NCBI RefSeq assembly: GCF_000803265.1
Contig: NW_014575396.1
Coordinates: 1-64,000 of the forward strand
Length of the DNA stretch: 64,000 nucleotides
Direction: 5' to 3'
DNA from: Ordospora colligata OC4
Taxonomy: Eukaryota; Microsporidia; Ordosporidae
Below, piece by piece: positions 1 through 64,000 of this stretch. The notes beneath the pieces were generated by a model that saw nothing but the letters and a program-made list of their open reading frames with translations, ran no database searches and had not been told where the DNA came from. How positions within the stretch are numbered: the first letter of the stretch is position 1; every line of letters starts with the position of its first letter. A program made the position numbers and the translations under genes.

Positions 1-1
1 G

Positions 2-154
2 AGTGGTGAAAAGAATGGGAATGGTAAAGGTATAATGACTAAGAATGCGATATTGATTGGATTTACATGTGTAATGATATTGAGTGGATGGATAGCACAG
101 GTTATGGATATGAATAAGAATAATGAAACGAGCAATGAAATAATGCAAGAGTAA
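2..154 (+). CDS. 3' end of an unidentified membrane-anchored protein (partial)
   Basis: An open frame enters from the left edge and stops with TAA at 152-154, giving the last 50 residues of a protein. They comprise a polar stretch, one hydrophobic segment of about 19 residues (AILIGFTCVMILSGWIAQV) that could span a membrane, and an Asn/Glu-rich tail. This would suit a C-terminally anchored or single-pass protein, but the family cannot be recognised from so little. The neighbourhood is AT-rich and decayed, so it could also be a relic. Confidence 0.4.
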   Translation, partial: SGEKNGNGKGIMTKNAILIGFTCVMILSGWIAQVMDMNKNNETSNEIMQE

Positions 155-523
155 AGTGATATGAGAATGTATATAAAAGTATTAGTTAATAATAAATAAG
201 TATCGAATAATTGATTATAGTGTATTTGAGAGATGTAAAGATATTGAAATGTAATGATGATATTCAGTGAAGTTCAGGTAATTATTAGCATAGTAGAATA
301 ATGTGAGATCATGAATATAAATAGATGTGAGATGATTTAGTTAGTGAGATAAAGATATTTATTATTTATTAATAGCATTGTGTTAGTGTGCGTAATTAGT
401 CATATATCAACTTTATTGTTTTATTATTGACTGATCTGATTTTGATCAACTTACATTGGTATATCATCACCTCTATCCACTTAAACCATCATCAAAACTT
501 GGCCTGTTATTTGGTGATATATT
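155..523. other. AT-rich intergenic stretch with no gene seen
   Basis: About 370 bp of very AT-rich sequence with frequent stops in all frames. No RNA gene, long repeat or coding signal is visible. It lies between the partial ORF at the left edge and the broken LRR gene and looks like decayed or subtelomere-like DNA. Confidence 0.5.
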
Positions 524-1371
524 TTATTCATCTCCATTATGCTTATTAGTTTTTAATTGATTCTTCTCTAATCCAACAACTATATCTTTACCAAATTTAT
601 TTTTACATTTACAAAAAGCCTTTTCCAAGTCCTGGTATCCTGCTGTATTATTTACCTTATTGCCTCTTTTAATAAACTTACAACCAGTAATATCGATTTT
701 TGTATACTTTTATTCTTTGCTAGTTTCAGTATTCGCCGCGGCAGTGATGTCATATCTATATCTATGTTACTGAAATCAATTATCTTCAATTGTTCATACC
801 ACTTAGTACCTTGAATTTTTCTATTTTATTAAGTTTTGGGTTATCACTGAGTTTAAGCAATGTTAGTTTTTTTCATCTGGTAATTGAACTGACTTTAAAT
901 AGGAACACTTTGTAACATTAATATCGACTACCCCATCTTCAATGCTTTTATCTGGTTCAGAGTTAAGTTTATATAGCATCTGTAATATTTCCATACATTT
1001 TAGATTTCCAGATACTGAAGATTTGTAAACTTCTCTGGAATAATAAGTGTTGTATTAAATCGAGTATCAAGAATAAGTTCACAATCCTTTAAATAAAGCA
1101 AAAGTAGTTTTTTGTACTTCTCTAAATGATTCAATGATCTGATTATACAATTTTTAAACGGAAAAATGTGATTATTTTTGATATCTTGATGTAGTAATTT
1201 TATAGTTCCCTCTTTATTTTTGAACGAATCTTGATCGATCATAACGTTATCTATCATATCCAATTTATTCATCCAAATACAACCTACGCATACCATGTAC
1301 ATCTGCATGCATATTGCAAATGTCTTGAGTGTTATCAATCTGTTTATTTCACTTATGTTTATGTATCTCAA
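524..1371 (-). pseudogene. Broken leucine-rich-repeat (LRR) protein gene
   Basis: On the minus strand, successive pieces in different frames read like one LRR protein interrupted several times. The pieces are 1371-1000 (ends with TNLQYLEI then a stop), about 998-870 (CMEILQMLYKLNSEPD...YLKSVQLPDE), about 870-785 (LTLLKLSDNPKLNKIEKF), about 805-655 (EQLKIIDFSN...TSLPRRILKLAKN) and about 650-524 (AGYQDLEKAFCKCKNKFGKD). One shift falls in a run of seven A. The spacing of Leu/Ile/Asn is typical of LRRs. No intact ATG-initiated ORF exists; the first segment begins with TTG. LRR families are common near microsporidian chromosome ends. Which family this belonged to cannot be said. Confidence 0.6.
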
Positions 1372-1840
1372 TCACTTTATACTTTTACATCAATATTCCA
1401 ATATCTATGAACAAATACAAACTTTCTCTATGTCATATGTATATCTTTCATATTATATAATTGGTTGTTCTACAACTGTGTTATTGAAAATATTCAAATT
1501 GTATAACCATATTTACGTATTTAAATAAATTGTATATAGAAGAAAACGTATGGAATAATAAAGATTAAAAGTATGAATCCTGGTTTAAAAATAAAATATA
1601 AATTTTAAAAATTCATATTAAACAGTATATAAATCCTTCAAAGATATAAAGTAATATGCATATTAAACTAGATAGTTTGAACAGATGCCAATTTTATGAT
1701 TTTGATGTATTTCTTACTACAGCATTACTATTATATAAATTTTAAAATACTCAATATCTATACAATAAAACCACATAATTTCTCATTTATTTACTAAATC
1801 TTTACGTAATAATTTCAGATTGTAATGTTTCCCTTGGCAA
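1372..1840. other. AT-rich intergenic stretch, nothing recognised
   Basis: About 470 bp of AT-rich sequence between the LRR relic and SLD5. Only short ORFs are present and none looks coding. The last ten bases hold the CCCTT signal (1831-1835) of the SLD5 gene. Confidence 0.5.
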
Positions 1841-2329
1841 ATGCTGAATACGCTTTTAATAGCATATCAGAATGAAAAGGGAACGAAAGCACTGCTTCCA
1901 TCACTTCGAGAACTTCCTGAAATCATTGAAATTATAACAAAAAGATTCGAAACAATAAAATTGAGTATTGGAGTGAGAAGGCACATTCTTGAGTTGGAGC
2001 TCGAAAGAATCAAGTTCATTGCAAAGGAATATGTACATACTCGTATGCAGAAAATACTTTCAGATTTTAATGGAGATGTCAAGTTACTTTCTGACAGTGA
2101 AACACGCCTGTATTCTGCATATGTAGACCTCAATAAGCAACGAGGAATTTATATCAACTGCCAATCTGCTCAATATTATGATGAATACGTAGGATTTTGC
2201 TGTCTTGATAATGTTGGAAACATACTTATTGATGGCGTGCCATTGAATATGGTCAAAGGCGATGTATTTGTTGCATCACTTAGCAATATCAAAGAATTAC
2301 TTATCAAAGGGCAGGTTATGCTGTTCTGA
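1841..2329 (+). CDS. SLD5: GINS complex subunit SLD5
   Basis: 162-aa protein with the GINS helical domain. The stretch ILELELERIKFIAKEYVHTR corresponds to the SLD5 signature helix, followed by a short linker and a small C-terminal beta domain (YVGFCCLDNVGNILIDGVP). SLD5 is one of four GINS subunits that activate the CMG replicative helicase in the nucleus. The N-terminal part is short compared with fungal SLD5 (about 290 aa), in line with microsporidian reduction. The start is supported by CCCTT at 1831-1835, six nt from the ATG. It is the first intact gene inward from the decayed left end. Confidence 0.8.
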   Translation: MLNTLLIAYQNEKGTKALLPSLRELPEIIEIITKRFETIKLSIGVRRHILELELERIKFIAKEYVHTRMQKILSDFNGDVKLLSDSETRLYSAYVDLNKQRGIYINCQSAQYYDEYVGFCCLDNVGNILIDGVPLNMVKGDVFVASLSNIKELLIKGQVMLF

Positions 2330-2463
2330 AAGAATATATTTCTGAGATTTAAAAAAATATTATACGAATAACATTTGCTAATAAAACGGCTTTATATGTA
2401 AATACTGCATAATGGATCATTCGGTTGTACTTGATACCAAATTTATTTTGCTTTTAGGCAATT

Positions 2464-3684
2464 CTAAGTATTTCTATTCAAATTATTATCATAGGAAATA
2501 TTACAGACTGATACTTTCCTTCTACTTTCATCAGGATTTTCCTTGATTCTTGAAAGTAGAACTCCTGTCGTAGACATGTGCCTTTGAGCTTTGCTTGAAG
2601 GAAAGATCTTTTGCTGAACTCCACTTCTATCATTTTCAGCCCTGGCAATCTCTTCAATTATTGGTTTCTTGTATTTAATGTATGAATGGTTCATCAAAGA
2701 TTTAGCATCAGGACGTAAAAGATGGCTGGGCTGCAATGCTTTCAGTAAAAAGTCATGTAGATTTTCGTTTTCTTCTATTTGAACACTCTTTGAGTTAATA
2801 ATCCGTTTCATGTCATCTATGGTAAAAATAGAACTTGGTTTTCCTACAAACTTGTATCCGTTCTCCTTCTCAAAAAAAATATTTGAATTCTTCCCATGCT
2901 CTAGCATAAATGCAGGCAAAGATCCAAAAAAACGATGGATCATGCCTATCTGATCCATATTATCCTTCCCTGCAAACAATGGACTACCTGAATAAAGCTC
3001 ATATGCTATACATGCAACAGACCATATATCGCAACTAGATCCATATGGAATTCCAAGAATCACTTCTGGTGCACGATAATATCTTGACTGTACATAGAAA
3101 TTCGACTCCTGAGGCGATACTGTTGCTGATCCAAAATCTATTATTTTTACCTTGAATGTTGTATAATCAACTATCAAAATGTTTTCAGGCTTCAGATCAC
3201 AATGCACAATTCCCATCCTTGAAAGCTGCAGAATGCCATCAAGTATCTGGAAAAGAACAAACTTAAGTGTGCTATGATCCAATCCCTTGAACTTTGTCAT
3301 CTTCAGAAATGTATATAAATTATGCCCAAGAAGCTCCTCAACAATACATAAATGCTGCTTATACATAAACACATCCTTAATAAGAACAAACCTATCATTC
3401 AAATTATTATACATCAATTTATGGAGAATTCTAACCTCATTCATTTCATAATTGTAGTACCTTGGATGATTCTTTACCACTTTTATAGCAACTTCTTCAC
3501 CATCATCACTTATACACCTAACCACTTGCCCAAATGTTCCTGTACCTAGCATATCAATCACCATATACTTCTCATTCGAGCTCTTCACTAAATGATCTCC
3601 CTTTGCCATCACAAGATCAAACTCTGCATTGTCTGCCGTAAGGTTTGTTTTTTCAGACGGATGCGTCAGGATCTTCTTGCTCAT
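2464..3684 (-). CDS. YAK1: DYRK/YAK1-family dual-specificity protein kinase
   Basis: 406-aa protein kinase from the ATG at 3684 (the frame extends two codons further to a TTG). It has a glycine loop GTGTFG (47-52), VAIK lysine 68, catalytic loop HCDLKPEN (161-168) and DFG (183-185). The activation segment YVQSRYYRAPE (197-207) carries the YxQ/xY tyrosine that DYRK kinases autophosphorylate in cis. Fungal YAK1 kinases restrain growth on nutrient stress. The catalytic domain is complete; the long N-terminal extension of yeast Yak1 is absent. No CCC motif is seen immediately upstream. Assignment to DYRK/YAK1 is solid; the exact orthologue is an inference. Confidence 0.85.
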   Translation of the reverse strand: MSKKILTHPSEKTNLTADNAEFDLVMAKGDHLVKSSNEKYMVIDMLGTGTFGQVVRCISDDGEEVAIKVVKNHPRYYNYEMNEVRILHKLMYNNLNDRFVLIKDVFMYKQHLCIVEELLGHNLYTFLKMTKFKGLDHSTLKFVLFQILDGILQLSRMGIVHCDLKPENILIVDYTTFKVKIIDFGSATVSPQESNFYVQSRYYRAPEVILGIPYGSSCDIWSVACIAYELYSGSPLFAGKDNMDQIGMIHRFFGSLPAFMLEHGKNSNIFFEKENGYKFVGKPSSIFTIDDMKRIINSKSVQIEENENLHDFLLKALQPSHLLRPDAKSLMNHSYIKYKKPIIEEIARAENDRSGVQQKIFPSSKAQRHMSTTGVLLSRIKENPDESRRKVSVCNISYDNNLNRNT

Positions 3685-3870
3685 CTCCAATTCAAAGGAT
3701 TCATCTCAATATTTTTTATTACTTTATTCTGCATACCTAACACTTTATACCTCCATATTGATCAAATAGCTAATATAGATATAGTGACTAACCTTCAAAA
3801 TTCATTTATTCCTTAACCAGCCGCCATGCATAATTCAACAGCTAATGCACTACATCAACATCTACGATAC

Positions 3871-4062
3871 CTATTCATGCTTTCTTGGTTTTCTCTCACA
3901 CATTATCTCAATGCATTCATCAGAGTTGAATCTCAAAGGGCACACCAAACTTTCCACTTCCTCTCCTGAAACCTCCAATCTTCCTTTCTTGGCATTCTTC
4001 GCCTTTTCTTCAGCCTTCACTAGCTTTTGAATCATTCGTACCGGGTGTCCATTCAAATCCAT
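3871..4062 (-). CDS. Small basic protein of unknown function
   Basis: 63-aa ORF with an ATG start in a 670-bp space between YAK1 and SIN3. It has a predicted N-terminal helix rich in Lys/Glu/Ala (QKLVKAEEKAKNAKKG), a middle segment with two Cys, and a basic end (CERKPRKHE). No family is recognised. A GGGG run lies about 30 nt upstream and an AT-rich stretch just before the ATG. It could be a real small gene or a chance ORF next to the structured segment at 4085-4275. Confidence 0.4.
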   Translation of the reverse strand: MDLNGHPVRMIQKLVKAEEKAKNAKKGRLEVSGEEVESLVCPLRFNSDECIEIMCERKPRKHE

Positions 4063-4084
4063 TTTGTATATAAACTAAAATATA

Positions 4085-4275
4085 CACCCCTCCTGTCCTT
4101 ACGCAGGAGGTCTCTATCAATGACGTTCACACGGAGGTAGAGCAATTGCTAGTTTGGAAATCCAAACCATTGCATTAAATTAGTCCTATGTCTTCCGTGA
4201 CACAAGGCCATTTACAGCTTGCCTGTAAGTGATATCTTTGGAATTGGCTTAACGCCATTTTAATACTAACATTAA
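4085..4275. ncRNA. Candidate structured non-coding RNA, identity unknown
   Basis: This non-coding gap holds several nested hairpins: a 7-bp stem CCTCCTG/CAGGAGG near 4089-4110; a long arm closed by ACGGA/TCCGT (about 4132-4198) with GCAAT/ATTGC and GTTTGG-aaat-CCAAAC inside; TTACAG-cttgc-CTGTAA at about 4211-4227; and TGGC-ttaac-GCCA at about 4245-4257. Such density of pairing is unlike the other spacers here. On the plus strand GGAATTGGCTTA resembles the 3' conserved box of RNase P/MRP RNA, but the 5' box is not found. SRP, U-snRNA and tRNA signatures also do not fit. The strand is undecided. Confidence 0.35.
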
Positions 4276-4355
4276 CTCAAAAATCCCTCAACAGTCTAAA
4301 ATCCTTCACAAATATCTATGAAATATGATGTTTAATCAAAAATCACACAAAACAT

Positions 4356-6896
4356 TTACATCCTCCTCAAATATGATTTCAGATTAACATAAAAAATCTC
4401 AGATCCAAATACGTACCTCATGGCATAAGTCTCCGGATTCAGAATTACCTTAAGGTTTTGCTCCAAATGCCCTACTATTGGTGCTCTTCTACATCCTCTT
4501 TTCATAAAAGGACCTTCTACTTTACTATCTAGACAAGACGCTAAGTGCTCAAATCTCTTCACATACTCGTTCCAATTATAGCCCGGCTCATGCTTAATCA
4601 TTTTGATTTCTAAAAAATCATTCTCTTTCCTAAGACTATACAGTCCACTGCTTGTCTCCGTTCCTTTCAAGTCACATGGATTCAGATACTTATTCTCAAC
4701 CAACGAAATAATCCCCTTCTCTATTCGGGATATCATCTTCTTCAGGTTGTATAATCTAAATCCCTTACACTTCGTAATTTCACGAACTCCTTCCTCAAAA
4801 CTATATCCATCAATCTCCTTCTTCATAAAATCAGTACACAGATCCATCAACTTCATATAAGTCTCCTCTTTTTCTTTGCTATCTATCTCTTCACTAATAA
4901 TCCCTTCAAAAATCATTCTTTTTACCTCAGCTATTCTTTCATAGGCAAAAATAACAAATCTATATATACAAAACAGTGAAAACTCAGAAACAATCCTGAA
5001 GTCCTTATGCATATACTTCTCAAACACTTCATTCAGCATACTCAGCAGATCTTCCACAGCTGTCTTCTTATTATCAGTTTGACTAGTTTGAATATAAGCC
5101 TCACATAAACGTTTTACATCATTCAATACCTCATAATCATCGATATACACACACGCTCCTTCACCAGCACTTTCAACGATGCTTTTCATCGTAAAAATCT
5201 CCTTCTCACTTGCTTTATACGACGACCCAACCGCATCCAGCGCTTTGTAATAGTTCCTTTCAATCACTTCTTTCCACACTTTCCTTCGCTCCCTCACACA
5301 AAACCTTAGCTTTTTATTCATCATGTACAATCGCTTTATAACTATTGGAATAGCTATCTGCGGCTTCATCAAAATCCCTTCAAGTACCTCCGCTGCAGAC
5401 CGTCCATAAACTCCCTTCAAAACCTCCTTCATCACTCCAGGTGACATTCTTATATCCTTTATTCCAATCTCACACTCCTCGTTACTTGCAAGAACCTGCT
5501 CAAGCACACTTACAAAGTACTGTATCCTCTCAATCGCCATGTCCGCCTCAGATATCTCATCTTCAATTCGGAATAGCGCCTCCTCATGCACATTCCGCTT
5601 CAGAAACACATAATTCGAATCTTCAGATTCAAACTTAGGACAGCTTATGCATGTAAAGTTAAGAACTTCCTTTGCAATCCCCTCCTGGTACCTGTTGCTC
5701 TTGATTTCATCCACAAGAATCTTGTACGATCCATCTTCCATCTTATATCTATCTGTCTTATGCACTTCTTTCCCAACCTCTGCATAATTAATAAACTCTT
5801 TAAATCCCCTCACCAGTTCCTCATTCCTTAGCAATGGCTCTACAAGCGCCACCAAATCCCTCTCACTAATAAACTTTTGATTAAAGTAATTAATGCATTT
5901 TAGGAAATCATCCAGGAGATTCTTATCTTTCAGCACGTCCTTAATCCTTTGTAGAACATCCTTTTCGCCACTAATTCCCACTCGCTTCAATGGAACAAAA
6001 TTCTTTTCAAAGTCCTCGCAAAGATCTGGACTCTCCCACAACAAGCTATTGACCTCCGCCTTCATTCGGTCAAACAGTCCACTCTTCACTTGATGTGACT
6101 GTAACAGCTCTACAAAAGATCTATATATGCTTGGATTCTGGTGGTATCGCTTCTTCACTTTTTGTATAAACTCATGCGCTTGCTTGGCCTTCATCTTCTC
6201 ATATTCCTCTACCTTCCTAAACCCAGAGCTTACCTCCTCAGGTACTTCTTTTCCGCTTTGCGCATCATGCACGTTAGTAAATCGACTCATTACAGGGGCC
6301 TTGGCATTCTGACTTTCATCAACCCTGTACTTCGCATACACCCCATCGCTTTCTACCGCCTCTTCACTCATAAACACCGCAGTCATCACATCCTCTACTC
6401 CCTGTTTGCTTCCTTCATTCAATCTTTTTCGCTTACGATGCTTCATACTTGCATTCACACAAGATCCATCTTCCATATTCCTCAGGTACTTCGGAAGATA
6501 TCCATTAAAACGCACAACAAGATGTGGCTTTGCTTTCAGTATCTCCCTTACATTCATGCATGCTTCTTGCGCATCAATCTTCCCAAATTTGAAGTCCTTC
6601 ATTACCTCCACAAACTTATCATACACATCCATATTATTACAATACTCCTCCCGGATTCTATTCAAATACGAAATCGCTTCGTTCAGATCCACCTCGGCTT
6701 GCTGTCCCTTTCGAAACAACAGCTTCTCCACTTCTCTCCCACTCACAGATCTTCGTTCATGCGAATCTTCCCGAGCACTTGCCCTCCAGCATTCCTTTCT
6801 TCCATCCAAATCCTCGCCGTCCCCATCAACTATTCCCGAATCGCTCCAATGCTCTTCATTCTGATTACTGAGGCACTTATCATGGCTCCTTGGCAT
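4356..6896 (-). CDS. SIN3: SIN3-type transcriptional corepressor scaffold
   Basis: 846-aa protein with three paired amphipathic helix domains (PAH1 about 71-138, PAH2 about 238-301, PAH3 about 312-371). The SIN3 histone-deacetylase interaction domain follows (about 383-480), including the diagnostic stretches KEVLNFTCISCPKF, EDSNYVFLKRN and EEALFRIEDE. SIN3 scaffolds the Rpd3-type deacetylase complex in the nucleus. It is roughly half the length of yeast Sin3. I chose the ATG at 6896 because CCCTTCC directly precedes it; the upstream in-frame TTG codons lack an ATG. The N-terminal 65 residues are acidic and low-complexity. Confidence 0.9.
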   Translation of the reverse strand: MPRSHDKCLSNQNEEHWSDSGIVDGDGEDLDGRKECWRASAREDSHERRSVSGREVEKLLFRKGQQAEVDLNEAISYLNRIREEYCNNMDVYDKFVEVMKDFKFGKIDAQEACMNVREILKAKPHLVVRFNGYLPKYLRNMEDGSCVNASMKHRKRKRLNEGSKQGVEDVMTAVFMSEEAVESDGVYAKYRVDESQNAKAPVMSRFTNVHDAQSGKEVPEEVSSGFRKVEEYEKMKAKQAHEFIQKVKKRYHQNPSIYRSFVELLQSHQVKSGLFDRMKAEVNSLLWESPDLCEDFEKNFVPLKRVGISGEKDVLQRIKDVLKDKNLLDDFLKCINYFNQKFISERDLVALVEPLLRNEELVRGFKEFINYAEVGKEVHKTDRYKMEDGSYKILVDEIKSNRYQEGIAKEVLNFTCISCPKFESEDSNYVFLKRNVHEEALFRIEDEISEADMAIERIQYFVSVLEQVLASNEECEIGIKDIRMSPGVMKEVLKGVYGRSAAEVLEGILMKPQIAIPIVIKRLYMMNKKLRFCVRERRKVWKEVIERNYYKALDAVGSSYKASEKEIFTMKSIVESAGEGACVYIDDYEVLNDVKRLCEAYIQTSQTDNKKTAVEDLLSMLNEVFEKYMHKDFRIVSEFSLFCIYRFVIFAYERIAEVKRMIFEGIISEEIDSKEKEETYMKLMDLCTDFMKKEIDGYSFEEGVREITKCKGFRLYNLKKMISRIEKGIISLVENKYLNPCDLKGTETSSGLYSLRKENDFLEIKMIKHEPGYNWNEYVKRFEHLASCLDSKVEGPFMKRGCRRAPIVGHLEQNLKVILNPETYAMRYVFGSEIFYVNLKSYLRRM

Positions 6897-7060
6897 GGAA
6901 GGGCACTGTTTTTTATACAAATTTGTTTATCAATTTACACAATTAATAGCACCTTACATTTTCAATATCAACATCCATCTTTATTCATGCATTTTTAATT
7001 TTATGGCCTTTCAAAAATCATATCCCTAGCTTCATAAGCACAATCAATCGGTTATGTACT

Positions 7061-7130
7061 TAATCAATAGTCTACTTTATCCACTTCCATGCACCTAATC
7101 AATCATCTACTTTATCCACTTCCATCAAGT
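7061..7130. repeat. Imperfect 35-bp tandem repeat, two copies
   Basis: Two adjacent 35-bp units (7061-7095 and 7096-7130) share the core CTACTTTATCCACTTCCAT and the start TAATCAAT, differing at a few positions. They lie between the SNAPC3 stop and the SIN3 start, that is, upstream of SIN3. Confidence 0.85.
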
Positions 7131-7143
7131 ACATCACTCATCC

Positions 7144-7968
7144 TTATGATATATATTCATATTCAACTCCTGCATATCTGCTCTTGCCATCATCCGAATA
7201 AAATATCAATTCAAAACATCTTTTGCATAAAAATCCCTTCTTATCAGGCAGGATCGGGTCATTCCAGACCTTTACCACCGCATTGCTTTTCATGCAACAC
7301 TTACACAGCTGTGCCCTTCCAAAAAGACTCTTCACTGATAAATATCCATCCACTCTCCTATGGCAAAAAAACATCTTCGATATCCTTATAACCTCCTCAA
7401 ATCTACCATCATAAAAATATATCTCCTCAGTCATGCTATTCAAACACTTTCCAATCTCAACATTCCAGTCGCTTGTATCAAACACTCTCGTTTGGAACAG
7501 CATCATCGAAAACCTAATCGAATCTTCATCCATATTCTTCAGATACAAGCGCTTACCTATTGCAAAAAACATCTTGTCTGATATGCCATCTCGTCCTTTT
7601 AGCATTGCCCCAAAGTCCGATAAAAGACACTTCCCAGATACTGTAAACCTCGAAACCATCTCAGACCTAATAAAACACTGGCCTTCATAATACACGTTAC
7701 TAGGTCTATCTTCTTCTGTCACATTCCACTTACTTGCCTCTATCATCTCCTTCGGCAGCATACATTCATCCAACCCATTCATAAATCCCTTTGGATATAT
7801 TATCCTGTGGTTTGTAGAAAACATCTGGTCCCACTCAATTGGATATGTTCTTTCAGCTACCACAAGGCTGTACGTCATCTTCTTCATAGATCTTTTCCTT
7901 TTTTCAACGCTTTTTCCAGGCGCAATCTCAACAGCCCATCGTACCCTATCTAAATAATTCCTCTCCAT
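7144..7968 (-). CDS. SNAPC3: snRNA-activating protein complex subunit 3 (SNAP50) homologue
   Basis: 274-aa protein. Its C-terminal half follows SNAPC3: FFAIGKRLYLKN matches the FxxGxFYND region, MFFCHRRVDGYLSVKSL matches the YCHQGxCEHxxxxxDIR segment, and the zinc knuckle LCKCCMKSNA...GFLCKRCFELIFYSDDG matches the terminal CxxC...CxxC. SNAPc binds the proximal sequence element of snRNA promoters and recruits Pol II or Pol III. I chose the ATG at 7968 because CCCTGAGC precedes it; the frame extends 44 codons upstream across the divergent gene. Only 18 bp separate this start from the neighbouring start. Confidence 0.7.
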   Translation of the reverse strand: MERNYLDRVRWAVEIAPGKSVEKRKRSMKKMTYSLVVAERTYPIEWDQMFSTNHRIIYPKGFMNGLDECMLPKEMIEASKWNVTEEDRPSNVYYEGQCFIRSEMVSRFTVSGKCLLSDFGAMLKGRDGISDKMFFAIGKRLYLKNMDEDSIRFSMMLFQTRVFDTSDWNVEIGKCLNSMTEEIYFYDGRFEEVIRISKMFFCHRRVDGYLSVKSLFGRAQLCKCCMKSNAVVKVWNDPILPDKKGFLCKRCFELIFYSDDGKSRYAGVEYEYIS

Positions 7969-7986
7969 GCTCAGGGCTTGTCTCAT
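7969..7986. promoter_or_regulatory. 18-bp divergent promoter gap with a shared CCCT/AGGG motif
   Basis: The space between the ATGs of the SNAPC3 homologue (minus) and the ubiquitin-like gene (plus) is only 18 bp and contains one CAGGGC element. Read on the minus strand it is the CCCTGAGC start signal. On the plus strand it is a GGG-type element 10 nt from the ATG. Confidence 0.6.
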
Positions 7987-8502
7987 ATGATCGTAAAGGC
8001 CATAAACTGCGAAGACTTGTACATAGATGATCAATTCAACAGCATAGATGAACTCAAGCATCTCATCAAGCACAAGTACGGCATTGCCGTAGAATCCCAA
8101 TGCATAGTGCCAAATGGAAGATTATACATCCTTGGTATATTCGATAACATTCACGTTGCATTGCAAGAAGAAGCTCAACAAAATCCATTTGCACAGTTTG
8201 GATGTCCTGATTCAGTATTCAACACATTGAGAGATAAAGGCATGAACAACGAAGTTATAGAAAAATACATATTACCTCATAAACAAGACACCAATCCAAC
8301 AAACAGCATATCAGTACCCCAAGTCAACATTCAGAAAGCCCTCCAGACTGCACTCAAACTAAATTCATCTCAATATTTCTCCATAAAAGATATAACAAAA
8401 TCAATCGATGACGAGGTAAAAAAGCTAATCATAGAAAATACCAAGCAGTACATCCAATTGATAATCAACTCTTCAGAAACAGACACTCATAAAAATGCAT
8501 AA
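7987..8502 (+). CDS. Ubiquitin-like-domain protein
   Basis: 171-aa protein from the ATG at 7987. Residues 1 to about 62 look like a ubiquitin fold (MIVKAINCEDLYIDD, then SIDELKHLIKHKYGI and a beta strand pair). The rest contains NPFAQFG, a short UBA-like stretch (SVFNTLRDKGMNNEVIEKYI) and a helical C-terminus. The order UBL then NPF/UBA-like segments recalls ubiquilin/Dsk2 shuttle factors, which carry substrates to the proteasome, but similarity is weak. No C-terminal diglycine is present, so it is not a conjugated modifier. Confidence 0.6.
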   Translation: MIVKAINCEDLYIDDQFNSIDELKHLIKHKYGIAVESQCIVPNGRLYILGIFDNIHVALQEEAQQNPFAQFGCPDSVFNTLRDKGMNNEVIEKYILPHKQDTNPTNSISVPQVNIQKALQTALKLNSSQYFSIKDITKSIDDEVKKLIIENTKQYIQLIINSSETDTHKNA

Positions 8503-8531
8503 ACCCCACAATCAAATCACACTCTGTTTAT

Positions 8532-9212
8532 TCAAATCTTCAACTCTTCCAAAGACCAAACTGCAAACGAAGCAATTAAATCATTTATTACTCCACTTGC
8601 TGTATTCAATTTAAAAACACCATCAGGAAAGCGAGCGCCTTCTTTTAACTCCACAAACACATCAGCAAGCTCTGATGGATCAAAGTAGTCGTTAAAGAGC
8701 CCAACCTTACGCATCTTGTGATTTACATCTTCTTCAAGGCCAATTTCCTGCTGTCTTGCATCTTTCCAGCATTTAACTTTTCCTAAAGCTATCTTTTCTG
8801 CAGGATTCAAAATACACTCTGAACCCATCGCCTGTATCTCCTTTATTCGATCCTTCACAAGCATGTCACTCTTAAATCCAAGTACCTCAAAGACAAGTTC
8901 CTCAAATGCCTCGAGATAGTCATTGTACTTTTCAGTATCTCCTTGAAATTCATCCTCATCCCGTGAAAATGCCCGAAAAAGTGTTCTACGGATCTTACAC
9001 TCTTTCTCCACTGCCATGTCCTCAAAAGTCGGCTTGATGTAGTTTACTTTACGGAGCATTGTTCCACACTCAGGACATGGCGCCTGCCCTTTGCTGAATA
9101 TCCTGAAAATGCACGATTCACACATCTTATGGAAACACGGGCTAACATACAACACTATGTCAGGATTGAGATACACATCACTCCTGCAAACAGGGCATCG
9201 CCTATCCTCCAT
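8532..9212 (-). CDS. TFB3: TFIIH/CAK assembly factor MAT1 (TFB3)
   Basis: 226-aa protein with an N-terminal C3HC4 RING (CPVC...CFHKMCESCI...CPECG) followed by the MAT1 segment LRKVNYIKPTFEDMAVEKE and a helical middle region. MAT1/TFB3 tethers the Cdk7-cyclin H kinase to TFIIH in transcription initiation and repair. I chose the second in-frame ATG (9212) because CCCTGG lies immediately upstream and because family members begin with M-D/E-D just before the first RING Cys; the alternative ATG is 9 nt upstream. Length is below the usual 309-321 aa. Confidence 0.85.
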   Translation of the reverse strand: MEDRRCPVCRSDVYLNPDIVLYVSPCFHKMCESCIFRIFSKGQAPCPECGTMLRKVNYIKPTFEDMAVEKECKIRRTLFRAFSRDEDEFQGDTEKYNDYLEAFEELVFEVLGFKSDMLVKDRIKEIQAMGSECILNPAEKIALGKVKCWKDARQQEIGLEEDVNHKMRKVGLFNDYFDPSELADVFVELKEGARFPDGVFKLNTASGVINDLIASFAVWSLEELKI

Positions 9213-9288
9213 CCAGGGCATGCATTAAGCACAATTTTACATACTAATTCAATACTCATGTTGAACACAAAAACACTAAACGATTTAT

Positions 9289-9498
9289 TCAAACGGCCTC
9301 ATCCGCTCTTATCTTCTCAAGTATCAGCCCGTCACCAAGGCCAGACTTTCTGATCGCCCCAGAAATGTCATAGATTCTCACGTTCCCAGTAATCTGTCCA
9401 TACTGATCAAGCATTGCCAGCGTCAGCTGTACGGATGCCTTGTCTGATGAAGAAATCGCTGTCTTTCCTATCGAGCATATTCTTCTCTCAAATGCCAT
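9289..9498 (-). CDS. RPS21: 40S ribosomal protein S21e
   Basis: 69-aa protein matching eS21: RRICS...SSSDKASVQL, YDISGAIRKSG and a C-terminal LEKIRADEAV. eS21 is a surface protein of the small subunit near uS2. The usual N-terminal ELYVPRK segment is largely missing, so the protein is some 12-15 residues short. The start at 9498 is supported by CCCTGAAA directly upstream; an in-frame ATG further up gives an unconserved 13-aa extension. No splice signals were found that would add an N-terminal exon. Confidence 0.85.
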   Translation of the reverse strand: MAFERRICSIGKTAISSSDKASVQLTLAMLDQYGQITGNVRIYDISGAIRKSGLGDGLILEKIRADEAV

Positions 9499-9599
9499 TT
9501 TCAGGGCATGGATAATTTTGCACTTAACATTAGGCAATAAAGAAGTAAAGCATAAACATCATATACTTGATAATTCTTAGAGTGCACAGAGAACAACAG

Positions 9600-10331
9600 T
9601 TATTGTGCAGACGAAAGTTCACTTGATATCATGCAGAAGTCCATATTCTGAGATGCACCTCCAACCAGGAATCCATCAACATCCTCAACCTCAAGAATCG
9701 TTTGGCAGTTTAGCATAGAAACAGACCCTCCATAAACAACTCGTCCCTCAAAGCCTGCTTCACTTCCCCAAGCCTTTATTTTGCATATCACTTCCTTTAT
9801 TTGAGAGTTGGTGGGAATTCTGTTTGTTCCTATTGCCCATACTGGCTCATATGCAATGTCAATATTTGTGCATCCCCGTATCACCCTCTCCAGACAGTGT
9901 AGTTGGTGTTTTATTACATCTAGATATTGTCCACTTTCCCTGTCATCCAAGCATTCTCCAACACACAGGACTACACTTAGGCCCTCTTTACACGCATTCC
10001 TTATTTTTGAAGCAATCACCTGCGAATCATCGCCAAAAAACCTTCGTCTTTCAGAATGCCCTATTATTACATACTCTACGCCCATTTCTTTGAGCATAGA
10101 GGCACTGATCTCTCCTGTATATGCTCCATCATTGAACATGCTGCAGTCCTGTGCACCAACCTTGATGTGTGCAGGAAACCTTTGCTTTGCTGTCTGAATA
10201 TACACATAAGGAACTGCGATAAATGTATCGTTGTTCAGAAAGAAGTTGTGCTTAAAACCCTTGATGATGTCGAATGTCTTTAGCGAGGCGTACATTTTCC
10301 AGTTTCCCCCAAGAAGCTTTCTTCTGCCCAT
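9600..10331 (-). CDS. TPI1: Triosephosphate isomerase
   Basis: 243-aa glycolytic enzyme interconverting dihydroxyacetone phosphate and glyceraldehyde 3-phosphate. Catalytic residues are all visible: Lys12 in GGNWKM, His92 in GHSERR and Glu162 in AYEPVWAIGT, with the phosphate-binding YGGSV and VGGAS loops near the end. Length is normal. The start is the ATG at 10331; the frame runs two codons further to a GTG. No CCC motif sits directly upstream, unlike most neighbours. It is divergent from exportin-1 across 122 bp. Confidence 0.95.
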   Translation of the reverse strand: MGRRKLLGGNWKMYASLKTFDIIKGFKHNFFLNNDTFIAVPYVYIQTAKQRFPAHIKVGAQDCSMFNDGAYTGEISASMLKEMGVEYVIIGHSERRRFFGDDSQVIASKIRNACKEGLSVVLCVGECLDDRESGQYLDVIKHQLHCLERVIRGCTNIDIAYEPVWAIGTNRIPTNSQIKEVICKIKAWGSEAGFEGRVVYGGSVSMLNCQTILEVEDVDGFLVGGASQNMDFCMISSELSSAQ

Positions 10332-10453
10332 GCACACGTATCAACAAACATTTTAATAAGCGCGAGAGGAGGGCGTTGTTAATGCATGATGGATGGATGG
10401 ATGCAGGCGTAAAGTTGCAAAATCAAATATATTTTTTCAATGGGCAGCCCAAA

Positions 10454-13400
10454 ATGGAACGCATTCTGGACTTGGAGAAGGAGTTTGATATCGCTGCATT
10501 CGATGAGGTTGTTAAGAGTGCAAATTGCTCTGATAATGTGAAGAAGACAGCAGCAGAGAGGATCTTGATGAAATTCAAAGAGCTTCCAAATGCATGGACA
10601 AAGGTCGACTACATACTGAATAACAGCTCGCTTCAGGAAAGCCATTACGTCGCTCTGCAGCTGCTGGAAAGCATTATAAAGACAAAATGGTCTCTTTTTG
10701 ATGAAGCAATGAAACAAGGACTCAGGATGTACGTATTACAACTTGTAATTGAGAAGTCAAAAGTTCGGAGCAAGGAGGTATATGTGATACAGGAGTTGAA
10801 CACGATCCTGGTTGAGATTGCAAAGAAGGATTGGCCAAGAAGGTGGCCGACTTTCATATCTGATCTGATCAACGTGTCTCAAAGCATTAGCATGGAGGTT
10901 TGTAGAAACAGCCTTAAGATCCTAAAGAGGCTGAACGAAGAGGTTTTTATATTTTCTGAGGACAGCATTACAACAGTAAGGAAGAGAGTACTGCGGAACC
11001 AGCTGAAAATTGAATTTACAAACATATTTGGATTTATAAAGACGATTCTCGAGTACTCAAGAAGCAGCGAGATGGACGAAAGCCTTCTAGAAGCAACACT
11101 CGAAACATTTCAGTGCTTCTGTGGATCTATGCCTCTTGAATTTATTTTCTTAACAGAGATTATAGGCTTGATTCTAGAGCACCTGAACTCTATGCACAGC
11201 ACTGCATGCTTGAAGTGTCTGATTGAGATAGTCGATCTTGGAAGAGATACCAAACTTGCAAGAAGCCATGAAGTTGAAAATGCAGAGAAGGAAAATATAT
11301 TATTGATACACGGGCAGTGTGTGGTGTTTCTTGGAATGTACTTTGCAAAGTTCAATCAAGAGAAGATATACGAGGTGTATGGCGGAATGGACAAGGCAGA
11401 AAAGGCATTTGTGCTGCGATTTGCACAGCTGCTTTCTTCGCTGTATGAAGTTCATATGGGACTACTTGAAATGAAGGATGCAGTGAATACAAAGACTGGA
11501 CTCGGATATTTGATACAAATGTCGAAGATCAACAGCATGAATGTTTTCTCAACTACATTTGAAATGTGGAACAAATTTGTGTTTGATTTGTACTCAGAGT
11601 ATCCATTTGCAACCCAGGACTCAGGAAAGAGACTGAGAAGATTTGGATATATAGGAATTCTGAACCAGCTCTTGGGGACTCTGGTAGACAAGATGCCACG
11701 TCCAGAAGAGGTTTTTGTGATGGTGGATGAATACAACGAGGTGATCAGGAAGAAAATGACAGACACCGACCAAATTGAATTTTATAGGAAGATGAGAGGA
11801 TGCCTGTATCACCTGGCTTTCCTTATTGAAGAGGACATGAAAAAGTACTTTATTAACAAGATTGGATTTCAACTGGATGATAAAGAATGGGATTGTAACT
11901 ACCTCAACAAACTATGCTGGGCAATTGGATCAATATCTGGTTCGTTTTCAGAAGTTAATGAAAGAGAGTTCTTTGTTAACATCCTCAAGTATCTGCTTGC
12001 ATTGTGTGAGATGAAGTCTTTTAAGACTGATAAGGCAGTTATTGCATCGAACATTATGTTCATTATTGGGCAGTACCATCGCTTTCTTCTCCATAATAAA
12101 AGCTTCCTAAAGACAGTTGTAAAGAAACTGTTTGAATTTATGGATGAGGAGCACGAGGGAATCAAAGACATGGCATGTGATAACTTCTTTAAGATAGTTG
12201 AACGATGTCCTATTGAGTTTCTTACTCAGAGGGAAAACGACGAGGTGTTTATCCTGTATATTCTAAGAAACCTGACAGGAATAACAAGGACATTGGAGTT
12301 CTATCAAAAACGAATAGTCTATGAAGCACTTCTTCTAGTGATAAAGGAGGTGCCAAAAACAAAGGACTACAATGTAAGAATATTGAGCTATGCAGATCTT
12401 CTGCTATCTTCTGTGCTGAGCTTCAATATGCTTTCTGATGAGCATATTAATAGATTACCTGAAATTATATCAAACATGGAGGATGTGAAAATGGTTTCAC
12501 ACATCCTCAAATCACACACATTAACGTACAAGCTCCTTCCAGAGACATGTGCTTCTAGTTATTCACATGTGTTTCCTAGGTTGTTCAGCATGTTTGAGAT
12601 ATGTAATAGGATAGTGCTTGAGCAGAGCGAAGGAGTGATTTTTGCAAATGCCAAGCTTGTGAAAGCTGAAATAGTGGAGTTATTTACAACGGTTGTTGAG
12701 TCCAAGTTTGTTCAGGTAGACTTTGTAAATATGCTCTGTGAGAAGATTGTTTTTGATTATAAAAGCAATTCGGTGTATAAAGAACCTGCGATTCTGAATC
12801 TGGCTGCAAGTATAGTACGAAATGCTGAAAACGACGGCTCGGTTATGTATTTCCAAAGAGAAACATTTATGATTTCTACACTTATAGAGCCGTCCATTCC
12901 GTTTTTAATGAAGGCCGATGAAAACCTGGAAATAGCAAGAGGATATCTGTCTTTGGTAGAGAGTATGCTGCTTGTTTCATTCAACACATTCTTTTCATCA
13001 ATATTCAACCTTGCATCATTCAGGCAAATATACAACACATTCTTATATACACTGATATGCATACGAGATGTTTCAGATATGTCTCTTAATTGCCTTACAA
13101 TTATATTCAGGAAATGCTACGAGCAGAAGCTCTTTCACTTCTTCACACAGAATTATATCTGTACGCTAGAGAATATTCTTGGGATTATCTTTGATAAGGA
13201 CATGAAGTACAACTTTGATCAGCAATGCTTGTTGCTTGCATTCATGATTAAGATAAGCAGGGACATTCCTAGCCTTGATGGTGTCAATCCAAACCTCAAA
13301 ATGCTTTCAGAGCACATAGTAAGACTCTTTACAAAATCATTTCCAAACATAACTCAGGGATCAATCAATGTGTTTTCTGTAGGACTTTTTGAACTATGCG

Positions 13401-13528
13401 AAGATCAAAATGTATTTAAGGAGCATGTGGAGGATTTCAGAGTCAAGGTCTATGAGTTTGGTACGGATGAAGATTTACAGGAGGAAATTGATCTTAAGAA
13501 TGAAAGAATTGCAATATGTAGAGCATAG
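10454..13528 (+). CDS. XPO1: Exportin-1 (CRM1), nuclear export receptor
   Basis: 1024-aa HEAT-repeat karyopherin that exports leucine-rich NES cargo through nuclear pores with RanGTP. The N-terminal importin-beta-like region, the LVEIAKKDWPRRWPTFI segment, and the CRM1 core LCWAIGSISGSF...ALCEMKSFKTDKAVIASNIM are clear. Cys518 (codon 12005-12007) occupies the NES-groove cysteine position that leptomycin B modifies. The start at 10454 is chosen for the GCCC four nt upstream and fit to the family. An earlier ATG at 10382 would add 24 residues. Length is slightly below the usual 1070-1080. Confidence 0.93.
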   Translation: MERILDLEKEFDIAAFDEVVKSANCSDNVKKTAAERILMKFKELPNAWTKVDYILNNSSLQESHYVALQLLESIIKTKWSLFDEAMKQGLRMYVLQLVIEKSKVRSKEVYVIQELNTILVEIAKKDWPRRWPTFISDLINVSQSISMEVCRNSLKILKRLNEEVFIFSEDSITTVRKRVLRNQLKIEFTNIFGFIKTILEYSRSSEMDESLLEATLETFQCFCGSMPLEFIFLTEIIGLILEHLNSMHSTACLKCLIEIVDLGRDTKLARSHEVENAEKENILLIHGQCVVFLGMYFAKFNQEKIYEVYGGMDKAEKAFVLRFAQLLSSLYEVHMGLLEMKDAVNTKTGLGYLIQMSKINSMNVFSTTFEMWNKFVFDLYSEYPFATQDSGKRLRRFGYIGILNQLLGTLVDKMPRPEEVFVMVDEYNEVIRKKMTDTDQIEFYRKMRGCLYHLAFLIEEDMKKYFINKIGFQLDDKEWDCNYLNKLCWAIGSISGSFSEVNEREFFVNILKYLLALCEMKSFKTDKAVIASNIMFIIGQYHRFLLHNKSFLKTVVKKLFEFMDEEHEGIKDMACDNFFKIVERCPIEFLTQRENDEVFILYILRNLTGITRTLEFYQKRIVYEALLLVIKEVPKTKDYNVRILSYADLLLSSVLSFNMLSDEHINRLPEIISNMEDVKMVSHILKSHTLTYKLLPETCASSYSHVFPRLFSMFEICNRIVLEQSEGVIFANAKLVKAEIVELFTTVVESKFVQVDFVNMLCEKIVFDYKSNSVYKEPAILNLAASIVRNAENDGSVMYFQRETFMISTLIEPSIPFLMKADENLEIARGYLSLVESMLLVSFNTFFSSIFNLASFRQIYNTFLYTLICIRDVSDMSLNCLTIIFRKCYEQKLFHFFTQNYICTLENILGIIFDKDMKYNFDQQCLLLAFMIKISRDIPSLDGVNPNLKMLSEHIVRLFTKSFPNITQGSINVFSVGLFELCEDQNVFKEHVEDFRVKVYEFGTDEDLQEEIDLKNERIAICRA

Positions 13529-13564
13529 TTTAATAACGATCTTTAGATTTACGTGTATTGGCAT

Positions 13565-14128
13565 CTACTCGCACACAATCAAAAAGATTACAGTTAGAAA
13601 AATAGCTATACAATAATAAATATTGCATCCATTTAATCTTATTTCTTTGATTTGTTTTCTTAATGAGTCTATAGTCGAATTGTTATATATGATCCTCTGT
13701 GCAAGCATTATCTTCTTTTCAAGTGGAATCTGCATTGCCATCCTCTCGTTCAGATAACTCATTTTCTTTCCTCTTTCAATTTGTAAGTTTTTATTACATA
13801 CCACAATCACCGTATAAAACAAGCGATGCAGTCCCAGCTCAAAAAGAAGCGGAATTTCTATAAAAACTACAGAATGTCCTTTAATGAATAGCCATAATAC
13901 ACTCAGTATCACCTGCAAACAGATCCTCGGCATCATTCGCCTTGTATGCGACATCCTAAACCTCTTGTCTGTAAAAAACCTCTTTCGAATGCATTCAACG
14001 TTAATGTCTTTCAATATTTGATGTGTTACTTCGTCTGTGTTAATGGTGGCAAATCCCCTATCTCTCAGCATCTCAAGCATAGTGGTTTTTCCAGTACCCA
14101 CTCCTCCTGTTATTGCAATAATTCTCAT
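13565..14128 (-). CDS. Dephospho-CoA kinase with C-terminal membrane anchor
   Basis: 187-aa P-loop kinase (GGVGTGKT at 8-15) for the last step of coenzyme A synthesis. It has the TDEVTHQ lid-side motif, the IEIPLLFE segment and the VVCNK strand of the CoaE family. The C-terminal 20 residues (from IYYCIAIFLTVIFLIV) form a hydrophobic helix, as in eukaryotic DCAKD/Cab5 proteins that sit on membranes. Start at 14128 is supported by CCCTAGTAG directly upstream. It converges on exportin-1 with 36 bp between stops. No other CoA-pathway gene is nearby. Confidence 0.85.
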   Translation of the reverse strand: MRIIAITGGVGTGKTTMLEMLRDRGFATINTDEVTHQILKDINVECIRKRFFTDKRFRMSHTRRMMPRICLQVILSVLWLFIKGHSVVFIEIPLLFELGLHRLFYTVIVVCNKNLQIERGKKMSYLNERMAMQIPLEKKIMLAQRIIYNNSTIDSLRKQIKEIRLNGCNIYYCIAIFLTVIFLIVCE

Positions 14129-14205
14129 CTACTAGGGCATGGAGAAATATCAGCTCATTCTCATTGTATACCTAAAGCTCTTGATTGTTTAATAAACTCA
14201 CAAAA

Positions 14206-16245
14206 TCATTTAATTCTTCTTTTCTCCTTAACTTTGCCCAGCTTGATTCGTTGGAAATTCAGAATCACAGGAAGCTCTTTAATATCAATCTCTTCAATAT
14301 CATCGATAAGTGACATCAGAACATCAACAATCTTGATCTCTTCATCATTCAAATCGTTTAACTCCAAGCATACCATTATCATATACATAAAATGCTGGTA
14401 ATTTGGCTTGAATAGCTCCTTGGATGCCATCACAACCTTTTCAAATAGTGCAACCAGCAGAGAAGATGATAGTGTCTCCACAAACGAAACCTCACTACAA
14501 GATATAAATGCATCCAAGTCCGTATTCGATCCACTTATGACTGCTTCTACCGCTTTTTCAATCAGTCCTTCGGAAATCAGGTTTTTTACCTCATTTTGCT
14601 TTGTAAAAGAATCATGGAGCTCCCCAACTGCCTTTCTAATGTCTTTCAAATGATCTTCATCGTGCATTAGACGGATCTCGTTGATCATTTGCACCCGTAT
14701 CTCGTCCATTGCTGCCTCAATCGTCGGAACCATCACTTCAATGATCATTCTCTTAGCACACTCCAATATCTTATTATCATCAGGCACATAATCCTTCATC
14801 TTTGTTTTTATTTCCTTCACAGACCCCAAAACACGTGAAGTTTCATTCTTTAGCATCTCCTGGACTCCTACCTTGGCTCCACTATCATTGATTTTACAAA
14901 GCATTTCAAAAATCATATTAAACCTCGCCTCATTATTCGCTTCAATCATATTCATTCTTTCTTCTCCATCTCTCAGCTTCATAAGAATTTGATCAATCTT
15001 CTCATTCCATTTCTTATCCATCTTCTCATTTATAAAATCACATGAATCATTCAATTTATCAATAACATAAGGCCGATGCTTGTCAAAACACTGAGCATCA
15101 TCCTGGTCTTCATGCATGCGATTCTCTGCTCTTTCTCCATTTCCATCACTCTCTTTATACTTCTCTTTACTCTTTACTACTGCATCGTTGCCATTTAATT
15201 GCTCAGCTTTCAATTGATCTCTATCTTTACACAACTTCACACTCTTATCATCACACTTCACTGCCTTAATGCTTTCATTTATGCCGCCCTCTTTTATATC
15301 TTCAGCAACAATCGATGCAATACGTATCACATTCTTCTTAATCGATGCACTAAGGTACAGCATATCTCCTGGAATATGAATCTCATTCACAATCACAAGC
15401 TTTTGATTGCTTACCTTCAAAGCATACAGCCAGCCATCAACACACAGTGCTGCATAATCACCAATGGAAAACATTCTAAAAATCTGCCCAGTGCTTCGGA
15501 TACTCATCTGATGAATCATTGCCTGGTTCTCGTTCAGCAAGTAAAGCATTCGTGTCTTCGAATTTAACACTAAAAATCCCTTCTGTATTCCACAGACACT
15601 GTCTCCTTCAACACACAGATTCTTTCCATTGTCCTTCAGCAGCCTGCCTCCAGCATTCATGAATAAAATAGAATTCGCATAAAATACATTTGTGCCTGCA
15701 TCTTTTTTGGCATTCGCCAGGAACATTCGTCCTTTAAGCCCTTCAGCATCGCGGACAATCATATTTACATGATAATTGCCATTCTTCGACGAAACATACA
15801 GGACCTTGTTGGCATGCTTAACCACATGTACAACATTCCTTGAAATCGTATACCTCTCTTCAGAAGGATAGCGATTATTTGCCATCAACGAATACTGCAG
15901 CTTGTTGCATGTGTCCAGAGTTATAAAATACACTTTTTCATCAACTTTGTAGAAAAATGCCTCCTTCAGTGGAAATGGAAGAAATATATATGGGAAGGAT
16001 TGGTTAGGCTCAAACATAAGGCTTCGTCCATCGACTGTATAGAAGAAAAACCCTCCCTCAATCTCCACTATAGGGCAGCAGGGATATTTCGATGAATCTG
16101 CCTTGAATACAAAGCCATGCTCATGTACAATCTTGATCTCAGATTTGCTGCACTCCTCAGACTTGTCTTGCTTTAGAATACTTTTTAGATCCTTCCTTTG
16201 TGCCTGCAAATTCTTCTTGACCACTTCCTCAATTCTCTTATCCAT
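14206..16245 (-). CDS. EDC4/Ge-1-like protein (beta-propeller plus helical tail)
   Basis: 679-aa protein. Residues about 40-320 are beta-rich, with repeated hydrophobic strands consistent with a WD40-like propeller. A charged linker follows, then coiled-coil segments (EKMDKKWNEKIDQILMKLRD, SVKEIKTKMKDYV). The C-terminal helical domain (SEGLIEKAVEAVISGSNTDL...VALFEKVV) resembles the alpha-repeat domain of EDC4/Ge-1, the decapping scaffold of P-bodies. Start at 16245 is chosen because CCCTCA directly precedes it; another ATG lies 51 nt upstream. The family call rests on architecture and a weak C-terminal resemblance. Confidence 0.5.
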   Translation of the reverse strand: MDKRIEEVVKKNLQAQRKDLKSILKQDKSEECSKSEIKIVHEHGFVFKADSSKYPCCPIVEIEGGFFFYTVDGRSLMFEPNQSFPYIFLPFPLKEAFFYKVDEKVYFITLDTCNKLQYSLMANNRYPSEERYTISRNVVHVVKHANKVLYVSSKNGNYHVNMIVRDAEGLKGRMFLANAKKDAGTNVFYANSILFMNAGGRLLKDNGKNLCVEGDSVCGIQKGFLVLNSKTRMLYLLNENQAMIHQMSIRSTGQIFRMFSIGDYAALCVDGWLYALKVSNQKLVIVNEIHIPGDMLYLSASIKKNVIRIASIVAEDIKEGGINESIKAVKCDDKSVKLCKDRDQLKAEQLNGNDAVVKSKEKYKESDGNGERAENRMHEDQDDAQCFDKHRPYVIDKLNDSCDFINEKMDKKWNEKIDQILMKLRDGEERMNMIEANNEARFNMIFEMLCKINDSGAKVGVQEMLKNETSRVLGSVKEIKTKMKDYVPDDNKILECAKRMIIEVMVPTIEAAMDEIRVQMINEIRLMHDEDHLKDIRKAVGELHDSFTKQNEVKNLISEGLIEKAVEAVISGSNTDLDAFISCSEVSFVETLSSSLLVALFEKVVMASKELFKPNYQHFMYMIMVCLELNDLNDEEIKIVDVLMSLIDDIEEIDIKELPVILNFQRIKLGKVKEKRRIK

Positions 16246-16439
16246 TGAGGGCTTCGTCCATCCAGAATAAATCTCGGCACTCCATACACCATCCATATCT
16301 ATTCGAAGTAGGCTTCATCTGATTTAAACAAGCAAATCCATCATTTTCATATTACTATCCAATATTGCAAATATTCTTATTTAATTATCATTTCTTCTTA
16401 GTATGCTTTCTATTGCTGGCCCTTCATATTGCTCTACCT

Positions 16440-16490
16440 ATGAATAAACAACATGAAACAATTGCTCAAAAGGCACAGATGATCAAATAA
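16440..16490 (+). other. Short upstream ORF in frame with the AP-1 gamma gene
   Basis: ATG at 16440 opens a 16-codon ORF ending TAA at 16488-16490, one codon before the AP-1 gamma ATG and in the same frame. A CCCTT signal lies at 16420-16424, 15 nt before this ATG but 69 nt before the main one. It may be a regulatory uORF or chance. Confidence 0.35.
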
Positions 16491-16493
16491 CAA

Positions 16494-18311
16494 ATGCCTA
16501 TCAAGATAGAACCTCTACTTGCATCATTCATCTCTTCAACAAGAGATCTTTCAGGAAAAAATCAAGAAGATGCCATAATTAAGGAAAGACGTAGGATTGC
16601 CTGCTCTAACGAATCGGAGCCACATGTCAGATATTCTAACATTCTAAAGACAATATATATACAAATGCTTGCATACAAGATTAACGATATTGACTTTGTA
16701 AAGGCATGCGACTCAGGAGTCCAGAGAATCAAAAGCGCTGGGTACCTGGGACTCATGGCCATAGACGGCAGTGAAAGCATAGTTATGGCAATTAACACAA
16801 TCATGAAGGACTTAAGCAGCAAAGAATCGCGAAATAATGCATTGACTGCAATATGCAATTTGAATAACAACAACCTCATACTAGACAACTTAATGAGATA
16901 TGTTTGTCCAAACAATATTCAGGATCCATTCCATAAAAAAGCGCTGGTTGCATACCACAAGCTCCATCCAAACTCAAAGGTAAATATAGTAGGAAAAGAA
17001 CATTCAGATATTTACATTAAGGCACAGATAGTTGTTGATAAGTTCATGCGAACAGGAAATATCGATGCCACTGAAAACGACATTCTATTTTTAATCTCTC
17101 TTTTTACAAAAGCAGATGATCCATTCCTAAAGGTCAAGCTCATTGAGATTTTCGGCATTTTACATTCTAAGGATCACCTCAGCATGAACCAGGCATTTAT
17201 AAACTCTATGGATGCAGTGATCATCCCGCCAAAAGATAAGATTCGTCTCCAAATAGAAATAGCTCTTTCAATAGAAGCAACTATCCTTCTTCTCAAAGCA
17301 AATAAATGTACACCAAAGACAGAAGCATTCGTGTTCAGGCTCATTGAATCCCAAAATCCAAACTCAAGGCACTTCGGATTTCAAATAGCAAGAGTATATA
17401 AAATACACAGAGAAATAGCAATCGATCGCTGCATAAAATTAGGGCTTCACAACCACGAGTGCCTTAAAACTCTCATAGCACTAATAGGCAAAAGCAACCA
17501 TAAGGCAATATACAAACGAAAGGATGAAATAATATTTCATATGGAGAAGGACACAGTAAGTAGGAAGCAAATAAATAGCGCAATAGCTGCTGTGTTTTCA
17601 AAGATCGCCATTCATGCAAAGGATGATCTTCTTATAAAGATATATCAGGAAGTCCCAGAAGTGTGTTTAAGCACTCCGCTTGATAAGAACATTCCAAAAG
17701 ACTGTATGCTTAAGTTATTCAATAGAATATGCATCACAATTAACAGTAGATACTTTCCGCTGATATACCAGCTTCTGCATGCAGATATAAAAAATGAGAA
17801 CTTCTACAATGTGATTTTCGAAAGGCACCTCAACATACTCGCAATCAAACGAAGCAATCCACATGAAATTGAAACACTTGGGAAACTGCTCGACTGTATG
17901 TTTTTGTATGGCGTTCCTGCTCAGAACCGTGAAATCCTGATATCTAAATACAAAGAAGTACAGGGTTACCATGACTCCATTGATATCCTCAATATGATGC
18001 TGGATACAATATACCTGCTCAATGTAAAAACAGATGATCAGGTTGTACACATCTTTGGAAAATATTTTATTTACCTTTCATTACATTTACATAACAAGAA
18101 GGAAATTGCAATTAAGCACGATCCTGACCTAAGAATAAGAATGATCAGCCAAAGTATAGATATCAACAAAACACAGGAAATCCGATCAAATGAAAGCATA
18201 ATATCCACTTATTCTGCTGAGAATTTGAATACTTTGGAAATAGAAGTATTTGTTGAAGAGCATTCGCATGCAGTTCATATCGGTCTGAATTCAATATTGA
18301 TATTGGAGTGA
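16494..18311 (+). CDS. AP-1 clathrin adaptor large subunit (gamma-adaptin-like)
   Basis: 605-aa adaptin. The N-terminus MPIKIEPLLASFISSTRDL...IIKERRRIACS and the following YSNILKTIYIQMLAYK...SAGYLGLMAIDGSES match the gamma-adaptin trunk, with the conserved GYLG motif. The remainder is HEAT-like helical trunk, and a short C-terminus replaces most of the hinge and ear. AP-1 sorts cargo into clathrin vesicles at the Golgi. The missing appendage fits microsporidian reduction. Alternatives are alpha- or epsilon-adaptin, which I think less likely. Confidence 0.8.
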   Translation: MPIKIEPLLASFISSTRDLSGKNQEDAIIKERRRIACSNESEPHVRYSNILKTIYIQMLAYKINDIDFVKACDSGVQRIKSAGYLGLMAIDGSESIVMAINTIMKDLSSKESRNNALTAICNLNNNNLILDNLMRYVCPNNIQDPFHKKALVAYHKLHPNSKVNIVGKEHSDIYIKAQIVVDKFMRTGNIDATENDILFLISLFTKADDPFLKVKLIEIFGILHSKDHLSMNQAFINSMDAVIIPPKDKIRLQIEIALSIEATILLLKANKCTPKTEAFVFRLIESQNPNSRHFGFQIARVYKIHREIAIDRCIKLGLHNHECLKTLIALIGKSNHKAIYKRKDEIIFHMEKDTVSRKQINSAIAAVFSKIAIHAKDDLLIKIYQEVPEVCLSTPLDKNIPKDCMLKLFNRICITINSRYFPLIYQLLHADIKNENFYNVIFERHLNILAIKRSNPHEIETLGKLLDCMFLYGVPAQNREILISKYKEVQGYHDSIDILNMMLDTIYLLNVKTDDQVVHIFGKYFIYLSLHLHNKKEIAIKHDPDLRIRMISQSIDINKTQEIRSNESIISTYSAENLNTLEIEVFVEEHSHAVHIGLNSILILE

Positions 18312-18346
18312 CAGAGCACTGATACATCCATGATATAATACAATAA

Positions 18347-19996
18347 CTAATCAAGATGGAGCGACTTCGGAAATTTCTCAATGATATTTGGATTATTGCA
18401 AATCACTAAAAATGTTTTGTGTGAGAACTTTGGACTCAGTATAATGTCTATTAAGAGGGTTGCAGACGAGCTGTCGAGGCTACTAATGGGCTCATCAAAA
18501 AGATATATAAACGAATCTTTCAACATTGCTCTTGCACAATACACCTTCTGCCTCAGACCCCCGCTTATCAACTCACCTCGCTCACCAACAACAGTGTTGT
18601 ATCCAGAGCTCAGCTTCAGTATCTCCTTATGGATGTTGAGCCTGCGGCACTCTTCAATTATCTCGCTGTAGCTTTTTTCATTGCCATATCTAAGGTTGTT
18701 GTACACAGTGTCATCAAAGAGATCCGCCCTTTGCGGAATGTACGATATCAACGACCGATACGATTTCATCTTTATCTTAGAAATCGGAAGTCCATCGATA
18801 AAGATTCCCCCTTCCATCGGGGACATCAATCTCAAGATGAGCCTGAAAAGAATACTCTTGCCCGCTCCGTTTCTTCCATGAACAACAATCTTATCTCCCT
18901 TCTTAATCATAAAGTTTAGCTTGTTGATAACAACAGAGTCGTTTACAACAATGCTCATATTCTTGAACTCTAGGTTGTCATGGAAATAATCCACGTCATA
19001 GTGCTCTTCATTATCAGACACTCTATCCTCTTCTAGGTACCGAATCGCCATAAGCCCGTTGAGCATTGCAACCCTGAGCTTTCCATATATCTTAGATGTG
19101 TTCTCAACAGACTTATCGTAGTCTGCTATCAATGAGTACATATTTCTCAGTTGAATTCCATCACCATTTCCATACTTACATAAAATAACAGCAATCACAA
19201 ACATCGATGTCCTGAAAAGAAGGTTGTGGACCGTTTCAATAATCGTAAGCACCCTCTTCATATGCACAAAGGCAGCTCTCCACGGGTTGATCCTCTCTTT
19301 AAAATTGAACGTCTCCTGCGTCTCTGTCTGGTAAGCCTTGATTGTTTCGTAGTTCAGCAGTATTTCATAGACCTTCTTGTCCATCTGAGTCTTTGCATCA
19401 TTCAACTCCTGCCTGCATTTCAATATAGCAAATGTGCCCTTGATATGGATAACAAGTCCAACTGCAAGTAACCCCAGGCATATTCCAAGATACAGCATTC
19501 CGTATCTTATGTGTATTCTGTACAGATCCATTCCTATGTAAAAAAGACGTCCTATTATATCCATAAACACAATCTTCACCATCTTTGACAGTCCTTCAAC
19601 ACCCTTCGAGATCGAGTACTGTGACTTTCCACTGCTCATGTCAAACCTTCCTGGCTTCTCATTGTATATGATGTTCATTATTGCCCGTATGGACGCCTTC
19701 ATCTGGAACTGCCCAATGCTGCTTTCAAATAGAATGTCGGTCGTTCCTTCAATCATCATAATTGATATCCGGTAAAAAAAGATCCTCACAACTGCATCCA
19801 GCAGATTTCCATACTCCTCAAGCTCAAATATTATGTCAGACACCATCTTGTACAGAGCACCTCGGATAACAATCGAAATCATCATTAGAAACAACACATG
19901 TGGTGCTGCGACAACCTCTTGGGAATAGTACCTCATACAAAGCTGGAAAATCCCAGACCCAGAAATTTTTCTCTCTCCCTTGCATTCCTTTCCCAT
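18347..19996 (-). CDS. ATM1: Atm1-like half ABC transporter, probably mitosomal
   Basis: 549-aa half transporter: membrane domain (about 30-290) with the NYETIKAYQTE segment typical of Atm1/ABCB7, then a nucleotide-binding domain with Walker A GRNGAGKS (374-381), Q-loop SYIPQ, signature ISGGLRQ (477-483) and Walker B IYLFDEP. The switch His of the H-loop is replaced (VICNNP around 531-536) and the signature lacks the usual Gln. Atm1 exports a sulfur or glutathione compound needed for cytosolic Fe-S assembly; microsporidia keep this function in mitosomes. A targeting signal is not obvious. It starts 25 bp from a divergent small gene. Confidence 0.8.
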   Translation of the reverse strand: MGKECKGERKISGSGIFQLCMRYYSQEVVAAPHVLFLMMISIVIRGALYKMVSDIIFELEEYGNLLDAVVRIFFYRISIMMIEGTTDILFESSIGQFQMKASIRAIMNIIYNEKPGRFDMSSGKSQYSISKGVEGLSKMVKIVFMDIIGRLFYIGMDLYRIHIRYGMLYLGICLGLLAVGLVIHIKGTFAILKCRQELNDAKTQMDKKVYEILLNYETIKAYQTETQETFNFKERINPWRAAFVHMKRVLTIIETVHNLLFRTSMFVIAVILCKYGNGDGIQLRNMYSLIADYDKSVENTSKIYGKLRVAMLNGLMAIRYLEEDRVSDNEEHYDVDYFHDNLEFKNMSIVVNDSVVINKLNFMIKKGDKIVVHGRNGAGKSILFRLILRLMSPMEGGIFIDGLPISKIKMKSYRSLISYIPQRADLFDDTVYNNLRYGNEKSYSEIIEECRRLNIHKEILKLSSGYNTVVGERGELISGGLRQKVYCARAMLKDSFIYLFDEPISSLDSSSATLLIDIILSPKFSHKTFLVICNNPNIIEKFPKSLHLD

Positions 19997-20021
19997 CTGA
20001 ATTGTGCATTGGGCTTGAATA
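19997..20021. promoter_or_regulatory. 25-bp divergent promoter gap with a CCC/GGG element
   Basis: The spacer between the starts of the ABC transporter (minus) and the small membrane protein (plus) is 25 bp and contains one TTGGGC element (GCCCAA on the minus strand). It therefore lies upstream of both ATGs, as at 7969-7986. Confidence 0.5.
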
Positions 20022-20249
20022 ATGGCACCTAAAAGGAGAAATCATCGTTATTTTAATGCTATGCTTGATGCAATTGACAAAAACAGTCCAATCAGCTTGC
20101 CTCAGGTAGAAGTATTAAAAGCCAAAAGGAGGCTTGCCATCACACTATCCTTTTCATATCTTATCTTTCCATTGGCACAAATCCTCGCTAATCGTTCATT
20201 AGTGCATTACAGAATTCTTCGGTTTGACAGCATCAGTAAGCAGCTTTAG
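20022..20249 (+). CDS. Small predicted membrane protein, unknown
   Basis: 75-aa protein with a basic N-terminus (MAPKRRNHRYF), a short polar region, one hydrophobic helix (LAITLSFSYLIFPLAQILA) and a basic tail. No family is recognised. Support for being real comes from its ATG lying 25 bp from the ABC transporter start with a shared GGGC element. It also fills the only gap here and overlaps the stop of the convergent PIN gene by 4 bp, a packing common in these genomes. Confidence 0.55.
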   Translation: MAPKRRNHRYFNAMLDAIDKNSPISLPQVEVLKAKRRLAITLSFSYLIFPLAQILANRSLVHYRILRFDSISKQL

Positions 20250-21037
20250 TACACAATCCTAAACATCATCAAAAGCTCAGAGCCAAGCCTCAGAAGCTCT
20301 TCTCCCTTTGCCTTCTTGAACTTCTTCTTCAATCCCAGAACTATCTCCTTGGACTTCCGAGGTAAGTACGAGTGGAATAGGCTGTTTTCCTTGATTATCA
20401 GATCTAACAAAAATTCAAGAGTCACTGCCTTAAGGTCATCTGGAAAAAAAAGTACATAAGGTTTTCCTATACTTTTCTCCATTATCAACAGGATGGTTGG
20501 CAGGAGCTTGTCTCGAATCAGCTCTTTTATCTTCTCATCTTCGTTCAGCTTACTGTTCTCTTCATCAATATCCATAGGCTCTATTCCTGTGTAAATTCCT
20601 AGGATCTTGATCTTCAGCTCTTCATAAGACAGACCTTGCATCAGAATGGACTCAACATTATAGCACTTCGATTTCAGATAAAACGCTTTGTCGTTTGTCA
20701 AAACAACCGGATGGATTTGCTTCGATGCAAAGTTCAAGATTTTGTCATCATTATTCTGCACTTCCGATATAAGCTTACTTCCATCAACAACATCCATGCT
20801 GTTGTCCTTCAGCTTTCCTTCAAGCTCGGTGATCGATGCATTGTACACCTTCTCAAGAAATCGAATTGCCTTTCTAGCCTCGGTCATCTTACTCTTATTA
20901 TGATCTAGCTCTTGTAGAACAACCTTCGATATAGACATCGCAACATCTATTGGAAACTCATCTTCATACAACTTTCTAATCACATCTAAATGCAGCATAA
21001 AAACATTCGTATCCGGAACAATCGAGATTCTCAACAT
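20246..21037 (-). CDS. PIN-domain ribonuclease-like protein (SWT1 type)
   Basis: 263-aa protein with an N-terminal PIN domain: first acidic residue in ISIVPDTNVF, LQELDHNKS, acidic pair in NNDDKILNFA, and VVLTNDKAFYLKSK. These are the metal-binding positions of the family. The C-terminal helical region (KIKELIRDKLLPTILLIMEK onward) fits SWT1, a nuclear endonuclease that surveys transcripts. Start at 21037 is chosen because CCCTTT is immediately upstream; in-frame codons further up lack an ATG before the next signal. SWT1 assignment is an inference from domain order. Confidence 0.7.
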   Translation of the reverse strand: MLRISIVPDTNVFMLHLDVIRKLYEDEFPIDVAMSISKVVLQELDHNKSKMTEARKAIRFLEKVYNASITELEGKLKDNSMDVVDGSKLISEVQNNDDKILNFASKQIHPVVLTNDKAFYLKSKCYNVESILMQGLSYEELKIKILGIYTGIEPMDIDEENSKLNEDEKIKELIRDKLLPTILLIMEKSIGKPYVLFFPDDLKAVTLEFLLDLIIKENSLFHSYLPRKSKEIVLGLKKKFKKAKGEELLRLGSELLMMFRIVY

Positions 21038-21142
21038 AAAGGGTAGAAAAACACAATCCAAACACATTCAAACTTTAATCATTCTTTCTTGGCACTCAGC
21101 CTCCCGCTTTAAGTGTATAATCTATTATATTCACCAAAGCAT

Positions 21143-21874
21143 TCAAACTGCACCTTGCTCTCTGCACGCCATAACCATTGTGTTATAAGAGCCACAGAAT
21201 GGACACCGGTTGTACACAATCCCAGCTACTGCCTTAGAAGGATTACCACAATCGCGGCATTCAATAGAGCATAGATCCGCTACACCACTAAGAATCTCTG
21301 CATCGTTGTATACAAGACTCCTAATCTTGGCATCAACCACTGAAACATCTCCCATTGGCTTCGAACATATAGGGCATGTGTATGTTTTCTTCATGTAGTC
21401 TATAAAACAGCTTTCATGCATGCTATGTCCGCATCTGAGGAGCACAAGGACTTCTGTACATTCATGCATCCCTTCTGCACATATTGGACAGTTTCTTCCT
21501 GTTGCGTTCTCTACATGAATATGCTCTCTTGATCCGTTTATCAGAAGGCATGTCTGGCAAACATCACAGTGGAACGTATCCTGTACATTTCCTCTTCTAC
21601 ACACCTTGCATTGTTCACAATGGAAAATCTTATCTCCAGAGCTATCCCAAAGGTTGCATTTGTTACAATAATACTGGGATGCCTCTGTGTCACATGATAA
21701 GCACTTCTGTGAGACTTGTTGCATAGTTTTACACTTTATGCACTGCATCTTTAATATCTCGTATCTATTGGATTTATGCATCTCATTCATATCGTGACAT
21801 AATCGGCATGGATATGCTTTTCTGCAACACTCAAATATTAACAGGTTATTGTTTGAATAATGTTGACAAGCCAT
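21143..21874 (-). CDS. CHY/CTCHY zinc-finger RING E3 ubiquitin ligase (RCHY1/PIRH2 type)
   Basis: 243-aa cysteine-rich protein. It begins with CQHY (the CHY-finger signature) and continues with CRKAYPCRLCHDMNE and paired CxxC motifs. Next come the CTCHY finger (CNLWD...HCEQCKVCRRG...FHCDVCQTC), a C3H2C3 RING (CPICAEGMHE...LRCGHSMHESC...CPICSKP), and a C-terminal rubredoxin-like zinc knuckle (CRDCG...CPFCGS). This is the complete PIRH2/RCHY1 order. Such E3 ligases ubiquitinate regulatory proteins; fungal members act in stress and iron control. Length is normal for the family. Confidence 0.88.
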   Translation of the reverse strand: MACQHYSNNNLLIFECCRKAYPCRLCHDMNEMHKSNRYEILKMQCIKCKTMQQVSQKCLSCDTEASQYYCNKCNLWDSSGDKIFHCEQCKVCRRGNVQDTFHCDVCQTCLLINGSREHIHVENATGRNCPICAEGMHECTEVLVLLRCGHSMHESCFIDYMKKTYTCPICSKPMGDVSVVDAKIRSLVYNDAEILSGVADLCSIECRDCGNPSKAVAGIVYNRCPFCGSYNTMVMACREQGAV

Positions 21875-21990
21875 TTGGTTTATACAACAATACTTTGCGT
21901 TTTATTCAAAATGTTTCATGTGATGCTTTGCCTGTGAATAATATGTGATGCTCTTCCTTTACATAATTCATGAAAGTAATCCCCAGGTGC

Positions 21991-23115
21991 ATGAGGCTTG
22001 AATTATTTGATGTTGGATTCGAAGGAACTACAATTAGAGATTGTTTAAGACTTCAGAAGGAAGATAATAGCAGTAAAATCGTTTTCGATAGCAACGGAAC
22101 ATATGGCTCCACATACAAAGGATACTCAAAACTTAAATTAAGCAAATATGTGAAAAACTGCGTTCTTAATAAAGGCAACTTTGAATCGGAACTTCAATTA
22201 GAAGCATTTCCTGCGCTTATAAGGCCTACTGATGATATAATTATGCATATGCACGAGGCAGGCATGATGGCGTTTGTTGAGTTTATAAAAATATCAAACC
22301 ACTTCTACATAGATGAGTCAGGTAAAGCTTATAGAATTCCATACACAAAGACAGAGATCGCTGATTCAAATATCCTGAGTCTAGAAGAAAAGCATTTTGT
22401 TGGTAAACTGTTTAGAGGGCACATGACTTTCGACGAGTTTTCACAGTCTCTTTCTGAAAGATCAAAGGCGATCTTAATGAATGGGATTGCAGGAGATAAT
22501 AACACAGCCATGAGAATGAACATGTATGCCAAAAACATCGGAATGGTACCATTCCTGTATCCTCGTCACGGGCATAAAGAAATTTCAGAAATGTTTTCAA
22601 GATGTAACTCTATGTGCGGTATTGGATATGTTCTGGATCCCTTATTATCTGTAACTCCTATTGATAATATAGGTGAAAATAACATTGATAAAGTGCATAC
22701 AGATCAAGATTTAATTAAGGAATCAGGTTCAAATGCCACGTATATTGACAAGACACTATTTGAGTATTCATATAAAATACATACAAGTTATGGTGATGTG
22801 CTGACCAAAAAAGTGGTATTTTCAGATTCAAACATGCCAGGATGTTATGTAAGAGTCATCAACACAAAAAAACATATCCTTGAAAAAACATTTTTTGCAT
22901 TTGCACGAAGAGTGCACTTGATGAACATCATTGCATTGAGTTCTGAAACAGAATGCTGTTCAGAAGAAACTTACCTCATATATATCACTAAAAATGAAGA
23001 AAGTGTGTCAGATGATGATTTAAGGTTCTTGGGAATTCAAGATGAAGATATAATCGAAGATATTTCCTATGAAACCATATATTCATTCAAACCAGACTCG
23101 TTTGTCATTGAATAA
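21991..23115 (+). CDS. Rab GDP-dissociation inhibitor / Rab escort protein
   Basis: 374-aa member of the GDI/REP family. The N-terminus FDVGFEGTTIRDCLRL is a diverged FDVIVxGTGL dinucleotide-fold signature, followed by KIVFDSNGTYGS (usually DxNxYYGG). The stretch VPFLYPRHGHKEISEMFSRC...GIGYVLD matches the conserved YLYPxYGxGELPxxFxR box. These proteins bind prenylated Rab GTPases and either recycle them or present them for prenylation. Start chosen at 21991 because CCCC AGGTGC precedes it; an ATG 21 nt upstream is possible. GDI versus REP cannot be decided from sequence alone. Confidence 0.8.
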   Translation: MRLELFDVGFEGTTIRDCLRLQKEDNSSKIVFDSNGTYGSTYKGYSKLKLSKYVKNCVLNKGNFESELQLEAFPALIRPTDDIIMHMHEAGMMAFVEFIKISNHFYIDESGKAYRIPYTKTEIADSNILSLEEKHFVGKLFRGHMTFDEFSQSLSERSKAILMNGIAGDNNTAMRMNMYAKNIGMVPFLYPRHGHKEISEMFSRCNSMCGIGYVLDPLLSVTPIDNIGENNIDKVHTDQDLIKESGSNATYIDKTLFEYSYKIHTSYGDVLTKKVVFSDSNMPGCYVRVINTKKHILEKTFFAFARRVHLMNIIALSSETECCSEETYLIYITKNEESVSDDDLRFLGIQDEDIIEDISYETIYSFKPDSFVIE

Positions 23116-23199
23116 TTGCTTGCATTGTGTCAATAACTAGTAAATGATATTAATATATTTATTCTACCAAGTCCTTGCTTATTTAGATCACAGCAACAT

Positions 23200-23508
23200 T
23201 TAGTTTTTATTCCAATCCTCCTTGTGTCTGTTCAACCAGAGAAAGTGCTGTTGCTCTCCAAGATGCTGTAGAAACCCACTTGCAAGCACATCTTCAACGT
23301 CACTTCGATTGAGATACCCCAAAATCACCAGACATTGCGGATACACAAGAAACCTGGAGTATCTGGGCGACTTCCAGTACTCCAAGTACTTCAGGTACCG
23401 TCTGAATTCATTCGACTCAAAGTATCCTTCATTATGCAACCATCTTAAATATTCGGGATTGCAAAGCAGCTGTACAAACTCAAGCTCCTTTTCAAACCTC
23501 GATGCCAT
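23200..23508 (-). CDS. MED31: Mediator subunit 31 (SOH1)
   Basis: 102-aa protein that is almost entirely the MED31 domain: [55 protein letters not shown]31 is the most conserved Mediator subunit, in the middle module that links activators to RNA polymerase II. The start at 23508 is immediately preceded by GCCC; in-frame ATGs 6 and 18 nt upstream are less likely. It follows the RPC2 gene by 23 bp on the same strand. Confidence 0.93.
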
Positions 23509-23531
23509 GGGCATAGCCAAACTCATTCAAA

Positions 23532-26500
23532 TCATTCAATGTGCAGTCGAGGAAGAATGTTCATTGACATCAACTCCTGAAACAGAAGCTTACATGCATA
23601 TGGAATTGTTACAACAGAAGGTGTAGTGCTTTTACAAGCAACACAGCATCCTTTGAATGCCAACACTCCGCATGACTTGCACACATACGCTTCAAACGCA
23701 TCAGAAGACACCATCAACCTTTCTACAATAAGTGATGATGCACCATACCCTATCAGGCAGTCTCTTTCCATTTCTCCCAATCGCAGTCCTCCATCTTTAC
23801 TTCTTCCTTCTGTAGGCTGTCTTGTCAATATTGCTCTTGGTCCTCGCGCTCTCATGTGGATCTTGTCAGCAACCATATGCTTAAGCCTCTGGTAAAACAC
23901 AGGTCCAAAGAATATATATGCCATCAGAGGCGCACCTGTTGTACCACTTGTAAAGCAATCCTTTCCAGAATAGCTATATCCATTTCTTACTAGAAGCTCA
24001 CATGTTTCCTCAACCAAGTTTTGTTTAAATGCCGTGCTGTCTGCAATCTTTCCTTCCAATACTCCCGCCTTTCCAGAGATCAGCTCTATTATCTTTCCAA
24101 CAGTCATCCTAGAAGGAAATCCATGCGGATTCATTATTATATCAGGAACAATCCCCTGGTCATTGAAAGGCATATCTTCCTGTTTTACAATCAGACCTAT
24201 AACTCCCTTCTGCCCATGTCTACTGCTCAGCTTGTCTCCTATTTCCGGTGGTCTTGTCTGTCGCATCATTGTCTTTATCAATGTTTGGTCTTGTGACTTC
24301 GTTATTAGCACCTTATCTATGTATACAGGTTCCCCTCGGTGCACTTTTCCTGTGAACTTGTATGTCCCATCGGCAGGCGACATTTTGTTAACATATACAC
24401 TTCCATCCTTAACTATCTTTCCAGGTTTTCCAAGTCCATCAACATCCAAAACACTTTCGTTTGGATTTGGGCTGAGCATATCAGGAATTCCATTCCCATG
24501 CTTCTTCAAAAAAGCTGTATTTGTTTTATAAACCTCCACACGGAAGATGCCTCGATCTATCGACGCCTTGTTAAGAATCAGTGCATCTTCAATGTCATAT
24601 CCAGAATAGCTCATCACAGCAACCATTGCATTCTGCCCCGCAGGCATTTCATTATAACTTATCAGATCAAGGATCTTTGTGGAAACCATTGGCCTATGTG
24701 TGTATGTTAGCTGGAGTATTACTGAATCAAACCTCTTCTTTGTGTTCAAAGCTATGTGTCCAATTGCCTGTTTACCCATTGCACATTGATATGTATTTCT
24801 TGGGCTCTGATTGTGATGTGGGAATGGAACAAGTCCTGCGACATATCCAAGAATCGCAAATTCAGAGATCTCGAGGTGTGTTGTTTCATCTTTAATATCT
24901 TCTGGCTTCAGCGCCACAAGACAATCATTCTCCTCGTTCGCATCAAGGTATTCAATAAACCCCTCTTCCAGGAGATCTGAAAAAGATTTATGCTTGAGGT
25001 AGTAATCAAAAAAGCCGCTATGGCTCTTCTTAATATCCTCAGGAATTGAATCAGACATTCTATCTCCAATACCAAGCCTCTGAAAAGCATCTGCTACAGA
25101 GTCTTGAATAATATCTATATTCTTTCTATATTTATCAATAGCAATAAGTGGACGGCATATTCTTCCATTATCAGATGCTATATGAACAACCCTTTCTGAT
25201 GTTACTTTATATATCGATACAAATCTTCCAATCAATCCCTTTCTTCTATAGAGCTTAAATTGATTAACAACAAAATCCACTCGATTGGTTATTCCAATTA
25301 TGTCTCCATTTATAAACACACTATAAACGTCATTTGCATGAATCTCTCGTGTGTATACTGCTTCTATCTGTACAACACCTAATCTAAAGATCAGGTCCAT
25401 TATTGGCTTGATATGAGAATCTGTGGTTATTTCTGCGAGTAATGCAAGATTCTTCACAAGGCCGCATGACTCTCCTTCAGGCGTATCAACAGGACAGAGC
25501 ATCCCCCATGAAGACGTATGTAGTGAGCGAGGCCCACTGACCTTTCGTGTCTTTTCAAAGTGAGAGTTGATCTTTGTCATCATCCCAAGAGCAGATATAT
25601 ACGAGTGCCTTAATAGAACATGTGTCACTCCGCTTCTTTCCATTCTAAATCTTTTAAGGTTCCAGTTGCCTGTTGAGATTGCTCTTGAAAGTGTTGATGT
25701 AATCATGTTTGCTTGGAGGCTCAAAAACGTTAATGCATCAAACTCTTGTGCACGCGTCCTTTTGCTTAGAATCTTGTCAATAGACTTCTTCAGTTCAAAG
25801 TTGAATCTCTTAAATGTGTCTTCAAACAGGATCGACAGTAGCTGGCCTGCAAGTTCAAATCTTTTATTGCCTACAAAGTCCTTATCATCCTCCTTTAGAA
25901 TGTCTAATCTTGTTTGTGTCAATCTCCTTATCATAAACGATATGTACAAGCCCTTCTTCCTCATGTCACATCCATCAATGTGAACATTCGGCAGGATCTT
26001 TTCCGAAAGAATCGTACGAACCTCATCAATCTTACATTCATCTTGTTTCAGCTTTATGCAATTTCCAATATACTGCAATGCCTGTTGACTTGTAAATACA
26101 CCTTTTGCCATGCATTCTCCAAAACTAGGCACCATCATATCAAAATACTCCTTTCCCACACATTCTGCTATTTCTCTATCTTGTACAAGCCCAAGCGCCT
26201 TTATCACTATCACAACAGGTACCTCCTCATTAAACATCGAACTCTTCAGGTAGTAACAATCATCTTTGACTGTTACAGATGTTTTACTCTTATGCTCATC
26301 TGTAGAAGAAGTTACCGATGCAAACAATCCCTTTGCTCCAGACTCAATGATTATCCTGTTTTTAGATAATTGCTCTTGTATTAGAATTACCCGTTCAATT
26401 CCCCGGATCACAAAGTATCCACCGACATCCAAAGGGCATTCCTGGGATTCCCTGATTTTCTTTGATTTTGCATCTTTACTCTCAATTACTCCTGTGCACT

Positions 26501-26885
26501 CTGTATTGAGATGGCATTTGCTGCTTCTCAGCATCACAGGCATCTTTCCAATACAAACATCTCTTTTCACCACAATTTGTCCATTTCTGACGTATTCAAC
26601 ATCTACATATATATCTGCAGAGTATGTAATGTCTCTCAGTCTGCATTCGATTGGAAACACATTGTACTTCACCATACTCTCTTCTATACTTGATTTTCCA
26701 ACACGGATGTCTAGATATTTAAGATAGAATGTATGGTCAATGTCTGAGTCGACCACCTGGTTTGCTTTGATCAGTGCCTTTATTTCGTGGTTGACGAAGT
26801 AATCGTATGATTCTATGTGCTGTCTGACCAGCCCCTTTTCCTTGAAGAAGAGTTTTATCAGCTCGAGCCTTTGGTCTTCTCTCAT
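23532..26885 (-). CDS. RET1: RNA polymerase III second-largest subunit
   Basis: 1117-aa polymerase beta-type subunit. The N-terminus KGLVRQHIESYDYFVNHEIK and FYLKYLDIRVGKSSIEES is Pol III specific (RPC2/RPC128) rather than Pol I or II. Core motifs include YFVIRGIERV, CPVDTPEGE, the catalytic-site GYDIEDALILNK, GDKLSSRHGQKGV, and the C-terminal zinc ribbon (CKSCG...CCVACKS). Pol III makes tRNA, 5S and U6 RNA. Start at 26885 has CCCC directly upstream. Length is close to the fungal protein. It pairs functionally with RPC19 (56373) and the SNAPC3 homologue in this window. Confidence 0.95.
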   Translation of the reverse strand: MREDQRLELIKLFFKEKGLVRQHIESYDYFVNHEIKALIKANQVVDSDIDHTFYLKYLDIRVGKSSIEESMVKYNVFPIECRLRDITYSADIYVDVEYVRNGQIVVKRDVCIGKMPVMLRSSKCHLNTECTGVIESKDAKSKKIRESQECPLDVGGYFVIRGIERVILIQEQLSKNRIIIESGAKGLFASVTSSTDEHKSKTSVTVKDDCYYLKSSMFNEEVPVVIVIKALGLVQDREIAECVGKEYFDMMVPSFGECMAKGVFTSQQALQYIGNCIKLKQDECKIDEVRTILSEKILPNVHIDGCDMRKKGLYISFMIRRLTQTRLDILKEDDKDFVGNKRFELAGQLLSILFEDTFKRFNFELKKSIDKILSKRTRAQEFDALTFLSLQANMITSTLSRAISTGNWNLKRFRMERSGVTHVLLRHSYISALGMMTKINSHFEKTRKVSGPRSLHTSSWGMLCPVDTPEGESCGLVKNLALLAEITTDSHIKPIMDLIFRLGVVQIEAVYTREIHANDVYSVFINGDIIGITNRVDFVVNQFKLYRRKGLIGRFVSIYKVTSERVVHIASDNGRICRPLIAIDKYRKNIDIIQDSVADAFQRLGIGDRMSDSIPEDIKKSHSGFFDYYLKHKSFSDLLEEGFIEYLDANEENDCLVALKPEDIKDETTHLEISEFAILGYVAGLVPFPHHNQSPRNTYQCAMGKQAIGHIALNTKKRFDSVILQLTYTHRPMVSTKILDLISYNEMPAGQNAMVAVMSYSGYDIEDALILNKASIDRGIFRVEVYKTNTAFLKKHGNGIPDMLSPNPNESVLDVDGLGKPGKIVKDGSVYVNKMSPADGTYKFTGKVHRGEPVYIDKVLITKSQDQTLIKTMMRQTRPPEIGDKLSSRHGQKGVIGLIVKQEDMPFNDQGIVPDIIMNPHGFPSRMTVGKIIELISGKAGVLEGKIADSTAFKQNLVEETCELLVRNGYSYSGKDCFTSGTTGAPLMAYIFFGPVFYQRLKHMVADKIHMRARGPRAILTRQPTEGRSKDGGLRLGEMERDCLIGYGASSLIVERLMVSSDAFEAYVCKSCGVLAFKGCCVACKSTTPSVVTIPYACKLLFQELMSMNILPRLHIE

Positions 26886-27005
26886 GGGGAAGACCGCGTA
26901 AAAATTTACATACTTGCACGCATTGTACAGCGAATATCAGCATTTCTGGATGCATAAACTGTTGGAATAATATACAATTTGTTTTTTATGCATCGCCCTT
27001 CTGTA

Positions 27006-27254
27006 ATGAAGCTGATCATCAAGACAATGACAGGAAAGGACCTGGAAATAGATGTAGATTTGGCAGTGTCTATTGGAGAGCTCAAGATTGAGATAGAAAA
27101 GCGTGTGAAGGTGCCTGCAGAGCAGCAAAGACTTGTGTGCAATGGAAGGATTTTAATGGACGATAAAGTCACGCTTTCTGATCTTGTGAGCTCTAAAAGA
27201 ATGGCTTACTCAGAAAATGTGATTCACATGGTTCTTGCACTGAGAGGAGGATAG
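27006..27254 (+). CDS. NEDD8/Rub1-like ubiquitin-like modifier
   Basis: 82-aa single ubiquitin fold ending exactly in LRGG with no tail to remove: MKLIIKTMTGKDLEIDVD..., PAEQQRLVCNGRILMDD..., IHMVLALRGG. Alanine before LRGG (ALRGG) is the NEDD8 signature, since ubiquitin has Arg there. The Lys48-equivalent is Arg (NGRIL). There is an insertion of a few residues (SSKRMAYSE) before the last strand. NEDD8 activates cullin ligases. Start at 27006 fits CCCTT at 26996-27000; an in-frame ATG at 26988 would put six extra residues before the fold. Confidence 0.8.
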   Translation: MKLIIKTMTGKDLEIDVDLAVSIGELKIEIEKRVKVPAEQQRLVCNGRILMDDKVTLSDLVSSKRMAYSENVIHMVLALRGG

Positions 27255-27341
27255 GAAGAGTGCGTCAGGTAATGTAAAATGACGAGTAAAACAAATAAAG
27301 CAAGATTAAATAATATTTGTTTGGTATAGAGCGATTCAAAA

Positions 27342-27422
27342 TGGTGCAAGAGGGATTCGAACCCCCGCCTCGTAGAGACTGGAGCCTAATTCCAGCGCCT
27401 TAGACCGCTCGGCCATTACACC
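27342..27422 (-). tRNA. tRNA-Leu (anticodon UAG)
   Basis: 81-nt cloverleaf on the minus strand. The acceptor stem is GGTGTAA with TTGCACC and discriminator A, with A box TGGCCGAGCGGTC and B box GGGTTCGAATCCC. The anticodon arm CTGGA-ATTAGGC-TCCAG gives anticodon TAG. A class II long variable arm identifies leucine. No intron; CCA is not encoded. Confidence 0.95.
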
Positions 27423-27498
27423 TAATTAAAGACATTTTATTGATCAACTCTATGGTATCTTTTATAAATACAATACAAACTTTGTATATTATGGATTG

Positions 27499-27690
27499 AT
27501 GTTCATACTTGTGCCAAGATGTATCAACGTGTTGTTGATACATTTCAAAGATGTGCGAATGCATTTAGATAAGTTTGAAAGATGTGTTAATTATGTGATG
27601 TATACAAATCCATACGATTATGAGAAACAGATGACCACAGTACTGCCTTTGGTATTCCATGCAAATACATTCGAATTGGTTAATCAATAA
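27499..27690 (+). CDS. Possible small protein, unknown
   Basis: 63-aa ORF from an ATG at 27499, in the 350-bp gap between tRNA-Leu and SEC6. It starts MFILVPRCINVLLIHFKDV and ends HANTFELVNQ, with a balanced composition that looks protein-like. There is no CCC motif upstream, no recognised family, and no membrane segment. It could be chance. Confidence 0.3.
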   Translation: MFILVPRCINVLLIHFKDVRMHLDKFERCVNYVMYTNPYDYEKQMTTVLPLVFHANTFELVNQ

Positions 27691-27772
27691 TTCGCTACTA
27701 AAATACTCTAGAGAATCAATCATATATGCATAAGTAAGGCAATCATGGTCAAAAACAATTAAAACCCCAGGC

Positions 27773-29848
27773 ATGATACAAAGAACCATAGACAGTCTAT
27801 CACAAACATTAAGGCACCCAAGTGATCTGCATGGAAAGCTCGACACTACACAACGAAATAACAAGGAAAAATATGAAAAACACAGTCAGAATCTCATGAC
27901 CATGATGTCGAGATGTTATACTAGCATTTTTGACACCTCAAAAAGTATATCTGAGCTTGACGAGCGATTTAAGACATTTGTTGAGTGTAAAGATAAGAAT
28001 GTTGACGTGCTCAAGGCCTTCTTTTCTCTTGTAAAGGAGTACAAGTCTGTGAGGATGATTTGTCTTGCACACTCAAATCTCGCTAAAGTGATTGCCTTTT
28101 TGGAGAAACTTAAGAGCATAGACGATCCTGTAGAGTCCGAAGACATTATGGTGTATCACAAGAATGTCTACGATGCCGAAGACTTTGGATGCCAGCTTGA
28201 AATGTACAAGTCAGAGGTTTCTCACGATGACTACATTGAGGTGAGTAAGGCGCTGAACACAATTGAGAAGAATTCCTTAGACTTTACTGCAAAGGTGCTT
28301 GAGGCTTGCGAAGGGTTTATTGAGAATCATGAGATTGTAGGCAAACTTGAGAAGATAATTGAGAAGGAAGAAGAAAGAGACGATTTAACAAGGAAGGTTC
28401 AGGCAGGAGAGGTAAGCGATGATTTGGTACTCAAGGAGCTGAACAAGATGTATAAAATGTATCTTACAAGAAAACCAAAGATGTTGAAGATCAGGGTGAT
28501 GAAGGCGATTGGAGTGTCAGTCAAAAACAAATTTGACAAGCTTAGAAACGAGGAAATATTTGTTAACAAGATGGATTTCATACTTGACGATCTTGTGTTT
28601 GTTGATGAGAATATGAAGTTCAACTTTTATGCGTTTGATGAGATTCTTGTGATGTATCATAGCAATCTGAAGTTGTTCTTGGATGATGTTGCAAACAGGC
28701 TGGATGCAGGAGAGATTCTTGCAGTTATAGAGTATACTGGGAATTATTATAATACGATTGAATCGAGATTCAACAGGATACCAGATGCGCTGGGTAAACG
28801 TCTTATTGAGAATGAAAATGATCTGCTGGAGAAGTACTCAAAGGTTGCGCAGGAAAAATTGAGAGAGTGGATAATAAACATAACGAAGCTTGAGGTAGAA
28901 AAGTTTTATGCAAGAAGCGAAGAACTACCCAGAGATGAAGACGACAAGCTTATAAGCCCCGGATTCATCAGTCTTCTACAAATAGTTAGGATGCAGTTGG
29001 AACCTATTGGATTCAACAAAAGAATATTTGCACATGTTACAAAGACGGTGACTAAGTATTGTGAGATGTTTAAAACAAACCTGATTGAAGCAATGGATAA
29101 GGACTTTGAATCATCCTGTGAAATGAACAGTAGAGCAGGTTATGAAGATTTTTGTATTATGTTTGGAAACAGTGGACTAAGAGTGGCTCAGTACATTACT
29201 TCTTTACCTGCATACCACAACGATGAGATCAAGGAACTTTGTGACATATTCATTGACATCCTAAAAGCATCAAACACATATTTGTCTGAGTTTATAATAT
29301 ACTCATGCCAGCCTGCAATTGATAAGATTTTTACGAATGAATGGTACGACGGGAATGCCACCAAGGTTGTGATGCTCACACTTCAGGATTTTCTAAACGA
29401 TTACAAGAATACTATGAGTGAGTACTCATTCATAACGTTTATCCATGAGCTTTCATCATCGATTGTGCTTGCATACATGAAGCAGCTTGGAAGAAAACGT
29501 GCAGTCATAACTGAAACATGTAATAGAATGCTGAGATACGATCATAGCAAGTTATTGGATCTTCTTGGAGGATATGGAGACAAAGAAGATGTAAAAGCTG
29601 GGCTGGAGCCAATGTTGAAGATAATCCCACTGATTGAGACAAGAAACGATGATCTTTTCATTGTGGAAGTGAAGTCTCTGAAGTTTACATATCCGGACAT
29701 CAGCAAGAATTTCATCAGAACAATCATAAAGAAGAGAGATGATCTCAGTGATGAACAGAAGAGGAAGTTCAGTGATAGACTCAAAGAATGCTTCACTAAT
29801 GTAATAAGCAAAGAAAAGACCATATTTTCAAGACTGACTGCATTGTGA
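27773..29848 (+). CDS. SEC6: Exocyst complex subunit SEC6
   Basis: 691-aa helical protein. The C-terminal region with IFTNEWYDGNATKVVMLTLQ and DFLNDYKNTMSEYSFITFI matches the Sec6/EXOC3 domain (family signature FxxEWY...TLxDYLxD). The N-terminus is coiled coil (SISELDERFKTFVECKDKN) followed by helical-bundle sequence. Sec6 is a core exocyst subunit that tethers secretory vesicles to the plasma membrane, which in microsporidia should serve spore wall and polar tube secretion. Start at 27773 has CCCC four nt upstream. Length is slightly under the 740-805 of yeast and animals. Confidence 0.8.
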   Translation: MIQRTIDSLSQTLRHPSDLHGKLDTTQRNNKEKYEKHSQNLMTMMSRCYTSIFDTSKSISELDERFKTFVECKDKNVDVLKAFFSLVKEYKSVRMICLAHSNLAKVIAFLEKLKSIDDPVESEDIMVYHKNVYDAEDFGCQLEMYKSEVSHDDYIEVSKALNTIEKNSLDFTAKVLEACEGFIENHEIVGKLEKIIEKEEERDDLTRKVQAGEVSDDLVLKELNKMYKMYLTRKPKMLKIRVMKAIGVSVKNKFDKLRNEEIFVNKMDFILDDLVFVDENMKFNFYAFDEILVMYHSNLKLFLDDVANRLDAGEILAVIEYTGNYYNTIESRFNRIPDALGKRLIENENDLLEKYSKVAQEKLREWIINITKLEVEKFYARSEELPRDEDDKLISPGFISLLQIVRMQLEPIGFNKRIFAHVTKTVTKYCEMFKTNLIEAMDKDFESSCEMNSRAGYEDFCIMFGNSGLRVAQYITSLPAYHNDEIKELCDIFIDILKASNTYLSEFIIYSCQPAIDKIFTNEWYDGNATKVVMLTLQDFLNDYKNTMSEYSFITFIHELSSSIVLAYMKQLGRKRAVITETCNRMLRYDHSKLLDLLGGYGDKEDVKAGLEPMLKIIPLIETRNDDLFIVEVKSLKFTYPDISKNFIRTIIKKRDDLSDEQKRKFSDRLKECFTNVISKEKTIFSRLTAL

Positions 29849-29932
29849 TAATTAAAAACCATGGATTTTGATTTTGTTATTATGCTATGAATTATATTTA
29901 ATTGTTCGTAGATAGAGCCAGAATCAAGCAAT

Positions 29933-30457
29933 CTACTTGTTTTCTTTAAATAGATACTTCTTCAGGACATTTCCGATTATTGTTGGAGACGCCTTTTTTC
30001 CCTTGATCATCAATGCCTCGTCATTTGCACTGAGGCTCAGGAAGAAGCAGAACGGCGTTACCCATATCAATGCAAAGCTAAATATGATCTCAAGCCCAAA
30101 CACTTTGGACTTAGAGAAAACCATGCGTATCACAAGGAAGTGATTGATCAGCGATGCTATTGTTCCATATATAAAGTATGGGTTGTCCATCTTTACAAGA
30201 GGGTACAACTCGAGTAAGCAGTAGAACGAGTATTGTATAGACAAGCTAAACAAAACATGGAATATAGACACGCCTCTCAGCAAAAAAACAAGATGCAATC
30301 CCATGCTGATCTGCACTATTGTTGCTATGTATTTCTTTGCTGCATATGCTTTGTCCTCGATGTAGTCTATTGCTTTGATGATTCCCATTCCAAATGCTAG
30401 GATGCCTCCAACAGAGCCCAGAATCAACAACAAACTCTTGAAAAATATAGAAATCAT
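29933..30457 (-). CDS. SVP26: SVP26/TEX261-type ER-Golgi cargo receptor
   Basis: 174-aa multi-spanning membrane protein. Segments LAFGMGIIKAIDYIEDKAYAAKKYI, YCLLELYPLVKMDNPYFI, NHFLVIRMVFS and WVTPFCFFLSLSANDEAL follow the Svp26/TEX261 family, including the C-terminal P-F-FF-SLSA signature. Svp26 recruits mannosyltransferases and other membrane cargo into COPII vesicles. The start at 30457 is chosen for CCCTAGAA directly upstream, which places the first helix at the N-terminus as in the family. The ATG 66 nt upstream gives an unlikely basic extension. Confidence 0.85.
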   Translation of the reverse strand: MISIFFKSLLLILGSVGGILAFGMGIIKAIDYIEDKAYAAKKYIATIVQISMGLHLVFLLRGVSIFHVLFSLSIQYSFYCLLELYPLVKMDNPYFIYGTIASLINHFLVIRMVFSKSKVFGLEIIFSFALIWVTPFCFFLSLSANDEALMIKGKKASPTIIGNVLKKYLFKENK

Positions 30458-30566
30458 TTCTAGGGATATTTTTCTAAAAAATATAAGTAAACGTCTTGGT
30501 TTGGATAAATTCAAATGCTTCATTTAAAACAGCTATGAGCAAATCGCTGCAACGGCGTCCTTGGTT

Positions 30567-31046
30567 TCAGAAATTCCCAGATGAGTTCTTTCCAATAAAC
30601 ATTGCACCCTCGATGATTCGTCTGTCAATCACTTCCTGGCCCATCGCTTCTACTTCTTCAGAACATTCTGATAGCTCGATCGTTTTCATTTGACTGTCAA
30701 CAATGCTTTTGAGAACAGTACTTAATTCCTTGCTTGTGTTGCTTGCAACAGCCTTTTTAAGCTTCTCAACAGCTCCTATGCTGACGCATGTGTCCACCTC
30801 CATGACAAGCCTTATGCTTTTGTCTTGAAGCTCAGAGGGTGTTACAGTCTCCAGTGTTGTGTAGAACAATGCCTTCTGGTTTGATGCGAAGTAATGCAGA
30901 AGCATGTATGCCTTTATGAACGCACTGTGCTGTGTGACTGGCACAAACGAAAGATAAGGGCCGAAATACATTTCTACCGTTCTTATGTCTCCTTTCTTGA
31001 TTCCTTTGAGGCATAGAGATTCGACCTCTTCCAATTGTTTATTCAT
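30567..31046 (-). CDS. RPN12/PSMD8-like proteasome lid subunit, shortened
   Basis: 159-aa helical protein. The stretch YMLLHYFASNQKALFYTTLETVTPSEL resembles the RPN12/PSMD8 segment in which a helical repeat precedes 'FHTELERL'. Next come EVDTCVSIGAVEKLKKAV and a PCI-like helical region (LKSIVDSQMKTIELSECSEEV). RPN12 joins last to the 19S lid. The protein is much shorter than yeast Rpn12 (274 aa), and the winged-helix part appears reduced. Start at 31046 has GGGTCGC upstream. The other candidate family would be eIF3k or CSN8, which share the fold. Confidence 0.5.
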   Translation of the reverse strand: MNKQLEEVESLCLKGIKKGDIRTVEMYFGPYLSFVPVTQHSAFIKAYMLLHYFASNQKALFYTTLETVTPSELQDKSIRLVMEVDTCVSIGAVEKLKKAVASNTSKELSTVLKSIVDSQMKTIELSECSEEVEAMGQEVIDRRIIEGAMFIGKNSSGNF

Positions 31047-31146
31047 GCGACCCTAGAGCAACGAAATATTTATTCTGAAATGTGCATTTATACCTGTGAA
31101 TACACATGGAGTAGCGTGGGCAAAATCAAGCCTGCCCATAATTGGA

Positions 31147-31218
31147 GCGACATTGGCGTAGCGGTTAGCGTGTTGGTCTCATAATCCAGAGGTGCGAGTT
31201 CGACTCTCGCATGTCGCA
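31147..31218 (+). tRNA. tRNA-Met (anticodon CAU), probably elongator
   Basis: 72-nt cloverleaf. Acceptor GCGACAT pairs with ATGTCGC, discriminator A. Anticodon loop CTCATAA gives CAT. The T arm GCGAG-TTCGACT-CTCGC contains the normal TTC loop start, which initiator tRNAs of eukaryotes usually lack. Together with the non-AGC acceptor this favours the elongator. No intron. Confidence 0.92.
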
Positions 31219-31346
31219 TTTTGATCTATAAAAACCTTAAGCTCTCTAACTTTACATAAACGCTACTCATCTCCCTCAAAATTAACTTCTATTTTATATC
31301 ACAGATATTTATTCATGCTTTCATGCACTCAGATATCATATATCTC

Positions 31347-32030
31347 TTATGATGTCCGAAAGCTTGCTCCTCTTTTACCTATGAACCTCTTCCTAAGCAG
31401 CATATCAACAAATATCTGTATTCTCTCTCTTCCTAGCATCGGGACTCCTCTGCATATATCCTCTATAGTTGCACCAGAACATCCTGCAATATATCTGTAG
31501 ACCATAAATATTCCTTCATCTGTTCTGAATGCTGGTGGCAGCATGCTTGGATTAAATGGAAGAATCGCATCTGAGGACTCAGACTCATCTTGGAATTCAA
31601 ACTCTCTTTCTTCAACCACTGGAACAATACTTGAAGATGTGTTCTCTGCATTACTCCAGTTGAACCTAGCTTCAAGATTACCTAGAAACGTCCTGTTCAA
31701 TGTTTCAGACGATGCACTGTCCACAAATGGATTCCTGGGTGATGAAAACTTCATTGACATCGAGCTTTCATCCAGTACGTATGTATTATCAGCACAGCTT
31801 TCGCTAATATCCTTGTGTGTTGGTAAATCTGCATACTCATTTATTACATCTTCTGTTGATTCTATGCAGAAAAACCTTTGCCATGGACTTAGATTGTTGA
31901 TGATCAACTTGTTTTCTTTCTCAATTCTTTCAACAACTTCCTTCATCTTCCTAAGCGTCCTATTGATTGATGAAAAGGTGCAGTCTATTTCTTCCATTAT
32001 ATGGATAATCTCTTCCTCTTCTTCAATCAT
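31347..32030 (-). CDS. DASH/Dam1 complex subunit ASK1-like protein
   Basis: 227-aa protein from the ATG at 32030, which has CCCTA directly upstream. The N-terminal helix MIEEEEEIIHIMEEIDCTFSS...RTLRKMKEVVERIEKENK...SPWQRFFC follows the ASK1 pattern (E-I-D-x-N-F-S, long helix, then W-x-x-FF). A Ser/Asn-rich linker and a C-terminal helical part (VYRYIAGCSGATIEDICRGVP) follow. ASK1 belongs to the ring complex coupling kinetochores to microtubule ends in fungi. The frame runs 35 codons further upstream without an ATG. Similarity is limited to the first 60 residues. Confidence 0.55.
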   Translation of the reverse strand: MIEEEEEIIHIMEEIDCTFSSINRTLRKMKEVVERIEKENKLIINNLSPWQRFFCIESTEDVINEYADLPTHKDISESCADNTYVLDESSMSMKFSSPRNPFVDSASSETLNRTFLGNLEARFNWSNAENTSSSIVPVVEEREFEFQDESESSDAILPFNPSMLPPAFRTDEGIFMVYRYIAGCSGATIEDICRGVPMLGRERIQIFVDMLLRKRFIGKRGASFRTS

Positions 32031-32266
32031 TAGGGCTTGTAGCTCAAGACATATGTGCAGCACACATTGTGCAAATGCATGATAATATTCATTCCATAAT
32101 TCATGCTGCAGATCCCAATGTGTTTCATTAGCCACAAGGCAATAGATGCATGAATGAATGAAGCAATAGTTTCAAGAATTCTTCCAATACAAGACCATGA
32201 TCATCAAGAAACGTGCTGCAACATACGTGGTTTATATTTCTACAAACAGTAACCTACTGTGTTTGA

Positions 32267-34024
32267 ATGAACTCGCTTGTTTGGAAAAACAAGTTTAAGA
32301 GTGCTGATGATGCATTACTTGGCATAAGTATAGAAAGAAACGAGACACTTGGCTTCAATATGCATCTTAAAAACTCATGTAGAGATGTGAATTCACTTGC
32401 TGTAGCTGGATTCTGCTACGAGTTCGGAATAGGAACATTACCGAACATGAAAACAGCAGAGATGATGTATGCAAAGGCTGCGTTGAGCAACAACGGACTT
32501 GCATTGATAAGGCTGAGCTTCATACGAAGATTCGGTAGACCAACTGCAGTAATAGATTGGCAAGCTGCAAAAAAGTATGGTGATAAATTAAGCGAAATAG
32601 GTAAAAAATCCACAGATTGGTTATTCCATGCGAGCAAGTACGGGTGCTCACATGCCAAGTATTGCTTAGGTGTATGCTATCAGGAGGGATATGGACTTCC
32701 TGTGGACTCACTTCTTGCAATCAAATACTACAGTGAAAGCGCATATGAAAAAAACATAAACTCAATAGGTGCCCTAGGATACTGCTTTCTCAAAGGCATT
32801 GGAGTAGACAGCGATCAAGAAATTGCAATTGAGCTTTTTAGATATGCATCCGAATTCAAAGATCCAACAGCATTATACAACCTTGGATACTGCTATGAAG
32901 AAGGTAAAGGCACAGAAAAAAACATAGTCAAGGCATTCGAGATGTACAGAGTCTCTTCAGAAATGGAAAATTCATATGCACTAAATGCACTTGCAAACTG
33001 CTATGAAGATGGAAAAGGTGTTGACAAGGACCACCAAAGAGCGTTTGAATTATACAAGAAAAGCGCATTACAAGGATATCCTTCGGCTCAATGCAATCTT
33101 GCATTTTGCTATCAAAAAGGAATTGGCGTTGCTAAAAACATGGCAAAGGCATTTCAATGGTATAACTGTGCAGCCAGACAGGGATTGGCCAGGGCAAAAC
33201 ACAACATTGGATATTGCTATCAAAATGGACTTGGAACATCAGTGTGTATGGAGCAGGCTGCCCGCTGGTACAAAGAGTCTGCAGCAGAAAATAACAAATA
33301 CTCAATCCATGCACTCGGTGTTTGCTACCAGAACGGATACGGCGTTCCTAGAAATCCAGAAATAGCCGTTATGTGCTTTCAGCAAGGTGTAAATTTAAAT
33401 TTTGATGAGGCATTGGTGAGTCTTGCACTATGCTACAGGTCTGGAATAGGCATTGATTCATCATCTGAAATGTCATTCAAACTCATGAAGAGAGCTGCAG
33501 AGATGGAAAACTCTTCAGCTCAAAACACACTCGGTTATTACTACGAAAAAGGATATGGAACAAAGAAAGACATCCATATGGCCAAGAAGTGGTATGAGGC
33601 TAGCTCAAAGAAAGACAACCACTTGGCATTATTCAATTTAAGCTCTTTGCATTTCAATGGAGATGGAATTCCGATTAACAGGGACCTGGGCGTAAGATTG
33701 CTTGCAAAAGCAAAGGAGCTGGGAAATCCAAGAGCAATCGATGCAATGGGCTACTGCTTTGAGAAAGGAATCATTGTTGAGAAAAATCCTAGGCTTGCCT
33801 TCGAGCACTATAATCAGGCATTGGTAAATGGACACCTGAGATCAAATTACAACATTGGCAGGTGCTATGAGAAAGGAATAGGCGTGACTGTAGACATTGA
33901 CAAGGCAATGTTCCATTTCTACAAAGCATCATCAATGGGAGATGAAGATTCCACTCTAAAGCTCAGAGCATTCCTGTCATCTCTGGTAAGACCCAACCAT
34001 TTAACAATCCCTCCATACGCCTAA
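32267..34024 (+). CDS. Sel1-repeat protein (about 13 repeats)
   Basis: 585-aa protein built almost wholly of Sel1-like repeats of about 36 residues, for example LGVCYQEGYGLPVDSLLAIK, LGYCYEEGKGTEKNIVKAFE, IGYCYQNGLGTSVCMEQAAR and IGRCYEKGIGVTVDIDKAMF. I count 12 clear units and one degenerate at the N-terminus (AGFCYEFGIGT). The N-terminal 40 residues are unique and no signal peptide or membrane segment is seen. Sel1 arrays scaffold protein complexes; fungal relatives include Skt5/Chs4 (chitin synthase activators) and Hrd3. The lack of a signal and membrane anchor disfavours Hrd3. A Skt5-like role is a guess. Confidence 0.85.
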   Translation: MNSLVWKNKFKSADDALLGISIERNETLGFNMHLKNSCRDVNSLAVAGFCYEFGIGTLPNMKTAEMMYAKAALSNNGLALIRLSFIRRFGRPTAVIDWQAAKKYGDKLSEIGKKSTDWLFHASKYGCSHAKYCLGVCYQEGYGLPVDSLLAIKYYSESAYEKNINSIGALGYCFLKGIGVDSDQEIAIELFRYASEFKDPTALYNLGYCYEEGKGTEKNIVKAFEMYRVSSEMENSYALNALANCYEDGKGVDKDHQRAFELYKKSALQGYPSAQCNLAFCYQKGIGVAKNMAKAFQWYNCAARQGLARAKHNIGYCYQNGLGTSVCMEQAARWYKESAAENNKYSIHALGVCYQNGYGVPRNPEIAVMCFQQGVNLNFDEALVSLALCYRSGIGIDSSSEMSFKLMKRAAEMENSSAQNTLGYYYEKGYGTKKDIHMAKKWYEASSKKDNHLALFNLSSLHFNGDGIPINRDLGVRLLAKAKELGNPRAIDAMGYCFEKGIIVEKNPRLAFEHYNQALVNGHLRSNYNIGRCYEKGIGVTVDIDKAMFHFYKASSMGDEDSTLKLRAFLSSLVRPNHLTIPPYA

Positions 34025-34055
34025 CTCAATACAATCTATCTATTCAAAGCAAAAA

Positions 34056-34484
34056 TCATTCAAATTTATTTATATGATTGTGCCATAAATCGACTCGGTT
34101 TCTATACATCAAAGGCATAAAGCCTGTATCATGCTGCTTTATCTTATCCACATACATTTGTTTGTCACCGATGCCATGATACATTCCAAATATTAAACTT
34201 ATATCTACATGTTTTTCAAATACAACAAATGAGTATCTTTTAAATACACGTATCTGTACTATATGTCCATATTTTTCAAATGCAGCTCTCAGCTCGCATT
34301 CAATTGCAGTGCCCTGCACAATTACACCATTCTGTACTTCAAACATTTTCAGATGACTGATTACTCCACATACTCCTGATATCCTGACAATTCCCTTCTT
34401 TCGAGGTTTAGGTAGATATGGAACATTCGGTAATACGAAATATTTACTAAAAACATCTTGTTCTTGCAAGTACTTGGCTTTCAT
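34056..34484 (-). CDS. RRM-like RNA-binding protein
   Basis: 142-aa protein with a basic N-terminus (PYLPKPRKKG) and one RRM-like fold: RNP2-like IVRISGV, helix ELRAAFEKYGHIVQI, RNP1-like KRYSFVVFEK, helix 2 and a last strand. The C-terminal 30 residues are unassigned. There is no second RRM or other domain. Start at 34484 has CCCTGC directly upstream. RNA binding is likely from the motif, but the pathway is unknown. Confidence 0.6.
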   Translation of the reverse strand: MKAKYLQEQDVFSKYFVLPNVPYLPKPRKKGIVRISGVCGVISHLKMFEVQNGVIVQGTAIECELRAAFEKYGHIVQIRVFKRYSFVVFEKHVDISLIFGMYHGIGDKQMYVDKIKQHDTGFMPLMYRNRVDLWHNHINKFE

Positions 34485-34515
34485 GCAGGGACTACACTTA
34501 CACAGTTTTCAAATA

Positions 34516-34691
34516 TTCAACAAATATCTTACAAACAATCAGACACTAAACAAATATCTTACAAATAATTAGGCATTCAATTAACACCAGAACGTGCATT
34601 CTCACAAAGTCAACAGACATTCAACAAATATCTTACAAGTCAACAGACACTCAGTATATACCATCACAAGTCAACAGACACTCATTAAATA
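34516..34691. repeat. Degenerate tandem repeat array (about 30-bp units)
   Basis: The spacer between the STT4 stop and the upstream side of the RRM gene contains five to six degenerate copies built from two blocks, ACAAATATCTTACAA and GTCAACAGACACTCA. They are cleanest at 34624-34653 and 34663-34684, and weaker at 34520-34548 and 34549-34580. There is no CRISPR-like regularity. Confidence 0.75.
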
Positions 34692-37600
34692 TCAGAACGA
34701 AATGTTGTTCGTCAACTTCTGATACTGGTCATACATCCACGTCCTGAACTTCTGCGATGACTCTGCTATCAATGACATAATAAACCTCTTTGCATTCTTA
34801 TCAGATAACTCATGTCTGAATCGTAGAATAAAGTTTTCAACCGCATTCTTTTTATAGCATGGCAGCTTGCTTTCGACAAACGAATCTACTATCATCACCA
34901 GGTTCTTACTGTTTCTCCTCAATGCTAGAAATCCTTTGACCATCAGTTCTTGATATATCTCAAATCCCTTTCCAGAAACACCTCCAAGCAACTCTTCTAT
35001 CTCCTTGGTTAGCTTCATCGGCGCTTCAATATTCAAATTCCCAGGTGACGTTTCAAGCATGTATCCAAAGTCAATATGAATTATTCTTCCTTTGTCATCT
35101 ATCATTATGTTTCCATTGTGCCTATCCTTGATGTTCAGGAAGTACACAACTAACGAGTATCCAGCAAGGCTCGATGCAAAGTTGTACAACGCAGACAAAT
35201 ATCCTTCGCTTTCCTTAAATCCAAACTTGTATTCAAAATACTCTGATAAATTGTTGATGTTCTCCCTGCCTATCTGATCGCGAGACTTCGAATTCGGTAT
35301 CACTTCAATAATCCCAGTTCCACAAGACGTGACTATCACTTTGTATGGGCACAGGAAAATATCCAGGTTCGCCTGCTTGAATATCAACTCAAACATTGAT
35401 ATTATTTGCAACGCAAGCATGTCCTGTCTGCAATCATCACCGTGCTTGAATATCAGCTGTTTCACACAAACCTGCCCACTTCCATTCTGAACCTTCAGAG
35501 ATACCACAAAAGGCACTTTCGAATGGCTCTGAAGAACCCTTGCTGATCCATTGATTACCTCAATAATCTTCCATTCAGGTGAATACGGAATGTAAACCCC
35601 AGGGCGTAGGCTTATACAAGAGAGATACTCATTAATCCTTCTTCTCTTCTCATCCTTAGATGCCTTAATATAAGGTGCAATATTACATGAGATGCTCAAT
35701 AGACTTGCAGTAAACTCCTCCTCATTCATAAACACTTCTTTTGCTTCGGTTGACATGTTGTTCAATATTTGCTGTATACATCGCGAAAATACATCATGAC
35801 AATCATCCTTAATCTTCATGTTCACATCGTTATACAGATTGGCTTTAAGGTTCCAAACAAGTTGATGCGATACAAAATCATCAGATGCAAGCATATTGAT
35901 TATTGAAGAAACATTTTCAAATGCATCTCTGTTTCTAAGTGCTTGTACAAGCTGAGGAACATAGAAGAACATCTCGTTTTTAAGTTTCTGTAGCTGCAAA
36001 AAAACATCATGCATCGCAGACGGCGCCTTCAATCTTTGTATCATCGTAAGGCAATCCATCACCTCGAGATTGTTCATGTTGAAAAAATACGACCTGTATG
36101 ATGGAACTGAAGACTTTTCAAGTAGCCTTTGTATCATATTCTGCCTAAATGCATTCTGTATGTATATCAGATCTGACGTATCAAACTTCAAAAACAACCC
36201 TGCACGATCAGGAAACATCAAATTATCCACAGGCACATGTCCAGACACTGCCCAGTGCAATGAACGGAAGAAAAATCGGTAAAATCCATTTGTTTCAACA
36301 GATAAGTTGTAGCATACCATAGAATCCGTCTTGAAATCTAAACCTCGGTATAGCGCCTGCTTCAGAAAACCTTCAGAATCATTCTCTCGAATACGCAAGA
36401 TGTTATATGCCTTTAAGAGAATATACAGATCTTCATACTCAAACATCTGTCTTAATCTTAGCTTTAGCAAATCTAATGCCATTCTTATCACATTACTTTG
36501 CGCTCTTCTTGTATAAATGGTGTCAATAAGCCATATAACAGATTTCTCCTGATGCCTGATGCTCTTGTCAAGTATTTCTATATTTATAGCATATCCAGAC
36601 GATGCTTGTGAAATAGAAGCGCTCTTCATTGAATCATTCATGCCTTCCAATTGATCTGATTTCATGCAAACATTATCTTTTTCGTTACACTTTATGCTGT
36701 TATGTGCATTACCAAACGCTACTCCATTTTTAATTTGATTGATATGTATATGCGATGCACAACCTTCAGGTTTGCATGAACTCATTTCCGCTGCATCAGT
36801 AATGCTCATCTTATTAATGTGCTTTGCATCTATACCATCCATTGCTTCATTAGACTCACTTGTACTCGATATAGCCATAGATTTCTGGTTAACAATAAAA
36901 ACATCTGGGAATCCTTCCACCACATTCATCCTTGATAATGTGTAGATATACAAGTCATTGAAGGACCTGAACAGGCCTTTAGGAAATTCCTTATCAAAGA
37001 AAGAAATGTCTGCAACGCAAAGAATAACATAGTTGTAAAAGTTAGGTGCACATTTGATTGTTTCCAAAATTGTTTTGTAGAGCTCTCTATACGATTCAAT
37101 GACACACACATTCAGAAACTTCTTGTACCCAAATGCTTCGAAAAGTCGTTGAAATCTGTGATGAATCTCCTTTGTAAAAACAATCTTCTCGTCTCGTTCA
37201 AGCAGCTTTCTAAGAATGGTTTCAATCATCACAAGTGTTGTTTCTATTGTTTTTGGTTTTTGCGCAATCTCCAATAGTGAATTTACATATGAAAGAGTGA
37301 ATGCATGCGATCTACTTACATATCCCTCGTGTATATGTCTAATTACATTCACTAGGCCGTCACCGGTCATTCTTATTCCATCCTCATCCTGTATATACTC
37401 AAGAATCCCACTGAAGTTCAAATTATGGAGCTTCCTAGACTCGCAGTGATATATAATGCCAAGGAACACTAGCATCCGTGGCTCTACACCAGATACACCC
37501 AAATCCCTTGAAAGCCTAGGAAGATGCTTTACATCGTAGTATATGCTTGAAGATATTCCAACAAGCGCGGGCGTCTTAAGAGGAAAGTTTCCTATGCAAT

Positions 37601-39002
37601 CAAATATACACTTTTCAAACACAAATGAATATATCTCATATAGCACATATAGCATCTCTCTTTTCACAGGAATATATGGAACCAGCGAAAGAGCTTGAAT
37701 CAGATCCTTGTTTTTGGTGGCTACAAAAAACTTCAGAAACTCAGAAACAAGGCCATCAACATGTCCCACATCATGATGCTCTGCCCGAACCTTGTCAAAC
37801 AAAACTGGATAGAACCTCTGCATAAAACCAAGTCTGATGCTCTGATGAATCGTATGTACAGGAAAATCAATTCGGTTGATAAGAACAAATTCAGAATAAA
37901 GTTCAATCGTTTCTGGATGTCTCACAGCAAACCTCAGAAAAAACCCATTGATCTCTTTGACATCTCTTTCAATCACAACCTTAGACAGAAATAATAAGAA
38001 GTTCCACACCATCTTGTATTTCAGATTTGACTCAGAGTCTCTTATCCTGTAGAAAATTGTTTTGAGAATGTCTGTCATTCCCACTGATAATCCTTCGCTT
38101 TTTGGATTGCGATTGGCTATCTCAACGAGCACATCCATAAGCTCATTCCTTTGAAATGCATTCAATGCAACCAGGCTATTTGTTGTAAATACAGAAAGCA
38201 TTAGACCTTTAAAAGCTGCAGCATCATGGGCACACACACCTGTTATCTGTACAATAATTCTTCCAAGATTCTTGTTTGAAATAGGAAGTCTCTCAATCAC
38301 ACCTAACACCTCCTCAATTCTTTCTGGGACACTTCTGCTTACCAGCAAGTCAATCGAAAGCACAGTCTTGAACACAAACACAAGGTCGTCCTCCAGTTCA
38401 CCTGCTTTGCTGATTATCATAAATGCCTCGTACAGGCATTCATTCGAAAATCCGTATATTTCTTGCTTCTCTTTGGGAATCTGATCACCAGTGCAAACCT
38501 TCTGTTCTAAAAACATTTCAATTAGCCTCAACGATAGAATCAAAAAGTCAAACATCATATTCATTAATCCATCATCATCTTGCCAATATGCAACTTTCCT
38601 GATTATCTCTTTGTCTATTTTTCTACAAAGCCCTTCCACAAACACCTCATACCTTGCTACACATTCTCCATGATCAATCTTCCATATCACTGCTTCAATA
38701 AACGAGTTAATAAGACCAAACTCTATCTCTCTTAATAGAGGCATCGATAGAATATCATGCATAATCTCCTCAACTTCCTCATTGCCTTTCAATATCTTCA
38801 AGAATGCTGATATATACATCTTATACAAATTACTAGTGTATTCATAGCGCTCCATAGATTCTTTCATAATCGCATAAGCATCTAGGCTTCGTCCTGGCAC
38901 ATCAAAACCTATAAGGTTCTCAACCTCATCCATCACGCATTTTCCATCAAACTGTATACATACTTCACTTGTATTAGCTGTCACCTTTGCCTCATTCTCC
39001 AT
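34692..39002 (-). CDS. STT4: Phosphatidylinositol 4-kinase III alpha (STT4 type)
   Basis: 1436-aa protein. The C-terminal 350 residues are a PI4K catalytic domain: FKHGDDCRQDMLALQIISMF, VTSCGTGIIEVIPNSKSRDQ, catalytic loop IKDRHNGNIMIDD and metal-binding HIDFGYML, which fits PI4KA/STT4. The segment before it (SLRPGVYIPYSPEWKIIEVI) corresponds to the lipid-kinase unique/PIK region, and the N-terminal 1000 residues are helical solenoid. STT4 makes plasma-membrane PI4P. The protein is shorter than yeast Stt4 (1900 aa) by loss of N-terminal sequence. A CCC element lies about 15 nt upstream of the ATG at 39002. Confidence 0.92.
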   Translation of the reverse strand: MENEAKVTANTSEVCIQFDGKCVMDEVENLIGFDVPGRSLDAYAIMKESMERYEYTSNLYKMYISAFLKILKGNEEVEEIMHDILSMPLLREIEFGLINSFIEAVIWKIDHGECVARYEVFVEGLCRKIDKEIIRKVAYWQDDDGLMNMMFDFLILSLRLIEMFLEQKVCTGDQIPKEKQEIYGFSNECLYEAFMIISKAGELEDDLVFVFKTVLSIDLLVSRSVPERIEEVLGVIERLPISNKNLGRIIVQITGVCAHDAAAFKGLMLSVFTTNSLVALNAFQRNELMDVLVEIANRNPKSEGLSVGMTDILKTIFYRIRDSESNLKYKMVWNFLLFLSKVVIERDVKEINGFFLRFAVRHPETIELYSEFVLINRIDFPVHTIHQSIRLGFMQRFYPVLFDKVRAEHHDVGHVDGLVSEFLKFFVATKNKDLIQALSLVPYIPVKREMLYVLYEIYSFVFEKCIFDCIGNFPLKTPALVGISSSIYYDVKHLPRLSRDLGVSGVEPRMLVFLGIIYHCESRKLHNLNFSGILEYIQDEDGIRMTGDGLVNVIRHIHEGYVSRSHAFTLSYVNSLLEIAQKPKTIETTLVMIETILRKLLERDEKIVFTKEIHHRFQRLFEAFGYKKFLNVCVIESYRELYKTILETIKCAPNFYNYVILCVADISFFDKEFPKGLFRSFNDLYIYTLSRMNVVEGFPDVFIVNQKSMAISSTSESNEAMDGIDAKHINKMSITDAAEMSSCKPEGCASHIHINQIKNGVAFGNAHNSIKCNEKDNVCMKSDQLEGMNDSMKSASISQASSGYAINIEILDKSIRHQEKSVIWLIDTIYTRRAQSNVIRMALDLLKLRLRQMFEYEDLYILLKAYNILRIRENDSEGFLKQALYRGLDFKTDSMVCYNLSVETNGFYRFFFRSLHWAVSGHVPVDNLMFPDRAGLFLKFDTSDLIYIQNAFRQNMIQRLLEKSSVPSYRSYFFNMNNLEVMDCLTMIQRLKAPSAMHDVFLQLQKLKNEMFFYVPQLVQALRNRDAFENVSSIINMLASDDFVSHQLVWNLKANLYNDVNMKIKDDCHDVFSRCIQQILNNMSTEAKEVFMNEEEFTASLLSISCNIAPYIKASKDEKRRRINEYLSCISLRPGVYIPYSPEWKIIEVINGSARVLQSHSKVPFVVSLKVQNGSGQVCVKQLIFKHGDDCRQDMLALQIISMFELIFKQANLDIFLCPYKVIVTSCGTGIIEVIPNSKSRDQIGRENINNLSEYFEYKFGFKESEGYLSALYNFASSLAGYSLVVYFLNIKDRHNGNIMIDDKGRIIHIDFGYMLETSPGNLNIEAPMKLTKEIEELLGGVSGKGFEIYQELMVKGFLALRRNSKNLVMIVDSFVESKLPCYKKNAVENFILRFRHELSDKNAKRFIMSLIAESSQKFRTWMYDQYQKLTNNISF

Positions 39003-39135
39003 TATGCAATGTTTATGGGTTTGTATTGCTATTACACTTCATCACCCAAACATCTCATCATATATCTTGACATTCTTAACATCATAAATCCCTTTATTGC
39101 TTTTTTTAAATGCACTCATATCTACTTAGAAGCAC

Positions 39136-40365
39136 TTAAATCTCGTATTCAACATCCTCAAATCTATTCAGGACATCTTCCATATTATATCTTTGTTTTT
39201 TAGACATTGTCATCATAACCTCCTTAGAAACAATATCCTCTATCGATCTGAATGGGGACACATGTTTTGGAAGCACTTTACCAACGCAGTATTCTATATG
39301 ATCAAGCTTTTCTTTGCGATTCAGGCAATCAAATACATATTGAGGTTGCACATATATAACACCTTCATTTACCTCATCTGCACTTTCACAAACACATACA
39401 TCTGCCTTTTCGTCTCTACCAACAACCTTTCCACCAAGACACGGAACTATCAACCTCAGGCACTCTCCAACAGCAACAATATCAATCCAAAACAACATTC
39501 CACTAAATATTCCAGCTTTATCAGTAGCAACTATTTTCGAATGATCCACGCTGCATGGTTCATGCAATTTCCCAAGTTTATACAGAACTAATTTAAAATG
39601 CATGTCCAATAAAGGCAAAGAATACGATAGCAGGGAAATATCAATTTTGCTATCGTCATTGACAATTTCCTCCATTTCAGATTCGCTACTAGAAGACTCG
39701 TCATCAGAAGACGATACAAAGTCTAGAAAGGTTAATTCTTTCCATCTAAACCCTCGAGGAATGTCTTTTTTCTCCTCAATAATCTCTTGAAGACTTGCAC
39801 CCGGGTATGGAACAAACCATGTGACTCGGATCTTCCCTATTGATATCTGGTTGTATATTCCACTCTTAGACATAAATGAACATTCAAGTAACCTTTTGGC
39901 TATGACAAAGTCCTCAAAGTTCTTTATGACATTGTCAGAATCTTTGTAAAGTCCAAGCATTCTTGCCAGATACAGATTGCTCATTGTCACATTCAATCCA
40001 TCCACTGATTCTGCAAACGTTTTGTACTTATCTTTAATAAGATCAACATAGTTATACTCTTTGTAACGCAGGTTTGCTATCTTGTATTCAAATCCAGTTC
40101 CCTCGTATCTTTTTTTAATACTTTCTATTGATTTGTTCTTCATCATAGTTTTGTAAACGTGCGAGTGTATCAACTTGTTTGCATCATACACTTTGTAATA
40201 AAACCCATTTTCTTCGTCCACTTTCTGCCTGTTCTTTGGAATGTACGGGTGAACTCCACATAGGGTCACAAGCCTGTCAAACTCTCTGTCCTGCAACTTC
40301 AAGTTCTTCATCACCAAGCTTTTCGAAATAAATTTCTTTGGTGCTTTTATATATGCCATGCTCAT
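39136..40365 (-). CDS. NOP7: Pescadillo homologue, ribosome biogenesis
   Basis: 409-aa protein with the pescadillo N-terminal domain (KKFISKSLVMKNLKLQDREFDRL...CGVHPYIPKNRQK, VYDANKLIHSHVYKTM), an acidic serine stretch (SSSDDESSSSESEMEE) and a BRCT domain (about 292-378, FSGMLFWID...LGGKVVGRDEKADVCVCE...YVQPQYVFDCLN). Pescadillo/Nop7 with Erb1 and Ytm1 processes 27S pre-rRNA for the 60S subunit. The start at 40365 follows CCCTTG directly; a second ATG two codons in is also possible. The 114 codons of upstream open frame lie antisense to the kinesin gene and are not conserved. Confidence 0.92.
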   Translation of the reverse strand: MSMAYIKAPKKFISKSLVMKNLKLQDREFDRLVTLCGVHPYIPKNRQKVDEENGFYYKVYDANKLIHSHVYKTMMKNKSIESIKKRYEGTGFEYKIANLRYKEYNYVDLIKDKYKTFAESVDGLNVTMSNLYLARMLGLYKDSDNVIKNFEDFVIAKRLLECSFMSKSGIYNQISIGKIRVTWFVPYPGASLQEIIEEKKDIPRGFRWKELTFLDFVSSSDDESSSSESEMEEIVNDDSKIDISLLSYSLPLLDMHFKLVLYKLGKLHEPCSVDHSKIVATDKAGIFSGMLFWIDIVAVGECLRLIVPCLGGKVVGRDEKADVCVCESADEVNEGVIYVQPQYVFDCLNRKEKLDHIEYCVGKVLPKHVSPFRSIEDIVSKEVMMTMSKKQRYNMEDVLNRFEDVEYEI

Positions 40366-40477
40366 CAAGGGTTGATATGTGTTGCATCTAAACGTAAATG
40401 TGTGGCATGTTATTGCATCAATATCCACTAGTATACCACAACCGTCAATAAAGCAACAAGGAATAGCCCTCGAGCAT

Positions 40478-42385
40478 ATGATAAAAGACTTACAAGAATA
40501 CCTGACTGAGAATAAGATAGGCCATCTGTACCATTTTTTTGAAAGACTTGGAATAGACGAATCGCAACTGTTGGCAAAACTAAAGTACTCTGATCTTGAG
40601 AAGATTGGGATTGAGAATTTAATTGAACGACGCAAGGTTTTTGACGTGATAAACGAAATAAACCAGGATATGTATAATGATGAAGTGTATGCGCATAATG
40701 TAAGCATCAGGGATTATTCATGTGTTAGTGATGTATATGAGAATGAATCAAGATCAGGAACGGATGGAATTAATACTGAGCTTTCAATTGCTATGAGAGG
40801 CATTGAAAAGCAGCATCGTAATGCAAGTGATGGATGTAAAAATAACAATTATTCTGTGCATAATACAAGTTATGGATGTAAGAATGCAGATTACACGGCA
40901 TGCACTACTGAATCCTCGAATTACTTATCTGAAAACAATCGTCACGAGGTGTTATTTGGAGAAAGTGTATCAATAGAACAGAAGCTGTTTTCATGCACAT
41001 TTAATACAAAAGAACGTGATATGCTGCATGAAGAAGGCATGGGCATTGAGAAGGAGTATTCAATGTTGGGCATGATTGATCCGTGCTTTATATTACCTGA
41101 TGAAGTTATGATGAATACAAGCACGCAGAAGGAAAAAATAATTGTTTGTGTGCGTAAGAAACCATGCGATAGCATAAAATCAGACATAGTTGAAGTTGAT
41201 GGCCAAAGTATAACAGTGAATGAATCAAAGACAAGAATCGATCTAACGCCGTATGTTGAAAAGCATAAATTTGAGTTTGATTATTCATTTAATGGGAATG
41301 TTACAAACATTGGATTGTATAGAGAGTGTGTCAAGAGCATTGTCAATCATGTTATCTCAGGTGGATTTGGCACAGTCATAGCATATGGACAGACAGGTAC
41401 GGGAAAGACTTACACAATGCTTGAAAAAAACGCTGGAATGTTGTATCTGGCAATGAAAGATCTTATTCTTAAGAAGCAGCATGGAACAATAACATTTTGT
41501 GAAATATACATGGGGCAAGTTTACGACCTTCTTGATGGCAGCAAGAAAGTCCATCTGCGAGAGGTCAACGGCGTTGTGCATCTAGCGAATTCAAAAGAAG
41601 AAGATTTTGATGGATACGAAAGTGCAATGAATATAATAGACAAGGGCATTGCACTTAGAAAAACTGGAATTACAGGTGCCAACTCAAAGTCATCGAGATC
41701 ACATGCAGTGGTGCTGGTGAACTTTTTTGAAGATTCAGGAGTCCAGTTTGATCGTAGAACAAGTACAAAAGAATATGCAAGTAGAAATAGCAGCAGATCC
41801 ATTGTTTTTGTGGATCTTGCAGGGAGTGAACGGGGATCTGATAGAAAGGACATGAGTTCTGATGTAAAGAACGAGGGTGCTGAAATCAACAAGAGTCTGC
41901 TGGCGCTTAAAGAGTGTATTAGAGGAATGGAGAAGGACAAAAAACATCTTCCATTCAGACAAAGTAAACTGACTCAAATTTTGAAGAATTCATTTGTTGG
42001 CATGTCTAGAACGTGCCTGATAGCTACAATATCACCAAGTCTCGACAATGTAGAGCATACTCTGAATACATTGAGATACGCAGCAAGAATAAAAGAAGGA
42101 ACATATCAAGGAACCAGAGCAATGGAGTCACCCATTAAGAAAACAGCGGCTCATTTGAATCATTCGATGTCTATATCACCAAAACCTGATTCCAAGCCCA
42201 AAATGAATGTTGGCAATTTTCAACCACAAATGCAAATACCAAGTGCTAGCCATCAAGAAATTGTGCCTGATATCATTAAGGTGTTAGAGCAGATTGACAC
42301 CAACATCATAGCTATCGAGGATCTGCGTCAATTAGAAAAAATACTGGAAGTGTGCAAAACAATTGGGGATAAGTATAGAGCATAA
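40478..42385 (+). CDS. Kinesin-13-family motor with an N-terminal SAM domain
   Basis: 635-aa protein. Residues 1-62 form a SAM domain (YLTENKIGHLYHFFERLGID...EKIGIENLIERRKV). After a Ser/Asn-rich linker the motor begins with KIIVCVRKKP at 220, a kinesin-13 opening, and has P-loop GQTGTGKT (304-311), switch I NSKSSRSHAV and switch II DLAGSERG. A coiled C-terminal tail follows. Kinesin-13s depolymerise microtubule ends in the spindle. A SAM domain before the motor matches KIF24-like members. Start at 40478 lies eight nt after CCCT; the earlier in-frame ATG at 40379 is unconserved. Confidence 0.88.
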   Translation: MIKDLQEYLTENKIGHLYHFFERLGIDESQLLAKLKYSDLEKIGIENLIERRKVFDVINEINQDMYNDEVYAHNVSIRDYSCVSDVYENESRSGTDGINTELSIAMRGIEKQHRNASDGCKNNNYSVHNTSYGCKNADYTACTTESSNYLSENNRHEVLFGESVSIEQKLFSCTFNTKERDMLHEEGMGIEKEYSMLGMIDPCFILPDEVMMNTSTQKEKIIVCVRKKPCDSIKSDIVEVDGQSITVNESKTRIDLTPYVEKHKFEFDYSFNGNVTNIGLYRECVKSIVNHVISGGFGTVIAYGQTGTGKTYTMLEKNAGMLYLAMKDLILKKQHGTITFCEIYMGQVYDLLDGSKKVHLREVNGVVHLANSKEEDFDGYESAMNIIDKGIALRKTGITGANSKSSRSHAVVLVNFFEDSGVQFDRRTSTKEYASRNSSRSIVFVDLAGSERGSDRKDMSSDVKNEGAEINKSLLALKECIRGMEKDKKHLPFRQSKLTQILKNSFVGMSRTCLIATISPSLDNVEHTLNTLRYAARIKEGTYQGTRAMESPIKKTAAHLNHSMSISPKPDSKPKMNVGNFQPQMQIPSASHQEIVPDIIKVLEQIDTNIIAIEDLRQLEKILEVCKTIGDKYRA

Positions 42386-42480
42386 AAATAATGCTAATTT
42401 CTCAATCGAATTGCTAAAATAAACTGATAAAATCTATTAGATCGCACAGAATAGTATTAAACAAAATTCATTTATACTTA

Positions 42481-42630
42481 ACTCTATTGTGCCACAAAAC
42501 ATATTTATCTGTGGTAATTGTAAAGCACAAACACACTTATTGTGGCAATTGTGAAGTACAAAAGCATTCATCTTGATAGCGTGAAACGCAAAATCATTTA
42601 TCTGTGACAGCTGTAAAGCACAAACACCTG
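42481..42630. repeat. Degenerate tandem repeats between convergent genes
   Basis: In the 251-bp space between the kinesin and CTP synthase stops, about four units of roughly 30 bp recur: 42504-42535, 42537-42569, 42570-42598 and 42599-42630. The shared core is TATCTGTGRYARYTGTAAAG followed by CACAAACAC. No ORF, tRNA or other RNA signature is seen in the rest. Confidence 0.7.
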
Positions 42631-42636
42631 ATTAAT

Positions 42637-44250
42637 TCATCTACCTTTCTGCATCTCATAACATGTAGAAATAAGTTCCGTAAACAATGGATGAGGTGCA
42701 TCGGGTCTTGCATTCAACTCCGGATGGTATTGCACACCTATAAAAAACGGATGATCCTCCATTTCAAAAGCCTTCATGTTCATGCCATTCAAGCTCTTGC
42801 CAACAAACCTAATTCCTTCCCTCTCAAGTCTTCCTGCTGCCTCTTTGCAAACTTCATATCGGTGTCTGTGCCGTTCCCTCACACTACTTCTTTGATACAA
42901 ATGCTTTATCCTTCCTTCCATTATAGCTATCTCATATCCCCCAATCCTTAGCATCCCATCTCTTTTCCCATTTTCATCTTCAATGAGCCTTATTACTAAA
43001 TCTCCTCCTTTCCCAACAAATTCTTCAGAGTTTGCATTCATAATCCCAAGGATGTTTCTACACATCTCAATTACAGCGAGCTGATATCCAAGACATATTC
43101 CAAGCAATGGGATCTTGTTCATTCGTGCATACTCAATCGCTTTGATCTTTCCTTCCACACCTCTTGGTCCAAATCCGCCAGGTATCACAATTCCATCGCA
43201 TCCACTAATATCTTCATATTCAATGCCCTTTTCAATTCCTTCTGCATCAATCCACACCACCTCAGCTCTCACACCAAGCAATCCTGCTGAAAAATGAAGA
43301 GCATGAACAACCGAAGCATAGTTATCAAAAACACACACCCCTCTTGCAACTAATCCAATTTTAACCGTGTTTACTTTGGCCCTTCCGATCTTTTCAATCG
43401 CATTCATCATTTCAGCCCTTACTCCTCTGTTCTCAATCCCAAGTACACATGCAATCTTCTCACCAAGTCCACTCATCTCAAAATATCCTGGCAAATGATA
43501 CACACTTTCCATGTCAGGTAGGTTGTATACATTTCCACTCGCAATCATACAATGCTCCTCAATCCTCTTTATAAAGTCACCATCAATTTCTTTGCTTCCC
43601 CTGCACACCAACACATCATATTTCAATCCATGATCTTCCAATCTCATGGCTCCCATCGCAATCTTTTCTAAATCATAATGGTCAATCCCAAACTCTATTA
43701 TACGCTCAACACCCACAATCATACAGTTTTCCTTTCCAACATTCATCTGTAGCTTTGAGAATATCTCCAGATACACATGTGAATCGCTTTCTGCAATAGA
43801 TCCCCCAAGTTCAACTACCACAACCTCAGCATTCTTCTTTCCTCCCAATAGATCATCCATCTCTTTTTGCCCAGTCTTAATTATTCGTCTAACTGCTCCA
43901 TTAATTACACTGGGATCTAGATATGGAATTCTTTCCATTCGTGGATCTCTTCTACTTGTTAAATCATTTGGCATTCCATCGCTCCACATTCCACTCTCCC
44001 GCTTCAATCCCACTGCTCCAAATCTAATGAATATTCCAAAGTCCATGTCACACTCGTGTGCATCCTCAAATATGCGTATTTCCCCATGCTCACATATCTC
44101 CTTCGAATCTAAATTGCAGTTCATATGCAAGTCAATCTTCATGTGCGTTACATTATATCCTCTTGCTCTCAAAATTACTCCTACACCGCTGCTTACTGCT
44201 CCCTTCCCAACTCCAGAAATAACTCCTCCAGAAATAAACACATACTTCAT
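42637..44250 (-). CDS. URA7: CTP synthase
   Basis: 537-aa enzyme that aminates UTP to CTP using glutamine. The synthetase domain opens with FISGGVISGVGKGAVSS (P-loop) and contains HMKIDLHMNCN. The glutamine amidotransferase domain has IPGGFGPRG, nucleophile Cys in LGICLGYQ, and the His/Glu pair in GVQYHPELNARPDAPHP. All catalytic features are intact. Length is slightly short of the 550-590 usual range. Start at 44250 has CCCCAAGAAT directly upstream. Parasites that import nucleotides still need this step for CTP. Confidence 0.96.
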   Translation of the reverse strand: MKYVFISGGVISGVGKGAVSSGVGVILRARGYNVTHMKIDLHMNCNLDSKEICEHGEIRIFEDAHECDMDFGIFIRFGAVGLKRESGMWSDGMPNDLTSRRDPRMERIPYLDPSVINGAVRRIIKTGQKEMDDLLGGKKNAEVVVVELGGSIAESDSHVYLEIFSKLQMNVGKENCMIVGVERIIEFGIDHYDLEKIAMGAMRLEDHGLKYDVLVCRGSKEIDGDFIKRIEEHCMIASGNVYNLPDMESVYHLPGYFEMSGLGEKIACVLGIENRGVRAEMMNAIEKIGRAKVNTVKIGLVARGVCVFDNYASVVHALHFSAGLLGVRAEVVWIDAEGIEKGIEYEDISGCDGIVIPGGFGPRGVEGKIKAIEYARMNKIPLLGICLGYQLAVIEMCRNILGIMNANSEEFVGKGGDLVIRLIEDENGKRDGMLRIGGYEIAIMEGRIKHLYQRSSVRERHRHRYEVCKEAAGRLEREGIRFVGKSLNGMNMKAFEMEDHPFFIGVQYHPELNARPDAPHPLFTELISTCYEMQKGR

Positions 44251-44361
44251 ATTCTTGGGGCTTTATCTCTTCAAGCATATAACACTTCAAAATAATTCTA
44301 ATTCAATCACTAATCTTATCTTTATTAATCACCCATTCGCTATCATACAGATCCGGTGCTT

Positions 44362-45954
44362 CTAGTACAATGAACATAGCTTATCTAGCTCTCCTTCCGA
44401 TATATTCACACTCCCTTGCTCATATTGCCTCAGAAGCTCCTCTTTTCCAAGAGATAGTGCTAAACCATACATCTTGAGCTTTTTGCGATTCATCACCACC
44501 CCTGCTGGAAGATGGAAACAAAAATCAAGAACATACTCAATCAGCTCTGCTACAGATCTCCGTGTTTTCCCACTAACAGGCCCGAGCTCTACAATCTTTG
44601 CCATCATGCACGAGTTCAACGTCTCAAAAAACTGTATTTCAAACAAGCTCTTATTAATCTTCGGTACAAACATGCTCACATTCTCCATGAAGTCGACATA
44701 CTTCTCTCGAAAGTGCATCTTCATCGATATTACAGGATCCTCCAAACTTATCTTCACTCTCGATGCATCCTTTACAATCCAGAAAAACATCTCTTCCTTC
44801 CTCTTCATCAGCTCTTCACAAAGACTATGGTTAGGATACGTTCTCACAAAGTGGCTCATGTCTGCAAATTCACAAAACATTTGCTGCATATACTTATTGT
44901 CATACTTCACATCAAACATCTTCATTATTGCCCTGTCAACAACCTTCGTTCCCTTGTCATGCCGCTTAGATCTGCTGCTTCTGAACATCTCAAAGCAATC
45001 AACAAATCGTTTGTATCTAAGCGATATATGCTTCGGAAGCCTTTCACTAACATTTTCAACCTCCACAACATCTTCCCCAGGGTTTGACTTTGTTATATCA
45101 ATGATCTCTCTCATGACAATATCAAGTCTCCATTCAGAACAGTTCTGTATATACGCATCTGTACCTTCAAACAGTCTGTTGTTTACACTTACTTCTTCAT
45201 CAGAAAGCATCTTTTGTATAACCATCGCTCTTAGATTTTCTTTGAAGCATCCAATTATTGCATTAAATATCTCTGTAAATTCTTTCACATCTCTGATATT
45301 CTTTTGACTTGCATTGCATAATAACTCAGGAATATTATTTGTTCCATCAGTTGCATTGTGTATATGGCATACAAAGTACAGCTTGTCATTTGACTCAAAC
45401 ACATTCATATCTATTGGCAAGGTTTCTCTTGCATATTTGCAGAAAAGCGACTTCAATACCTCTCTGCATACAGTTGTTACTTCATGGTGCTCGCTAGCAA
45501 TCAAAAACACTTGCTCCACTTCTTGACTCACAGCAATGATACGTTTCTTTCCATCTTCTATGAGATCTTCGCAAGCCAGTTCTTCCCTTGAATGTTTTAT
45601 CTCATCTGCAGGCATAACCTTGTATTCTACTAATTCCTTTAGAAAATCAATAAACTTTCTCTTCAAGATCTCAATGTCTTTGACCTTCAAAAATACATTC
45701 CTGAGCTCACTTATATCGGTGCAATCAGAAGACTCAAGTCGAAATATCTCAATTTCCCTAAGAACGGCATCATACTGCATCCTAGTCTCTTCAATTTTGT
45801 CCTGTATATCCTGTGTAGATGATGCACTTAACTCATCCTCCATCTTTTTTATTTCCTCCTCTACCTCTGCTATTTTTTCTTTGCATTGCTTGTATTTCAC
45901 AACCCATTCTTCAAAACACCTGATCTTCTCAAAGTCCTTAGCTATTCGTTCCAT
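44362..45954 (-). CDS. Helical protein with N-terminal coiled coil, unidentified
   Basis: 530-aa all-helical protein. Residues about 1-110 are coiled coil (KQCKEKIAEVEEEIKKMEDE, KIEETRMQYDAVLREIEIF), and the rest is a helical solenoid without membrane segments. The architecture resembles vesicle tethering subunits of the Dsl1/exocyst type (for example Tip20/RINT1), but I see no diagnostic motif. Start at 45954 is fixed by CCCTCTG directly upstream; the frame continues 13 codons to a non-conserved ATG. It is divergent from the RRM gene at 46006 with 51 bp between starts. Confidence 0.7.
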   Translation of the reverse strand: MERIAKDFEKIRCFEEWVVKYKQCKEKIAEVEEEIKKMEDELSASSTQDIQDKIEETRMQYDAVLREIEIFRLESSDCTDISELRNVFLKVKDIEILKRKFIDFLKELVEYKVMPADEIKHSREELACEDLIEDGKKRIIAVSQEVEQVFLIASEHHEVTTVCREVLKSLFCKYARETLPIDMNVFESNDKLYFVCHIHNATDGTNNIPELLCNASQKNIRDVKEFTEIFNAIIGCFKENLRAMVIQKMLSDEEVSVNNRLFEGTDAYIQNCSEWRLDIVMREIIDITKSNPGEDVVEVENVSERLPKHISLRYKRFVDCFEMFRSSRSKRHDKGTKVVDRAIMKMFDVKYDNKYMQQMFCEFADMSHFVRTYPNHSLCEELMKRKEEMFFWIVKDASRVKISLEDPVISMKMHFREKYVDFMENVSMFVPKINKSLFEIQFFETLNSCMMAKIVELGPVSGKTRRSVAELIEYVLDFCFHLPAGVVMNRKKLKMYGLALSLGKEELLRQYEQGSVNISEGELDKLCSLY

Positions 45955-46005
45955 CAGAGGGATAGCACATAAGCATTTATTTCGCTTGCCCACTCCACTG
46001 CTCAG

Positions 46006-46530
46006 ATGATGTTTGTTACTGGCATTCCTGAGTCGCTAGATGATGATCTGTTTAAGGAGATGTTGTCTGTGTTCGGTGAAGTGAAGATATTTGAAAGAGG
46101 ATGCGATCTGAGTGGAAATCCATCCACATGGGCATTTGTGAGCTACTATGAAAGCACATCAGCTGAAAGTATGCATTCGACTCTATCAGGCATTTGCATT
46201 GGACAGAATAAAATATCTGTATATCCAGAATTGAATGAGTGCATAGAAAATGCGAATGAATGCATGATACGCAAAATCAACGCCGTAATTGCAAAGTATA
46301 AGGATGGTGTTGAAAACACCGACATTCTAAATAAATTTCTGTCAAGCTATAGACTGATTTACGGTCAGGCGAGCAACTCAAACAGATTTGACGAGGCGCT
46401 GCAAAAATGGCTTCATGAAGAGTCAGAAATACGCAAAGTTTGTATGAATGCACAGAAAGCGCTTGATGATAGAAATAACATGCAGTATAGGCATCTATCG
46501 ATGTATGATGACGATAACGTCAAAAAGTAA
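46006..46530 (+). CDS. RRM protein resembling RBM25/Snu71
   Basis: 174-aa protein. An RRM spans residues 1-80 (MFVTGIPESLDDDLFKEMLS, WAFVSYYESTSAESMHSTL, ICIGQNKISVYPE), and its layout is close to the RBM25 RRM. A helical tail with charged residues follows. RBM25/Snu71 is a U1 snRNP-associated splicing factor, which would make sense beside the spliced BolA gene 95 bp downstream, although position proves nothing. The PWI domain of RBM25 is not evident. RRM identity is firm; the family is an inference. Confidence 0.6.
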   Translation: MMFVTGIPESLDDDLFKEMLSVFGEVKIFERGCDLSGNPSTWAFVSYYESTSAESMHSTLSGICIGQNKISVYPELNECIENANECMIRKINAVIAKYKDGVENTDILNKFLSSYRLIYGQASNSNRFDEALQKWLHEESEIRKVCMNAQKALDDRNNMQYRHLSMYDDDNVKK

Positions 46531-46624
46531 AGATTATAGAATATCATCGTGTACGAATAAAGTTTGTACCAAATATATACGCATAACGTCTATAAAGTAC
46601 TTATTATAATGAAAAAAATATGCC

Positions 46625-46941
46625 ATGGATAATAGGATTATTGAGAAGAGCATCAGAGATGCATTAGAGAAAAGATTCAGGCATTCATGCATGGAAATCA
46701 CAAACACATCGCCAGATCATAAAGGCCACCTGGATTCTTCAAAAACAAATACAGCAGAAACACACTTTTCTATCAAAATAAAGTCAGAAACATTCAATCA
46801 AATGGTAAGTCAAAATTATTGTAACTTAAGAAAATATCAGATAGGCATAGACTTGTTCATACTGCATTGGATGATGCATTTGAGAACGGATTACATGCGA
46901 TTGAAATAGACTGCGAGTCTGATTATAGCCAGTCGAACTAG
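46625..46941 (+). CDS. BolA-family protein, spliced (exons 46625-46804 and 46831-46941)
   Basis: Exon 1 encodes 60 residues that open a BolA domain (SIRDALEKRF, MEITNTSPDHKGH, ETHFSIKIKSETF). Read unspliced, the frame then loses all family resemblance. Removing GTAAGT...TAACTTAAG (46805-46830) joins ...ETFNQM to KISDRHRLVHTALDD and FENGLHAIEI, exactly the BolA C-terminus, with the usual seven residues between F and RHRLV. The product is 96 aa. BolA proteins partner with monothiol glutaredoxins in Fe-S and iron handling, which fits the mtHsp70 and Atm1-like genes here. The retained-intron product would be 94 aa with a scrambled end. Confidence 0.88.
46805..46830 (+). other. 26-nt spliceosomal intron in the BolA gene
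   Basis: 5' splice site GTAAGT, branch-like TAAC and 3' TTAAG directly after it, 26 nt in all. This form, with the branch A a few bases from the acceptor, is that reported for short microsporidian introns. The length is not a multiple of three and no in-frame stop lies within it. Confidence 0.85.
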
Positions 46942-47088
46942 TAATCAATCAGATGTTTATAAATGACATGATAGGAATTCCAAAGTCAATCTAATTATTC
47001 CTGATTGCTGATTAATTGCTTCATTTATAGCAATTAGGTTCATTTTAGTAAAAAGAACATAATTCTTTATTACATTATATTTAAATAG

Positions 47089-47865
47089 ATGCATTTATAC
47101 AACTTCATGCTGTTGAAATTGTTGTTCATCCTCGCTGCTGCTAGAGGTACAGAAGTCCCAGATATATGTGGAAAGGCCGGTCTCATTGTTCTGAACTTTA
47201 CAGAAGGGCCTGTTGCCGGTGTTACTGACAAGATCCTGAACACAATGAAGGACCTGGATGTAAAGGGTATGTTTACATTTACTGTGAACCAGCGTGTAAC
47301 TGGAAATGTCAAGAACCTATATCAGAGAGCATGGGAAGAAGGACACACGGTCGGGCTCAGACTCAATCCAAGCTTGGACAGTGATTATGGCGCAATGAAT
47401 CGTGATTCCATGGAGCAGCTTGTAAAGGAAGAACTCGATACGATTGACGGTCTTTCACACTCAGAGATCAGATATGCAACTCTTCCAGTCAATGGAGGCG
47501 AAGTAAACTCTGAAATGTACGATGTGTTGACTGAGAACGGAGTTCTTCCTGTTGGATACACATTCTGCCCATATGATTACGATGGGAAGGAAATCGAGAA
47601 TTTCGAAGACCTGATCGATAATTCAAACCCAAATAACCACTCATTCATCGTTATGATGCATGATGGGATGGAAGCCGATACGTCACGCTTGGAGCAGATG
47701 GTGCAGATAGGTAGAGACCGTGGATATACGTTTGTAAATATGGATGAATGTCTCAAAGGATACAAAGGCGCACCTGGCGAGCCAGAGCTCAAACTCCGAG
47801 GAAAGGGTGTTGAAAGCATCGCAAGCTTCATGCCATTCATCTTGCTTTTGGCAAGACTCTTGTAA
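47089..47865 (+). CDS. Polysaccharide (chitin) deacetylase-like surface protein, probably inactive
   Basis: 258-aa secreted protein: signal peptide ([20 protein letters not shown]), NodB-like domain, and a C-terminal hydrophobic stretch ([16 protein letters not shown]) suitable for GPI anchoring. It has the size and layout of the E. cuniculi deacetylase-like protein, a developmentally expressed wall protein whose structure has been reported and which lacked deacetylase activity. Here too the catalytic TFDDGP motif has become NFTEGP and the HxxxH metal motif is gone ([10 protein letters not shown]). The promoter is AT-rich with no CCC element. A later ATG (47107) would also leave a signal peptide. 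Confidence 0.85.
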
Positions 47866-48013
47866 GCTAGTAAATAAATATGCTTTAATAGAACAATGAA
47901 ATTATAAATGATATCTACGCCATATCAGTGTGATTAGATGACACAGTGCGTTAGAACCTTTGTAATCAGTTTCAAGCTATTCTAAAATAAGTCTCAGGTA
48001 GTGCATTTCGACA

Positions 48014-48712
48014 ATGGTTCATTTGAACAGTCATACTAATATTGTAGTGCAACAAGAAGGCAGAGCAGGCACATGCATGATCAATCATTCAGAGTGCTGC
48101 AAATGTCAGGATCATTATGCACCCTATTCTTCAGAACCTGTTCAATGCAACAATACAATGCCTGAAGCAATTCTTATGACGCCTCATCTGTCTGCTTCTC
48201 CTATCCATTGTGATACCGAATGCAAATGCTTATGTACTTATAAATCAATGGATTCACAATGCATCAATACTACAAGTAGCACATATTGTCTTCAATTCAT
48301 ATGTATGCTTTGTTACACATGCACAGGCAAATCATTCTCAGTTATGATTCACAGTCAGGTACTATTTAAGGAATTCTTGATGTTCCCAATGCACATCCTA
48401 CACATCGGTTCTGTTTACATAAGAAGATATATCAGCCACATCCAAAAGCCAATCTCGCCAGAGTCATTCACCAAGATATACCTTGTATGCTGTGTCCTTG
48501 CTGCAAAATACATCGACGACACCAGAATATTCAATGATTTCATTGTGCAAAAGTGGAGATTCGCAATCAAAGATATCAATCGCATTGAAATCTCAATTTT
48601 AAGACTGCTCAAGTTCAATCTCGATGTTGATCCAGATGTAATTTACTCTTATGTACGGCCAGGCACTTCTCTATACAATTATAAACAGCACAATCGATAT
48701 CAAATGCATTAG
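48014..48712 (+). CDS. PHO80-type cyclin with a Cys-rich N-terminus
   Basis: 232-aa protein. The C-terminal half is a cyclin box of the Pho80/PCL type: FPMHILHIGSVYIRRYI, SFTKIYLVCCVLAAKYIDD, ISILRLLKFNLDVDPDVIY. The first 105 residues contain about 14 cysteines (ECCKCQDH, CDTECKCLCTYK, CMLCYTCTGK) in no pattern I recognise. Pho80-type cyclins activate Pho85-like kinases in nutrient control. No CCC motif precedes the ATG at 48014, so a later start (for example the Met before LCYTCTGK) cannot be excluded. It converges on the next gene with 13 bp between stops. Confidence 0.75.
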   Translation: MVHLNSHTNIVVQQEGRAGTCMINHSECCKCQDHYAPYSSEPVQCNNTMPEAILMTPHLSASPIHCDTECKCLCTYKSMDSQCINTTSSTYCLQFICMLCYTCTGKSFSVMIHSQVLFKEFLMFPMHILHIGSVYIRRYISHIQKPISPESFTKIYLVCCVLAAKYIDDTRIFNDFIVQKWRFAIKDINRIEISILRLLKFNLDVDPDVIYSYVRPGTSLYNYKQHNRYQMH

Positions 48713-48725
48713 TAAAACATTCTCA

Positions 48726-49676
48726 TCAATCACTTCTTGTATCAAAACCTTTGCTATATTCATTCAAAAAACATCTATTATTCTGATTGTTTCTGCTGCA
48801 TTCATTTGTACCGTCATTCTTTGTATTTCTTGATGAGCTTAGATGCAACGGCAGCATCAGCTTGCAATTGGAACAGAATTGCTTGTTGTCGTCATCAGCA
48901 TTATAGTATCCAGGATACGGCACATAAGAAAGACAAAAATTGCTGCTTTGACTCTCTACAAATTTACATCCTTCATGCATCGGCTCCTTAATCCCAACCC
49001 CATTCACATGGTGATTGAACTCAGGACTGAAGAAGTACCTGTTCATCAAAAACTCTATGTCTACGGCCCATCCATTATATGGACCTGAGTAGTTGCTTGC
49101 ATAGTGCTTAGCGCCATCAATGCCTAGTAATTGGAACGCATCTCTTATCCATGAAAGCGCAAAGTTGAAATCCTCGTCCTTATCCTGAATGTATGTGCTC
49201 TTAAGGCACTGATTAGCGATGTAAACAAATTTGTCCAATGCAAGAAAAAACTCTTTAAGAAGATTGCCTTTATCAGAGCAAATGCACTGTCCTGTACTGC
49301 AGCTCCTTTCATGCATAGCATCGATTGAGAGTCTGTAATGATGCTTAGCAAGTCCACGGCCGAATTCTCGAGCCCAGCGACTGTTTACGACTTCAAAATG
49401 ATCAGTATTCTTTATATCATTCAAACAGCTCTTATCATGACGATCCTCATCTTGGCCTATGCTTTTTGTGCTTACGGATTCTGAATCATCTCCAATATGG
49501 CTTGAGGCACATATATGTTCTTCATGGCTCTTGGAACTCATATTTATACAATCACCATCTTCATGATGAGCATGACTTTCGTTATTCTTGCTGCATACTT
49601 TGTTTCCAATTCCACCCTCCTCAATGCACAATGACTTCCATAGACTCTTGGAATCTTCCTTATCTGCTTCCTGCAT
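48726..49676 (-). CDS. Unidentified acidic, His/Cys-containing protein
   Basis: 316-aa protein that I do not recognise. The N-terminal 95 residues are hydrophilic, acidic and Ser/His-rich (ESHAHHEDGD, SHEEHICASSH). A central helical part (LLKEFFLALDKFVYIANQCL, FALSWIRDAFQLLGIDG) precedes a Cys-containing end (FCSNCKLMLPLH). No signal peptide or membrane segment is present. The start at 49676 is supported by CCCTTT directly upstream. Confidence 0.6.
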   Translation of the reverse strand: MQEADKEDSKSLWKSLCIEEGGIGNKVCSKNNESHAHHEDGDCINMSSKSHEEHICASSHIGDDSESVSTKSIGQDEDRHDKSCLNDIKNTDHFEVVNSRWAREFGRGLAKHHYRLSIDAMHERSCSTGQCICSDKGNLLKEFFLALDKFVYIANQCLKSTYIQDKDEDFNFALSWIRDAFQLLGIDGAKHYASNYSGPYNGWAVDIEFLMNRYFFSPEFNHHVNGVGIKEPMHEGCKFVESQSSNFCLSYVPYPGYYNADDDNKQFCSNCKLMLPLHLSSSRNTKNDGTNECSRNNQNNRCFLNEYSKGFDTRSD

Positions 49677-49728
49677 AAAGGGCTATGCATATCTGCTTTG
49701 GAAGTTGCATGGCATCATAACCCATTCC

Positions 49729-49902
49729 ATGGATATCAGGCAATCATTCATCAACAGCAGAAAGACATCAACAGCACAGAATGAAACACCTGATGAATCA
49801 TTAGAAGAAGAATACTACAAGTGGAAGATAAGATGCTTGAGAAGAAGACTAAGAGACATTAGGAACGAAATACAAAAAATGTCAAATCTCCATTCATTAT
49901 AA
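49729..49902 (+). CDS. Small coiled-coil protein, unknown
   Basis: 57-aa ORF. The ATG at 49729 follows CCCATTCC, the start signal seen at most genes here. The second half is a strongly basic predicted coiled coil (EEYYKWKIRCLRRRLRDIRN), resembling short subunits of chromatin or kinetochore complexes. No family can be named. It is divergent from the unknown protein at 48726-49676, 52 bp between starts. The longer open frame upstream runs antisense to that gene and is discounted. Confidence 0.5.
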   Translation: MDIRQSFINSRKTSTAQNETPDESLEEEYYKWKIRCLRRRLRDIRNEIQKMSNLHSL

Positions 49903-49973
49903 CTTAGTAATCATTCACAGTTTAATAAGTAGTAGAGTAAATGAACTTAGTTCAAATAAATAAATACAACGAA

Positions 49974-51134
49974 TCACTCAAATTTATTAATATCCATGAA
50001 TCTTTGCATTTCTTTGTCGTCTACAGCCTGTCTGGAGGATTGATATTCAGCAACAAACTTCTGGATCACACTGATACACTTTTCTTTCATGTCCCTGCTG
50101 GAAATATTACCAGAAAGATATCCAGAGCGGTACGCCTCAAGTTCATCATCTTCTTGTAAGAAGTATCTCAGATACTCAAAAGGAACATCTACACTGATGT
50201 CTCCTCCCATTTCCTTGTGCTCCTTCATTGTTTTTCTTCCTCCTGAGTATGCATATGTCGTGATTTTCTTTCGTATGTTTTCAGGCGTGTCATCAAGTGA
50301 TATCGAGCTATTCTGATCGCTTGCAGACATTTTCTTGTTCACACCTTTCAGGTCTGGCAGAAGCGATACATAAATTGATGAAGGTTTCATTTCCCCAAGA
50401 ACCCTTGCCTTGTCTCTTGCAAGCCTGAAATAAGGGTCCTGGTCAACAGCAGCAGGAATCAAACACATACTATTATTTTCTATAAACTTAAAAGAGCTAG
50501 CAAAGCATGGCGCAATCTCTTTTGGAGGGAATCCAATCTGCCCTATACTGCTACTCATATCAAACCCAAAAACCTTGAATGCCTCATTTAGGTTGATTGA
50601 TCTTGAGATTTTGAGCACATTCTGTTCAAAGTGGTGCGAGGACTCAATGTTTGTGAAAATGTATGTAAGGTCAGGATCAAACCCAAACGCTATGATGTCC
50701 TTGATATTCTCTCTTGCATAATAAATGGCATCTTCCATCTTCATCCCTTTCCACAGGAACTTTTCATCATCTGTCATTTGTATCACAAGCTTTATTCTGA
50801 ATGTGTCCTGTAGATACTTGCACAGAAGCAGTGGAATTGCATGTCCAATGTGCATTGCTTTCGAGCTGGGACCTCGTCCAGTGTATAGATAGAATGGCTT
50901 ACCATCAGCTACCTGTTTGAGAAGCAATCCAAAGTCTCTATGAGCAAAAACAATGCCTCTCCGAAAGAAATAGTGTGCAGGTTTGCCTGTGAGTGCTTCC
51001 AAGCGATCCACAAGAGCGTTACTAAGCTCCTCACATCCGAACTGATTAATGACTTTTCCATAGTCGATGCCTACGGGAGACTCTCCGGTTGACATCACCT
51101 CTACATTCCAAGGTGTTATGTTTTGGTTTTCCAT
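49974..51134 (-). CDS. WRS1: Tryptophanyl-tRNA synthetase, cytosolic type
   Basis: 386-aa class I synthetase. The ATP-binding HIGH-type motif is PSSKAMHIGHAIP, the KMSKS-type motif is KKMSASDQ, and the eukaryotic/archaeal TrpRS core includes FLYTGRGP-like YLYTGRGPSS, QMTDDEKFLWKG and IPAAVDQDPYFRLARD. The start at 51134 has CCCTGC directly upstream; 66 codons of open frame beyond it are not conserved and run toward the Hsp70 promoter. Length is normal for eukaryotic TrpRS lacking the WHEP domain. Confidence 0.95.
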   Translation of the reverse strand: MENQNITPWNVEVMSTGESPVGIDYGKVINQFGCEELSNALVDRLEALTGKPAHYFFRRGIVFAHRDFGLLLKQVADGKPFYLYTGRGPSSKAMHIGHAIPLLLCKYLQDTFRIKLVIQMTDDEKFLWKGMKMEDAIYYARENIKDIIAFGFDPDLTYIFTNIESSHHFEQNVLKISRSINLNEAFKVFGFDMSSSIGQIGFPPKEIAPCFASSFKFIENNSMCLIPAAVDQDPYFRLARDKARVLGEMKPSSIYVSLLPDLKGVNKKMSASDQNSSISLDDTPENIRKKITTYAYSGGRKTMKEHKEMGGDISVDVPFEYLRYFLQEDDELEAYRSGYLSGNISSRDMKEKCISVIQKFVAEYQSSRQAVDDKEMQRFMDINKFE

Positions 51135-51243
51135 GCAGGGTTTATCACTTATTAATTTCATGTGCCTGTTCATGCAATAATGCAATGCTATAAAATATTC
51201 AATGAAGAATATCATGCAATGAAAATAACCGCTAATCCATCGT

Positions 51244-53007
51244 ATGGAAAATAAAAGCATGCAGAACAGAAGTGTTGCGCCTGTGATTCTTGGAATAGAT
51301 CTCGGCACTACAAATTCATGCGCTTCTATCATGAGAGGTGGTGAGCCGATGATTATTGACAGTACGGAAGGAGGACGTACAACACCGTCGGTTGTGCATG
51401 TGTCTGGCGATGATATAATTGTTGGAGATCAGGCAAAGAGCAAGATGTTGACGCATCCAAAGCAAACGGTTTATGCAGCAAAAAGATTGATTGGGAGGAA
51501 GTTTGATGATGATGAGGTGAAGAAGTACGTGAAGGATTTGCCATATGACACTACATCACACTGTAATGGAGATGTATGGATAAAGATCGACGGGAAGAAG
51601 TACTCACCTGCACAGATGGGTGCTTTTGTACTTTCCAAGCTGAAAATGAGTGCTGAAGCGTTTCTAAACCATCCGATAACAAAATCTGTAATAACTGTTC
51701 CTGCATATTTCAACGATAGTCAGCGACAGGCAACGAAGGATGCAGGCAGGATAGCCGGTCTGGATGTTGTCAGAGTTATTAATGAGCCAACAGCAGCAGC
51801 ATTGGCTTATGGCCTTGACAAGTCAGCTAGAGGGAATGTTGCAGTGTATGACCTAGGAGGAGGCACATTTGATATTTCTATACTTGAGCTTAGCGATGGA
51901 GTGTTTCATGTGAAGGCCACAAATGGAGACACGTTTCTTGGAGGTGAGGATTTTGACAATGAGATAGTAAAGGTTATTCTTGAGGACTTCAAGAGAAAGG
52001 AGGGGATTGACTTGAGTGAAGATATCAATGCAATGGCAAGAATAAAAGAAGGTTCTGAGAAGGTTAAGAAGGATCTGTCAACAGTTAATGTATCACGGGT
52101 GGACATTCCATACATATGTAATGGGGATAATGGGCCTGTGCATCTATCTAAGGTTTTTTTTAGAGACGAGCTGGAGACAATTGTCAAGAAGATTGTTGAG
52201 AGGACAATTCTTCCGTGTAAGAAGGCACTGTCTGATGCAAAGATGGAAAAGTCTGACATTAAGCATGTTATTCTTGTGGGAGGGATGACGAGGATGCCAT
52301 ATGTTAGGAAGATTGTGAAGGAGATATTTGGGATAGATCCATCGACAGACATCAATCCGGATGAGGCTGTTGCTAAAGGCGCAGCACTACAAGGGGGTGT
52401 TTTGCGTGGGGAAGTTGGTGATGTGCTGCTTCTTGATGTAGTGCCACTGAGTCTTGGGATTGAGCTTCTTGGGGGTGTATTTAGTAAGGTAGTGAACAGG
52501 AATACAACAACTCCGTTTAAGGAGACGCAGGTATTTTCAACATCTGAGGACAATCAAACAGAAGTGGATATTAGAGTGTATCAAGGAGAAAGGATGATGG
52601 TGGCAGACAACAAGTATCTTGGACAGATTAAACTTAAGAACATCCGTGCTATGCCCAAAGGTGCACCAAAGATCGAGGTAACATTTGAATCAGATGCGAA
52701 TGGAATATACAAGGTGACTGCACAGGACGGGATTACAAAGGAGCCGCAGTCATTAGAAATAATTCCATCGAGTGGATTAACAGTGGATGAAATAGAGCGA
52801 ATGGTGAAAGAAGGAATTGATTTTTGTGAAGCAGATGAGAAGAAGAGGAAGAAAGCAGAGTTTGCAGTGATGGCAAGAGAGCGTATTGAGCATTATAGCA
52901 AGAAAGAGAGCACTAGAGAGGAATCAGAGAAGCTTAGAGAGATGATTGAGGGAGACTTTGAGCTGGAAGATGCTGAAGGGAAGCTTGAATGGCTGAAGAA
53001 GAGATGA
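51244..53007 (+). CDS. Mitochondrial-type Hsp70 (mitosomal chaperone)
   Basis: 587-aa DnaK/Ssc1-type Hsp70. ATPase motifs are GIDLGTTNSC, NEPTAAALAYGLDK, DLGGGTFDIS and the VGGMTRMP segment. The substrate domain begins LLDVVPLSLGIELLGG. The sequence is of the bacterial/mitochondrial class, not the cytosolic EEVD-ending class; it stops at LKKR. Only about 15 residues precede the ATPase domain, so no clear targeting presequence is visible. In microsporidia this chaperone is a mitosome marker that works with Fe-S cluster assembly. The lid is shorter than in Ssc1 (about 650 aa). No CCC motif is upstream. Confidence 0.95.
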   Translation: MENKSMQNRSVAPVILGIDLGTTNSCASIMRGGEPMIIDSTEGGRTTPSVVHVSGDDIIVGDQAKSKMLTHPKQTVYAAKRLIGRKFDDDEVKKYVKDLPYDTTSHCNGDVWIKIDGKKYSPAQMGAFVLSKLKMSAEAFLNHPITKSVITVPAYFNDSQRQATKDAGRIAGLDVVRVINEPTAAALAYGLDKSARGNVAVYDLGGGTFDISILELSDGVFHVKATNGDTFLGGEDFDNEIVKVILEDFKRKEGIDLSEDINAMARIKEGSEKVKKDLSTVNVSRVDIPYICNGDNGPVHLSKVFFRDELETIVKKIVERTILPCKKALSDAKMEKSDIKHVILVGGMTRMPYVRKIVKEIFGIDPSTDINPDEAVAKGAALQGGVLRGEVGDVLLLDVVPLSLGIELLGGVFSKVVNRNTTTPFKETQVFSTSEDNQTEVDIRVYQGERMMVADNKYLGQIKLKNIRAMPKGAPKIEVTFESDANGIYKVTAQDGITKEPQSLEIIPSSGLTVDEIERMVKEGIDFCEADEKKRKKAEFAVMARERIEHYSKKESTREESEKLREMIEGDFELEDAEGKLEWLKKR

Positions 53008-53107
53008 TGTGTCAGGTTTGTTTGTTGAGCAGCTGATGAAGGTGAAACGAAGGATGATATGAAAAACATATGATAAAATGAAGGAACCCCGAGAAAACAA
53101 AGTGTTT

Positions 53108-53860
53108 ATGAGTAAGAATTTTAACAAGGAAGTGAAGGAGTTGTGCTTACAGGAGAGAAACAATAGATGTGTTGATTGCTCGGCGCCTAGTCCGCCTTGG
53201 GCGTCTGTAACGCACGGTGTGTTTATATGTTTTGATTGTGCAAGCATTCACCGATCGCTTGGAGTGGAAATGAGCTTTGTGAAGAGTGTGAATCTTGATG
53301 GTTGGGATAAGAGGGAATACTTGTGCATGAAGAAAGGAACAAATGAGAGGTTTAAGGCGTATATTGAGAAGCATAATCTTGTAGGAAAGGAAGCGAGGGA
53401 TGTGTATGGCAGTAATGCAGTCAAGAAGTATGCTAATGAGATCAAGGAAGCTGTTGCACAAGAGATGGGACCCTCAGTGATTCATGAGCCTAATAGTGGA
53501 AAGATCAAGAGTAATGATGAAAATAAAGAGAGTATGACATCAAGAAAGGCATCAGAGCCGATTTACAAGGTTAGGGCCGGAGAGGATGAATGTGCAGCTA
53601 ATAGTAGTACAAGCTCGCTTCAGGAGTCGATTACATCGTCATTGAGTACGATGGGAAGTGTGATTTTTTCAGGTGCAAAGGCAATAAAAAACAAGACAGT
53701 AGAGCATGGAAGCCTCGTAATGATGTCCATGAAGAATATAATCAAGGACAACTCATCGTCACTCGCATCAATGTTCAAGACAACAGAGTCTACACAGAAG
53801 ATCATGCCTAAGGAGCCCAAGAAACAAAACACATATGAGCAAATAAGCAAATGGGATTGA
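53108..53860 (+). CDS. ArfGAP zinc-finger protein (GCS1-like)
   Basis: 250-aa protein. The ArfGAP domain spans about residues 1-110: zinc finger CVDCSAPSPPWASVTHGVFICFDC (CX2C-X16-CX2C), then the arginine-finger region ASIHRSLGVEMSFVKSVNLDGW. The C-terminal half is Ser/Lys-rich with an amphipathic stretch (SLSTMGSVIFSGAKAIKNKT), as in Gcs1 ALPS-like regions. It stimulates GTP hydrolysis by Arf in COPI or post-Golgi traffic. I prefer the ATG at 53108 by comparison with the family; the ATG at 53078 adds ten residues and contains the CCCC element, which leaves the choice open. Confidence 0.88.
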   Translation: MSKNFNKEVKELCLQERNNRCVDCSAPSPPWASVTHGVFICFDCASIHRSLGVEMSFVKSVNLDGWDKREYLCMKKGTNERFKAYIEKHNLVGKEARDVYGSNAVKKYANEIKEAVAQEMGPSVIHEPNSGKIKSNDENKESMTSRKASEPIYKVRAGEDECAANSSTSSLQESITSSLSTMGSVIFSGAKAIKNKTVEHGSLVMMSMKNIIKDNSSSLASMFKTTESTQKIMPKEPKKQNTYEQISKWD

Positions 53861-53918
53861 AGTAATATAAAGTCATTGAATAAAAAGTTTAATACATTTT
53901 GTGATTGCCATCTCATAT

Positions 53919-54311
53919 TTACTTATGAATTGCACTTAGCAATACCCTTGAGTATCTGTACATCAATAATGCATGAAAACACAATTTACATGCAACTTCC
54001 ACTTTTAAGTTGCGCTTTAATTCAAAAAAGTTCAATGCACTGACTGCACAATCAAATCCTCTTCGCTGAATCTTGTAAACAAACAGCAATACAATGATCA
54101 ATGACACAATGCTCGGACTCAAAAGCTGCATAACAAGCAGTAAACCGAGTATATTCGTTTCGGTTTTCGATAGCTTCTCAAGTCGATAGCTTGCATCGTA
54201 AGAAGACCCCCGTTTATTCTCTGCATTCAGGATCGCATCGATCTTGTGAAATTCAAGTACTGCTAGTAAAGCAGATGCCCCAAGGCACACTAAATTCCCT
54301 ACAAATCCCAT
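53919..54311 (-). CDS. ERV14: Cornichon/ERV14 cargo receptor
   Basis: 130-aa membrane protein with three hydrophobic segments and cornichon hallmarks: an early LEFHKIDAILNAE loop, a middle RLEKLSKTETNILGLLLVMQL, and a C-terminal LNFFELKRNLKVEVACKLCFHALLMYRYSRVL that parallels the Erv14 end (FRxL...K+...KLxFHLLxFFxYLYR). Erv14 loads membrane proteins into COPII vesicles. Start at 54311 has CCCCTG directly upstream. With SVP26 and SEC6, three secretory-route proteins lie in this window. Confidence 0.85.
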   Translation of the reverse strand: MGFVGNLVCLGASALLAVLEFHKIDAILNAENKRGSSYDASYRLEKLSKTETNILGLLLVMQLLSPSIVSLIIVLLFVYKIQRRGFDCAVSALNFFELKRNLKVEVACKLCFHALLMYRYSRVLLSAIHK

Positions 54312-54367
54312 CAGGGGCTCTATTCATTTGATATTCATGATCTACAATTACATTCAAATCAGAATCT

Positions 54368-55252
54368 TTATTGACTAAACACATACCTATGGATGGAATA
54401 CAGAAGACTAAAGATTGTGTTTTCCATGATATCTTCCTCACATTTCTCTAGAAGCCGTCTTCTGTGGTCGATCTTTCCAACTTTGGCCACACCCATGTCC
54501 TTTCCTGCAAGCATCTTCTCTTCCTCACATGCCTTTCCATAGCTCTCAATTCGCTTCAGCATCTCTTCTCCTCCATTATCAACATCTCTGAACTTGAGGC
54601 AGTCAGCCCATGTCTTCTTATGCAAGTTCAGCAGCATCTTCTGCTCAAGCTCGTTTTTCCTGCACGTTATGTTGAACGAGTAATAATGCTTGTTCAGCCC
54701 ATGTATCATAGAAATAAGAGTGGGTGTTTTCAAATGCCCAATGTTCGATGTAACTTGTCGAGGCTCCACTCCAAGTACCCCCATCTGATTGTCAATCAGC
54801 CTGAATGCATCAATCACAACTTTTCCCTTCACACTCTGAATCGGATCAACCACAACAGCCACGGCTCGCTTGCACAGCTTTTCAAAGCTCTGCTGCGTGC
54901 TGATATCAACAGTGCTTAACCAGCATCCAAAGCCCGGATGACTGTGGTACCATCCAACAACAATCTCCTGTCTTCCCGTTGAACTCAGAATCTCCATCAT
55001 TTCCATCTGGAATATGGGATCCACAGACTCCACTGTCACATTCGTACCGCTCTGGGGCATCGCAAACACATCAACAACTTTTACCGTGTACTCGTCAACA
55101 AACTCTCCAAGCATCAGCCCCATAACCTCCAAAGGAATTCCCGCTCTTCCATGTTTAAGCATCTTCAACAATGCAAGCGATGATATTTGCACAGTCTCTG
55201 ACGTATCTGGAGTTGGCTCTCCGTCATCTCCTCCAATAAATCCATTAAACAT
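54368..55252 (-). CDS. RPN11: 26S proteasome deubiquitinase RPN11
   Basis: 294-aa MPN+/JAMM metalloprotease of the 19S lid that removes ubiquitin chains during degradation. Zinc ligands and catalytic residues are intact: Glu50 in [10 protein letters not shown], His103 and His105 in [16 protein letters not shown], Ser113 and Asp116. The C-terminal helices match Rpn11. Start at 55252 has CCCTGAA directly upstream. Length is close to yeast Rpn11 (306 aa). Confidence 0.96.
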
Positions 55253-55275
55253 TTCAGGGTTTCAAGCATCATCAT

Positions 55276-55443
55276 TTATGTTGTTACTTCATTCTCTGCA
55301 TCAATCTCGGTCATAAAGTCCTCAAGCGCAGCTTCTACTTCTTCTACATCATCGACTATTTGCTCATCTCCTGCTCGTATTCCCCTTCCAAGATTCTTGA
55401 TAAACTTTTCATATACCTTCCTGACCTTCTCAATCCCCTGCAT
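55276..55443 (-). CDS. Possible small acidic protein, unknown
   Basis: 55-aa ORF from an ATG at 55443: a basic helix (IEKVRKVYEKFIKNLGRG) followed by an acidic tail (IVDDVEEVEAALEDFMTEID). It sits between RPN11 and the next membrane protein gene, both on the same strand. No CCC motif is upstream. Instead a T-rich tract ending TTTTTGCAG lies about 18 nt before the ATG and looks like a 3' splice site, so this could be the last exon of a gene I cannot complete. Confidence 0.35.
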   Translation of the reverse strand: MQGIEKVRKVYEKFIKNLGRGIRAGDEQIVDDVEEVEAALEDFMTEIDAENEVTT

Positions 55444-55485
55444 CCAATACAAGGTCTGCAAAAACAAAAAACAGACATGCCTTCC

Positions 55486-55863
55486 CTAAAATTTCTTGTC
55501 ATACCATGTTCGTTTCATTGGCATCAAGAATATGCATCCTGTGACCACAATAATTGTAAGCACCATCACCCACGCAGAAGGTATCATTGCATAGTACTTC
55601 TTCTCAAGGTCAATTCTGAACACCATCTGCTCCACTTCATCAATATACTCAGTGACATCGATCAGTCTAAATTTCCTTGGCTTGTATTCGTTAAGAACAT
55701 ACCTGTGCTCTCCAGAAAACGATATTTTGACCCAATTCCACTCTGCGCCTGATTCATTTCCTGAAGACACCACTGTCTGATTCCCAAGCTCGAGGACATC
55801 AAACTCACTTCTTTTTATTTCAATGTTATCCGCAGCTATCAATGCAAAAAGCAAAAGGATCAT
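55486..55863 (-). CDS. Type I membrane protein, unknown
   Basis: 125-aa protein with an N-terminal signal peptide (MILLLFALIAAD), a lumenal part of about 80 residues with two N-glycosylation sequons (NQT, NES), one transmembrane helix near the C-terminus (AWVMVLTIIVVTGCIFLM) and a short basic cytosolic tail ending KKF. This is the layout of small ER membrane-complex subunits, but no specific family is recognised. The start at 55863 has CCCAG directly upstream, which supports a real gene. Confidence 0.65.
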   Translation of the reverse strand: MILLLFALIAADNIEIKRSEFDVLELGNQTVVSSGNESGAEWNWVKISFSGEHRYVLNEYKPRKFRLIDVTEYIDEVEQMVFRIDLEKKYYAMIPSAWVMVLTIIVVTGCIFLMPMKRTWYDKKF

Positions 55864-55979
55864 CTGGGCATGAACTCAGTCAATTTTACAACTACCTGAA
55901 AACATGCATAAGTCACCCTGCAATAATGCATGAACAATCAATGCAATAAATGATTGTAGTATAGAATGCCCATCACTCC

Positions 55980-56240
55980 ATGGCCAATGGCATCAACACA
56001 TCAACAGAGAAGCGGAAGTTTCGTAGTCTACTTGCAAAGAAAAAAAGATTAAAGAAAGAAATATTTGCTATTGAAAAAGAATTGTTCAAGACCGAAACTG
56101 CACATTTGGAGATGACACAAGGTGCTCCAATCACAAAAAACGTGGATTACTATACATCAAATAGAATAGATAAAAAGAAGTCAGCTGTGAATGACAAAAT
56201 GAGAATGTTTAATAGAAACTTTCCTATGCCAAACAAGTAG
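55980..56240 (+). CDS. EAF6: EAF6-like subunit of histone acetyltransferase complexes
   Basis: 86-aa protein. A coiled coil with KKKRLKKEIFAIEKELFKTETAHLEMTQGAPITKNVDYYTS follows the EAF6 pattern, a helix ending E-x-x-YL-E-x-T then G-x-I-x-x-G-x-D-x-Y. The final basic segment is also typical. EAF6 belongs to NuA4 and related acetyltransferase complexes. The start at 55980 lies eight nt after CCC. The last 35 nt, including the stop, are duplicated 48 bp downstream. Confidence 0.75.
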   Translation: MANGINTSTEKRKFRSLLAKKKRLKKEIFAIEKELFKTETAHLEMTQGAPITKNVDYYTSNRIDKKKSAVNDKMRMFNRNFPMPNK

Positions 56241-56288
56241 ATGATGACGAGATTGTTTAATAGAAACTTTCCTATGCCAAATAAATAA
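56206..56288 (+). repeat. 35-bp direct duplication of the EAF6 3' end
   Basis: 56206-56240 (the last codons FNRNFPMPNK plus stop) recur at 56254-56288 with three substitutions. The shared core is TGTTTAATAGAAACTTTCCT followed by ATGCCAAA, at 48-bp spacing. The second copy also ends in a stop. Confidence 0.92.
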
Positions 56289-56372
56289 CTATCATTAAAC
56301 ATCCACTTTGCTATCCCAGTCATTCTTTACTTATTGCAAATGATCATATGTTAGTATAAAATTGCCCTTTCA

Positions 56373-56687
56373 ATGGAAAAAGACTCCCGAATCAGAATTG
56401 TGAACGATTATGCAGTAGAAATAGAAAATGAAGATCACACAATGATGAATCCTTTGAGATGGTGCATAGGTAGAAACTTCTCGGGAGATCATGTTGAGCT
56501 TGTTGGATACACCATTCCGCATCCATCAGACAACGTTGCAAGGCTCTCGGTCCAATTCAGTAATGAAAATATGCAGAAGCCTCAGAACATTCTTGACAAA
56601 ATAGCACAAGGACTAGAATCGATGGAGGCCATATGCAGTAAATTGCTTATTCAAATTGAAGGCTTCGAAAGCTCTTCTAGAAAGTAG
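56373..56687 (+). CDS. RPC19: RNA polymerase I/III subunit AC19 (RPC19)
   Basis: 104-aa protein of the alpha-like dimer: VEIENEDHTMMNPLRWCIGR and VGYTIPHPSDNVARLSVQFS match AC19/RPAC2 (EGEDHTLGNxLR...GYSIPHPSE...). It pairs with AC40 and nucleates Pol I and Pol III assembly, so it joins RPC2 in this window. Start at 56373 follows CCCTTTCA directly. Length is at the short end of the family because the N-terminal extension is missing. Confidence 0.93.
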   Translation: MEKDSRIRIVNDYAVEIENEDHTMMNPLRWCIGRNFSGDHVELVGYTIPHPSDNVARLSVQFSNENMQKPQNILDKIAQGLESMEAICSKLLIQIEGFESSSRK

Positions 56688-56877
56688 TAGATCACCTGCA
56701 CACATTAAATTTTTATTGATAACCTTAGCTATACTACTTGATGCTTATTCAGCTCCTGATTTAAAGTGTTGCAAATCCCATTCCAGGAAGGCTTATGCAA
56801 TAAAAGTATCCAAGAAAGATATTGGAATCCAAAATAATTCAAATAATATCCATGCATCTTGGTATTGTGAATATAAA

Positions 56878-57822
56878 TTACTCATATTCCGAATAAAACA
56901 TCATGCAAAGATGCTTGCACACTTCACTGCCAATGCTAGGAACAGCACATACTCCACTACTGTCATATCTATACCATATACTCTCACTAAGTACATAGCA
57001 TTGACTCGCCCCATTTCTTTTTGTTATGAATGAACGAAGACCATACAGATGCTTGCCAACGTTCAGGTTCATATCCAGCTTGCCACTATTATTCTTCATC
57101 TCTTTCACTACCACTGCAAGTACAGACGGCATCTTGATTATACTCCAGTTCATACTTTCTATAAATAGATCAAATGCATTCTGTACACCGCCAGACTCAT
57201 TAATACATATCCCAACCTTCTCAAAATATACCTCCTGCTGTAAGCCATTGACAATCGCCTTTCCTTGGAACATCTCGACTATTGGCGAGTACTCTGGATA
57301 TATAATCTTTGATTTCAAAATCTGTCCTTTTTTCGATGTGTTCCAGGCATCCTCTTCAAAGTTGTACAATCCACACATCTCATCATGCGTTGTCTTCATC
57401 AACTCTGTGTAAATATCCTCATACTCCACACTATCTGCAGATACCAGTATATCATCCACATCCGCATGTTTGTTGCTCTTAATCAGCTCAAAAAACCTCA
57501 GTATCTTGCTTAATACTTGACACTGTGTCTTTTCCTGGCATCTATCACCAAAATTCATCAAAAAGTTATAGAATGGCGGCAGTCGTGTAATACACGTCAG
57601 TATATGAAAGATTCCTTCATCTGAATCCACATAATCAAGATCTGCTGTTCCAAGCATCGTCTCTTCAAATAGCTTATTTCCAGATACAATGAGTCGGTTT
57701 CCTCCAATCTTTCCACTTACCTTCTTTATCGGCTTCGTCGCCTGTATATTTACCAGTTCATACTCCTCCTCTGCTGCCATACCTTTAACAAAAAACACAC
57801 AAGGCTCTGCTTTGACTTTCAT
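56878..57822 (-). CDS. Diverged ubiquitin-specific protease-like protein, probably inactive
   Basis: 314-aa protein with scattered USP-fold landmarks: DEGIFHILTCITRLPPFYNFLM resembles the helix after the Cys box (xVLQxLFHxPPFRxFLL), then helical sequence with EDIYTELMKTTHDEM. Near the end, LYGLRSFITKRNGASQCYVLSESIWYRYDSSGVCAVP resembles the His box YxLxGVxxHxGxxxxGHYxSxxxxWYxFDDSxV. The catalytic GNTCYxNS and GHY residues are absent, so it should not cleave ubiquitin. Inactive USPs such as SAD1/USP39 act in splicing. Start ATG 57822 has no CCC motif. Confidence 0.5.
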   Translation of the reverse strand: MKVKAEPCVFFVKGMAAEEEYELVNIQATKPIKKVSGKIGGNRLIVSGNKLFEETMLGTADLDYVDSDEGIFHILTCITRLPPFYNFLMNFGDRCQEKTQCQVLSKILRFFELIKSNKHADVDDILVSADSVEYEDIYTELMKTTHDEMCGLYNFEEDAWNTSKKGQILKSKIIYPEYSPIVEMFQGKAIVNGLQQEVYFEKVGICINESGGVQNAFDLFIESMNWSIIKMPSVLAVVVKEMKNNSGKLDMNLNVGKHLYGLRSFITKRNGASQCYVLSESIWYRYDSSGVCAVPSIGSEVCKHLCMMFYSEYE

Positions 57823-57903
57823 CTCAATTCAGGATGTAAAAAATTGTATTTTGTGCTCGATTATTAGCAACACTCAACAACATTAATAATGCATCAATAA
57901 CAC

Positions 57904-60900
57904 TTAGAACTTATTTAATGATGCAATCAGCTCAATCACCTTCGTCCTGCTCATATTCATCAAGTTGGATACTTCATGTTGATTACCTGTATCAAGGAAT
58001 TCAAACATACTCAGAGCATGATGTACTATAGGGCCTTTGAGCGATAATTCGTGTAGATGAATGTCTGAACTGAGATAGTCTCTTGGATTCACCCCAAACA
58101 GAACTGGCAGACGACTTAATATCAATGACTGTAGCTCTAACAACCGGGAGTACTCGCCTTCATCTATCGAACATATGTGAATCAAAATATTCGTTCTTGA
58201 ATAGAACAAAGTCCCGCTTTTCTTAAATCCAACAGAATTCGATGATAATCGGCCAAGCTTAGTTGTTATCTCTGCTCGCTTCACAAGCTTTGTGCCGTCC
58301 ATGCTTATAATGCTGTTCGGTGAGTACGTATATATGTGTATGGTTCCCCGGTCATCGCTACACTGCATCGATAACTCATCATTTACTGCAAGAAACTCCG
58401 TGTTCACTGCATTCCTTAGAAGCCCACTCGAACCGATCAAGTGGAGCCGAATAGGCTTTGACTGAAGGTAAAAGAACGATAGTCCTCGGTATATGTCAGA
58501 GGCAAGAATGTAGTTCTTGACGACTGAGATCGATGATGTAAATATGTGCAGATCATAGAACCCAACAGGAATAATCCCCTTGCTCCTGTCAACTTTGTAT
58601 ATCATTATCTTTGTTCCAAGACATAGAGCTATCTTTCCGCGTATCTCCTCACATTGAACAATCGATCCTTTGGTCTTTTCAATACCAAGCACCTTCATCT
58701 TGCAGTCCTTGAATGGATTTTCAGGCTCTGGGACAACAGAAATGATCTCCAGCACATGTAATCTCCCCTTTGCAGGCTTATCTTCTCCCTCTATCATTGT
58801 TGTGCACACCACTAAAAATTGTGACTTTCCATGATTGCCTTGCCTGTCATCCAGCGTTAGGTACTTCACATAAAACACATGCTCATTCTCATCGAATCCA
58901 TACGTGCTTATGTACTCATACTTTTCAGAATACAAATCAATACTGAATCTGAATGTTGTCACTGGAACCCCATAATCCTTTTCTTCATCCACAAGAAATT
59001 CTGCCTCTTCACACGCAGCTACAACCGTGTATCCTCTTGCATTCTCAACATACTTGGGCGTTCTCATCACCGGTACTTTTTGGCCCACATATCCATTTCC
59101 AAACACATATTGCTCACACTCTGGCTTCGGCACATTCATCACGACTAAATGTCCCCTTGAAAGATGTATCGCCTGTCCTGCATCAATATATATCGAATTC
59201 AGCGAGTGTTTGCTTCTGTACATGTAGTATCCTTTGTCTGTTGCTAAGAGAAACATGTTAATCGTGGACTTCATAAAAACCATCTCTCCAATTCCATAGA
59301 ATCCCTTTTCATCATTATCAAGTTTGAAAAAAACACACTTTGGAAGCATAATCCTGTTAAAAATAGCCTCTTGTGTTGTTCCATAACGCAAACATTCATC
59401 ATCAAGTGCTTCATATGCAATCATCTCTCCTCTATTTGTTCTTAGTAACATCAGAACCTTTCTTTTTGTACGACTAACATGAATTTCAACAATATCAGAT
59501 GAGCAGGATAATTCTACAGTATCTGCATGGCTATTTCGATATTTGCTCTTCTTTGGCTGTTTATCCTTCTTTGGTTCTTCATATGGAGTCATCTGTATAG
59601 CTCCATCCATCCTTACCTTACAAACCATATATTGCCTGCATGTTTGTAAATCAAATACACTTATCCCTTCATCTAATACAACAAACAATACTCCTCCCAC
59701 ATCACAGAAGCACGTCACTTCACATACACTCATTGTAACATTCATTCCTTCATCATAGCAAACCATCTTTCTGGATTTATCTCTCGTAACTAGAAACATT
59801 CCTCCACACACAATTTTGCTCTCCAAAATGGCTTCATCAAAATCAAACTTACGAATTAATTTAAGATCTCCATCCATTAACAAGCAAGAATCGGTCATTA
59901 CTTGAGCAACATTCCTTCCAAGACACCCAAACCCAATCGTAATCACTCGTCTTTCATATTCTCCATCAACCTGAATAAAATCATCATCCCACCGAAAAAC
60001 TTTACTTTCAAACTCTTTGGAAAGCATATAATACTCCATCGCTTTCATGCAGCATCGGTATTTTTTCACCTTAACAGACTTTACTATCTCAAACGGAATC
60101 GTGCCACTGACAATACAAAGGCACGGTTGAAGTCCCTCCACTGCAAAAATAGCCTGTCCGTTGCTCTTCATTGTCATTCCATTCAGTCCTCCAACATTCG
60201 GCATAACATCTATCAGCTCCAATGCAAAGTCGTCCTTCAGTCTTTTATTTGCCTCCGTACTAAAAAGTCTTGCATACTCATCGTCTCTGCCACTAGTCTC
60301 TATAAGTTCATTATCCTGTTTATTATGCTCATCGACTACAAAAAGTCTAGACTCATCCACCATTGAGCCAAAAAATACAAAGTTATTTACAGAGCATACT
60401 CCACTAACTGTTGCATCCTTTCCATCAAACTTCAAGCATGCTCCTATAATCCGCTTCATGTCCATGTCAATACTCAGCTTGTATCGGTCTCCATTTCCGT
60501 TCAAAAGCAGACACACGCTTCCTTTTGCAAAGCAGCTCACGTCAAACAGAACAGCCTCCTCAAAAACTTTATCGCTTCCATAACACTCAGACATCCTATT
60601 CACAGGTAGTGTGTACGAGCTGCTTGGCGTTCTTATCATAATCGAGCTATGCGATATAAACAGCATCGCAGTCCCCGTATATGCAACCTTGAATGTCTTT
60701 GGTGGAACATCAAACTCGTCCACAACATGGAATCCACCTGTACTCAGGTCAATCGAAAAAATTATCGCATTTCGATTCTTTATGCTGGTGTACTTCTTGG
60801 GCGATGACTCATACACAAGGCACACAGTAGGCGTTGAATAATTGCCTATAAATACAAAATCAACAGGATTTCTGATCTTTGAATCAACGTCTGCAAACCT

Positions 60901-61344
60901 AAATGCCTTTGCATTCAAAACACCCTGTCTTAGTCCAAACACTCCAAAATATCTCTTGCTGATATGCACTATCCCTACATCCTTCGCTATATGCATATTT
61001 CTTATATCTTCTTCTTTGCTATCGTACTCGTCTCTCTCAAAAAACTTCAATGACACTGTTTCAAACACATTCGTACAAGGCTCAAATATAGCAACACATA
61101 TCTTCGCTTTGTCAAACAAAATCACTACTCCATCGTGTCCATCGGATATCTCGTATTTCTCAATCCGGCATATCCTCTCAAACAGCACATGCTCCTTCAC
61201 AATCATAAGTCCGCCTTTGCATCTCCAGAGTTTGATTGTGTTCCTGTTGTAAGTCACCAAACATTCTACTCCAGGCATGAATAGCCCTGCACAGCATCCT
61301 TCCACACCGTTCCAGACACACTCTTGAGAATACAAGTATCCCAT
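57904..61344 (-). CDS. CFT1: Cleavage and polyadenylation factor subunit CFT1 (CPSF160)
   Basis: 1146-aa triple beta-propeller protein of the CPSF160/DDB1/RSE1 group. CFT1 identity comes from GVVILFDKAKICVAIFEP, TVSLKFFERDEYDS, and the late block MIEGEDKPAKGRLHVLEIISV...VVPEPENPFKDCKMKVLGIEK, followed by CEEIRGKIALCLGTKIMIYKV. CPSF160 scaffolds recognition of the AAUAAA signal in pre-mRNA 3' processing. Start at 61344 has CCCCAA directly upstream. It is shorter than yeast Cft1 (1357 aa). Confidence 0.9.
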   Translation of the reverse strand: MGYLYSQECVWNGVEGCCAGLFMPGVECLVTYNRNTIKLWRCKGGLMIVKEHVLFERICRIEKYEISDGHDGVVILFDKAKICVAIFEPCTNVFETVSLKFFERDEYDSKEEDIRNMHIAKDVGIVHISKRYFGVFGLRQGVLNAKAFRFADVDSKIRNPVDFVFIGNYSTPTVCLVYESSPKKYTSIKNRNAIIFSIDLSTGGFHVVDEFDVPPKTFKVAYTGTAMLFISHSSIMIRTPSSSYTLPVNRMSECYGSDKVFEEAVLFDVSCFAKGSVCLLLNGNGDRYKLSIDMDMKRIIGACLKFDGKDATVSGVCSVNNFVFFGSMVDESRLFVVDEHNKQDNELIETSGRDDEYARLFSTEANKRLKDDFALELIDVMPNVGGLNGMTMKSNGQAIFAVEGLQPCLCIVSGTIPFEIVKSVKVKKYRCCMKAMEYYMLSKEFESKVFRWDDDFIQVDGEYERRVITIGFGCLGRNVAQVMTDSCLLMDGDLKLIRKFDFDEAILESKIVCGGMFLVTRDKSRKMVCYDEGMNVTMSVCEVTCFCDVGGVLFVVLDEGISVFDLQTCRQYMVCKVRMDGAIQMTPYEEPKKDKQPKKSKYRNSHADTVELSCSSDIVEIHVSRTKRKVLMLLRTNRGEMIAYEALDDECLRYGTTQEAIFNRIMLPKCVFFKLDNDEKGFYGIGEMVFMKSTINMFLLATDKGYYMYRSKHSLNSIYIDAGQAIHLSRGHLVVMNVPKPECEQYVFGNGYVGQKVPVMRTPKYVENARGYTVVAACEEAEFLVDEEKDYGVPVTTFRFSIDLYSEKYEYISTYGFDENEHVFYVKYLTLDDRQGNHGKSQFLVVCTTMIEGEDKPAKGRLHVLEIISVVPEPENPFKDCKMKVLGIEKTKGSIVQCEEIRGKIALCLGTKIMIYKVDRSKGIIPVGFYDLHIFTSSISVVKNYILASDIYRGLSFFYLQSKPIRLHLIGSSGLLRNAVNTEFLAVNDELSMQCSDDRGTIHIYTYSPNSIISMDGTKLVKRAEITTKLGRLSSNSVGFKKSGTLFYSRTNILIHICSIDEGEYSRLLELQSLILSRLPVLFGVNPRDYLSSDIHLHELSLKGPIVHHALSMFEFLDTGNQHEVSNLMNMSRTKVIELIASLNKF

Positions 61345-61458
61345 TTGGGGCTTTTGCGTTTGATCATCAAGGCATTAACGATATAAACTTTTACTATTCA
61401 TACACCAATCTTTACAAAACTTAGAATAACCCACATTTATTCATCACTAAGTCAAACA

Positions 61459-62628
61459 TCACTCTTTCTTGCTCTTTGGGGCAATCCTAAGAAACTCAAT
61501 CCCAAGTACATCAGTCATTGTCTCAATAATCCTGTAAACACTTACTCCACAATAAGCTGAACATACACTAAACATCAAAACCAACACTAAATCCTTGTGC
61601 ACATCAATCGCTCCAGAAGAAAAAATTATACTCATCCCTACATACATCAGATACACCGGCATGTACATCATGCACTCTCTTTTTACAACATACGAGTACA
61701 CCTCGCAAGTATACTTGATAGAAAATACCTCTCCAAACATCAGGATATTCAGGTACCGCATCCACAAATCATTCGAGCAGAGCATGTTGAATAGCATAAT
61801 AAACGATGCAACAAAAAGCATTACTCTACCAAGCGTTACATACAGAAGGATCCTTCTCCGCAACTTCATCTTCGACTCAATCGAGTACAATGTCGAAAAA
61901 AAGTTGAATATAAGAATAGTCATCATCACCACAGAGATAGCCTGGAAGCTCTCTGCTCTAAACACAGCCATGTAAACCTTCTTAATAGACTGTAAGAAAA
62001 CATCAGAAAACATGATCTGGAAGATCCTCTGTCCAAATACAAACGAAAGTAAATGCAGAAGCAGCACAAGGGCAATCCCTTCAGATGCGCCATTAACCTT
62101 TCCAAGCACAAACTGTCCTGTGAACTTCTCCTCAAGCCCTATGATATAAAACTGTATCATTATTGCCAGCAGCAGCACCAGGAAGTTCTGCGATATCCCA
62201 AGTCCAAGTGAGGAAGACAGCGCTATGCTTGAGATGAGTGCACTGAATGAATCCACCCCGTGATCAAATAGTTGTCCCAACGGTGATCCAGATCCTGTTC
62301 TCCTAGCCTGTGCTCCATCCAGGTTATCACATGTGAAGTATCCAAACATCAATAAAAAATTTGCCAATGCTAAAAATCTCGGTGAATTGTTCAGATATGG
62401 ATCAAACACTAGCGTAAGTGCCAAGCTTAGCAGCATCATTGCAAATCCCATCAGCGTAAGCATGTTTGGTGCAATTGATTCAGGTATCTTGTTGATTAGC
62501 CATTTCGTATAGTGTCTTATGACATACTTCGATAGAATAGAATTGTCTATGCCTACAAATCGATGGCTTTTCATGTTTGATATCTCTTCAGGCCTGATCT
62601 TCATTCTGAGCGATGATTTACTGCTCAT
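61459..62628 (-). CDS. CDP-alcohol phosphotransferase (EPT1/CPT1)
   Basis: 389-aa polytopic enzyme that transfers phosphoethanolamine or phosphocholine from its CDP form to diacylglycerol in the ER. The signature DG-x2-AR-x8-G-x3-D-x3-D is complete: D104, G105, A108, R109, G118, D122, D126 in DNLDGAQARRTG...GQLFDHGVD. Around eight membrane helices follow. It is the final Kennedy-pathway step and uses CDP substrates that depend on the CTP synthase in this window. Start at 62628 has CCCCTGA directly upstream. Substrate preference cannot be told from sequence. Confidence 0.93.
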   Translation of the reverse strand: MSSKSSLRMKIRPEEISNMKSHRFVGIDNSILSKYVIRHYTKWLINKIPESIAPNMLTLMGFAMMLLSLALTLVFDPYLNNSPRFLALANFLLMFGYFTCDNLDGAQARRTGSGSPLGQLFDHGVDSFSALISSIALSSSLGLGISQNFLVLLLAIMIQFYIIGLEEKFTGQFVLGKVNGASEGIALVLLLHLLSFVFGQRIFQIMFSDVFLQSIKKVYMAVFRAESFQAISVVMMTILIFNFFSTLYSIESKMKLRRRILLYVTLGRVMLFVASFIMLFNMLCSNDLWMRYLNILMFGEVFSIKYTCEVYSYVVKRECMMYMPVYLMYVGMSIIFSSGAIDVHKDLVLVLMFSVCSAYCGVSVYRIIETMTDVLGIEFLRIAPKSKKE

Positions 62629-62982
62629 TCAGGGGATCTTCATGAATGAATTGCTTTGTGAATGGCAGTGCAACAGTTTGTGTGAGCCACTCATATATGA
62701 AAAATGCAAAACATATAAATATGTATGAATACATGCAGAATACAAATATATGCAGTTATTATACCAATCTATTCATATTTCAACCTGTGATTAAATATAT
62801 TCATTCTAGTACATGACTAATAATTGGTTGATGCTTTTATGAATCTATCCTTGCTGTGCATTTACATTGAGGTTGGTATATAACATGACACGAATGCATA
62901 TGCATTGATTGAGCAGAGGCAATGAGCAAATCATTTTGTACAAATGGGATTTATAATGAATTGACACCCCTGAAAAGCTAAG
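62629..62982. other. 354-bp divergent spacer, no gene recognised
   Basis: The AT-rich spacer between the divergent starts of the EPT1/CPT1 gene and the RRM protein carries a CCCC element at each end. It also has a TATA-like GGTATATAAC at about 62875-62884. No ORF or RNA gene of note is seen. Confidence 0.5.
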
Positions 62983-63831
62983 ATGTCCATGCAAAACGAT
63001 AGAAGAGGCCTACGCAGACAGCCACGTGTTATTCCGATGCCATTACCAGCTGAGCTGAGAGAGATAATCCATGATGAGGCCGGAGACAAGGCTAGTGTAG
63101 TGATAGATGTTTTGGAAGGAGTGTCTTCAACGTTGTCATATGAGAATGCATCAAGTGAGCTACTAGATATTCTAGCGCCAGTTGTTGATGGAAAGGCAAA
63201 GATGCTCGTGGAACGAATTATGGAGTATTCAAGAGAAGAATGTAAAGGTGGAAAGACGTACATGGCAAAGAATAGTTCTTTGTTACATGATGAAAGTGTA
63301 TCTGCACAAACAAGTAGTGATATGCATAGAAACCAAAGAAGAAATGCAGAAAGTGATAGCAAGGAAGGAAGTAAAAGAAGGAAAGCCCCTGAAGGTGTAG
63401 AAGTTATAGTAAGTAAGATGAATGAGGGAAGACACAGTGTAGAGGACCTGAAAGCATATGCAGCGAGGTATGGAAAAGTACTTGGATGTAGAAAGATAGC
63501 TTCAGACAGATTCGTTGTTGTTTTTGAGTTACTGAACTCTGCAGACGAGTTTGTCCGATCGCCTGAGCCTGTCCTGAACGACATTTCAATCAAGAAGTTT
63601 TATCATCTTGTGGATGCTAACACAAAGAGTGATCTTAGAAAGCTTTTTGAAGAGCAAGAGAACATCATGAAAAGGATGCCTGGGGAATTCCATACAACAT
63701 TGCTCAATAGACTTAAAAAGGTGAATATACAGATCAGAAGCCTTGTTATGAATGACAGGCCAAAGGAGGTTGTTGTTGATCACAAGAAAGGATTTGACCA
63801 GGAAAACAGTTTGTACTACAACTGCTTCTAA
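62983..63831 (+). CDS. RBM26/27-like RNA-binding protein
   Basis: 282-aa protein. An N-terminal helical bundle (LPAELREIIHDEAGDKASVV...LLDILAPVVDG) resembles the PWI-like region of RBM26/27. A basic serine-rich linker follows, then an RRM (VEVIVSKMNEGRHSVEDLKAYAARYGKV...RFVVVFELLNSADEFV...ISIKKFYH), and a charged coiled-coil tail. RBM26/27 and fungal relatives belong to nuclear RNA decay adaptors around Mtl1/MTR4. Start at 62983 lies 12 nt after CCCC. RRM identity is good; the family is inferred from domain order. Confidence 0.5.
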   Translation: MSMQNDRRGLRRQPRVIPMPLPAELREIIHDEAGDKASVVIDVLEGVSSTLSYENASSELLDILAPVVDGKAKMLVERIMEYSREECKGGKTYMAKNSSLLHDESVSAQTSSDMHRNQRRNAESDSKEGSKRRKAPEGVEVIVSKMNEGRHSVEDLKAYAARYGKVLGCRKIASDRFVVVFELLNSADEFVRSPEPVLNDISIKKFYHLVDANTKSDLRKLFEEQENIMKRMPGEFHTTLLNRLKKVNIQIRSLVMNDRPKEVVVDHKKGFDQENSLYYNCF

Positions 63832-63837
63832 TAAATG

Positions 63838-64000
63838 ATGCATGGGCGTAAAGCACTGAAATATTTGCAGGTTAATTTGAAGGATGTGCGGACCCTAATG
63901 AACCATAAAGACAAGAACAAAAGGATTCAGCTGCTGAATGATTTGGGACGGTTCAAAGGAAAGAAAATAACAGTGACATTTATTGACGGAAAGTCTCTGA
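63838..64000 (+). CDS. 5' end of an unidentified basic protein (partial)
   Basis: An open frame starts at ATG 63838, six bp after the previous stop, and runs off the right edge without a stop. It gives 54 residues rich in Lys/Arg (MHGRKALKYLQVNLKDV..., LNDLGRFKGKKITVTFIDG). The composition looks protein-like. The family cannot be recognised from this fragment. ATGs at 63835 and 63842 are in other frames or adjacent. Confidence 0.5.
   Translation, partial: MHGRKALKYLQVNLKDVRTLMNHKDKNKRIQLLNDLGRFKGKKITVTFIDGKSL

What the first reader, a model, noticed from the sequence alone, without database searches (positions are those of the whole stretch)
46625..46941. BolA gene split by a 26-nt intron that an ORF caller cannot see
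The unspliced ORF keeps BolA similarity for 60 residues and then reads nonsense. Removing 46805-46830 (GTAAGT...TAACTTAAG) restores RHRLVH and GLHAIEI at the family spacing. This implies a working spliceosome in an almost intronless genome and shows the splice-site rules for finding more. Both spliced (96 aa) and retained (94 aa) forms are open, so retention would give a different protein and not a truncated one.
Basis: partly seen in the sequence, partly recalled or inferred. Interest (0 to 1): 0.75.

Follow-up and report, generated by a model that had tools for sequence, protein, structure and literature searches.

The report
Short known-type intron in BolA gene
A tiny 26-base intron interrupts a small iron-sulphur helper gene (BolA) of the Daphnia parasite Ordospora colligata; the intron looks real, but it is of a known kind and the public protein record already shows the spliced product.

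Summary
Removing 46805-46830 (26 nt, GTAAGT...TAACTTAAG) joins two halves of a BolA domain with nothing missing or extra. In the whole genome the BolA family matches two stretches, 46664-46804 (model 1-43) and 46831-46917 (model 44-72). Spliced protein: 72 bits; unspliced: 33.6 bits, first half only. The genome also has a Prp8-type domain, U2 and U6, and three ribosomal-protein introns with the same signals. The intron reading is well supported, although no RNA was seen.

It is not new. The spliced 96-residue protein is public, 100% identical, as 'BolA-like protein [Ordospora colligata OC4]', and GT-AG introns of 22-76 nt are established for Encephalitozoon cuniculi (PMC3629993). The splice motif alone occurs at about chance frequency: 24 places genome-wide, 4 supported by protein families. 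The retained form loses the conserved second half and is probably waste.

The more interesting residue is BolA itself: a BolA1-like protein in a genome with an Isu1-type scaffold and a Grx3-like glutaredoxin but no IscA or Nfu match, and not found in a protein search that covers Encephalitozoon and O. pajunii.

The parts
46625..46804 (+). BolA exon 1: codons 1-60, ends ...CAAATG, phase 0
   Evidence: Pfam BolA model 1-43 at 46664-46804
46805..46830 (+). 26-nt GT-AG intron
   Evidence: splicing itself not seen
46805..46810 (+). 5' splice site GTAAGT, preceded by ATG
   Evidence: Sequence; same ATG|GTAAGT context in three ribosomal-protein introns
46822..46825 (+). TAAC, inferred branch site (branch A inferred at 46824); its TAA is a stop in the reading frame of exon 2
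   Evidence: branch function inferred
46829..46830 (+). 3' splice site AG
46831..46941 (+). BolA exon 2: codons 61-96 plus stop TAG; holds RHRLVH and GLHAIEI
   Evidence: Pfam BolA model 44-72 at 46831-46917
46907..46909 (+). stop codon of the intron-retained reading (94 aa)

Best explanation
46625-46941 is a BolA gene of Ordospora colligata interrupted by a 26-nt spliceosomal intron of the ordinary microsporidian kind. A reduced spliceosome removes 46805-46830 and gives a 96-residue BolA1-like protein (shown: the anatomy, the family match, spliceosome genes; inferred: actual splicing). Retention shifts the frame and discards the conserved second half, so retained transcripts are most likely non-functional (inferred). 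The spliced protein probably binds a [2Fe-2S] cluster together with a monothiol glutaredoxin, most likely the Grx3-like CGFT protein on contig C5 (inferred from what BolA proteins do elsewhere; clearly less certain than the intron).
For: Abutment of the two BolA halves at the GT-AG boundaries; 72 against 33.6 bits; GT-AG pair in the top-scoring group of 18,589 removals; 0 of 119 relatives have an insertion at the junction; identical 96-aa protein in NCBI, UniRef and nr; Pfam U6-snRNA_bdg, a Prp8 domain by recall, E 6e-70; U6 64.2 bits with the ACAGAGA box; U2 75.8 bits with GTAGTA; three more introns with the same signals in ribosomal proteins S30, L37ae and L5e/L18. E. cuniculi introns are GT-AG, 22-76 nt, and all shift the frame or hold a stop if retained (PMC3629993, passages). 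Partner side: glutaredoxin match with CGFT on C5 and Isu1-type scaffold.
Against: No RNA evidence. The motif alone is at about chance frequency. The branch context is TTGTAAC; two of the three ribosomal-protein introns have CTAAC (the third, L5e/L18, also has GTAAC). No second microsporidian BolA was found to compare. The intron lies 60 codons into the gene, whereas the three ribosomal-protein introns lie directly after an ATG that is taken as the start.
Confidence: 0.94

Rival explanations
1. There is no intron: an assembly or base-call error (or a real inactivating indel) shifts the frame of a contiguous BolA gene.
For: No RNA evidence; the best reading that drops only 2 nt (at 46825) still scores 61.7 bits in the family profile.
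Against: In the frame of exon 2 a TAA lies at 46822-46824, so an error would have to sit at or after it; the product would then carry about 8 extra residues where 0 of 119 relatives have an insertion and scores about 9 bits below the spliced form. GTAAGT, TAAC and AG at the ends would be coincidence.
Confidence: 0.03
2. Programmed ribosomal frameshifting (to the -1 frame) joins the two halves without splicing.
For: Exon 2 is in the -1 frame relative to exon 1.
Against: The TAA at 46822-46824 in the target frame leaves only the last bases of the stretch for the shift; by eye there is no X XXY YYZ heptamer in the zero frame there (no tool scan); same insertion problem as above.
Confidence: 0.01
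3. Intron retention is a regulated switch that makes a second useful 94-aa protein.
For: The retained frame stays open for 34 more codons; low splicing levels are reported in E. cuniculi, 30 of 37 introns under 50% spliced (PMC3629993).
Against: The retained tail has no Pfam match (35-aa piece) and drops the conserved second half; [quoted passage not shown]
Confidence: 0.03

Closest known systems
Short spliceosomal introns of Encephalitozoon cuniculi (37 junctions, 22-76 nt; PMC3629993, passages seen)
   Same: GT-AG ends, strict 5' and branch motifs, very short, in a compact genome with a reduced spliceosome; retention breaks the frame or brings a stop.
   Different: I saw no list of the E. 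cuniculi intron genes (papers PMC6349667 and PMC3809491 not held), so whether E. cuniculi has a BolA gene with this intron is open. 'BolA' has 0 occurrences in the main text of PMC3629993.
BolA-like protein [Ordospora colligata OC4], public protein record (P0001)
   Same: 100% identical over 96 of 96 residues; it is the spliced product.
   Different: No difference in the protein; I did not see the record's exon coordinates or any RNA evidence behind it.
BolA1-type proteins (Pfam PF01722; plant BolA-like chains, mouse and human BolA1, Giardia BolA1 of PMC10578589)
   Same: ETHF, RHRLVH and LHAI motifs, invariant His of the HA pair.
   Different: Sits in a genome with no IscA and no Nfu match; its likely partner reads CGFT and not CGFS.

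Membership tests
Microsporidian short spliceosomal intron | GT-AG ends with extended GTAAGT | tested here: met
Microsporidian short spliceosomal intron | Length within the E. cuniculi range of 22-76 nt | tested here: met
   26 nt; range from PMC3629993
Microsporidian short spliceosomal intron | Branch motif a few bases before the 3' AG | tested here: met
   TAACTTAAG; compare TAACTTTAG, TAACTTTTAG, TAACGCAAAG in three ribosomal-protein introns. Sequence only; branch use not shown.
Microsporidian short spliceosomal intron | Retention shifts the frame or brings a stop | tested here: met
   Frame shift; BolA second half lost
Microsporidian short spliceosomal intron | Spliceosome parts in the same genome | tested here: met
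   U6-snRNA_bdg domain (Prp8), U6, U2; other parts not sought
Microsporidian short spliceosomal intron | Removed from RNA | not testable with these tools
   No RNA reads available
BolA (PF01722) | Score over the curated cut-off across nearly the whole model | tested here: met
   72 bits against 25.7, model 1-72 of 76 for the spliced form
BolA (PF01722) | Conserved HA with the cluster-binding His | tested here: met
   H82 A83 invariant in the 5-sequence alignment; cluster role of the conserved His taken from PMC10578589 (passages)
BolA1 subtype | Closer to BolA1 than to BolA2 or BolA3 | tested here: met
   Solved structures: plant chains 4pui 6.4e-11 and 4pug 1.2e-10, 1v60 1e-6, human BolA-like protein 1 (5lci) 5.8e-6; BolA2 chains 0.01, BolA-like protein 3 0.73. 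That 4pui/4pug are plant BolA1-type and 1v60 is mouse BolA1 is recalled. No tree was built.
BolA1 subtype | Works with a CGFS monothiol glutaredoxin | tested here: inconclusive
   A Grx3-like protein is present but reads CGFT; binding not testable

The most novel reading that the evidence does not exclude
O. colligata keeps (or acquired) a BolA1-type protein that the published picture of microsporidian mitosomes does not include: with no IscA or Nfu left, BolA would work directly with the Grx3-like glutaredoxin and Isu1. Either it is missing from its nearest relatives, or it is present and overlooked there because the gene is short and split by the intron. Both are open on this evidence: the same database and tool found the Grx3-like protein in O. 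pajunii (81%) and four Encephalitozoon species (49-54%) but no BolA in any of them.
Probability: 0.4. Interest if true: 0.45.

Novelty: already known. Interest (0 to 1): 0.25.

Why it matters
As an intron it adds one clean example of how a reduced spliceosome may recognise very short introns, and it shows how small split genes can be lost to ORF-based annotation. The wider point would be the BolA content: PMC5216125 (passages) describes late iron-sulphur factors, Nfu1 and Bol3 included, as lost in microsporidia after looking at E. cuniculi and Trachipleistophora hominis, and PMC10578589 (passages) recounts that BolA was tied to aerobic metabolism until one was found in Giardia mitosomes. A BolA1-like gene in O. 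colligata makes it testable whether BolA has a role beside a mitosome without IscA or Nfu.

Tried and rejected
Conserved intron in a relative: the one genome contigs locus returned for the BolA protein (L032, a Methanobrevibacter MAG contig, 47% over residues 3-50; 1 of 52 stretches confirmed by the tool) is spurious. The match is out of frame inside a long open frame, and its best domain score with a BolA profile is -1.0 bits.

Other microsporidian BolA proteins: the single-sequence search returned only the O. colligata protein itself (1 of 1 candidates). The profile search gave 3849 hits of which 120 were listed; apart from P0001, the listed rows that name an organism are plants or green algae, because the seeds were mostly plant and algal chains. 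It says nothing about microsporidia among the 3729 unlisted.

Motif as proof: rejected, since it occurs at about chance frequency. The window match at 5475-5513 on the minus strand lies in an 854-codon ORF and its two readings (36 and 39 nt) keep the frame, so it was not taken as an intron. The pair of identical 30-nt matches on C2 and C6 looks like a repeat and joins no long reading frame.

A first profile enumeration was faulty: its profile wrongly included 118 glutaredoxin proteins that one search had fetched in the same turn (237 rows in place of 119). It was repeated with the 119 BolA rows only and the numbers given come from the repeat.

Literature on microsporidian BolA: searches 'microsporidia'+'BolA' (10 papers, 10 listed), two of 'Encephalitozoon'/'BolA-like'/'intron' (267 papers, 20 listed), 'BolA'+'Encephalitozoon'+'mitochondri' (18 papers, 15 listed), 'BolA'+'Nosema' (13 papers, 12 listed), three of 'microsporidian'/'mitosome'/'iron-sulphur cluster'/'Grx5'/'Bol1' (57 papers, 15 listed). 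From the listings and the passages opened, I saw no report of a BolA protein in a microsporidian; PMC5216125 speaks of the loss of Bol3. 'BolA' has 0 occurrences in the main texts of PMC3629993, PMC4589312, PMC10158259, PMC10815200, PMC10618108 and PMC9997559. The O. colligata genome paper (PMC4313915) is not held, so what it says about introns or BolA is unknown to me. Horizontal transfer of BolA was not tested.

Full report
What the window is. The BolA protein encoded here is identical, 96 of 96 residues, to 'BolA-like protein [Ordospora colligata OC4]', so the window comes from this microsporidian parasite of Daphnia or something almost the same. The assembly has 2,279,121 bases in 13 contigs and the window is part of C12. 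NCBI places Ordospora in Microsporidia. Neighbours are an RRM-domain ORF (46006-46530) and a polysaccharide-deacetylase-like ORF (47089-47865, 23.5 bits against a cut-off of 23.1).

The observation. The frame that starts at 46625 reads 94 codons to a stop at 46907-46909; with 46805-46830 removed it reads 96 codons to a stop that ends at 46941. The Pfam BolA model, searched against the genome in six frames without any intron model, gives two matches: 46664-46804, model 1-43, 32.9 bits, and 46831-46917, model 44-72, 25.4 bits. The ends fall before the GT and after the AG, and the model positions are consecutive. The spliced protein scores 72 bits (E 4.9e-20, model 1-72), the unspliced 33.6 bits (model 1-43), and the retained tail has no match.

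How far chance could explain it. I scored 18,589 possible removals of 4-80 nt starting at 46640-46899 (10,102 distinct proteins) with a profile made from the other 119 BolA proteins listed (O. colligata left out). The best score, 70.8 bits, is shared by three proteins from five boundary pairs; 46805-46830 is one of the five and the only GT-AG pair among them; 25 of the 18,589 pairs are GT-AG; the unspliced form scores 35.9 and ranks 3462nd. Nearby lengths score only a little less (68.5-68.6), so the profile does not fix the exact base; the GT-AG rule does. In 119 of 119 relatives the stretch that corresponds to E45-E85 has 41 residues, as in the spliced protein, and none has an insertion at the junction. 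Those relatives that name an organism are plants and green algae, so this is a narrow sample.

Is the motif itself informative? Not by its frequency. GTAAGT-N(8-38)-TAAC-N(0-5)-AG occurs 26 times (24 distinct places) in the genome, against 325 for the reversed control pattern, which is not matched for word content; in the window it occurs three times, two of them overlapping, against 0.77 expected, with 7 of 100 shuffles reaching three. I examined 22 of the 22 distinct places outside the window, the shortest form of each. Three give family-supported spliced proteins: ribosomal S30 (C5:217862-217906, 45 nt, 56.5 bits), L37ae (C8:124081-124129, 49 nt, 107.6 bits) and L5e/L18 (C6:112318-112357, 40 nt, 216.7 bits). 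All three follow an ATG, as ATG|GTAAGT, which I take as the start codon; the BolA intron also follows an ATG, but there it is codon 60, inside the domain. So 4 of 24 places are supported. At several others splicing lengthens a frame; two of those were run through Pfam without a match (L014, L011), the rest were not.

Spliceosome. The genome encodes the Pfam U6-snRNA_bdg domain, which I know as part of Prp8 (E 6e-70, in an open frame of 2072 codons), U6 (64.2 bits, with ACAGAGA) and U2 (75.8 bits, with GTAGTA). I did not look for U1, U4, U5 or further proteins. For the relative E. cuniculi, 37 introns of 22-76 nt, all GT-AG, were confirmed by RNA-seq, splicing levels were low (30 of 37 below 50%), and all introns hold stops or shift the frame when retained (PMC3629993, passages). 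The BolA intron fits this pattern in each respect I could test.

Rivals. A base-call error or an inactivating indel would have to lie at or after 46822-46824, because the frame of exon 2 has TAA there; the resulting protein would have about eight extra residues where no relative in the set has any and the GT-AG signals would be coincidence. Against this, the best two-base reading still scores 61.7 bits, so the profile score alone does not exclude it. Frameshifting by the ribosome meets the same TAA.

What the protein probably does. Among solved structures it is nearest to BolA1-type proteins (plant chains 6.4e-11 and 1.2e-10, mouse 1e-6, human BolA-like protein 1 5.8e-6) and far from BolA2 (0.01) and BolA3 (0.73) (the labels of the plant and mouse chains are partly recalled). 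The genome has an Isu1-type scaffold (NifU_N, E 2.9e-50), three glutaredoxin-domain genes, one of them Grx3-like with CGFT, a single BolA, and no match to IscA (PF01521) or Nfu (PF01106); these searches ignore introns, so a split gene could be missed. BolA1 acts with the monothiol glutaredoxin Grx5 elsewhere (PMC10578589, passages). I infer that this BolA pairs with the Grx3-like protein; the site, mitosome or cytosol, is open. PMC5216125 (passages) lists Nfu1 and Bol3 with the late factors lost in microsporidia and found no genes of that part in E. cuniculi or T. hominis; the passages do not state the fate of Bol1.

Is BolA rare in microsporidia? In the same protein database the Grx3-like protein of this genome found its relatives in O. 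pajunii (81%) and in E. cuniculi, E. hellem, E. romaleae and E. intestinalis (49-54%), while the BolA query found only itself. The two queries differ in length (197 and 96 aa), so the shorter one is less sensitive, but an O. pajunii protein of around 80% identity should have been found. Either these species lack BolA or their annotation missed a short gene split by an intron. I could not search their DNA.

Verdict. A well-supported and ordinary intron whose spliced product is already a public protein record. The remaining interest lies in BolA being there at all.

Noticed in passing
46625-46941 and G000:C5:270135-270338, G000:C1:38041-38412: BolA1-like gene in a genome with an Isu1-type scaffold and a Grx3-like (CGFT) glutaredoxin but no IscA or Nfu match; no BolA found for Encephalitozoon or O. 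pajunii although their Grx3-like proteins are found.
   Followed up: partly
G000:C5:96470-96493 (L014, minus strand): 24-nt intron-like stretch GTAAGTGCCATTCACTAACTTAAG; splicing joins two pieces of a hydrophobic ORF of 111 aa from the ATG; no Pfam match.
   Followed up: partly
G000:C5:217862-217906, C8:124081-124129, C6:112318-112357: Introns of 45, 49 and 40 nt directly after an ATG in ribosomal proteins S30, L37ae and L5e/L18.
   Followed up: yes
G000:C2:101360-101389 and C6:134329-134358: Identical 30-nt intron-like string at two places, apparently part of a repeat and not an intron.
   Followed up: no
window 4001-8000: Strong GC skew (-0.438; next strongest 4-kb block -0.244) over a stretch that holds an 854-codon ORF on the minus strand.
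   Followed up: no
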